IMG/VR virus record: IMGVR_UViG_3300017692_000007
Location: 1 to 24,734 of that record
Length of the DNA stretch: 24,734 bases
Direction: 5' to 3' (one strand)
From: a virus
This document shows positions 1 through 24,734 of the stretch, piece after piece. The notes under the pieces are model-generated. The model made no database searches. It was given only the letters and a program-made list of their open reading frames with translations, and was not told the origin of the DNA. How positions within the stretch are numbered: position 1 is the stretch's first letter; every line of letters starts with the position of its first letter. The position numbers and the translations under genes are program-made.

Positions 1-1
1 C

Positions 2-373
2 ATCAAGAAGCTCGACAACCTGTTCGGCGCCTCCAAGAAGTACGGCGAGGGGTGGATCCCCTCCCTCGCGGGCAACCGCGTGTACGTCGACAGTTTCCAC
101 AAGCTGCTGGTGTACCTGCTGCAGTCCACCGAGAAGATCACCTGCTCCGCGGCCTGCCTGCTCACCATGCAGCGGCTCGAGGAGGCGGGTATCCCCTTCG
201 TGCCCGCTGTGTTCATGCACGACGAGCTCGACTTCCTAGTGCCCGACGAGCACGCGCTGGAAGCGGGGAAGATCGGTAGGCAGGCGTTCAAGGACGGCCC
301 CGCGATGTTCGGGGTTGAGATCATGGACGGCGGCGAGGCGAAGCTGGGAAGGAACTGGTACGATGTCCACTGA
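2..373 (+). CDS. DNA polymerase, family A (T7 gp5-like), C-terminal part only
   Basis: The reading frame is open from the first bases of the window to a TGA at 371-373, so only the last ~123 residues of the polymerase are present. The end carries the family A motif C, seen as HDELDFLVPDEH, in which the aspartate after His-Asp-Glu belongs to the palm active site of phage and bacterial Pol I enzymes. Upstream, a helix with QSTEKITCSAACLLTMQRLEEAG fits the region before motif C. The protein would replicate phage DNA with the primase-helicase encoded at 2252. The 3'-5' exonuclease domain and any thioredoxin-binding loop lie outside the window and cannot be judged. The stop overlaps the next start by 11 bases. 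Confidence 0.9.
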   Translation: MKKLDNLFGASKKYGEGWIPSLAGNRVYVDSFHKLLVYLLQSTEKITCSAACLLTMQRLEEAGIPFVPAVFMHDELDFLVPDEHALEAGKIGRQAFKDGPAMFGVEIMDGGEAKLGRNWYDVH

Positions 374-599
374 GCTGTTCTTCGTGGTGGCGCGCAACCG
401 TCACGTGTTCCAGGCCTTCCTGCGCACCTTCGACATGTCGCCCAACGACGCCCGCCACGTGCACAAGCCGTGTCAGCTGCACGGGCACGCGGGCGCGAGG
501 GTATTCTACGTCAACGACTACAGAACGATGGAGAACATCGCCGAGGTGCAGCACGTCGCCGCGCGCCTCGGCATGAGAAAGATAGAGGTGATCCTATGA
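363..599 (+). CDS. Hypothetical small protein between polymerase and exonuclease
   Basis: This encodes a 78-residue protein starting at an ATG that overlaps the end of the polymerase frame, with GGAAGGAA a few bases upstream as the likely ribosome binding site. It reads MSTELFFVVARNRHVFQAFL and ends RLGMRKIEVIL. The alternation of hydrophobic strands and a helix suggests a compact alpha/beta fold, but I recognise no family. No signal peptide or membrane segment is visible. Its position between polymerase and exonuclease suggests expression with the replisome. Its stop overlaps the next start as ATGA, which fits translational coupling. Confidence 0.7.
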   Translation: MSTELFFVVARNRHVFQAFLRTFDMSPNDARHVHKPCQLHGHAGARVFYVNDYRTMENIAEVQHVAARLGMRKIEVIL

Positions 600-709
600 A
601 GCCTGATCCAGATTTCGTCTGGCTGGTGCTCATCGCCTTCGCACTGACGGCGATGCTGCTGTACCACGTGAGCGGGGGCGGGCCTAGCGACCCGGACTGC
701 CCGACTTGA
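596..709 (+). CDS. Small single-span membrane protein
   Basis: This 37-residue protein has an ATG overlapping the preceding stop as ATGA. Residues 8-24 (VWLVLIAFALTAMLLYH) form a clear hydrophobic helix flanked by a short acidic N-terminus and a Gly/Pro/Asp-rich tail, so a single membrane span is likely. The function is unknown. Small membrane proteins sit among replication genes in several phages, but nothing here assigns a role such as holin or host-membrane remodelling. Its stop overlaps a TTG that could start the exonuclease, supporting a real coupled gene. Confidence 0.6.
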   Translation: MKPDPDFVWLVLIAFALTAMLLYHVSGGGPSDPDCPT

Positions 710-1551
710 CCTGCAAGCGGATGGCGCTCATCGACGGCGACGTGGTGTGCTACCACTCGTTCGAGCCGAGGTGGGAGTTCAACGTGAACGAGCGCGGGGA
801 GCGGGTGTTCGAGGTGGACCCCGAGACCGGCAACGCGAAGCCCGTGCTCAAGACCTACACCAAAGAGGAGGATGCGAAGTACCTGCAGGACAGCTGGGCG
901 AGGTTCCAGCGCAGGGTGAGGGAGCTGGTCGAAACACTGTACTGCGACGACTTCATGATGGCCGTCCAGGGGCCGGGCAACTACCGGCCGAAGATCCACC
1001 AGTTCTACAAGATGCACCAGGGCCGGCAGGGCAGCAAGCCGAGCGAGATGTCGAGGTTCGTCCCCGTTATCCGCCAGCTCGCCGTCCGCGAGGACCTCGC
1101 CGTCCCGTCCACCGGGCGCGAGGCCGACGACATGCTGCGCATCTGGGCGGAGGAGTGCCGCGCGGCGGACCAGGACTACATCGTCGCCTCGATCGACAAG
1201 GACCTGCTCTGCATCGTCGGCAAGCACTACAACCTGAAGAAGGAGGAGTTCACCGATGTGACACAAGAGATGGCGGACGCCCTGTACTACAAGCAGCTGA
1301 TCATGGGCGACGGCATCGACAACATACCCGGCGTGCCGGGGCTGGGGCCGAAGAAGACGGACAAGCTGCTGGACGGTCTGACGACCCACGAGCAGTACCA
1401 GGAGGCCGTCGTGGACGCGTACATACGCGCCTACGGGGACAACTGGATGAACTTCCTACTGGCCAACGGCAAGCTTATCCATATCCAGAGACATGAGAAC
1501 GATTGGTTCGACCTGTCGGACTGGCCCATTGTACAGGAGTTGACCGCGTGA
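706..1551 (+). CDS. 5'-3' exonuclease, FEN/PIN-like (T7 gp6-like role)
   Basis: This predicted 281-residue flap-type nuclease would remove RNA primers and degrade 5' ends of duplex DNA. Near the start, MALIDGDVV gives the first metal-binding aspartates (D10 and D12 from the TTG start). Mid-protein, the acidic clusters GREADDML and ASIDKDLLC fit the FEN active site. They are followed by IMGDGIDNIPGVPGLGPKK, a helix-three-turn/helix-hairpin-helix DNA-binding motif typical of this superfamily. The start may be TTG at 706, overlapping the previous stop as TTGA, or ATG at 721. Neither has an obvious ribosome binding site, so coupling is likely. It overlaps the next gene as GTGA. The size is close to that of other phage FEN-like exonucleases. 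Confidence 0.88.
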   Translation: MTCKRMALIDGDVVCYHSFEPRWEFNVNERGERVFEVDPETGNAKPVLKTYTKEEDAKYLQDSWARFQRRVRELVETLYCDDFMMAVQGPGNYRPKIHQFYKMHQGRQGSKPSEMSRFVPVIRQLAVREDLAVPSTGREADDMLRIWAEECRAADQDYIVASIDKDLLCIVGKHYNLKKEEFTDVTQEMADALYYKQLIMGDGIDNIPGVPGLGPKKTDKLLDGLTTHEQYQEAVVDAYIRAYGDNWMNFLLANGKLIHIQRHENDWFDLSDWPIVQELTA

Positions 1552-1823
1552 CAAAGCTTGCATCCTGCCGCTACTGCGGCGAACACCCGACGACCGGACA
1601 CAATGAGAGCACCGGCGTCCCCTGGATCTGCTGCAACCCCTGCGGGCTGCTGATGTTCGGCCTCGAGCTGCACACCAGCTGGACCACCGAGGAGCTGCTC
1701 CAGGCGGAGGCTCGGCTCGTCGACAGGTGGAACAATGGGCGGAATGGACATCGACATCCCCGAGAGCATGGTGGGGGACGTCAGCGCGATCAAAAGGGCC
1801 GCCGCGGCCCACACGCTACCTAA
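1548..1823 (+). CDS. Small zinc-ribbon protein, Lar-like
   Basis: This encodes about 91 residues starting at a GTG that overlaps the exonuclease stop. The N-terminal half has a CRYCG pair and a CCNPCG pair, separated by about 20 residues, and then a helix ending in VDRWNNG. This spacing and the Trp-Asn signature resemble the Lar restriction-alleviation family and related phage zinc ribbons. Lar reduces type I restriction in Rac prophage, but the present protein could simply be a structural or DNA-binding ribbon. The last 30 residues (Gly/Arg/His-rich) are read from DNA that also encodes the start of the next gene in another frame, so this tail is probably unconstrained. Confidence 0.7.
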   Translation: MTKLASCRYCGEHPTTGHNESTGVPWICCNPCGLLMFGLELHTSWTTEELLQAEARLVDRWNNGRNGHRHPREHGGGRQRDQKGRRGPHAT

Positions 1824-2250
1824 CGGCCACTGGCGCTTCCCGGAGCAGATGGGCCTCCGGCCGCACTCGGGCTTCGTCTACGTGATCCGCGACCCGTACC
1901 TGGGCCGGTTCTACATGGGCAAGAAGTTCTACAGGAGCGCGGCCAGGGGCTCCGCCGGCCAGGAGTCGGACTGGAAGACGTACAAGTCGTCCTCCGGCAC
2001 GCTCAAGGCCATGCTCAAGGAGCGGCCGATAGCCGAGTTCGAGTTCATCGTGCTCGAGCAGTACAAGGCCCGCGGGGCGGTGAGCTACGCGGAGACGTGG
2101 GGCCTCTGCCACGTGGAGGCTCCGACCACGCCTACGTGGTACAACGTGCGCGTGGAGGAGGTCTCCTGGAACGTGCACGAGAGGGTTACGGAGAGACACA
2201 GGAACAGGCTCCAGCGGGTCATCGCCGGGGAGTCGTTCCGAGAGGAGTAA
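1735..2250 (+). CDS. GIY-YIG family nuclease, Seg-like
   Basis: This 171-residue protein has the GIY-YIG half-motifs FVY (47-49) and YMG (60-62) in GFVYVIRDPYLGRFYMGKK. The segment SDWKTYKSSSGTLKAML follows, then an acidic region and a long basic C-terminal helix. The arrangement matches phage proteins annotated as putative SegE-like endonucleases. These are stand-alone nucleases that may act as homing or processing enzymes; cleavage specificity cannot be read from the sequence. AGGTGG lies five bases before the ATG at 1735 and supports that start over ATG 1744. The gene overlaps the zinc-ribbon ORF by 89 bases. It sits directly before primase-helicase, a position where free-standing homing endonucleases are often tolerated. 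Confidence 0.72.
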   Translation: MGGMDIDIPESMVGDVSAIKRAAAAHTLPNGHWRFPEQMGLRPHSGFVYVIRDPYLGRFYMGKKFYRSAARGSAGQESDWKTYKSSSGTLKAMLKERPIAEFEFIVLEQYKARGAVSYAETWGLCHVEAPTTPTWYNVRVEEVSWNVHERVTERHRNRLQRVIAGESFREE

Positions 2251-2251
2251 C

Positions 2252-3976
2252 TTGGGTAAGATAGTCAGCAAAGACAATCCCTGCCTAGACCAAGTGGAAT
2301 GCCAGTCGAGCGACGGCATGCAAGTATACGACGACGGGAGCGGCTTCTGCTTCTCCTGCCACCAGTTCTGGTCGAAGTCCCAGGTGGACTCGGCAGACCC
2401 AGCCGACGTGCGGAGAAAGACTCGAGTGAGCGACGTGGACGACGAGGACGAGTTCCAGCCCCAGATGACCGTCGAGAGGGCGGCCGAGCTCCCGATACGG
2501 GGGCTCAGGGACCGGGGCATCCCCAAGGACATCTGCGAGTTCTTCGGGGTTCGCGTGTCGTACGGGTCGGACGGCGAGATCGACCAGCACTTCTACCCGC
2601 ACGGCCACGGCTACAACGTGCGGAAGGTCGCCGAGAAGAAGTTCTACCGCGTCGGCGACTGCGACGACCTGTGCGGCGCCGACAAGTTCAGCGGCGGCGG
2701 CAGGCGCGTGGTGGTGACCGAGGGCGAGCCGGACATGCTGTCCGTAGCCTACGCCACCCGCAAGAAGTGGGGCACCATCTACCCGGTGGTCACTATGGGT
2801 AGCTCGGCCAACACCGGCCTGCTGCTCAAGCGGCGCGAGTGGCTGCGCACCTTCGACGAGGTCGTCCTCTGGTTCGACAACGACGACGCCGGCAAGGACG
2901 CCCTCGACAAGGCGATCAAGATCATCGGCTTCGACAAGATCAAGATCGCGAAGCACCCGGTGCACAAGGACGCGAACGCCGTCCAGATGGCGGACGGCTG
3001 GGAGGCGGTCCTGCGGCCGATCTTCGACGCCGAGAAGTTCGTGCCCGCCGGCATCATCTCGCGCGCCGTGCTGAAGGAGCGCATGCGCCTCCTCAACTCG
3101 GTGCACGCGCTGCCCTACCCCGCCTGCATGGCGGGAGTCAACAAGAACCTCAAGGGCATGCGCACCGGCGAGATAGCGCTGTTCACGAGCGGCACCGGCT
3201 CGGGCAAGTCGACGCTGGTCCGCGAGATCATCCTCGAGATCAAGGCCCAGACCGACGAGAAGATCGGCTACTGCGCGCTCGAGGAGTCGCCCGAGGCGGA
3301 GGCCAAGCGCATGTCCGGCATGCAGCTCAGCCGCAACACCGCCAAAGACGACATGGAGTTCGAGGAGCTGGAGGTAGGCTTCGACGAGCTCTTCGGCAAG
3401 GAGGACGAGGAAGAGCGCATCATGATGCTCGACCACCAGGGCAGCATCAGCGACGCCTCCATCGTCGACAAGATCGAGTACATGTGCCTGATGGGGTGCA
3501 AGTACATCGTGATCGACCACATCACCATCCTCGTGTCCGAGGGCGTGGACAAGCTCCAGGGCAACGAGGCTCAGGACAAGATCATGAACCAGCTGCTTTC
3601 GCTGGTCAAGCGCTACCCGGTGTGGATCGGCCTCATCTCGCACCTCCGCAAGGTCGGCCAGGGCGCGGTGAGCTTCGAGGAGGGCAAGCTGCCCACGATG
3701 GACGACATCAAGGGCTCGGGCTCGATCAAGCAGATCTCGTTCGACATCATCGCCTTCGCGCGCGACCTCAACGCGGCCTCCGAGGTCGAGCGCAACACAA
3801 TCAAGATGGCCGTGCTCAAGGCGCGCACGACCGGCCTCACGGGCCGAGTCAACGGGGCCATCTACGACCACGACACCGGCCGTCTCAGGGCGGAGCCCGA
3901 GAGGGACGCTCTGGCGAACGGCGAGGACGAGGTCGAGGACTTCAGCAAAGTGGAGACTACGTGGACAAAGAGCTAG
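2252..3976 (+). CDS. Fused DNA primase-helicase (T7 gp4-like)
   Basis: This 574-residue bifunctional enzyme would synthesise primers and unwind DNA ahead of the polymerase. Cysteines C11, C17, C33 and C36 form an N-terminal zinc ribbon. The TOPRIM primase core shows VVVTEGEPD (glutamate ~157) and WFDNDDAGK (208-215). The RecA-type hexameric helicase domain carries the Walker A motif GTGSGKS (314-320), Walker B ending KYIVID (aspartate ~422) and GSGSIKQISF near the sensor/arginine-finger region. The start is TTG with GAGGAG five bases upstream; no in-frame ATG gives the zinc ribbon. Length and order match T7 gp4. The C-terminus is acidic, as in T7, where such a tail contacts polymerase. It overlaps nrdA by 16 bases. 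Confidence 0.95.
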   Translation: MGKIVSKDNPCLDQVECQSSDGMQVYDDGSGFCFSCHQFWSKSQVDSADPADVRRKTRVSDVDDEDEFQPQMTVERAAELPIRGLRDRGIPKDICEFFGVRVSYGSDGEIDQHFYPHGHGYNVRKVAEKKFYRVGDCDDLCGADKFSGGGRRVVVTEGEPDMLSVAYATRKKWGTIYPVVTMGSSANTGLLLKRREWLRTFDEVVLWFDNDDAGKDALDKAIKIIGFDKIKIAKHPVHKDANAVQMADGWEAVLRPIFDAEKFVPAGIISRAVLKERMRLLNSVHALPYPACMAGVNKNLKGMRTGEIALFTSGTGSGKSTLVREIILEIKAQTDEKIGYCALEESPEAEAKRMSGMQLSRNTAKDDMEFEELEVGFDELFGKEDEEERIMMLDHQGSISDASIVDKIEYMCLMGCKYIVIDHITILVSEGVDKLQGNEAQDKIMNQLLSLVKRYPVWIGLISHLRKVGQGAVSFEEGKLPTMDDIKGSGSIKQISFDIIAFARDLNAASEVERNTIKMAVLKARTTGLTGRVNGAIYDHDTGRLRAEPERDALANGEDEVEDFSKVETTWTKS

Positions 3977-5757
3977 TAAAGTGCGGCGACTACACCATCG
4001 CCATCGACCGCAGCCGGGACGCGCTGTTCGACGAGATGGGCCTGCGCCGTCTCCGTGACTCCTACCTGCAGCCCGACGAGGACAGCCCGCAGATCCGCTT
4101 CGCGCGGGTGTCCGCGGCGCTGGCCTCCAACGAGGCGCACGCCCAGCGGCTGTACGACTACTCGTCGCAGCATTGGTTGAGCTACTCGACGCCCATCCTG
4201 TCCTACGTGCCGGGCGGGCGGGGGCTGCCGATCAGCTGCTACCTGACGTACATCCACGACTCGGCCGAGGGGCTGGTGGACGCCCTCTCCGAGGTCTGCT
4301 ACCTGTCCATGGCGGGCGGCGGCGTGGGCCTGGGCATCGGCATCCGCTCCGAAGACGGCAAGTCGGTCGGCGTGATGCCGCACCTCAAGACCTACGAGAA
4401 CGTGTCCCTCGCCTACCGGCAGGGCACGACCCGGCGCGGCAGCTTCGCCGGCTACCTCGGGATCGGCCATCCGAACATCAAGCAGTTCATCGACATGCGC
4501 AAGCCGACCGGCGACGCCAGCCAGCGCTGCCTCGAGCTGCACCACGGCGTCAACGTGCCGGACGCGTTCATGGAGATCATCAAGGCGTGCATGGTGGACG
4601 CCGACGCGGACGACAGCTGGCCGCTCGTCGACCCGCACTCGGGCGTCGTAAAGGAGGTCGTCTCGGCGCGCGAGCTCTGGGAGGCCATCCTGGACAGCCG
4701 CATCCGCACCGGCGAGCCCTACATCCACTTCATCGACGCCAGCAACGAGGCCATGCCCGAGTACCAGAAGGCGCTCGGCCTCTCGGTGACGCAGAGCAAC
4801 ATCTGCACCGAGATCACCCTGCCGACGGACCGGGACCGCACGGCCGTCTGCTGCCTCTCCTCGCCCAACCTGGAGTACTGGGACCAGTGGCGGGGCAACT
4901 ACCTCTTCGTCCGCGACATCGCGGAGATGCTCGACAACGCCCTCGACCTCTTCATCCGGGACGCGCCCGACGCGGTGTCGCGCGCCAAGTTCTCGGCCAT
5001 GCGGGAGCGCGCCATCGGCGTGGGGGCGCTGGGCTTCCACGCGCTGCTCCAGAGCAAGGGCATCCCCTTCGAGGGCGCCCTGGCGACCAGCCTCAACCAC
5101 CAGATCTTCTCGCAGCTCCGGACCTACCTGGACCGGGCCAGCCGCGAGCTGGCGGAGGAGCGCGGCCCCTGCCCCGACGCGGCGACCGTCGGGCTCATGG
5201 AGAGGTTCAGCTGCAAGATGGCGATCGCGCCGAACGCGTCCACCAGCATCCTGATGGGCAACACGTCGGCCTCCATCGAGCTGTACCGCGCCAACGCGTA
5301 CCGGCAGGACACCCTGTCCGGCTCGCACCTGCACAAGAACAAGTACCTCGACCGGCTGCTGCGCGACCGGCTGCAGGGTGAGGAGTACGACGACGCGTGG
5401 CACGGCGTGGTGAAGGCGGCCGGCAGCTGCCAGCACCTGACCTGCCTGACCGACTACGAGAAGCTGGTGTTCAAGACCGCGACCGAGGTCGACCAGCTCT
5501 GGGTCGTCGAGCACGCCTACGAGCGCCAGCAGTACATCGACCAGGCGCAATCGCTCAACCTGTTCTTCACGGCCGACGCCTCGATCGACTACATGCACCA
5601 CGTGCACTTCACCGCCTGGCAGAAGCGGCTGAAGACGCTCTACTACTGCCGATCCGACAAGATCTACCACGGCGAGGGGACGACGCGGCACCGGGCCGCC
5701 CCGGTCGAGTTCAAGCGCTCGGTCGACGAGTCCACCTGCCTGGCATGCGAGGGCTGA
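3961..5757 (+). CDS. nrdA: Class I ribonucleotide reductase, alpha (catalytic) subunit
   Basis: This 598-residue subunit reduces ribonucleoside diphosphates to deoxy forms with a radical supplied by NrdB. Visible catalytic features are GLPISCYL (C93), SNICTEITLP (N280, C282 radical cysteine, E284), VCCLSSPNL (C297 as the second redox cysteine), the YY pair in LKTLYYC for radical transfer, and a C-terminal CLACEG, where the CxxC pair re-reduces the active site. The N-terminal ATP-cone found in E. coli NrdA is absent and the protein is much shorter than the ~760-residue cellular form, as in many phage enzymes. Loss of the cone suggests relief from dATP inhibition. GTG at 3961 follows GTGGAG and overlaps the primase-helicase stop. 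Confidence 0.95.
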   Translation: MDKELVKCGDYTIAIDRSRDALFDEMGLRRLRDSYLQPDEDSPQIRFARVSAALASNEAHAQRLYDYSSQHWLSYSTPILSYVPGGRGLPISCYLTYIHDSAEGLVDALSEVCYLSMAGGGVGLGIGIRSEDGKSVGVMPHLKTYENVSLAYRQGTTRRGSFAGYLGIGHPNIKQFIDMRKPTGDASQRCLELHHGVNVPDAFMEIIKACMVDADADDSWPLVDPHSGVVKEVVSARELWEAILDSRIRTGEPYIHFIDASNEAMPEYQKALGLSVTQSNICTEITLPTDRDRTAVCCLSSPNLEYWDQWRGNYLFVRDIAEMLDNALDLFIRDAPDAVSRAKFSAMRERAIGVGALGFHALLQSKGIPFEGALATSLNHQIFSQLRTYLDRASRELAEERGPCPDAATVGLMERFSCKMAIAPNASTSILMGNTSASIELYRANAYRQDTLSGSHLHKNKYLDRLLRDRLQGEEYDDAWHGVVKAAGSCQHLTCLTDYEKLVFKTATEVDQLWVVEHAYERQQYIDQAQSLNLFFTADASIDYMHHVHFTAWQKRLKTLYYCRSDKIYHGEGTTRHRAAPVEFKRSVDESTCLACEG

Positions 5758-5764
5758 CAATAGA

Positions 5765-6754
5765 ATGACGATGGACATCTTCAAGGAGCGGAAGACCTAC
5801 AAGCCGTTCCGGTACCCCCGCGCGTACGAGCTGTGGCTCGAGCACGAGCAGATGCACTGGCTCCCGCGCGAGGTGAAGCTACACGACGACATCCGAGACT
5901 GGCGGATCAAGCTCGACCAGTACGACCGCGACTTCCTGGACGGCGTCTTCCTGCTATTCACGCAGGGCGACGTCGACGTGTCGGACGGGTACGTCAAGGA
6001 CTACCTGCCCCACTTCCAGCACCCCGAGATCAGGATGATGCTGCTGTCGTACGCCGCCCGCGAGGCGGTGCACATCGACGCCTACAGCTACCTGAACGAG
6101 TCGCTCGGGAAGGCGGACTCCTTCTACGAGGAGTTCATGAAGATCCCGGTGATGAAGGCGAAGCACGACTTCTTCGACAACATCGTGAACAGCCACAAGG
6201 ACCAGGAGCAGCTGCCCCTGCAGATCGCCGGCATCTCGGCGTTCACGGAGGGCATGTTCCTGTTCTCCAGCTTCGTGATGCTGATGAACTACCCGAAGAA
6301 CGGCCTGATGAAGGGCATGGGCCAGATCGTATCCTGGTCGGTGCTCGACGAGCAGAAGCACGTCGAAGGCCTGATGTACCTACTCGAAGAGATCAAGAAA
6401 GAGAAACCAGAGCTTTGGACACGAGAAGCACAGTCCGAGATCCGCGCCACGGCCGAGCTGATGGCGAACATGGAGATGGACTTCATCGAGTACAACTACC
6501 AGGGCCGCGACACGATCCGTGGCCTGGACAAGCGGGAGCTGAAGCGCTTCATCCGCTACACGGTGAACCGTCGTTTGGCCATGATGGGCCTGGCGCCGAT
6601 CTACCCGAACAACCTGCGGGACCCGCTCCCGTGGTTCGACCAGATGGTCTCGGCGCAGAACCACGAGAACTTCTTCGAGACGCGCGCCACGTCGTATGCG
6701 AAGGCTGCCTCGCAAGGCAGCTGGGGAACCGTCTGGGGCGGCTACGCGAAGTGA
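5765..6754 (+). CDS. nrdB: Class I ribonucleotide reductase, beta (radical) subunit
   Basis: This 329-residue ferritin-like subunit generates the radical used by NrdA. The dimetal ligands can be placed: an aspartate in FTQGDVDV (D69 or D71), E100 and H103 in REAVHIDAY, E162 in AFTEGMF, and E196 and H199 in DEQKH. Tyrosine Y107 sits four residues after H103, the same spacing as the radical tyrosine in E. coli NrdB, so a tyrosyl-radical enzyme is expected. The C-terminus ends WGGYAK and may contain the interface tyrosine. The start could be ATG 5765 or 5771; the ribosome binding site is weak. It lies seven bases after nrdA, and its stop overlaps the next GTG as GTGA. Confidence 0.95.
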   Translation: MTMDIFKERKTYKPFRYPRAYELWLEHEQMHWLPREVKLHDDIRDWRIKLDQYDRDFLDGVFLLFTQGDVDVSDGYVKDYLPHFQHPEIRMMLLSYAAREAVHIDAYSYLNESLGKADSFYEEFMKIPVMKAKHDFFDNIVNSHKDQEQLPLQIAGISAFTEGMFLFSSFVMLMNYPKNGLMKGMGQIVSWSVLDEQKHVEGLMYLLEEIKKEKPELWTREAQSEIRATAELMANMEMDFIEYNYQGRDTIRGLDKRELKRFIRYTVNRRLAMMGLAPIYPNNLRDPLPWFDQMVSAQNHENFFETRATSYAKAASQGSWGTVWGGYAK

Positions 6755-7071
6755 GGGACCGGCCCATCCTCATGCTGCCTGGGCCCAAGCCGCGACGTTC
6801 CCTGATGTCGATGTTCAAACCCGACGCTGACCTGCGCTCGGCGTGCTTCGCCATGTACCTCAAGGACGGTCGCGAGGCCATCGCGTACCGTGCCAGCTAC
6901 CAGGACGTCCTGGACAGCAGCCGCGAGCCGGAGCGCTACCAGAAGGCGTTCCTGCTGCACCGCGTGCTGCGCATCGACGGCAGGCCCGTGAGCGTCGACG
7001 CCGTGCTGGCGCTCGACAACTTCGACGCCGAGACCCTGCTGAAGCACTTCTACGCCGCCATGCGGCGCTGA
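6751..7071 (+). CDS. Hypothetical protein, last gene before a terminator
   Basis: This encodes 106 residues from a GTG that overlaps the nrdB stop as GTGA; ATG 6772 is an alternative start with no better ribosome binding site. The sequence has a basic N-terminus, then a run of predicted helices (RSACFAMYLKDGREAIAYRA and AETLLKHFYAAMRR). There are no cysteines paired for metal, no membrane span and no recognised motif. Its placement after nrdB may mean a role in nucleotide metabolism, but that is only inference. An intrinsic terminator begins seven bases after its stop. Confidence 0.7.
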   Translation: MRDRPILMLPGPKPRRSLMSMFKPDADLRSACFAMYLKDGREAIAYRASYQDVLDSSREPERYQKAFLLHRVLRIDGRPVSVDAVLALDNFDAETLLKHFYAAMRR

Positions 7072-7077
7072 CGACGC

Positions 7078-7106
7078 GAGGGGAGCTCAAGGGCTCCCCT
7101 CTTTTT
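7078..7106 (+). terminator. Intrinsic terminator
   Basis: A perfect 9-bp stem, GAGGGGAGC (7078-7086) with GCTCCCCTC (7093-7101), closes a six-base loop and is followed directly by TTTTT. This is a textbook Rho-independent terminator. It lies after the nrdB operon tail, but the next start codon is only 16 bases beyond it with no room for a promoter, so partial read-through is likely. Confidence 0.9.
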
Positions 7107-7121
7107 AACGGAGGAATCCAA

Positions 7122-7277
7122 ATGGAATACGACGAGGTTATGAAGCGGCTCAAGGAGTTCCGCGACAAGTACATGACCGGCTACTCCAGCGTGGCCGCCC
7201 AGCCCGACAAGGAGGTGCTGCAGGCGATGGCCGAGGTGCTCGGCCTCAAGATCAACGTCTCGGTGGAGTTCGTATGA
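7122..7277 (+). CDS. Hypothetical small protein
   Basis: This 51-residue protein has a strong GGAGG six bases before the ATG, placed immediately after the terminator. It reads MEYDEVMKRLKEFRDKYMTG, then a helical middle, ending INVSVEFV. It is probably helical with a final strand. No family is recognised. Its stop overlaps the next ATG as ATGA, so the two genes are coupled. Confidence 0.7.
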   Translation: MEYDEVMKRLKEFRDKYMTGYSSVAAQPDKEVLQAMAEVLGLKINVSVEFV

Positions 7278-7597
7278 GCAAGTACGTCCTGGTGGTGCGG
7301 GACCTGGAGACGAGCGATTACCAGTTCCGCTACTTCGACACGTGCGCGCAGGCGCTGGAGGCGAGGCCGTCGTCCGACACCCACAAGTCGCTCGTCGGCG
7401 CGCGCAGCTTCTCCAACGGGAGGAACGTGCCGCGCTACACCAACAACCACGTGCTGATCGTCGACACGCCCTACCACCGGTCGGCGGTCATGCAGGATGT
7501 CGCCGAGTACTCGCAGTTCAAGGAGAAGTTGTACCAGACCAAGCGGGAGTTCGGCCACGAGAACGTACACATGCTGCGGGAGATGCGAATTGACTGA
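7274..7597 (+). CDS. Hypothetical protein upstream of ligase
   Basis: This 107-residue protein begins MSKYVLVVRDLETSDYQFRY and has a mix of strands and basic/aromatic residues, ending with a charged helix (FKEKLYQTKREFGHENVHML). The start overlaps the previous stop. No catalytic motif, signal peptide or membrane segment is seen, and I do not recognise the family. It overlaps the ligase TTG start by eight bases, which suggests joint expression with DNA ligase. Confidence 0.7.
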   Translation: MSKYVLVVRDLETSDYQFRYFDTCAQALEARPSSDTHKSLVGARSFSNGRNVPRYTNNHVLIVDTPYHRSAVMQDVAEYSQFKEKLYQTKREFGHENVHMLREMRID

Positions 7598-8513
7598 TAT
7601 TGACCTGGTCAAGCCTCAGCTGGCCCCGACGTTCAGCCCCCAGGGCAACCCCGAGTACATGCCCCGCATCGAGAGAGGGCTCAAGGAGCACGGCTGGTTC
7701 GTCAGCCCGAAGATCGACGGCATCCGCTGCATGGTGCAGCAGGGTCTCTGCCTGTCGCGCCGGGGCGACCCGCTGCGCAGCTACCAGCTGCAGGAGATGT
7801 TCGGCGACCTGAACGGCTACGACGGCGAGGCGGTGTGCGGCGACCCCGCCGCCCCGAACGTCTACAACACGTCCTCGTCGCACATCATGGCTTACAACAA
7901 GCCCGGCGCTCTCTCTCTACACGTCTTCGACTACTTCCACCCGGACTGGCTGGCCAAGGCCTACCACCGTCGGCTGGAGGAGCTGGAGCGCGTCGACGCG
8001 TCGCTGGAGGGCGTCAACCTCGTGCCGCACGAGCTCGCCACCGACATGGACGGCCTGCTGAGGGCCGAGGCGCACATGCTCGAGCTCGGCTACGAGGGCG
8101 TCATGCTGAACAACCCCGAGGCGCCCTACAAGCAGGGCCGGGGCACCGTCAAGCAGGGCATCGTCTTCAAGCTGAAGCGCGAGGAGGACGTCGAGGTCGA
8201 GCTGACCGGTCTGATCGAGCGGATGCGCAACGAGAACGAGCAGGAGCGGGGCGCGCTGGGCCAGGCGAAGCGCTCCACGGCCAAGGAGGGCCTCGTCCCC
8301 TGCGGCAGCGTCGGCAAGTTCCGGGGCACCTACATGGGCCGCGAGATCAGCGTCGCTCCCGGTCAGTTCAGCCACGAGGAGCTGCAGGACATCTGGGACA
8401 GCTGGCCGCGCGACAAGGGTCGCCTGCTCAAGGCGCGCCACTTCCCGCACGGCGCGAAGGACGAGCTCCGGCAGGCCCGAGCGCTGGGCTTCCGCGAGGC
8501 CACGGACCTCTGA
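7590..8513 (+). CDS. ATP-dependent DNA ligase (T7 gp1.3-like)
   Basis: This 307-residue nucleotidyltransferase-superfamily ligase would seal nicks between Okazaki fragments. Motif I is SPKIDGIR, with K41 as the lysine adenylated by ATP. Motif III is LHVFDYF, motif IV YEGVMLNN and motif V GIVFKLKR. The C-terminal part, with VGKFRGTYMGREISVAPGQF, fits the OB-fold domain. It is somewhat shorter than the 359-residue T7 enzyme but keeps both domains. The start is a TTG with GGGAGA upstream and overlaps the previous gene; no in-frame ATG precedes motif I except one too close to it. The neighbours fit a replication role. Confidence 0.93.
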   Translation: MTDIDLVKPQLAPTFSPQGNPEYMPRIERGLKEHGWFVSPKIDGIRCMVQQGLCLSRRGDPLRSYQLQEMFGDLNGYDGEAVCGDPAAPNVYNTSSSHIMAYNKPGALSLHVFDYFHPDWLAKAYHRRLEELERVDASLEGVNLVPHELATDMDGLLRAEAHMLELGYEGVMLNNPEAPYKQGRGTVKQGIVFKLKREEDVEVELTGLIERMRNENEQERGALGQAKRSTAKEGLVPCGSVGKFRGTYMGREISVAPGQFSHEELQDIWDSWPRDKGRLLKARHFPHGAKDELRQARALGFREATDL

Positions 8514-8528
8514 CAAGGAGATGGGCGC

Positions 8529-8795
8529 ATGCCCGGTGAAAAGTACAACCTGTTCTCGCCGATCAAGAAGTCGGACGGCGGGACCTACTGGCACAAGGTC
8601 GGCTCTGCGTGGCCGCACCGCAACGGACGCGGTTTCAACCTGAGCTTCAACTCCCTGCCCATCACGATGGAGAACGGCCAGGTCGTGGTGTCGATGTTCC
8701 TGGACGAGGGCCCACCGCCCGACAACAAGCGGGAGGAGCCGAGGACGGGCGGCTGGGTGCCGCGCGACGACCTCGACGACGACGTGCCGTTCTGA
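8529..8795 (+). CDS. Small beta-rich protein with SSB-like acidic C-terminus
   Basis: This 88-residue protein starts at ATG 8529, eight bases after AAGGAG. Residues ~5-55 read as short strands around YWHKVGSAWPHRNGRGFNLSF, similar to a family of small uncharacterised proteins I associate with alphaproteobacteria and their plasmids. The last nine residues are DDLDDDVPF. That matches the DDDIPF tip of bacterial single-stranded-DNA-binding protein, which recruits repair and replication enzymes. Whether the body binds DNA is unknown. It follows DNA ligase directly, in keeping with a replication accessory role. Its stop overlaps the next start as TGATG. Confidence 0.75.
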   Translation: MPGEKYNLFSPIKKSDGGTYWHKVGSAWPHRNGRGFNLSFNSLPITMENGQVVVSMFLDEGPPPDNKREEPRTGGWVPRDDLDDDVPF

Positions 8796-9055
8796 TGGCA
8801 GGCAACAGATCAGGCGAGCCGACGCTGGCCCGCAACTACTCGAACGACGGCAAGGACTTCTTCGGGCGCGAGCTGAAGCAGGGTGACCTCGTGGTCAAGC
8901 TGCTCGGCAACGGCGTGTCCACCCTCCTGGAGGCCCGCGAAGTGCACGGGGTCGCGGGCGACGACGTCTGGCTCAAGCCGCGGCTCGAGACCGGACACAT
9001 CAGCAAGATGACGTACTCGGGGCGGCTGGCCCTGGTGCGCAGGGCGGAGGAGTAG
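8795..9055 (+). CDS. Small beta-type protein, paralogue of the gene at 9134
   Basis: This 86-residue protein starts at an ATG that overlaps the preceding stop. The core KDFFGRELKQGDLVV, a middle segment AREV and an ending LALV line up with KDFEGTEIKAGDTVI, RREV and LFVV in the gene at 9134, so the two look like diverged copies. The GD followed by hydrophobic strands recalls small SH3/KOW-like barrels. The function is unknown. A GGAGGAG sequence covers its end and could serve a following tiny reading frame. Confidence 0.72.
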   Translation: MAGNRSGEPTLARNYSNDGKDFFGRELKQGDLVVKLLGNGVSTLLEAREVHGVAGDDVWLKPRLETGHISKMTYSGRLALVRRAEE

Positions 9056-9056
9056 A

Positions 9057-9137
9057 GTGACCAGACCAAGGGGCGCCCGGGACCCTCCCGAGAGCGCCGA
9101 CAGACCGCAACCTACAACCAAGAGACTGGACACATGA
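9057..9137 (+). CDS. Possible 26-residue leader peptide
   Basis: A GTG at 9057 follows GGAGGAG by four bases and opens a 26-codon frame whose TGA overlaps the ATG of the next gene as ATGA. The product is Pro/Arg-rich. It fills an otherwise empty 78-base gap, and its ribosome binding site is stronger than that of the gene it leads into, so it may couple translation to that gene. Codon third positions are less G/C-biased than in neighbouring genes, which argues against a functional protein. Confidence 0.3.
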   Translation: MTRPRGARDPPESADRPQPTTKRLDT

Positions 9138-9334
9138 AAGACTTCGAGGGAACTGAGATAAAGGCCGGCGACACCGTCATCCAGATGTCGACCGGACCCG
9201 GCACGCCGGAGATGAGGCGGCGCGAGGTGCTGGAGACGGGCGAGCGGAGCGCGCTGCTCGGCCCGTGCAAGGAGGCCAGCCGCGAGAGCACCGTCATGCG
9301 CGGCAAGAACCTGTTCGTGGTGCCGACGCGGTGA
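9134..9334 (+). CDS. Small beta-type protein, paralogue of the gene at 8795
   Basis: This 66-residue protein starts with MKDFEGTEIKAGDTVIQMST. It aligns with the gene two positions upstream over its whole length, with conserved KDF, G, E, K and GD positions. It is likely a short beta barrel of unknown function. AAGAGA upstream is a weak ribosome binding site, so translation may depend on coupling with the small frame at 9057. Its stop overlaps the next GTG as GTGA. Confidence 0.7.
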   Translation: MKDFEGTEIKAGDTVIQMSTGPGTPEMRRREVLETGERSALLGPCKEASRESTVMRGKNLFVVPTR

Positions 9335-9546
9335 CGGTCGTCGCCATGGAGACGCGCTTCGAGCGCGGCGTGGAGGTGGCCTACGTCACCGAGCGTGTGA
9401 AGCAGATCGCCCCGACCGACATCTACCTGGGCGACATCCTGGTGGCCGAGCAGGGTCAGCCGTACGACGCGCTGGTCAAGACGCGCTCGGCGGACCCGAC
9501 GGCGGTCCGCAAGGTGAAGGAGAGCATGACCTCATGGCTGGGATGA
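9331..9546 (+). CDS. Hypothetical small protein
   Basis: This encodes 71 residues from a GTG overlapping the previous stop; ATG 9346 is an alternative. The middle, VAYVTERVKQIAPTDIYLGD, suggests strand-helix-strand, and the end is basic and helical. No motif is recognised. It overlaps the start of the nucleotidyltransferase-like gene by 13 bases, and that gene's ribosome binding site (AAGGAGAG) lies within this frame. Confidence 0.6.
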   Translation: MTVVAMETRFERGVEVAYVTERVKQIAPTDIYLGDILVAEQGQPYDALVKTRSADPTAVRKVKESMTSWLG

Positions 9547-10523
9547 AGCGCAGCACAGTCGCCAGCGTCATCCGCAAGAAGATGACGAACCTCCTGGCCA
9601 GCATCGACGACACCGCGGTCCGGGACCTGATGGCGCGCGACATCATCGTGACCGGCGGCTGCGTCGCCTCGATGATGACCGACGAGAAGGTCAACGACTA
9701 CGACGTCTACTTTCGCACGCGCGAGGCGGCCCTGGCCGTCGCCAACTACTACGTGCGGAAGTTCAACGAGGCCGTCGCGACGCGCTCTAAGGTCAAGGAG
9801 TACGCGCCGGTCGTCAAGGAGATCACGCGGCAGAACGTCCTGGGCGAGGACGAGGACCGCATCGTGATCTGGATGCAGTCGGCGGGCGTGGCAGGTGAGG
9901 TCAGCGAGGAGGCCCCCGGCAGCGTCGACTACGACTACTTCGAGAGCCGGCCCGAGCACGAGGCGGGCGAGTTCCTGGACGCCATCACCCACGACCCGGC
10001 GCAGGACGCCGAGGCCGTCAGGGAGGAGATGTCCGGGCGCGACAAGAAGACCAAGCCGCGCTACCGGCCGGTCTTCATCTCGGAGAACGCCATCACGCTG
10101 TCCGACCAGGTGCAGCTGATGATCCGGTTCTGGGGCGAGCCCGAGCAGCTCCACCGGAACTACGACTACGCCCACGCCATGGGCTACTACGAGCACTCGA
10201 CGGGCAAGGTCACGGTCAGCGCCGAGACCATGGAGTGCATGCTCAGCAAGACCCTCAAGTACAAGGGCTCGCTGTACCCGATCGCGTCCATCTTCCGGCT
10301 GCGCAAGTTCCTGGCGCGCGGCTGGCGGATCACCGCCGGCGAGATGCTGAAGATCGTCTGGCAACTCAAGGGTATCAACCTGGACGACCCCGCCGTGCTG
10401 AGGGAGCAGCTGCTCGGCGTGGACCAGGCCTACATGCACCAGCTCATCAGCGAGCTGTCTAAGGCGGAGGGGCGCGTCGACGCCACCTACCTCGCCAAGC
10501 TCATCGACAACCTCTTCGACTGA
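9534..10523 (+). CDS. Putative nucleotidyltransferase-fold protein
   Basis: This 329-residue protein carries, near its N-terminus, IIVTGGCVASMMTDEKVNDYDVYF. The GG pair (41-42) followed by an Asp-x-Asp (D55, D57) before a hydrophobic strand matches the DNA polymerase-beta / tRNA-nucleotidyltransferase superfamily active site. A third acidic residue is expected later but cannot be assigned with certainty. A central acidic stretch (residues ~125-170) looks flexible, and the C-terminal third is helical. The substrate is unknown; such enzymes add nucleotides to RNA, proteins or small molecules. The ATG at 9534 is nine bases from AAGGAGAG; ATG 9543 is too far away. It is one of the largest genes outside the replication block. 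Confidence 0.65.
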   Translation: MAGMKRSTVASVIRKKMTNLLASIDDTAVRDLMARDIIVTGGCVASMMTDEKVNDYDVYFRTREAALAVANYYVRKFNEAVATRSKVKEYAPVVKEITRQNVLGEDEDRIVIWMQSAGVAGEVSEEAPGSVDYDYFESRPEHEAGEFLDAITHDPAQDAEAVREEMSGRDKKTKPRYRPVFISENAITLSDQVQLMIRFWGEPEQLHRNYDYAHAMGYYEHSTGKVTVSAETMECMLSKTLKYKGSLYPIASIFRLRKFLARGWRITAGEMLKIVWQLKGINLDDPAVLREQLLGVDQAYMHQLISELSKAEGRVDATYLAKLIDNLFD

Positions 10524-10539
10524 AATGGAGAACACTGAA

Positions 10540-10914
10540 ATGGATACGAACACCATCACCGTCGTCGCCCTCGTCCTCGCCGCCGCCTACTTCGCGATGC
10601 GCACCTTCTACCTTCGCCGCGAGCTCACGTCGCAGCGCGAGGAGTTCGAGGTCATCGAGAAGGGTCTGCGCCGGGAGATTGGCTCGCACACCAGCGCGTA
10701 CGGCGAGCTGGCTGAGTCGGCGCGCAAGCGCAACGACGCGCACACCACCGAGGTCGCTGCCTTCCGGGGCAGCGTGACCAAGCTGCGCGAGCGCGGCGAC
10801 ACGTACCGCACGGCGCTGGACGAGATCCTGGCGCTCAGCGGCAACATGATCGGGCGCGCGAAGGCGGCGCAGCACATCGCCGCGCAGGCCCGCAGCGCGA
10901 CCCAGGCCGAGTGA
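10540..10914 (+). CDS. Membrane-anchored coiled-coil protein
   Basis: This encodes about 124 residues from ATG 10540, chosen because GGAGA lies eight bases upstream; ATG 10525 in the same frame has no ribosome binding site. Residues ~6-24 (ITVVALVLAAAYFAM) form a membrane span. The rest is a long charged helix with heptad-like spacing (LRRELTSQREEFEVIEKGLR) ending in Ala/Gln-rich sequence. The likely topology is an N-terminal anchor with a cytoplasmic coiled coil. No enzymatic motif is seen. A 10-base direct repeat, CTGAAATGGA, starts at 10520 and again at 10535 around the two ATGs. It overlaps the next gene as GTGA. Confidence 0.7.
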   Translation: MDTNTITVVALVLAAAYFAMRTFYLRRELTSQREEFEVIEKGLRREIGSHTSAYGELAESARKRNDAHTTEVAAFRGSVTKLRERGDTYRTALDEILALSGNMIGRAKAAQHIAAQARSATQAE

Positions 10915-11138
10915 AGCTCGAGGTCGACCGCGAGTACGTCACGAGGGAGGGCCGCCCAGCGGTGGTCCTCCAGGCGTACCAGAAGAAGTCCGGCAACCGC
11001 GACTTCGTCAAGATGTCCGAGCAGGTCGGCTTCGCCGTCCGCGTCGAGGGCAAGCTGGAGAAGTACAACTATGACGGAACCTACCTCGGCGGAGGACGAG
11101 AGTCACCGATGGACATCGTGGCCGAGAAGGGCGACTAG
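10911..11138 (+). CDS. Small conserved phage-type beta protein
   Basis: This 75-residue protein starts at a GTG overlapping the previous stop. It reads as a strand-rich domain: YVTREGRPAVVLQA near the start and YNYDGTYLGGGRESPMDIV at the end. The pairing of an early TREGR strand with a late DG-x-Y...ESPxDIV strand is common among small uncharacterised phage proteins. The function is unknown. Its last 68 bases are overlapped by the next frame. Confidence 0.65.
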   Translation: MKLEVDREYVTREGRPAVVLQAYQKKSGNRDFVKMSEQVGFAVRVEGKLEKYNYDGTYLGGGRESPMDIVAEKGD

Positions 11139-11433
11139 GGCCGACCTCTACCACGAGCTGGCGCGGCACTGCACCTCCCCGGCCTTCGTGTGGCACAACG
11201 TGCCGTGGCTGCACCAACACGCGCCGCACGCGCCCCTCTGCGACTTCGCGGAGAACAGCTACGAGGCCAAGCTGGCTCTCTGGCTCCTGCAGAACAACCA
11301 GGTCAACATTCAAGGGTTCCAAGATCTATGGACGCTACACTGGCGGACGCTCGGCGGGTGGAGGCTGCGAAGCCCCTCGAGCTGCGGGGCTTCAACAAGC
11401 CCACCTTCCGCACCAACGACGGGTTCATCCTGA
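11071..11433 (+). CDS. Hypothetical protein overlapping both neighbours
   Basis: This 120-residue frame starts at ATG 11071 with GGAGAAG upstream. From 11140 to about 11330 its third codon positions are strongly G/C, and the sequence (ADLYHELARHCTSPAFVW, then EAKLALWLLQNN) looks like a real helical protein with many His and Trp. The last 35 residues (Ser/Pro/Gly-rich) are read from DNA better explained by the next gene in another frame. It also overlaps the previous gene by 68 bases. The true functional part may therefore be only about residues 20-85. No family is recognised. Confidence 0.55.
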   Translation: MTEPTSAEDESHRWTSWPRRATRADLYHELARHCTSPAFVWHNVPWLHQHAPHAPLCDFAENSYEAKLALWLLQNNQVNIQGFQDLWTLHWRTLGGWRLRSPSSCGASTSPPSAPTTGSS

Positions 11434-11639
11434 ACCTGATCAACGTCTCGCCCTTCGGCAGCCTCGGCACGGCGTTCGTGCTGGAGGCTATCCGACACTA
11501 CTCAACCACCGTCGCGGCCCAGGAGCTGGGCGAGGAGACTGAGGAGGACAAGAATGCGGTACTGAGCAAGCATACGTGGCGGCGCGTCGCCGTAGACGTG
11601 CGCGACCGCGTGACCAACTATCTCAACACCAAGGGGTGA
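11328..11639 (+). CDS. Hypothetical protein
   Basis: This 103-residue protein has a strongly G/C-biased third position from its ATG onward. The middle, PTFRTNDGFILNLINVSPFG, is followed by helices (GTAFVLEAIRHYSTTVA) and a basic C-terminus. No family is recognised. The ribosome binding site is weak: an AAGGG lies about 12 bases upstream. Initiation may depend on ribosomes translating the overlapping upstream frame. Confidence 0.68.
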   Translation: MDATLADARRVEAAKPLELRGFNKPTFRTNDGFILNLINVSPFGSLGTAFVLEAIRHYSTTVAAQELGEETEEDKNAVLSKHTWRRVAVDVRDRVTNYLNTKG

Positions 11640-11646
11640 TCGAAGC

Positions 11647-12021
11647 ATGAGCGAGTTCGAGAACAACCAAGTCAGGGTCATCAAGGCGTTCCGCGATCGG
11701 GACGGCAACTCGGTGCCCCGGGACACGCAGCCGCTGCTGGCCGCCTTCCTGGTCTACGGTGAGGTGAAGGACAACACCTTCCTCCACGCCGTGCTGGCCA
11801 GGGACTTCGACATGCTGTCCTCCGTTCCCATGAGCGGCGCACAGCGCGAGAAGTTCCAGACGGTGGTCGCCTGCGTAAGGGAGCTCGCCCCCGCACGCGC
11901 CTGGGGCAGCCACGAGCGCGTGTACGAATACCAGAGCTACGTGCGCTCGGGGGCGATGGCCCGAGAGCGCGCCTCCTACGAGGAGCGCGAGCGCACCAAG
12001 TCTTCCGCCACCCCCGCGTAG
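11647..12021 (+). CDS. Hypothetical protein, last gene of the early/middle block
   Basis: This 124-residue protein starts at an ATG preceded by AAGGGGTG. It is mostly helical (QPLLAAFLVYGEVKDNTFLH; QREKFQTVVACVRELAP), with a highly charged Arg/Glu-rich tail. No motif is recognised. It is followed by a strong GC hairpin and then by a 250-base gap with repeats, so it probably ends a transcription unit. Confidence 0.7.
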   Translation: MSEFENNQVRVIKAFRDRDGNSVPRDTQPLLAAFLVYGEVKDNTFLHAVLARDFDMLSSVPMSGAQREKFQTVVACVRELAPARAWGSHERVYEYQSYVRSGAMARERASYEERERTKSSATPA

Positions 12022-12029
12022 GGTGCGGA

Positions 12030-12083
12030 GAGCGCGCCGAGTCGCCGGGGCGGGGGAGAGTGACCCCGACCCCCGCGGCGCTC
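12030..12083 (+). terminator. Strong GC hairpin, possible terminator or processing site
   Basis: GAGCGC at 12030 pairs with GCGCTC ending at 12083, enclosing a G-rich arm (CCGGGGCGGGGG) opposite a C-rich arm (CCCCGACCCCCG). The structure should be very stable. It lacks a following T run, so it may be a terminator of another type, an RNase III site or an RNA-stability element. It begins nine bases after the stop of the preceding gene. Confidence 0.45.
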
Positions 12084-12156
12084 ACCAGCGGGGCTGAGGC
12101 GTGCCAGAACGGGCCAACCCGCCGACGGGCCGGGGAGGCCGCGTGTCACCGCGCGT

Positions 12157-12188
12157 GACGAACCCGTTAAATTAACCCAGGAACTGGG
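12157..12188 (+). repeat. Intergenic repeat copy 1 with GAA hairpin
   Basis: A 22-base unit at 12157-12178 contains CCCGTTAAATTAACCC, with the near-palindrome GTTAA-A-TTAAC. It is followed by a hairpin with stem CCCAG/CTGGG and loop GAA (12176-12188). The unit recurs 46 bases downstream with one difference. The AT-rich core stands out in GC-rich DNA, and the site lies about 100 bases before a large gene, so a promoter or operator is likely. Confidence 0.75.
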
Positions 12189-12202
12189 CAGGTTGACGGG
12201 GC

Positions 12203-12233
12203 GACGAGCCCGTTAAATTAACCCTGAAAGGGT
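12203..12233 (+). repeat. Intergenic repeat copy 2 with GAA hairpin
   Basis: The second 22-base unit (12203-12224) is identical to the first except for G in place of A near its start. It leads into a hairpin of ACCCT/AGGGT with loop GAA (12221-12233). The stem sequence differs from copy 1 but pairing and loop are kept. The string AATTAACCCT followed by AAAGGG superficially resembles the T3 RNA polymerase promoter with four bases missing. The start codon of the next gene is 44 bases downstream. Confidence 0.75.
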
Positions 12234-12276
12234 CGGCGAGACCGGCCCCGACATCCAGAGAAAGAGTGTAAGACAC

Positions 12277-12906
12277 ATGACCGACATCACCGATATCAAG
12301 CAGGTCTACATCATCGAGGGCCGTCAGTTCGAGACGAAGGCCGAGGCGCAGGACTTCCTCCGTCGCCCCAAGAAGGTCGACGCGTTCAAGACGTTCATCG
12401 CGGCCGGCGACAACCAGGACAAGATCATCGACTGGCTGCTCGACAACCAGGAGAGCGTCGAGAGCGCGTTCGAGGCGGGCGTCATCAAGCGCGTGTCGAA
12501 GTCCGAGACCAAGCAGCTCGAGGTCGCGTTCGCCGAGATCGCGGCGGCGGCAGCCGAGGGTCGCGCGATCGACACCAAGAAGGCGCGCATCGTCCTCGAC
12601 AACATCGAGACCGCTCGCGACTCGTTCCGCTGGCCGACCGTCAAGCGCATGAACGACGAGGAGAAGGCCGCCGAGGCGCTGCGTCAGCTGACCGAGGTCG
12701 CCGAGGGCAACGAGCGCCTGGCTCAGTTCGTCGTCGAGAACAAGGACCGCGTCCTCGAGTCGTACGCGGCCGGCAAGCCGAAGCGCGAGGTCTCGCCGCA
12801 GGCCGCGGCTGGCCTGCAGGAGTACCGCGAGCGCATGGCCCGCGAGAAAGCGGAGCGCGAGGCGAAGGCCGCCGAGGGCGCTGACGCGACCACCGAGGCG
12901 GAGTAA
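12277..12906 (+). CDS. Helical acidic protein, first gene after the repeat region
   Basis: This 209-residue protein begins with a strand-turn-helix, QVYIIEGRQFETKAEAQDFL, a pattern common at the start of small phage proteins. It then becomes a long series of charged helices (SKSETKQLEVAFAEIAAAAAEG; NDEEKAAEALRQLTEVAEG) ending in an Ala/Glu-rich tail (REAKAAEGADATTEAE). This suggests an extended coiled-coil or scaffold-like protein; no catalytic motif is visible. The ribosome binding site is a weak AGAGAAAGAG. Being first after the repeated promoter-like elements, it is probably strongly expressed. A scaffolding or nucleoid-binding role is possible but unsupported. Confidence 0.75.
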   Translation: MTDITDIKQVYIIEGRQFETKAEAQDFLRRPKKVDAFKTFIAAGDNQDKIIDWLLDNQESVESAFEAGVIKRVSKSETKQLEVAFAEIAAAAAEGRAIDTKKARIVLDNIETARDSFRWPTVKRMNDEEKAAEALRQLTEVAEGNERLAQFVVENKDRVLESYAAGKPKREVSPQAAAGLQEYRERMAREKAEREAKAAEGADATTEAE

Positions 12907-12912
12907 CCCGCA

Positions 12913-12943
12913 CACGTCCTAGGCACTGACGTTAAACTGCCCC
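12913..12943 (+). promoter_or_regulatory. Repeated intergenic element, copy A
   Basis: CACGTCC (12913-12919), an eight-base spacer, then GACGTTAAACTGC (12928-12940) and CCC. The same two blocks recur at 16938-16967 with a seven-base spacer. Flanking bases form a short stem GGCA/TGCC around the GACGTTAAAC loop. Both copies lie a few bases after a stop codon. The shared CGTTAAA core also occurs in the 12157 and 12203 repeats. A phage promoter is the simplest reading; a binding site for a phage regulator is the alternative. Confidence 0.6.
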
Positions 12944-13098
12944 ACGCGCCGCGAAGGGAGGGTCGTAGTAGCTGACCGCCCTCAAACGACGACAGCCGCA
13001 GGTCTGTCCGGTCCCCGAAAGTCGCGTCCCGACGCCGCGCGGTAGAAGCCCCACGTACGCATAGCCCTTGAGGTAAGCGAGCGTGGGGCTTTTATTTT
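12944..13098 (+). ncRNA. Possible small structured RNA between promoter-like element and terminator
   Basis: The gap 12907-13116 has no convincing reading frame. Between the repeated element and a strong terminator, several small stems can be drawn: GAGGG (12958-12962) with CCCTC (12979-12983), GACAG (12991-12995) with CTGTC (13004-13008), and GTCG (13021-13024) with CGAC (13030-13033). Together they could form a ~150-base transcript ending at the T run. No tRNA signature (T-loop GTTCGA or CCA acceptor stem) is seen. It could equally be an untranslated leader with an attenuator for the gene at 13117. Confidence 0.35.
13046..13098 (+). terminator. Strong intrinsic terminator
   Basis: A perfect 10-bp stem, AAGCCCCACG (13046-13055) with CGTGGGGCTT (13082-13091), encloses a 26-base loop that can form a further CGC/GCG pairing. 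It is followed by TTTTATTTT. The next gene's ribosome binding site (GAGGAGG) follows within ten bases, so transcription of that gene requires read-through or an unseen promoter. Confidence 0.88.
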
Positions 13099-13116
13099 GA
13101 CCAAGAGGAGGTAGCA

Positions 13117-13416
13117 TTGACCGAAGAGGAGATGGCCGAGCTCCGGGAGATCTCGGACAGCATCGTGGACGCCCGGAAGAAGCTCCGCAGGGAGGGCAAC
13201 GCCACCCTGGACAACTACGACCTGTCCACCAAGATCCAGTCGCTGGCCCGTCGTCGGAAGCAGATCCTGGGCGAGAACCCCCTGGACCGCATAGACCACC
13301 CCGACCCGGACAGCCTGCCGCCCTTCCAGCGGGCGGACCCCGAGTACGTACGGGAGCTGGCGAAGGCCATCATCAGCAACCCGGACCCCAACGCAATCAA
13401 GTTCAAGAGGCTCTGA
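13117..13416 (+). CDS. Hypothetical helical protein
   Basis: This 99-residue protein starts at a TTG with GAGGAGG seven bases upstream. It has a charged helix-loop-helix (EEEMAELREISDSIVDARKK; TKIQSLARRRKQILG) and a Pro/Asp-rich linker before a last helix. No metal site, membrane span or known family is apparent. Its stop abuts the next ATG directly. Position after the terminator suggests that it belongs to a separately controlled unit. Confidence 0.7.
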   Translation: MTEEEMAELREISDSIVDARKKLRREGNATLDNYDLSTKIQSLARRRKQILGENPLDRIDHPDPDSLPPFQRADPEYVRELAKAIISNPDPNAIKFKRL

Positions 13417-13971
13417 ATGACCGACTTCCGACTGTACCAACAAGCGGTGTCGCCCGCGCTGGTCGACCTGATCAGCGGGGCGCTGCTCCACGTGCGCATG
13501 AGCCGTGACCCCAACCAGCGCATCGAGCGGAACGGGAACGCCTACATCAACCGCTGGATGCTGGCCCGCAAGGGTCAGGTTCCGCTGTACGACGACCCCG
13601 CCGAGCTGCTGGGCTACGCGGGCATGATCCCGAGCGAGCTCGAGAACCTGTACATGCACGAGTACGCCCGCAGCGACGCGGACGACCCGCACTGCCACCC
13701 GTGGCCGAACGTCACCCTCGTGGTCGACGGCTGGTACCGCGAGAACATGTACGAGGCCGGCACCAACGTGCTGGTCGGCACCGCGACCCGCCTGCCGGGC
13801 GACGTGGTCGTGCGGTCGAGCGGCTCCGTCCACGCCATCGTGGAGACCAGCTCCGACTGCGTCAGCCTGTTCGCCACCCTGCCGAAGGAGAAGGACTGGG
13901 GCTTCCACACGGACGCTGGCTTCGTCCACTCCCGCGACTACTCCCCCAACAACGTGAGGCCGCTGTCGTGA
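13417..13971 (+). CDS. Cupin-fold protein
   Basis: This 184-residue protein shows a cupin-type metal-binding pattern: H81 in MHEYARSD, H92 and H94 in PHCHPW, then VTLVVDGWYRE, a GDVVVRSSGSVH segment (H139) and a late WGFHTDAGFVH. The HxHPW, the GD-V-strand and the final tryptophan-containing strand match a family of small jelly-roll proteins found in phages and bacteria, usually annotated only as cupin. The reaction is unknown; a nonheme-metal oxygenase, a sugar-modifying enzyme or a binding protein are all possible. The ATG follows the preceding stop without a gap, and its stop overlaps the next GTG as GTGA. Confidence 0.7.
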   Translation: MTDFRLYQQAVSPALVDLISGALLHVRMSRDPNQRIERNGNAYINRWMLARKGQVPLYDDPAELLGYAGMIPSELENLYMHEYARSDADDPHCHPWPNVTLVVDGWYRENMYEAGTNVLVGTATRLPGDVVVRSSGSVHAIVETSSDCVSLFATLPKEKDWGFHTDAGFVHSRDYSPNNVRPLS

Positions 13972-14261
13972 GCGAGTACACCGCGCTGCTGGCCAAGATG
14001 AGCGAGCAGGACCGGGAGATCGTCCAGGCGAAGATGGCGCAGGTCCAGCTGACGGCCGCGAGGGACACCAAGAACCGCATGTACGTGGTGGCCGAGATGC
14101 GGGCCGGACCCATGCGCCTCGAGGCCGTGGACTTCGAGGGCAAGGTGACCTTCACCATGTGCTACGACAACGACGTGATGGCTCACATGGGCGAGGAGGC
14201 TGCGAGGCTGTTCAGCACCTTCGTCACCGACACCATGGAGCGACGCCCCAAGGAGGGCTGA
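13968..14261 (+). CDS. Hypothetical protein
   Basis: This encodes 97 residues from a GTG overlapping the cupin stop. An N-terminal helix (LLAKMSEQDREIVQAKMAQVQ) is followed by strands (NRMYVVAEMRAGPMRLEAVDF; KVTFTMCYD) and a C-terminal helix. The fold is likely alpha/beta; no motif identifies it. The stop overlaps the next ATG as TGATG, so it is coupled to the conserved phage protein at 14261. Confidence 0.68.
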   Translation: MSEYTALLAKMSEQDREIVQAKMAQVQLTAARDTKNRMYVVAEMRAGPMRLEAVDFEGKVTFTMCYDNDVMAHMGEEAARLFSTFVTDTMERRPKEG

Positions 14262-15010
14262 TGAACATATTCTACGTGGACCTGGACCCCGCGAAGGCGG
14301 CCCAGGCCCTCCACAACCGACACATCATCAAGATGATCAGCGAGAGCTGCCAGCTGCTGTCCGTCTGGGCTAGCCGCTGGACCCCGATGGACCGGGGCAA
14401 GCTCTCGTTCATGACCGACGAACAGCACGCCGCCATGATGGCCGAGGTCGAGGCGGCGGACTTCGACCCCGAGGTGACCGACGCGATGGCGGAGGTGCCG
14501 CCCGACGTGCCCTGGACCGGCATCTCCCACCAGAACCACCCCGCCGCCCTGTGGCTCAGCGAGGGCCTCGGCAACGTGAGGTGGCTGGTGGAGCACCTCA
14601 AGGCTATGGTCGACGAGTACGACTTCCGCTACCCCGGCAACAAGGACAAGTTCGAGCGCGCGAGGGTCATCGTGCCCGCGATGCGCTACTGGCTGGGCAA
14701 GTTCGTGACGCTCAACCACACCTGCCCGAAGGCCTGCTTCCCGGACAAGTACAAGCACGAGCCCCTGGACCGCGAGAACGTGATGCAGGGCTACCGGGAC
14801 TACTACCTGTCGGAGAAGATCGCCGGCAACGAGTGGGGCAAGCGGGAGCCGCCGAGCTGGGTGATCCGGTACAAGGAACTCTACAAGCCTCCTCCCCCGA
14901 TCGACGTGGGCGACATCTTCGCCGTGCCGTCGAAGCCCAAGGTCGAGCACGCTCTGCCGGTCGCGGAGCCGACTCGGCAGAAGGTCAGCGCGAAGGACAT
15001 CGTGTTCTAA
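14261..15010 (+). CDS. Conserved phage protein with HNRHIIKM motif
   Basis: This 249-residue protein starts MNIFYVDLDPAKAAQALHNR and continues HIIKMISESCQLLSVW, then ISHQNHPAALWLSEGLGNVR and LVEHLKAMVDEYDFRY. This string of conserved pieces (DxDP-A, HxxKM-E-QLLS, NHP-A-W, DEYxxRYG) belongs to a widespread family of phage and large-virus proteins of unknown role. Some annotations label it a pyrimidine-dimer glycosylase, but I cannot see the T4 endonuclease V active site and do not endorse that. Clustered His, Asp and Glu suggest a metal enzyme. The C-terminal tail (residues ~205-249) is Pro-rich and looks disordered. GGAGGG precedes the ATG. Confidence 0.7.
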   Translation: MNIFYVDLDPAKAAQALHNRHIIKMISESCQLLSVWASRWTPMDRGKLSFMTDEQHAAMMAEVEAADFDPEVTDAMAEVPPDVPWTGISHQNHPAALWLSEGLGNVRWLVEHLKAMVDEYDFRYPGNKDKFERARVIVPAMRYWLGKFVTLNHTCPKACFPDKYKHEPLDRENVMQGYRDYYLSEKIAGNEWGKREPPSWVIRYKELYKPPPPIDVGDIFAVPSKPKVEHALPVAEPTRQKVSAKDIVF

Positions 15011-15210
15011 TGTTTATCGAAGTCAAGGATAAGTTCGGCGAGATGCAGACGGTGAACCTGCTCAAGGTCTGCCGTCTCATCAACCGTGCGGGCGAGGCGG
15101 TCATCTGCTTTGGCCCCTCGCCCTACAACGAGATCCTAGCCGTGGAGGAGACCTACGAGTCCCTCCGCGACAGGGTGAACCGCGCCCTCGGGTGCACAAC
15201 GAAGGAGTGA
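15010..15210 (+). CDS. Hypothetical small protein
   Basis: This 66-residue protein has an ATG overlapping the previous TAA. It reads MFIEVKDKFGEMQTVNLLKV, then VICFGPSPYNEILAVEETYESL and a final helix. The layout (strand, VNL, strands, then a V-E-S/T-Y helix) resembles many small phage proteins with a short beta sheet capped by a helix. The function is unknown. The gene lacks its own clear ribosome binding site and is probably coupled to the preceding one. Confidence 0.65.
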   Translation: MFIEVKDKFGEMQTVNLLKVCRLINRAGEAVICFGPSPYNEILAVEETYESLRDRVNRALGCTTKE

Positions 15211-15215
15211 ATCGA

Positions 15216-15530
15216 ATGGCCGACGAGATCGAAGTGAACGAGATCGAGGTCCCCGAGACGGTCGAGGACGTCGTGGAGGACACGCCCGCGCCGCAGCCGG
15301 AGCGCCGCGAGCCGCCCGCGTCGAAGACCGACGAAGACCCGGTCGACGTCATGACGCGCCACCTGCGCGACCACCCGGAGAACACCGCCGCCGACCTCGC
15401 GGACGTGATGAACGTTCTGGTACCCGGCACCACCGGCAAGGACGAGCGCGTCCGCGTCGCCGAGGCGGCGATCCGCGCCTCCGACCACCCGCTCAAGGGC
15501 TCGCTCAGCGAGGTCCGCGAGCGCCTCTGA
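15216..15530 (+). CDS. Acidic hypothetical protein
   Basis: This encodes 104 residues from ATG 15216, eight bases after AAGGAG; an ATG at 15192 in the same frame lacks a site. The first 50 residues are strongly acidic and Pro-rich (EVNEIEVPETVEDVVEDTPA) and probably disordered. The C-terminal half is helical. No family is recognised. It is the last gene before a C(UUCG)G terminator, so it closes the group that begins at 13117. Confidence 0.68.
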   Translation: MADEIEVNEIEVPETVEDVVEDTPAPQPERREPPASKTDEDPVDVMTRHLRDHPENTAADLADVMNVLVPGTTGKDERVRVAEAAIRASDHPLKGSLSEVRERL

Positions 15531-15539
15531 CACAACCAC

Positions 15540-15569
15540 GGGAGTGGGCCTTCGGGCCTGCTCCCTTTT
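15540..15569 (+). terminator. Intrinsic terminator with UUCG tetraloop
   Basis: An 11-bp stem (two G-U pairs) from 15540-15550 and 15555-15565 is closed by the very stable C(UUCG)G tetraloop and followed by TTTT. It starts nine bases after the preceding stop and ends 13 bases before the next ATG, again leaving no room for a downstream promoter. Confidence 0.9.
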
Positions 15570-15582
15570 AAACGGACCGGAC

Positions 15583-15867
15583 ATGAAGGTGAGACAACTC
15601 AAGGCCATGCTTGAACGCTTCGACGAGGACGCCAGCGTGTCCCTGCTCGGGGCCGTCCAGGAGGTCCAGATCACGGGCTACAGGCCGGGGCTGCGCGTCA
15701 GCTCCGTGGAAGGAGAGATACATGATAAAGCGGGCCCTGTCGTGGATATTTCGCCGCTTCCGCCGCAGAGCTACGTCGTCCTCGACGGCGGGCTCTCGCC
15801 GGACAGCGTCATCCCCGGAATTCTCGATGCCGTACGGACAGCAGGTCCGGCGAGGCTCCTCCAGTGA
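15583..15867 (+). CDS. Hypothetical small protein
   Basis: This 94-residue protein begins MKVRQLKAMLERFDEDASVS, a start common to small phage proteins that have one helix packed on strands. Then follow VQEVQITGYRPGLRVSS and a Pro/Gly-rich end. Coding bias is clear up to about 15720 but weaker afterwards, where a second frame with a strong ribosome binding site begins. The ATG has no obvious Shine-Dalgarno sequence of its own. The function is unknown. Confidence 0.65.
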   Translation: MKVRQLKAMLERFDEDASVSLLGAVQEVQITGYRPGLRVSSVEGEIHDKAGPVVDISPLPPQSYVVLDGGLSPDSVIPGILDAVRTAGPARLLQ

Positions 15868-15883
15868 GCGACCCCGCCGCTGA
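15722..15883 (+). CDS. Possible nested small basic protein
   Basis: GGAAGGAGAG lies six bases before ATG 15722 and opens a 53-codon frame inside the previous gene. It ends just after the start of the following one. The product begins MIKRALSWIFRRFRRR and is rich in Ser and Arg. The start signal is among the best in the window, but Ser/Arg-rich composition is also typical of out-of-frame reads in GC-rich DNA. It could be real, or the signal could serve the overlapping gene only by chance. Confidence 0.3.
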   Translation: MIKRALSWIFRRFRRRATSSSTAGSRRTASSPEFSMPYGQQVRRGSSSERPRR

Positions 15884-16193
15884 GCGGCTGCGGTGGGCCG
15901 AGGCGCTGGAGAGCGGCAAGTTCGAGCAGGCCGAGGGCGCGCTGAAAGACAGTGCGGGACACTTCTGCTGCCTAGGCGTGGCGTGCGAGCTCTACGACCC
16001 GAGCAAGTGGAAGGTCGACGAAGAGCTTTACGTCGAATACGAGGGCATGCTCGGCATACCGCCCCCTCCCGTGCTGGAACGCTTCGGCATAACGGAAGAC
16101 CAAGCCAACTACTTGGCGACCTTGAACGACAGCCAGGGCAAGACCTTCAAGGAGATTGCCCAGGTCATTCGTGAAGGCATCCCTTCGTGCTGA
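15864..16193 (+). CDS. FCCLGV-family phage protein
   Basis: This 109-residue protein starts at a GTG overlapping the previous stop. It has WAEALESGKFEQAEGAL, then HFCCLGVACELYD (C35, C36, C41), a middle with PPPVLERFGI and a C-terminal LNDSQGKTFKEIAQVI. This is a recognisable phage family: a Trp-led helix with LxSGxY/F, a Cys-rich FCCLGVxCE block, then LNDxxGxxFxEIA. The role is unknown. Related copies occur at 16998 and at 24549, and a looser relative at 18450. The Cys block may bind metal or be structural. Confidence 0.78.
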   Translation: MSDPAAERLRWAEALESGKFEQAEGALKDSAGHFCCLGVACELYDPSKWKVDEELYVEYEGMLGIPPPPVLERFGITEDQANYLATLNDSQGKTFKEIAQVIREGIPSC

Positions 16194-16456
16194 CCGCGCT
16201 GGAGGGTGAGCCCACGGACGGCGTGGTCCTGTTCTGGGCAGGTTGGGCACCGCCCTCGACCGACATGCGAGACATGATGCACGCGCTGCCGGACGAGTTC
16301 CGCCACGTGGACGTCGAGGCTAACCCCGAGGCCGCGCTCAAGAACGACGTCAGGGGGCTGCCGACCGTCGTGCTCTACAGGCGCGGCGTCGACATGTCGC
16401 GCAAGATCGGCTACATCAACGAGCAGGCCCTCCGCGCGTGGATCGCGGAGAACTGA
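16187..16456 (+). CDS. Thioredoxin-fold protein lacking the redox cysteines
   Basis: This 89-residue protein has the thioredoxin core order: strand VVLFWAGW (13-20), helix, strand FRHVDVEANP, then RGLPTVVLYRRG with the cis-proline (P59), and a C-terminal helix. The WCGPC active site of thioredoxin is replaced by W20-A-P-P-S24, so both catalytic cysteines are missing while the second proline is kept. It cannot act as a disulfide reductase by the usual mechanism and is not a likely reductant for NrdA. T7 DNA polymerase uses host thioredoxin as a processivity factor without its redox activity, so a structural role of that type is an attractive inference. The start is GTG, overlapping the previous gene by seven bases. 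Confidence 0.75.
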   Translation: MLTALEGEPTDGVVLFWAGWAPPSTDMRDMMHALPDEFRHVDVEANPEAALKNDVRGLPTVVLYRRGVDMSRKIGYINEQALRAWIAEN

Positions 16457-16560
16457 GCATCTTATATGATATCCACAGAGGAGGTCTCATGGGACCCTGA
16501 CTACGTCCGACCAAGACCGGACAAGACTACACCACTCTGAACTCAAGTGAGGAATGAAAT
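16457..16560 (+). promoter_or_regulatory. Leader region with minigene and hairpin
   Basis: This 104-base gap holds CTTATATGATAT (16461-16472), the most AT-rich spot nearby and a possible -10 region without a good -35. Next comes AGAGGAGG (16477-16484) with ATG GGA CCC TGA at 16489-16500, a three-codon minigene. A hairpin GTCCG/CGGAC (16505-16522) follows. The ribosome binding site of the downstream gene is GAGGA at 16549. Together this looks like a regulatory leader for the gene at 16561. Confidence 0.45.
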
Positions 16561-16932
16561 ATGAAGATCGCGAACATGAACCAGGTCTGGCTCGCCAGCA
16601 AGGGCAAGCTCATCGCCTCGGCGGACGACATCGCCAACACCCTGGCCGACAAGCACAAGGTGCTGTGCGTCTGCGACCCCGACTCCGCTATCGTGATCCT
16701 CGAGACCTCCGACGAGGTCCTGGAGCAGCCCGACGACGCCGCGATCTACATCGTGGACAAGGGTGAGTTCGACGAGGTCCCCGGCGAGCTCGACCCGTTC
16801 GTCGCCACCGCCACCCCGACCGAGCGCTTCTTCGAGGAGAAGATCGAGTCGGCGTTCGGCGAGCCCGAGGAGGAGGACGAGCGGGAGACCGAGGACGCAG
16901 AGCTCAGCGAAGAGCACCAGCGGGCGCAGTAA
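16561..16932 (+). CDS. Acidic hypothetical protein
   Basis: This encodes 123 residues from ATG 16561, eight bases after GAGGA; ATG 16554 in another frame is too close to the site. The N-terminal two thirds read as alternating strands and helices (NQVWLASKGKLIASADDI; SAIVILETSDEVLE). The last 40 residues are extremely acidic (FGEPEEEDERETEDAEL). It resembles DNA-mimic or histone-like-binding phage proteins in charge only; no family is recognised. It is preceded by an elaborate leader and followed within six bases by the second copy of the repeated intergenic element. Confidence 0.72.
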   Translation: MKIANMNQVWLASKGKLIASADDIANTLADKHKVLCVCDPDSAIVILETSDEVLEQPDDAAIYIVDKGEFDEVPGELDPFVATATPTERFFEEKIESAFGEPEEEDERETEDAELSEEHQRAQ

Positions 16933-16937
16933 GCGCC

Positions 16938-16967
16938 CACGTCCCGAGCACGACGTTAAACTGCTCC
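16938..16967 (+). promoter_or_regulatory. Repeated intergenic element, copy B
   Basis: CACGTCC (16938-16944), seven bases, then GACGTTAAACTGC (16952-16964) and TCC. This matches the element at 12913. Here the flanks form GAGCA/TGCTC around the loop, whereas copy A pairs GGCA/TGCC, so the pairing is kept although bases differ. The next start codon is 31 bases downstream. A further small inverted repeat, CTAAA/TTTAG, lies between. Confidence 0.6.
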
Positions 16968-16997
16968 TTCCCCCTAAATTTTTAGCGGAGTACGAGT

Positions 16998-17318
16998 ATG
17001 AAGCAGCTGGTGAGGGACGCCTTCGTGGCCAACCTCCGGAGCGGCGCGTACAAGCAGGGCAGGTTCAGCATGGGCTCCGGCCCGATGAACGAGACCATGA
17101 AGCCCCCGTGCATGTGCGCGGCGGGCGTCCTGGCCGACACTCTGGGCGCTACGTGGTGCATGTACCGAGAGGACACGTGGGTACCCACGGCCACCCGGTT
17201 CCAAGAGGCTAACGTCACGCTTCGCGAGGAGTGCGAGCTGGTGCAGATGAACGACAAGCTGGGGATGACCTTTCCCCAAATAGCAGAGGAGGTGCTCAAG
17301 TGGGAATGCACATCGTAG
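16998..17318 (+). CDS. FCCLGV-family-related protein (diverged)
   Basis: This 106-residue protein has VANLRSGAYKQGRFSM near the start, a Cys block PPCMCAAGVLADTLG, and LVQMNDKLGMTFPQIAEEVL at the end. It follows the same plan as the protein at 15864 (helix with LRSGxY, Cys block, then NDKxGxTFxxIAEE) but with changed cysteine spacing. The function is unknown. The ATG lies eight bases after GGAG. It is the first gene after repeat element B and overlaps the next frame by 19 bases. Confidence 0.72.
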   Translation: MKQLVRDAFVANLRSGAYKQGRFSMGSGPMNETMKPPCMCAAGVLADTLGATWCMYREDTWVPTATRFQEANVTLREECELVQMNDKLGMTFPQIAEEVLKWECTS

Positions 17319-17629
17319 TGGGCGACGGCGGGTGGCTGCTGTCGCCCGGACTGACGCCCGAGGGACCCGCCCTCATCTTCCACAAGCTGGAGGCGGCAGG
17401 CGCCGTCGACGGCTCCCTAGGCCCGGTCCCGCAGCGCGAGCCGGACCTCTACATCGCTTTCAAGGAGATGCAAGGTGTGCACGCGTTCGTCGGAACACTC
17501 CAGGTCGTGGCCCAGCACATCGCCGCTCGTGCGGGTGCAGCTTACGGAGACGGCCCACGTGGGGCCGAGTGCGGCGGCGAAGATCCAGGACCTGGTGAGG
17601 GAGCACCCGACCCAATTCACCGCGACTGA
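17300..17629 (+). CDS. Hypothetical protein with overlapping tail
   Basis: This 109-residue frame starts at GTG 17300, seven bases after GAGGAGG. The first ~75 residues (HIVVGDGGWLLSPGLTPEGP, then LYIAFKEMQGVHAFVGTL) have strong third-position G/C bias. The last 35 (GAECGGEDPGPGEGAPDP) overlap the next gene in another frame and look unconstrained. The coding signal passes from this frame to the next near 17525. This suggests either separate genes with a run-on tail or a frameshifted pair. Confidence 0.58.
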   Translation: MGMHIVVGDGGWLLSPGLTPEGPALIFHKLEAAGAVDGSLGPVPQREPDLYIAFKEMQGVHAFVGTLQVVAQHIAARAGAAYGDGPRGAECGGEDPGPGEGAPDPIHRD

Positions 17630-17918
17630 GGTCGGCTACGGCTTCGAGCCCACGATCAAGGTCGAGACGTCGTCGGCGACCATGGCCTATGCGATCAGGC
17701 GCAAGATGTACCCGAGGGGCGACAAGCCGTCGAGCTTCTTCATGGTCATGTCCGACGACGCCTCCCGACCCCCTCCCAGGGTCCGCCACGCGGACTCCAT
17801 GAAGGCGGAGACGGAGGCCACCCGGCTGGCCAAGCTGCACCCAGGGACCTCCTTCTACGTGCTGGAGGCGAGGTCTGAGTTCGTTATGACAGGGGTCGCT
17901 CGCCGTGAGCTGGCCTGA
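17529..17918 (+). CDS. Hypothetical protein
   Basis: This encodes about 129 residues, starting at GTG 17529 or 17535; neither has a ribosome binding site. It has a helical N-terminus (SAAAKIQDLVREHPTQF), then GYGFEPTIKVETSSATMAYA and strands (KPSSFFMVMSDD), ending in a helix and GTSFYVLEARSEFVMTGV. No recognised family. The lack of an initiation signal, and the smooth handover of coding bias from the previous frame, make it possible that it is made as a fusion by +1 frameshifting or that it depends on reinitiation. Confidence 0.6.
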   Translation: MRVQLTETAHVGPSAAAKIQDLVREHPTQFTATEVGYGFEPTIKVETSSATMAYAIRRKMYPRGDKPSSFFMVMSDDASRPPPRVRHADSMKAETEATRLAKLHPGTSFYVLEARSEFVMTGVARRELA

Positions 17919-17937
17919 ATTCAAGAGGAGAACCTAC

Positions 17938-18414
17938 GTGAAGGCAGTAATCTACGCATCCGTCATCGCCGCGTCCATGCTGGTCGCCTGCAGCCCGCAG
18001 GCCCAGGAGGACGGCTGCGCGAAGGCCAAGGACCCGACCGAGTGCCGCACCTACGTCGAGGCGGGCGGCTCCGACAACGACTACCTGCTGTACGGCCTCG
18101 GCGGCTACCTGCTCGGGCGCTCCGCCAGCGGCCAGCCGACGCTCCAGCCCCGACCGGACTACCGGGGCTACCGCGCGCCGGTGACGACCCCGCGCCCCGT
18201 GGCCACCTACCGCGCGCCCGCGCCGTCGGCAGCTTACAAGGCACCCGCCGCGACGTACAAGGCTCCGGCTCCCTACAAGGCGCCGACCAGCTCGTACGTC
18301 TACAAGGCACCCCCGACGGTGACCTACTCGGCTCCCCGTGCGTACACCGCGCCGACCTACACCGCCCCGGTGCGCGCCTACTCGCCGCCGCCCTCGGTGT
18401 CCTTCCGCCGCTGA
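17938..18414 (+). CDS. Lipoprotein with YxAP repeats
   Basis: This encodes 158 residues from GTG 17938, with AGAGGAG eight bases upstream. Residues 1-18 form a lipoprotein signal ending L-V-A-C18; serine at +2 suggests outer-membrane sorting if the host follows the E. coli rule. Residues ~55-70 (DYLLYGLGGYLLG) could insert in or lie on a membrane. The second half is a low-complexity run of about ten YKAP, YRAP or YTAP units. The overall plan loosely recalls bacterial YgiB/DUF1190 lipoproteins. Phage lipoproteins often block superinfection by masking receptors (T5 Llp), so an exclusion role is possible. It forms a cluster with a second lipoprotein at 19171. Confidence 0.75.
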   Translation: MKAVIYASVIAASMLVACSPQAQEDGCAKAKDPTECRTYVEAGGSDNDYLLYGLGGYLLGRSASGQPTLQPRPDYRGYRAPVTTPRPVATYRAPAPSAAYKAPAATYKAPAPYKAPTSSYVYKAPPTVTYSAPRAYTAPTYTAPVRAYSPPPSVSFRR

Positions 18415-18449
18415 TACCGCAACAACCACTCTGAAAGGTACTACCTGAC

Positions 18450-19043
18450 ATGGTAAAGGGATACACGAACTACCCGTTCCTCACGAAGCGGAACCTGGAC
18501 AACCTCTGGAAGCTCTGCCGCCACCTCGAGCGCCTGCCGACGTGGTACGAACACTTCAACATGGCGACGTACCACAACCAGAAGATCGCCGAGGAGCAGG
18601 TGAAGCCGCACAGCCAGTGGCCCTGCGGTACGGTCGCCTGCGCAGCCGGCCACTCGATCGACGCGGGCGTGCCGTTCAACGCCCGCTTCATCGAGAAGCA
18701 GGAGGACCAGGAATGGGGCGAGCCGGCGTTCGAGTACCTGGCCGTCGACTGGGCCTCCTTCGCGGCGGACGCCTTCATGAATGACGAGACGCTCGAGAAC
18801 AAGGAGGCGCAGCGCCTCTACTCGTGGCTGTTCAGCGGCGGGTGGCACTCGCTGGACAACACCCACCGGGGCGCCGCGGCCCGAATCCGCTGGGTGCTGT
18901 ACAACCTGCCGTTGCCGGGAGACCCCGAGGGCTACTACCCGGCGATGGACCACGGCGTCGTCGAGGCGTACCAGCCGTACGTGGTCAAGGGCGACAGCCT
19001 GCTGAACCACGCCAAGCGCTTCCTCGCCGGTCTCCGCCGGTGA
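18450..19043 (+). CDS. Phage protein with CGTxxCxAGH motif
   Basis: This 197-residue protein begins with an ATG after GAAAGGTA. It has RHLERLPTWYEHFNMATY, then WPCGTVACAAGHSIDAG and a helical rest (AARIRWVLYNLP). The pairing of an LP-x-x-FxM helix with a CGTxxCxAG block is seen in a phage family related to the FCCLGV group here. The function is unknown. The two cysteines could bind metal or be structural. Its stop overlaps a GTG as GTGA. Confidence 0.72.
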   Translation: MVKGYTNYPFLTKRNLDNLWKLCRHLERLPTWYEHFNMATYHNQKIAEEQVKPHSQWPCGTVACAAGHSIDAGVPFNARFIEKQEDQEWGEPAFEYLAVDWASFAADAFMNDETLENKEAQRLYSWLFSGGWHSLDNTHRGAAARIRWVLYNLPLPGDPEGYYPAMDHGVVEAYQPYVVKGDSLLNHAKRFLAGLRR

Positions 19044-19174
19044 CGGAGCGGGAGGCCAAGAGGATGGGTGCCCTGGAGCAGGCGCTCCGGGACATCGCCA
19101 ACGCGGCGCAAAGCGCCAACTGGCAAGTTATCAAGACCATCGCGCAGAGCGCGCTTGAGGAGAACAGAGCATGA
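19040..19174 (+). CDS. Tiny helical protein
   Basis: This encodes 44 residues if it starts at GTG 19040, which overlaps the previous stop, or 36 from ATG 19064, which has GGGAGG eight bases before it. The product is one amphipathic helix, GALEQALRDIANAAQSANWQ and onward. Its stop overlaps the start of the SPFH-like lipoprotein as ATGA, so it may serve to couple translation. The function is unknown. Confidence 0.55.
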   Translation: MTEREAKRMGALEQALRDIANAAQSANWQVIKTIAQSALEENRA

Positions 19175-19953
19175 AGAAGATCATTGCAGCAGCGGCCCTC
19201 GCCCTCGTGTCGGCCTGCTCCAACGTCACGACCGAGGCGAACGAGGAGAAGGTGCTCAACGCCAAGCCCGTGTTCTTCGGCTCCGGCGGCGTCTACGACC
19301 AGCCCGTCAAGGGCTCGGAGTGGGTCGCGTGGTCGACCCAGGCCATCCCGGTCAACATGCAGCCCGAGCAGCACACGTTCGAGCTGAACGACCTGATGAC
19401 CAGCGACGGCGTGCCGCTGGACTTCGACGCGTCCGTCGTGACCCAGGTCACGGACTCGGTCGGCCTGATCAAGCGGTTCGGCACCGGCTGGTACGACAAC
19501 AACCTCCGCACCGAGCTGCTGTCGTACATCCGCGACGCCGTCAAGAAGCACGGCATGAACGAGACGGCGATCACGTCCAGCGCGGCGGCCAGCATCGACG
19601 CCGAGGTCTCGCGCCGCATCGAGGACTACCTCGCCCGCACCAAGTTCCCGGTGCGCCTCGTGCGCTTCACGATCGGCCGGGCCAACCCGCCGGACAGCGT
19701 GAAGAACCAGCGCATCGCGACGGCGGCGCAGCAGCAGCGCGTGCTGACGCTGAAGTCGGCGGTGGTCGCGGAGGAGCAGCGCGCGCTCTCCGAGGCCAAG
19801 CGCGCCAAGGCCGACCAGGCCTACAAGGAGGGCCTCGGGCTGTCGAGCGACCAGTACATGGAGAAGCTCAAGCTCGACACGCTCGGCCAGGTCTGCGGCA
19901 ACAAGAACTGCACGTTCGTGCAGCAGGGCACGCCCCTGATCCTGAGCCGCTGA
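19171..19953 (+). CDS. SPFH/prohibitin-like lipoprotein
   Basis: This 260-residue protein has a lipoprotein signal MKKIIAAAALALVSAC with C16 as the lipid site; serine at +2 points to the outer membrane under E. coli rules. Residues ~50-170 match the SPFH (band 7) domain: VPLDFDASVVTQVTDSVGLI, a central helix pair (LLSYIRDAVKKHGM) and a late strand VRLVRFTIGRANPP. A long coiled coil follows (QQQRVLTLKSAVVAEEQRAL), then a two-cysteine tail (CGNKNC). SPFH proteins form large membrane rings that scaffold or protect proteases. Phage versions exist, but their role is poorly known. GAGGAG precedes the ATG. Confidence 0.85.
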   Translation: MKKIIAAAALALVSACSNVTTEANEEKVLNAKPVFFGSGGVYDQPVKGSEWVAWSTQAIPVNMQPEQHTFELNDLMTSDGVPLDFDASVVTQVTDSVGLIKRFGTGWYDNNLRTELLSYIRDAVKKHGMNETAITSSAAASIDAEVSRRIEDYLARTKFPVRLVRFTIGRANPPDSVKNQRIATAAQQQRVLTLKSAVVAEEQRALSEAKRAKADQAYKEGLGLSSDQYMEKLKLDTLGQVCGNKNCTFVQQGTPLILSR

Positions 19954-19955
19954 GC

Positions 19956-20138
19956 GTGGACCTCGACTGGGGTCACGTGGACCGCATCGTCCGCTCGGTG
20001 GAGAAGCTGACACAGTCGGGGAGGGAGCGCGCCCTCTCCGACGTCTTCTCCGGCGTCTACGCGTACACCGAGGGCAGCAACGCGGAGAGGCTCGAGGCGG
20101 CCAAGGCCGCGACGGAGACCTTCAAGGAGCTGCTCTGA
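19956..20138 (+). CDS. Hypothetical small helical protein
   Basis: This encodes 60 residues from a GTG two bases after the SPFH-like stop. The product is two amphipathic helices (WGHVDRIVRSVEKLTQSGRE; NAERLEAAKAATETFKELL) with no membrane span. There is no clear ribosome binding site, so coupling to the lipoprotein is likely. A partner or regulator of the SPFH-like protein is a possibility only from position. Its stop overlaps the next ATG. Confidence 0.58.
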   Translation: MDLDWGHVDRIVRSVEKLTQSGRERALSDVFSGVYAYTEGSNAERLEAAKAATETFKELL

Positions 20139-20344
20139 TGACACCGCTCCACCTGCTCGCGGGCAGGACGGAGTACCGGCTGACCCCCTCCCAGTTCAGC
20201 TACCCTGGGAGAGGGCGCTACTTCACCCTCCGGCACCCGTCGTCGCCCCTCGTCCTGGCGGGAGGCGACCTACTGTACGTCTGGAGGGCGGCTCGGAGAC
20301 ACAGGGATGCACTACTACGATCTGCCCTGCATGCGCGCGGGTAA
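20138..20344 (+). CDS. Hypothetical small basic protein
   Basis: This 68-residue protein has AAGGAG eight bases before the ATG. It is strand-rich at first (TEYRLTPSQFSYPGRGRYFT), then basic (WRAARRHRDALLRSALHARG). No family or motif is recognised. Its last 38 bases overlap the next frame if that begins at 20307. Confidence 0.58.
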   Translation: MTPLHLLAGRTEYRLTPSQFSYPGRGRYFTLRHPSSPLVLAGGDLLYVWRAARRHRDALLRSALHARG

Positions 20345-21062
20345 GTCAACGTTCAACGACACCATGGTGCTCGCTCACCTCCTGCGCGGCTCCACCGCCT
20401 GCACCTACGACGCGGGCTACACCACCATCACCCACAACGAGGAAGACAGCATGAACGACATCCAAATCCGCCGCGGCGACATCCTGACCTACCGCAACAT
20501 GCACCCCGAGGGCAAGCCGGGGCAGGAGACCGTCAGCTCGTACTACGACGGCGTCTACCTCGCGATCGACGACAAGGTCGGCGACTTCGTGCCCGCCATC
20601 CGGTACACCGACCGGATCGGCGACTACTACTCGGCCAGCACCGAGCGGCGCACGATCGACCTGACGAAGGCCGTCGTCGAGAACCACGGGCGCGACGGCG
20701 ACCGGGTCAAGCGCATGATCGACGCGCTGCGCCGCTTCTCGGAGACGCCGCCCAACCCGGTCAGCGGGAAGCGCGGCTACGTCGAATCCGTCTACACCGG
20801 GGCCGCGCACCTCGCCGACGAACTCGAGCTGCTCTTCGGCGACATGGACGACGAGCCGGACACCCCAGAGGACGCGCGCCTCGACGAGCTGGCGACCGGG
20901 CTCGTGGTCGGCGTGGAGGTCTTCTCGGACGACGCCCCAGCTATCCAGGAGATCAGCGCCGAGCAGGCGATCGGCCTCTTCTACCTCCTGCTCAAGGACT
21001 GCGGCATGTCCCCGCAGGAGGCCGTGGCCGCGATCGAGGTCCTCGACGAGGCCCTGGGGTGA
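20307..21062 (+). CDS. Hypothetical acidic protein
   Basis: This encodes up to 251 residues. ATG 20307 follows GGAGA by nine bases, and third-position G/C bias is already high from there. ATG 20451, with GAGGAAG upstream, gives a natural-looking 203-residue product starting MNDIQIRRGDILTYRN. Neither can be excluded. From 20451 the protein has a strand-rich N-terminus, a basic helix (DRVKRMIDALRRF), an acidic stretch (LLFGDMDDEPDTPEDARLDE) and a C-terminal helical domain ending VAAIEVLDEALG. No motif is recognised. The stop overlaps the following GTG. Confidence 0.65.
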   Translation: MHYYDLPCMRAGKSTFNDTMVLAHLLRGSTACTYDAGYTTITHNEEDSMNDIQIRRGDILTYRNMHPEGKPGQETVSSYYDGVYLAIDDKVGDFVPAIRYTDRIGDYYSASTERRTIDLTKAVVENHGRDGDRVKRMIDALRRFSETPPNPVSGKRGYVESVYTGAAHLADELELLFGDMDDEPDTPEDARLDELATGLVVGVEVFSDDAPAIQEISAEQAIGLFYLLLKDCGMSPQEAVAAIEVLDEALG

Positions 21063-21475
21063 TCTACGTCCTCGGGGAGCGACCCGGCCCCAACACGGAC
21101 CCGGACTCTCCGCTCGACCCCGAGGGCAGCATGTCCGGCAAGCGCCTCAGCCAGCTCCTCGGACTCACCCCCGAGGAGTACCTGGAACGTACGGTCCGGG
21201 TGAACGCCAACCCGGACCACCACGGCTCCACCGCCTCCAGGGGCGCTCGGGACAGGGCCGCCAACCACCTGGAAGCCAGCGCCTACAGACCGTTCCTGGT
21301 GCTCGGCAAGCAGGCCCTCAGGGCCATGCCCGAACGTTTCCGGAGCATGGAGATCGGGGACGTGCGAGAGAACGTCCTGCTGCTCCCGCACACCAGCGGG
21401 GTCTGCAGGGTGTGGAACGACAAGGAGTACATGGCCGCGCTCGGCGAGTTCGCCAGGGCGTTTGTGTCAGTCTAG
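21059..21475 (+). CDS. Uracil-DNA-glycosylase-superfamily-like protein
   Basis: This 138-residue protein starts VLGERPGPNTDPDSPLDP, then SGKRLSQLLGL, a strand with VNANPD, a conserved FLVLGKQALRAMP and a late LLPHTSGVCRVWND. The GE-x-PG near the start, the second glycine-rich loop, and a late histidine-containing strand resemble the uracil-DNA glycosylase fold. It is smaller than typical enzymes, and the key catalytic residues are not all certain. It may be a repair enzyme or a nonenzymatic relative. The GTG start overlaps the previous stop as GTGA. Confidence 0.55.
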   Translation: MIYVLGERPGPNTDPDSPLDPEGSMSGKRLSQLLGLTPEEYLERTVRVNANPDHHGSTASRGARDRAANHLEASAYRPFLVLGKQALRAMPERFRSMEIGDVRENVLLLPHTSGVCRVWNDKEYMAALGEFARAFVSV

Positions 21476-21491
21476 CCCAGAGAGGGAACAC

Positions 21492-21707
21492 ATGGAGATC
21501 GACCGCAAGGACTTCCCGGAGACGGGCAAGTTCATGGTTATGAAGAAGCGGGGCGGCAAGAAGCCCCGCCGGATGCACGACACCTTCGACGAGGCCTCGC
21601 AGGAGGCCGTGCGCCTCAGCGGCAAGACCGACGGGGCGACGTTCATCGTGATACAACAGCAGGGCCGAGCCAAGGGGCTTCCCTCCAACCAGGAGAACAC
21701 GCAATGA
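21492..21707 (+). CDS. Hypothetical small basic protein
   Basis: This encodes 71 residues from ATG 21492 after AGAGGGA. It reads MEIDRKDFPETGKFMVMKKR, then GGKKPRRMHDTFDEASQEAVRLS and a final strand TFIVIQQQG. The pattern strand, basic loop, helix, strand is typical of small phage proteins with the 'DTFDEASQEA' type helix, whose role is not known. The stop overlaps the next ATG as ATGA. Confidence 0.68.
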   Translation: MEIDRKDFPETGKFMVMKKRGGKKPRRMHDTFDEASQEAVRLSGKTDGATFIVIQQQGRAKGLPSNQENTQ

Positions 21708-22204
21708 CCGACATGCACATCCCGGAGGGGTTCCTCCGCGGGCAGACCGTGCGCGACCGGGTGACCGGCTTCACGGGCGTGCTGGTGTCCTTCGCCGAGC
21801 TGGCCAACGGCTCGGTGCACGCGCAGCTGCAGCCCAAGATGAAGGAGGGCGAGGCCTCCATCCCCGACCTCGTGAGCATGGACTTCTTCACCCTCGAGGT
21901 GGTGGACAACGCGCTGGTCGGCATCATGCCGCCGGTGGAGGGCTCTTTCGCCGTCAACCTGGGCGACCGGGTTCGCGACCGCGTCACCGGCCTCACGGGC
22001 GTCGTGAGCGAGCGCGTGGTCCAGCAGAACGGCTGCTTGTTCGTCCACGTCCAGCCCAGCACCGACCACGGCCTCAACAGCCCGCGCGGCGCCTGGGCGG
22101 ACCACAAGCAGGTCACGAAGATCGGCGGCACCAACCCGATCACCACGCCCGTGACGCCCCGCACGTCGGGCTGCGCCACGCGGACGGGCACCCGCTGCCG
22201 TTGA
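21704..22204 (+). CDS. Tandem KOW/SH3-like repeat protein
   Basis: This 166-residue protein has two similar halves. GQTVRDRVTGFTGVLVSFAE (~residues 12-31) is matched by GDRVRDRVTGLTGVVSERVV (~86-105), each followed by a nonpolar strand ending in QLQPK or HVQPS. The VxDxVTGxxG unit is a common stand-alone phage/bacterial small barrel, often with a conserved cysteine and QP. Here it is duplicated, with a cysteine only in the second. The role is unknown; KOW-type barrels often bind nucleic acid or polymerase. The last ~25 residues look unconstrained. Confidence 0.72.
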   Translation: MTDMHIPEGFLRGQTVRDRVTGFTGVLVSFAELANGSVHAQLQPKMKEGEASIPDLVSMDFFTLEVVDNALVGIMPPVEGSFAVNLGDRVRDRVTGLTGVVSERVVQQNGCLFVHVQPSTDHGLNSPRGAWADHKQVTKIGGTNPITTPVTPRTSGCATRTGTRCR

Positions 22205-22581
22205 GCTGCATGATACTTGACGTCCTCGCGCTTCTCGAGGCGGAGGAACACGGGAGAGAGAAGATGACCGACATCGAGGCGGCCATGCCGCCGGTCAAGC
22301 AGGAGCTGGACAGGCTGGGCCTCCGGCTGCTGCACATGAACAACACGTCGAACCCCTGGAACGCGGGCACCCGCTCCTGGACCGCCGTGTACAAGGTCGA
22401 GGGGCCCTTCATCTACGTCTCCGTGACGTGGCTGAACCCCAAGGACAACTACTCGAGGCGTATCGGAGCCCGCAGGGCGATCGACCTGTTCGAGAGCGGG
22501 GAGACCTTCCGGGTGCCCCGCAGCAAGGTCGTGCCGGCGGACAGGATCCTCACCGGCATGTTCAACGTACCCGTCAAGTGA
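22201..22581 (+). CDS. Hypothetical protein
   Basis: This encodes 126 residues from TTG 22201, which overlaps the previous stop as TTGA. ATG 22210 and ATG 22264 (with GGGAGAGAG upstream, giving 105 residues) are alternatives, and the last has the best ribosome binding site. The core contains WTAVYKVEGPFIYVSVTWLN, a basic loop, and ETFRVPRSKVVPADRILTGM. It is likely a small alpha/beta protein. No motif is recognised. Confidence 0.65.
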   Translation: MSCMILDVLALLEAEEHGREKMTDIEAAMPPVKQELDRLGLRLLHMNNTSNPWNAGTRSWTAVYKVEGPFIYVSVTWLNPKDNYSRRIGARRAIDLFESGETFRVPRSKVVPADRILTGMFNVPVK

Positions 22582-22601
22582 TCTCAAGAGAGGAACAGAA
22601 G

Positions 22602-23048
22602 ATGAACGCACTACTCAGCTACGAGAACATGGTCGCCGCCACGCAGCGCCTGCGCGACCTCAACACCCCCGAGGCGCTCGAGGGGGACGAGCGGGTGCTG
22701 GCCGTGGCCGAGAAGCTCGCCGCCTCGGACTTCGGCTGCCAGCACCATAACGTGCGCACCCTCGTCGCGGCCATACTCGGCGTCGACGAGGTGCCCGACC
22801 TGCGAGCCGCGGCCGTCCGCGAGTTCGTGGAAGGAGCCGTCATCAGCGTCGGCGACAGCAGGTACCTCGTTAGGGCCCTCGACGGCGACAACGACGCGCA
22901 CGTCTTGCGAGAGGACTTCAGCCTGACGTACGGCCCCTCAGGCAACCGCTACGTCACGCGGCGAGATACCCTGTGGCGCGTCGCCAGCGACGAGGAGATC
23001 CGAGGCTTCTGCGTAGCGATCGGCGTGCCCGTGCCGGAGGCGGACTGA
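22602..23048 (+). CDS. Hypothetical protein
   Basis: This 148-residue protein starts at ATG 22602 after AGAGAGGA. An N-terminal helical part (TQRLRDLNTPEALEGDERVL) is followed by an apparent strand-rich domain with SVGDSRYLVRALDGDNDAHVL and a C-terminal strand-helix. It is rich in acidic residues. No known motif, span or signal was found. It is followed by a strong hairpin, so it may end a unit. Confidence 0.68.
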   Translation: MNALLSYENMVAATQRLRDLNTPEALEGDERVLAVAEKLAASDFGCQHHNVRTLVAAILGVDEVPDLRAAAVREFVEGAVISVGDSRYLVRALDGDNDAHVLREDFSLTYGPSGNRYVTRRDTLWRVASDEEIRGFCVAIGVPVPEAD

Positions 23049-23056
23049 ACAACCCA

Positions 23057-23079
23057 GGGGAGGCCAGCGTGGTCTCCCC
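23057..23079 (+). other. Perfect 10-bp hairpin with GCG loop
   Basis: GGGGAGGCCA (23057-23066) pairs fully, with one G-U pair, with TGGTCTCCCC (23070-23079) around a three-base GCG loop. No T run follows, and the next gene's AGGAG is at 23086. It could be an RNase III site, an RNA-stability element or an attenuator. Confidence 0.5.
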
Positions 23080-23098
23080 ACCTACAGGAGCGACTGAA

Positions 23099-23797
23099 TT
23101 GAGCGATACAATCAAGATCGACAGCCGGGTGCGAGAGCTCGGCCAGTTCGCCATGGAGGTCCGCAACGAGGACCTCAAGAGCGAGCCCATGTTCTTCAAC
23201 TGCGACCTCAACTTCGCGATGGAGGAGGGCGGAGACGTGACCCGGAGCTTCATATCGGCCCTGCCGCCGGAGTGGTTCATGGGCGACGTCGTGTTCGACA
23301 GCCGCGTCCACATGCTGATGCCCGGCTGGTACCCGGCGATCCCCGGCTTCCACCACGACGACGTGCCCCGCCCGGAGCGCATCCCGGTGGGCCAGCACTT
23401 CGCCACGGCGGGCCAGCCCGACTACCGCGACATGCGCTACAAGGCCGAGCACATCCTTGGCCTGGTGCACGCGGAGGTGGCCCCGACGGAGTTCGCCGTC
23501 GGCGAGATCGAGCTGCCCCTGCTCGACCTGTCGGACCCGACCCAGCTGGTGTACCGCACCTGGCACTACAAGGTGCTGGAGGCGCTCGCCGAGGGCCGGA
23601 TGCAGCGGTACGAGGCCCCGGACAGGACCCTCGTGCAGTTCGACTGGCAGTCGTTCCACCAGGCGGTGCGCGCGAGGGCGAACGGCTGGCGGTGGTTCGG
23701 CCGCGTGACCCGCAACAGCGACCGGACGCGCCGGATCACCAACGAGATCCGCTCGAACGCGCAGGTGTACCTCGAGTTCCCGATGGAGGGCTGGTGA
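23099..23797 (+). CDS. Conserved phage protein, possible metal-dependent oxygenase fold
   Basis: This encodes 232 residues from TTG 23099, eight bases after AGGAG. A central block, MPGWYPAIPGFHHDDVPRPE, is a conserved phage signature. Later come SFHQAVRARANGWRWFGRVTR and a final strand. The early HxD-type pair (HHDD), a histidine in QFDWQSFH and a following Arg suggest a jelly-roll nonheme-iron dioxygenase layout, but the spacing is not decisive. It has no signal or membrane span. The ATG of the next gene overlaps the stop. Confidence 0.62.
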   Translation: MSDTIKIDSRVRELGQFAMEVRNEDLKSEPMFFNCDLNFAMEEGGDVTRSFISALPPEWFMGDVVFDSRVHMLMPGWYPAIPGFHHDDVPRPERIPVGQHFATAGQPDYRDMRYKAEHILGLVHAEVAPTEFAVGEIELPLLDLSDPTQLVYRTWHYKVLEALAEGRMQRYEAPDRTLVQFDWQSFHQAVRARANGWRWFGRVTRNSDRTRRITNEIRSNAQVYLEFPMEGW

Positions 23798-24069
23798 TGG
23801 ACTTCAAGATCGACCACAGGGGCAACCCGCGGCTTCACAGGCTGTACGTACGCTACGCCATCGAGCATTTGAAGCCGATGATGGAGTGCGTCGACGACCT
23901 GGAAGGCCAGAGCCGGGTCAACGCTCTCGTCACTGCGGGTCTGCTCCGGCAGCGCATGCGGGAGCTCGTCCTCGAGGACAGCGCGTACTTCGAGGCCGGC
24001 GCTCTCCTGTTCGCGGGGGCAGACACTACCTCCTACTTCGTTGATGAGAAAGGAAAACCGAGTGGTTAA
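23797..24069 (+). CDS. Hypothetical small protein
   Basis: This 90-residue protein has an ATG overlapping the previous stop, with GGAGGG upstream. It is basic at the N-terminus (KIDHRGNPRLHRLYVRYAIE) and helical through the middle (LVTAGLLRQRMRELVLED). The end (GADTTSYFVDEKGKPSG) overlaps the following gene by eight bases. No family is recognised. Confidence 0.65.
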   Translation: MDFKIDHRGNPRLHRLYVRYAIEHLKPMMECVDDLEGQSRVNALVTAGLLRQRMRELVLEDSAYFEAGALLFAGADTTSYFVDEKGKPSG

Positions 24070-24547
24070 GATCTTCCTGGACTGCGACGGCGTGCTCGCG
24101 GACTTCGACAGGGCCGGCGAGATGACCTTCGGCCGCCCTCCCCGCGAGGCGGAGCGCGTCCTGGGCACTTCGGTGTTCTGGACGACCCTCCAGAACGAGG
24201 GCGGCTTCTACCGGCGCATGCCGCTCATGCCGGACGCGATGGAGCTGTACGAGGGCGTGCGGCACCTGTCGCCGACCATCCTCACCGGCTGTCCCCGAGG
24301 CGACTGGGCGGAGGCGCAGAAGGTGGGCTGGGCGGAGGAGCACTTCCCCGGCGTGCCCATCATCACCTGCCGCAGCGCGGACAAGCGCGACAGCATCGAG
24401 TCTCCGGGCGACGTGCTGATCGACGACTGGCCGCAGTACCGGCACCGCTGGATCGAGCACGGCGGCGTGTTCATCAGCCACTACGACGCGGCCAGCTCGC
24501 TGTCGGCCCTCTGGGCGCACTACCCCGAACTCAAGCGAGGAGAATGA
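24062..24547 (+). CDS. HAD-superfamily 5'-nucleotidase-like protein
   Basis: This encodes 161 residues from GTG 24062, with AAAGGAA upstream. KIFLDCDGVLADFD gives the HAD motif I aspartates (D7 and D9). TILTGCP fits motif II, a basic cluster RSADKRDS motif III and VLIDDWPQYRHRW motif IV with its paired Asp. The set matches the 5'(3')-deoxyribonucleotidase (NT5C) type of small HAD phosphatases, which dephosphorylate dNMPs. That role complements the ribonucleotide reductase in shaping nucleotide pools; the substrate is inferred. The GTG gives the natural start; ATG 24044 and TTG 24041 would extend it. Confidence 0.82.
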   Translation: MVKIFLDCDGVLADFDRAGEMTFGRPPREAERVLGTSVFWTTLQNEGGFYRRMPLMPDAMELYEGVRHLSPTILTGCPRGDWAEAQKVGWAEEHFPGVPIITCRSADKRDSIESPGDVLIDDWPQYRHRWIEHGGVFISHYDAASSLSALWAHYPELKRGE

Positions 24548-24548
24548 A

Positions 24549-24734
24549 GTGGACAAGGAACTGAAGGCCAAATGGCTAGAGGCGCTGCGCTCGGGCGACT
24601 TCCCGAAGACCAAGGGAAGGCTCAAGTCGGCCCGTGCGCGCGGCACCGGCGTAGCGGGTTTCTGCTGCTTGGGCGTGCTCTGTGAGGTCATCGAGCCAGG
24701 CAGCTGCGACCGGTGGGCGCGGAACGAGGCTGGC
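24549..24734 (+). CDS. FCCLGV-family phage protein, partial
   Basis: The gene begins at GTG 24549, five bases after AGGAGA, and runs off the window after 62 codons. It shows KWLEALRSGDFPKTKGRLKS and then GFCCLGVLCEVIEPGS, the same signature as the protein at 15864. The C-terminal part with the expected LNDxxGxxFxEIA block is missing because of the window end. It is a full paralogue in all visible parts. Confidence 0.78.
   Translation, partial: MDKELKAKWLEALRSGDFPKTKGRLKSARARGTGVAGFCCLGVLCEVIEPGSCDRWARNEAG

Follow-up and report, generated by a model that had tools for sequence, protein, structure and literature searches.

The window, the whole 24,734 bp IMG/VR virus fragment analysed here (GC 0.66), carries two near-identical repeats that are very likely promoters in tandem, read by a single-subunit (T7-type) RNA polymerase (RNAP) that the phage encodes, a role that we infer from their sequence and placement. 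The element shared by the two repeats appears, with equally good confidence, to be a member of a new sequence family of T7-type RNAP promoters. The original prediction that a new phage promoter class might be present is well supported, since relatives carry many copies of the element, on the coding strand and at the heads of gene blocks, and a T7-type RNAP co-occurs with them.

A tandem element precedes a gene block in the window

The two 22-nt copies of the repeat are located at 12157-12178 and 12203-12224, spaced by 46 bp and differing at a single base (A/G at 12162/12208). When the 16-mer motif CCCGTTAAATTAACCC was searched for in the window at up to three mismatches, only these two copies were found, with 0.03 matches expected by chance. 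As previously described, the gene following the pair starts a new block; 255 nt separate it from the gene ending at 12021 (Table 1). No sigma-70-like promoter or terminator was found at the repeat pair. The tandem pair is also present at the orthologous place in two relatives, G029 (48 bp spacing) and G057 (47 bp spacing). The 209-aa protein encoded by the first gene of the downstream block has a weak match to DUF7853; no match was found in PHROG, and a fold search with its predicted structure returned no match.

Also downstream of the pair, the window encodes a cysteine-dioxygenase-like protein (13417-13971), a pyrimidine-dimer glycosylase domain (14159-15010) and an SPFH/Band 7 protein (19171-19953). 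A match to a homing-endonuclease PHROG is located at 1735-2250, between the exonuclease and primase-helicase genes.

Table 1 Features of the repeat pair and flanking genes in the window
Feature	Position	Strand	Basis
Last gene of upstream block	11647-12021	+	ORF list
Promoter copy 1 (predicted)	12160-12179	+	Exact 16-mer; extended consensus [AG]A[AC]CCCGTTAAATTAACCC[TA], here GAACCCGTTAAATTAACCCA
Transcription start, copy 1 (predicted)	12174-12175	+	A12/A13 of motif
5′-leader hairpin 1 (predicted), CCCAG-GAA-CTGGG	12176-12188	+	Fold; population-level enrichment
Promoter copy 2 (predicted)	12206-12225	+	Exact 16-mer, here GAGCCCGTTAAATTAACCCT; 46 bp downstream of copy 1
Transcription start, copy 2 (predicted)	12220-12221	+	As for copy 1
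5′-leader hairpin 2 (predicted), ACCCT-GAA-AGGGT	12221-12233	+	Sequence; hairpin also found at the orthologous place of G057
Stronger competing stem, GGGTCGG/CCGGCCC	12230-12248	+	Fold, -12.7 kcal/mol
First gene of downstream block, 209 aa	12277-12906	+	Two sequence repeats; mostly helical model

The motif is dispersed along the coding strand of related phages

When 2.9 million viral contigs were scanned for exact matches, CCCGTTAAATTAACCC was found in at least 119 IMG/VR stretches, compared with three for the reversed control, confirming that further copies exist in relatives. The motif-bearing loci span 33% to 67% GC and, among the IMG/VR stretches listed, two copies 80-160 bp apart are frequent. 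Eighteen motif-bearing genomes or fragments, the window included, were read whole or nearly so; these contained 1-7 dispersed copies per genome at 0-1 mismatch and almost none at 2-3 mismatches, and nearly all copies were on one strand, which is the coding strand, the exception being one 2-mismatch match on the other strand in G011. Despite an ORF coverage of 94.5% under a generous ORF call, 64 of 80 motif sites fell outside ORFs, and most of the 80 sites were located 30-160 nt upstream of a gene. Homologs of the 209-aa gene were present in 36 loci, and in all 35 that were evaluable the motif was located 42-329 nt upstream (within 143 nt in 34), a figure that is partly circular as most of these loci were fetched by the motif or for carrying it (except L154 and L155, which were fetched by primase).

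A sequence logo of 105 non-redundant sites gave the consensus [AG]A[AC]CCCGTTAAATTAACCC[TA], with an A at -2 in 103 sites and nothing strongly conserved after motif position 17. The element is bipartite, [AG]A[AC]-CCCGTT-NNN-TTAA followed by CCC or rarely TGA/AGA, and in some genomes one centre variant, such as AAC or GAA, prevails at most sites. The T3 promoter consensus continues with CACTAAAGGG through the start region, after AATTAACCCT. This full consensus was considered as a candidate and rejected, as CACTAAAGGG does not follow AATTAACCCT here, and the likeness to T3 noted earlier through AATTAACCCT is probably coincidental given the lack of conservation where the T3 start region would fall.

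The motif core is nearly palindromic, like the site of a protein dimer, which counts against the promoter reading. The operator reading, also raised earlier and here taken as a phage regulator that binds the palindrome GTTAAATTAAC as a dimer, draws on this 11-bp core and on the frequent pairing of copies, but we consider it very unlikely because the sites point one way, in the direction of the genes, the flanks are asymmetric and conserved, and the centre variants GTTGAATTAAC and GTTAGATTAAC break the symmetry.

Among isolate phages, a short-query BLAST search found no copy of the full 16-mer, and a near-DNA search of the phage collection returned short or weak matches only. Bacterial genome contigs gave 22 motif matches, approximately the number expected by chance; PF00940 was encoded by only two of 16 checked bacterial genomes with a match, and a single match contig, L268 (74 kb), is a phage of the motif-bearing clade.

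The motif co-occurs with a T7-type RNA polymerase

A PF00940 single-subunit RNAP is encoded in 34 of 35 motif-bearing records, and the sole record lacking it also lacks the near-invariant A at -2. A converse test, guarding against circularity, used only the RNAP protein to fetch loci, and 50 of the resulting records were scanned for the motif. At up to one mismatch, the motif was present in 32 of 41 records with an RNAP identity of at least 52% and in none of nine below 47% (hypergeometric p about 2e-5; reversed control 0/50), and in all 32 positive records it was on the same strand as the RNAP gene. Of the nine motif-free records with a close RNAP, four carry coordinated variants of the motif, namely CCCGTTAAATTAATGA or -AAGA variants in G083, G087 and G092, and (G/C)CTGTTNNNTTAACCC-like sites at orthologous places in G089; the remaining five are 9-29 kb fragments. 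The element thus appears to change along with the RNAP lineage, a pattern of co-inheritance and not proof of contact. The specificity loop of the RNAP is broadly conserved in the clade; in one case, G089, where the left box is GCT, it reads STNY as opposed to STGY in most members.

No RNAP gene was found in the window fragment itself, which counts against the promoter reading. Two contigs identical to the window over 20.8 kb (G014) and 13.8 kb (G036) encode a T7-type RNAP (742 aa) with all the T7 catalytic residues, and the phage itself very probably carries a polymerase of its own, which the original prediction had proposed to look for; G014 also contains two further motif copies. The equivalents of T7 D537, K631, Y639 and D812 are conserved in all aligned members of this RNAP family. 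The arrangement of sites was followed in G057, a relative of 76.7 kb (GC 0.63, RNAP 71%) with six motif sites, which are located before the RNAP block, after the RNAP gene (at the replication block), as a tandem pair upstream of the homolog of the 209-aa gene, before the block of a MuF gene, and after the gene of a MuF-RNAP fusion, preceding apparent head and tail genes. The window pair is the orthologue of the G057 tandem pair. No cultured member of the motif-bearing clade was found in the collection searched, the RNAP of the closest isolate being 36% identical.

The T7-type RNAP gene is apparently split or interrupted in G003, G006, G007, G008, G029 and G032 (PF00940 matches), as if by an intron or an inserted gene.

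Proposed start site and initiation

The T7-type RNAP would read a double-stranded, directional element of approximately 20 bp, [AG]A[AC]CCCGTT-N3-TTAA-CCC. Past the invariant TTAA the element has a variable 3′ end (CCC, TGA or AGA), and Shine-Dalgarno-like sequences are located 16-24 nt past the motif in several relatives, both of which point to a start in or just after the motif. Our best guess is that RNA starts at A12/A13 of the motif, near the 3′ end of the element at an A of TTAA, which would give transcripts beginning 5′-(A)ACCC. T7-type enzymes favour GGG starts, and such an A-first, CCC-rich start is unusual for a T7-type promoter, which counts against the promoter reading. In the window, the pair would turn on the gene block headed by the 209-aa gene at 12277.

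Stem-loops follow the motif at a minority of sites

Both GAA-loop hairpins previously described after the repeats are present (Table 1). The covariation claimed for them holds in part: the stems are offset by one base from each other relative to the motif, and in register a single compensatory pair remains (A-U versus U-A). At the site orthologous to hairpin 1, CCCTG-TTCA-CAGGG is found in G057 and CCCTT-GAA-AAGGG in G029. Hairpin 2 differs from the minimum-energy fold of its 33-nt stretch; the stronger stem listed in Table 1 competes with this hairpin. Taken singly, the window hairpin stretches are not significant (z -0.7 and -1.8), significance being reached only as a population. A stem of at least 4 bp with the ACCC/CCC of the motif as its 5′ arm was found at 31 of 147 non-redundant sites, compared with 5.0±2.0 (maximum 12) in shuffled sequences, and folding was more stable in the 50 nt downstream of the motif (mean z -1.30) than in the 50 nt upstream (mean z -0.42). 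The hairpin is missing from most sites, and is therefore not the recognition signal; where present, stems are of 4-8 bp and loops are variable.

The transcript of T7 phi10 starts with a stem-loop (the T7 gene 10 leader), and the hairpins following the motif are probably 5′-terminal mRNA stem-loops of the same kind. The sequence downstream of the element would then be initial transcribed and leader sequence, which folds back on CCC in about a fifth of sites, and the small stem-loop would probably serve to protect the mRNA 5′ end or to help in promoter escape.

Two other explanations also draw on the hairpins. In the first, the repeats would be RNA-level signals, acting within long read-through transcripts as processing sites or leader elements, which would suit the leader position, the hairpins and the restriction to a single strand; this is highly unlikely, as the AT-rich 16-mer is invariant yet unstructured (no fold), the motif co-occurs with an RNAP lineage, and the element is replaced wholesale in sister lineages. 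In the second, put forward earlier by analogy with phage N4, a virion-delivered RNAP (here one fused to MuF) would recognise a hairpin extruded from the DNA, its stem 5 bp and its loop 3 nt long. The hairpins of the window match this geometry and phages of the group have a second RNAP-like protein, MuF-fused and possibly virion-linked, but N4 promoters require conserved loop and stem bases (PMC4496689), whereas no loop or stem base is conserved across the hairpins after the motif. The inverted repeats of N4 promoters also fall within -17 to +1 of a mapped start. With the 16-mer near-invariant and the hairpin optional and widely varying in stem and loop, an N4-type promoter is extremely unlikely.

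A putative second polymerase fused to a MuF domain

Motif-bearing genomes also encode a protein of approximately 1,550 aa in which a MuF domain (PF04233, E 1.8e-13) at the N terminus is fused to a divergent T7-type RNAP domain (PF00940) scoring 25.7-30 bits, which is weak but above threshold. Examples include L205:6059-10708 (-), L221:5588-10234 (+) and their homologs. The sequences QDASSSGAQ, KAQNMVTFYG and HDAF are invariant in the alignment of these proteins and by inspection would correspond to motifs A, B and C of the T7 family. Searches of PDB with the MuF-RNAP gave no significant RNAP match, so the assignment as an RNAP rests on Pfam and motif inspection. On this basis the protein is a candidate head-delivered RNAP outside the N4-like phages. 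A literature search, in which coverage of subscription journals was limited, found nothing on the motif or on a MuF-RNAP fusion.

Alternatively, the element may serve as promoter for the MuF-fused virion RNAP, either in place of the 742-aa enzyme or in addition to it. Complete-looking genomes encode both enzymes, one site is directly after the MuF-RNAP gene (in many genomes the motif is 5-9 nt past its stop codon), and an extra downstream C-run at many sites could mark a second polymerase. Against this, sites are found at the start of every type of block, that of the head and tail genes included, whereas the precedent virion RNAPs of P23-45 and N4 are reported to be confined to early genes; motif presence also tracks the identity of the non-virion RNAP, though both proteins are co-inherited. 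We therefore regard this alternative as unlikely, and favour the 742-aa T7-type enzyme as the polymerase reading the element.

The C-run was present in 30 of 147 sites, nearly always starting from motif positions 23-27 (shuffles 4.2, maximum 10). It is frequent at the first site in a tandem pair and ahead of the block that contains the RNAP gene, and could be a regulatory or second-polymerase element. Examples of the C-run are found at L200:2041 and at sites in L149 and L141. A possible, though doubtful, extension is that these siphovirus-like phages use two T7-type RNAPs, a head-packaged MuF fusion acting on early promoters marked by the C-run and a soluble one acting on all CCCGTT-N3-TTAA copies. 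Such a scheme, if true, would mean that a single-subunit polymerase is delivered from the head in phages other than the N4-like ones. Thermus phage P23-45 likewise has a virion protein fused to an RNAP, in its case a tail-tape fusion, plus a separate non-virion RNAP, but its virion RNAP is reported to be homologous to cellular RNAPs (PMC10770324), whereas both enzymes of the present phages are T7-type, with a MuF head protein as fusion partner.

Sister lineages carry elements of their own

The nearest isolates by RNAP are the Naomviridae roseophages DSS3_VP1 and PM1 (36% identical), in which gene order is similar and a protein annotated as "minor head protein-like" aligns with the MuF-RNAP. 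The 16-mer motif is absent from DSS3_VP1. Instead, DSS3_VP1 and PM1 (L240/L241, L242/L243) each have about 15 coding-strand copies of ATAGGNNRCGTTAAA-like elements, which apparently are the promoter of these cultured phages. The two elements are alike in being coding-strand repeats that have CGTTAAA in common, with stem-loops often starting from the first base after it, and differ in that the Naomviridae sequence is ATAGGNNRCGTTAAA, with GAGGGG often next. In DSS3_VP1 many predicted stems start at the first base after CGTTAAA, with a modest difference in mean z (-1.31±0.41 versus -0.57±0.37). G043/G044 have a repeated element of their own, AAATACTTGACCCTTATGA, laid out as in the motif-bearing phages, and each lineage seems to have its own element.

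Compared with the T7/T3 promoters, the motif is likewise a directional element of approximately 20 bp that heads gene blocks, with an AT-rich box beside the inferred start, transcript-initial stem-loops, and a T7-family RNAP with all catalytic residues. It differs in sequence, in having no conserved GGG start and in that AATTAACCCT is not followed by the T3 start region, and the phages carrying it are approximately 70-80 kb, siphovirus-like and equipped with a second RNAP.

Through the motif, transcription can be approached at the sequence level in a widespread group of uncultivated water phages of 33-67% GC, and a compact, orthogonal promoter family paired with likely polymerases would be useful as new RNAP/promoter tools. 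Because the dU-DNA roseophages share the layout of promoter and 5′ stem-loop and are in culture, the prediction can be tested directly.

The window also encodes a PF06941 nucleotidase (24041-24547), a member of the family of the PBS1 dTMP phosphatase (PMC12697855), which together with the kinship to the dU-DNA Naomviridae raises the question of T-to-U replacement in the window phage.

Follow-up and report, generated by a model that had tools for sequence, protein, structure and literature searches.

A thioredoxin-fold protein without cysteines as a candidate processivity clamp for the T7-type DNA polymerase of the same virus

The locus analysed here raises the question of what a thioredoxin would do for a virus once both of its active-site cysteines are gone. 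T7's use of host thioredoxin is the textbook case of a borrowed protein, and the window, which is the whole stretch of DNA that was analysed (24,734 nucleotides; an entire IMG/VR record of 24.7 kb), carries a frame of this fold together with the end of a T7-type DNA polymerase gene. We consider the protein to be probably (at a rough probability of 0.62) a dedicated non-redox thioredoxin that serves as processivity clamp for the phage's own T7-type polymerase, its binding and its effect on processivity being predicted from the comparisons given below. The frame and its key positions are:

16187 to 16456, plus strand: redox-dead thioredoxin-fold protein, 89 amino acids, GTG start (Pfam, PHROG, PDB sequence search, AlphaFold, Foldseek)
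16247 to 16258, plus strand: residues 21-24, APPS, where E. coli thioredoxin has C32-G-P-C35 (alignments)
16352 to 16366, plus strand: RGLPT (residues 56-60), equivalents of R73, G74, I75, cis-P76 and T77 (alignment)
16403 to 16411, plus strand: K-I-G (residues 73-75), equivalents of K90, V91 and G92 (alignment)

The initial annotation had described a thioredoxin fold without active-site cysteines, and this description was borne out by PF00085, AlphaFold, Foldseek and alignment. PF00085 (Thioredoxin) was matched over residues 10-87 (E 1e-8; 35.5 bits against a cut-off of 23.5) and PHROG 22 (thioredoxin domain) at E 6e-5, and a PDB sequence search returned 113 sequences at E ≤ 0.001, the top ones being thioredoxins. 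The AlphaFold model (pLDDT 86.7) was compared to the PDB by using Foldseek; title or sequence search identified the 50 listed matches as thioredoxin chains, fusions or complexes, except for 2bto_T, whose title names another protein. With a TM-score of 0.84 to 2trx, and of 0.72-0.85 (query-normalised) for PDB thioredoxins, the structure check that had been proposed for the frame returned a thioredoxin-like predicted fold. The beta-alpha-beta-alpha-beta-beta-alpha order is present and the cis-proline is P59; what corresponds to the first strand and helix is strongly reduced, and the open frame extends upstream by four codons only (93 amino acids in all). Conserved positions include the Trp before the site, the second active-site Pro, the cis-Pro and the late Gly. 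The protein contains zero cysteines, with WAPPS where WCGPC is expected, and thus lacks the CxxC of a redox-active thioredoxin. The buried Asp26 position is Leu, a weak redox criterion because Asp26 is absent also from 9 of the 14 intact-CxxC rows of the comparison described below. The protein was found at 99% identity on two further viral contigs, which makes a sequencing error unlikely, the contigs coming from related metagenomes and so being not fully independent.

Neighbouring and other relevant genes of the window are:

15864 to 16193, plus strand: upstream gene, phrog_18067 (function unknown), with a 7-base overlap between its stop and the start of the thioredoxin
16561 to 16932, plus strand: downstream gene of unknown function, which also adjoins the thioredoxin ortholog in the related contig G004 (35% identity)
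5737 to 5748, plus strand: CLAC at the C-terminus of the phage NrdA (translation)
2252 to 3976, plus strand: T7-type primase/helicase (Pfam/PHROG-type matches)

The overlap makes translational coupling of the thioredoxin to the upstream gene possible. Four further frames were noted in the window: a SegE-type GIY-YIG endonuclease (1735-2250; PF19835, E 2.5e-15) between the exonuclease and primase/helicase genes, a pyrimidine dimer DNA glycosylase-like protein (14159-15010; PF03013, E 2e-6; phrog_624) with a similar protein in G004 by eye, an SPFH/Band 7 domain protein (19171-19953; PF01145, E 3e-15) with a lipoprotein-like start by eye, and a weak, sub-cut-off match to the uracil-DNA glycosylase superfamily (21059-21475; PF03167, 20.3 against 24.3 bits).

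Both NrdA and NrdB are encoded by the window virus, and the C-terminal CxxC of NrdA needs an outside reductant. The earlier claim that the frame cannot be this reductant is supported, as the protein has no Cys. A thioredoxin ortholog is present in G004, a 76.8 kb relative with 73% polymerase identity to the window virus. The G004 thioredoxin (L050:9857-10147) is 30% identical to the window protein (24% in another alignment) and has the same downstream gene, on the same strand, with the thioredoxin downstream of the polymerase; its active site, WSNLA, is also dead and differs from that of the window. A separate glutaredoxin (CEWC) lies 1.4 kb before it and may do the redox job in place of the dead thioredoxin. 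A search for glutaredoxin in contigs G000-G003, all four from the window virus, found none. The protein could once have reduced the phage ribonucleotide reductase and now be decaying, its job having passed to a glutaredoxin or to the host, which would be in keeping with NrdA and NrdB in the window virus and with the glutaredoxin nearby in G004; yet the frame, the cis-Pro, Gly92 and the basic residues at positions 73 and 90 have persisted in two orthologs that share only 30% identity, and decay does not predict a loss confined to phages with long-loop polymerases, as described below. We give decay a very slim chance.

The initial annotation had also credited the phage with a T7-type polymerase. 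The window alone shows the end of this gene:

2 to 373, plus strand: T7-type DNA polymerase, last 123 residues only (100% identical to L004/L016 over this stretch)

The full enzyme was obtained from another contig of the same virus, G002 (L004/L016), from which a complete 660-residue polymerase was read at L016:10001-11980, the 123-residue overlap being 100% identical. It matched T7 gp5 by phmmer (E 6e-23) over both the exonuclease and polymerase domains. With its AlphaFold model (pLDDT 91.7) as query, the first 27 Foldseek matches were all T7 polymerase chains (E 6.5e-35 to 5.0e-29) and the 28th was another family-A enzyme (1.9e-23). VIA-align placed 546 residues on T7 polymerase 2ajq_A (Z 30.3) and ranked Bacillus polymerase I fragments level with it (Z 30.8 vs 30.3), so that VIA-align alone does not single out T7.

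The T7 enzyme binds thioredoxin through an insertion in its thumb, and the check proposed for the phage polymerase found an insertion at this place, 64 residues between the columns of T7 257 and 334 compared with 77 in T7 (residues 258-333); in the phage enzyme the loop lies near residues 209-272. Its end, AGPYCRVEIE, corresponds to GAPYTPVEHV of T7, with T7 P325, V329 and E330 matched, and a Glu stands six residues before the Pro, like T7 E319 (by ungapped count; the printed alignment is one column off). The C-terminal half of the loop is alike; the SWYQP segment of T7 (Y265) is absent from the N-terminal half. On the thioredoxin side, both basic residues R56 and K73, the equivalents of R73 and K90, are kept. 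According to PMC5984650, R73 and I75 of thioredoxin make contacts with T7 polymerase, and simulation gives the salt bridges R73-E330 and K90-E319. The redox capacity of thioredoxin is not needed in T7 (PMC3997047; PMC5984650).

The suggestion of a redox-dead processivity factor is supported in part: the predicted fold and the thumb insertion both came out against refutation, and the phage comparison fits it. The window virus's own case is weaker than that of phages of the Bajun, DSS3P8 and RcXuper type, because its loop is shorter than that of T7 (64 vs 77) and lacks this segment. If the clamp reading is right, the thioredoxin would sit on the thumb insertion and keep the enzyme on DNA, like E. 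coli thioredoxin with gp5, through a docking surface made up of the KIG loop, the cis-proline loop and the area around the lost active site. Loss of the cysteines would suit a partner needed as a shape only; a Cys-free clamp could not be oxidised, would not be diverted to thioredoxin reductase or other clients, and would be independent of host supply, a benefit that we infer together with the reason for the loss.

Among relatives of the polymerase, PF00085 was matched in 5 of 27 records, which comprise two window-virus contigs, G004, and the glutaredoxin-like proteins of G011 and G013. The remaining 22 records gave no PF00085 match; these include the complete genomes of DSS3_VP1, Kolga and SIO1 and contigs of 54 kb and 97 kb (G022), with most of the others below 40 kb. 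In another set of relatives, of 80 loci, 40 were searched and a thioredoxin was detected in none. A two-sequence thioredoxin profile run on the relatives added only the G011/G013 protein above the inclusion threshold, and a scan with a two-sequence thioredoxin alignment returned the known loci and G004 only. G011 and G013 pair a window-type polymerase loop with a CSGC glutaredoxin-like protein. As there are relatives with the loop in which no thioredoxin was detected, having the loop does not by itself imply that a phage needs a thioredoxin of its own.

To relate CxxC state to polymerase loop, we assembled a panel of 26 entries from the phages that tblastn returned for four query proteins (window, G004, Bajun and XM05); active sites were read and genomes searched for T7 gp5. 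The long loops have 64-94 residues, the limit between 54 and the 64 of the window having been set after the data were seen. Counted as one entry each were 112 Rheinheimera records (Barba9A) and G073/76/77. The panel reads as follows:

Window virus: APPS; long-loop polymerase, broken
G004: SNLA; long-loop polymerase, broken
Bajun: SGPA; long-loop polymerase, broken
XM05: CGPT; long-loop polymerase, broken
EliS-L02: CGPS; long-loop polymerase, broken
Lacusarx: CAPS; long-loop polymerase, broken
DSS3P8, MD18, DSS3_MAL1, RcXuper, RpAliso: AGPC; long-loop polymerase, broken
BcepSaruman, FLC9, inbricus, JWAlpha, BRock, Motura: CGPC; no long-loop polymerase, intact
RD-1410W1-01 (Roseobacter phage, Schitoviridae): CNPC; no T7-type polymerase, intact
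Jenst, DC31: CSPC; no long-loop polymerase, intact
Barba9A: CSSC; no long-loop polymerase, intact
MD-2021a: CAPC; no long-loop polymerase, intact
phiEco32: CAPC; split T7-like polymerase with a loop of 54, intact
LAh_6: CVNC; split T7-like polymerase with a loop of 54, intact
G073 group (G073/76/77): CQPC; T7-type polymerase with a loop of 44, intact
GuyFagieri: no CxxC; no T7-type polymerase match, broken

CxxC is broken in all 11 entries that combine a thioredoxin of their own with a long-loop T7-type polymerase; among the 15 entries without such a polymerase, 14 keep CxxC and one (GuyFagieri) is broken. A T7-type polymerase is present in 3 of these 15, phiEco32 and LAh_6 (loop 54) and the G073 group (loop 44), and BRock and MD-2021a, scored as having none, gave weak family-A matches (33 and 44 bits). 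Fisher's test of the association gave p 1.6e-6 when entries were counted and 0.002 when lineage labels were (4/4 vs 1/13), where the lineage labels are our own and the panel is small, non-random and partly hand-chosen, with non-independent entries. RpAliso, RcXuper, EliS-L02, Lacusarx, Motura and GuyFagieri were added after the pattern had been seen and before their active sites were, and 5 of the 6 fit it, GuyFagieri being the one that does not. MD-2021a was kept, though it may not be a pure phage record, as another contig so named holds trxC. The comparison thus ties broken sites to long-loop T7-type polymerases, as the clamp idea predicts. A basic residue at the K90 position occurs in 9 of 11 broken and 5 of 14 intact rows; the SWYQP-like segment is kept in similar form by Bajun and the DSS3P8 group, and T7 E330 is not kept in Bajun, XM05, EliS-L02 and Lacusarx.

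Several sequences were left outside the panel: the engineered T7 records LR745706-9, which are annotated with an E. coli-type trxA, MT838854 (CGPC, 4.8 kb), the glutaredoxin-like proteins of G011 and G013, Syn5 (identified once the test had been run), L288, L289, and tblastn matches with an unread active site. In LR745708 an intact CGPC stands beside a chimeric tail fibre, and a raw count would have listed it as T7 polymerase with intact CxxC. L288/G114 (AGPC, with no polymerase in 98 kb) was considered as a counterexample and is uninformative, because it is collinear with DSS3P8 and its contig is missing the stretch, at about 55-89 kb, that holds the DSS3P8 polymerase. L289, retrieved by the AGPC scan, is actually CGPC and has no polymerase match.

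Annotation of these proteins is uneven. The redox-dead thioredoxin of Brevundimonas phage Bajun (L161:286-621) is annotated as an exonuclease, probably a mis-annotation, and that of MD18 as hypothetical. The protein of Rhodococcus phage GuyFagieri (L195:280-678) is weakly thioredoxin-like, lies two genes from a DnaE-like polymerase and is possibly a clamp for another polymerase.

GuyFagieri, in which no T7-type polymerase was matched and whose thioredoxin-like protein has no CxxC, also bears on whether the window protein could be a non-redox adapter or folding partner of another phage protein, such as an RNA polymerase, a helicase or a virion part. This reading, which we regard as unlikely, is helped by the distance of about 16 kb between the thioredoxin and polymerase genes of the window and by the structural role of thioredoxins elsewhere, the second-ranked Foldseek match being titled as a complex of Rhs toxin, TrxA and immunity protein; it does not predict the link between broken motif and long-loop T7-type polymerase across four lineage labels. 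A link to polymerase type is equally unexpected, yet seen, if the protein is a decoy that engages host thioredoxin reductase or thioredoxin clients without turnover, as a host-takeover or anti-defence factor, and we consider such a decoy highly improbable even with the fold and client-facing loops retained and the chemistry gone.

Two checks less prone to selection bias started from one gene at a time. Starting from the polymerase, 50 of 80 profile-found contigs were searched for thioredoxin; none was detected in 47, and the three positives (G073/76/77) all have CQPC and a polymerase loop of only 44 residues. Starting from the thioredoxin, 80 viral contigs with the pattern AxWCGPC[KR] were collected, and a T7-type polymerase profile run on the 48 largest gave a full match in 0 of the 48 and one weak partial match (30 bits). 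In the first 30 kb of cyanophage Syn5, a home-made profile matched gp25 (L204:10475-10771; E 7e-4), unnamed as to product in the record, which is thioredoxin-like with CGPC and lies one gene before a DNA polymerase with a loop of 35. T7-type polymerases with short loops (Syn5, G073 group) go with an intact CxxC. We take the Syn5 paper to be the second of the two works on marine podoviruses cited by the DSS3Phi8 paper.

A polymerase tree was used to ask how often the cysteines were lost. The AxxC entries, the CxxS/T entries and the window pair (window virus and G004) each form one clade (100/100), and the deep order is unsure owing to the long branches of T7, SIO1, Kolga and DSS3_VP1. The nine broken-motif isolates form one group, which makes their polymerases kin, and the window pair is set apart from them. 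Because AxxC keeps the second Cys and CxxS the first, the two do not derive from one loss, which gives at least two losses; if the thioredoxin genes followed the polymerases, the window pair would add a third independent loss. The loss might instead track host or phage lineage, that is, large alphaproteobacterial phages, and not the polymerase: 8 of the 9 broken-motif isolates are recorded on Brevundimonas, Erythrobacter, Sphingobium, Ruegeria, Phaeobacter or Rhodobacter, the ninth, DSS3_MAL1, has no host in its record, and the tree groups all nine polymerases. We hold this to be very unlikely, in view of the separate position of the window pair and of Roseobacter phage RD-1410W1-01, a single case, which keeps CNPC without a T7-type polymerase.

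The broken thioredoxin of the window looks like one instance of a wider pattern, for which the clamp reading offers a general form. We rate at somewhat better than even the chance that the conversion of a redoxin into a private clamp, with its redox chemistry given up, has happened two times or more, and probably at least three, in phages with long-loop T7-type polymerases, and that a broken CxxC in a phage thioredoxin therefore predicts that the genome also encodes a T7-type polymerase whose loop binds thioredoxin. If this is true, evolution has split the clamp role from the redox role, a separation for which the basis so far has been E. coli thioredoxin mutants made in the laboratory; small phage proteins with poor annotation, such as those of Bajun and MD18, would become predicted replication factors, and natural redox-independent clamps for polymerase work would be at hand, together with a sequence rule that can be checked in any new genome.

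That a phage thioredoxin may aid the phage's own T7-like polymerase was proposed for DSS3Phi8 (PMC4961962, 2016) and for Privateer (PMC7881722, 2021); the former paper refers to two works on marine podovirus thioredoxin (PMC4961962). The thioredoxin-binding loop of phiCbK is 11 amino acids longer and another partner protein was suggested (PMC3556154), and phiKMV-like phages lack the loop (PMC5653853). The idea of an own thioredoxin for an own polymerase is already in print (2016, 2021); its coupling to the loss of the cysteines was met in no report within the accessible portion of the open-licence literature.

Among known systems, DSS3Phi8 and the Privateer/phiEco32-like phages resemble the window virus in having their own thioredoxin and a T7-like polymerase in the genome; the portions available of the two papers make no mention of a changed active site, and here DSS3P8 has AGPC and phiEco32 has CAPC. 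Redox-type phage thioredoxins and glutaredoxins (PHROG 22; Barba9A, DC31, BcepSaruman) share the fold, the size and the cis-proline, but Barba9A, DC31 and BcepSaruman, unlike the window virus, keep CxxC and have no T7 gp5 match in their genomes. T7 gp5 with E. coli thioredoxin shares with the window virus a family-A polymerase, a thumb insertion, a partner of thioredoxin fold and a dispensable redox function; in contrast to T7, the partner in the window is encoded by the phage and lacks the catalytic cysteines, and the loop has 64 residues instead of 77 and is alike in its C-terminal half only.
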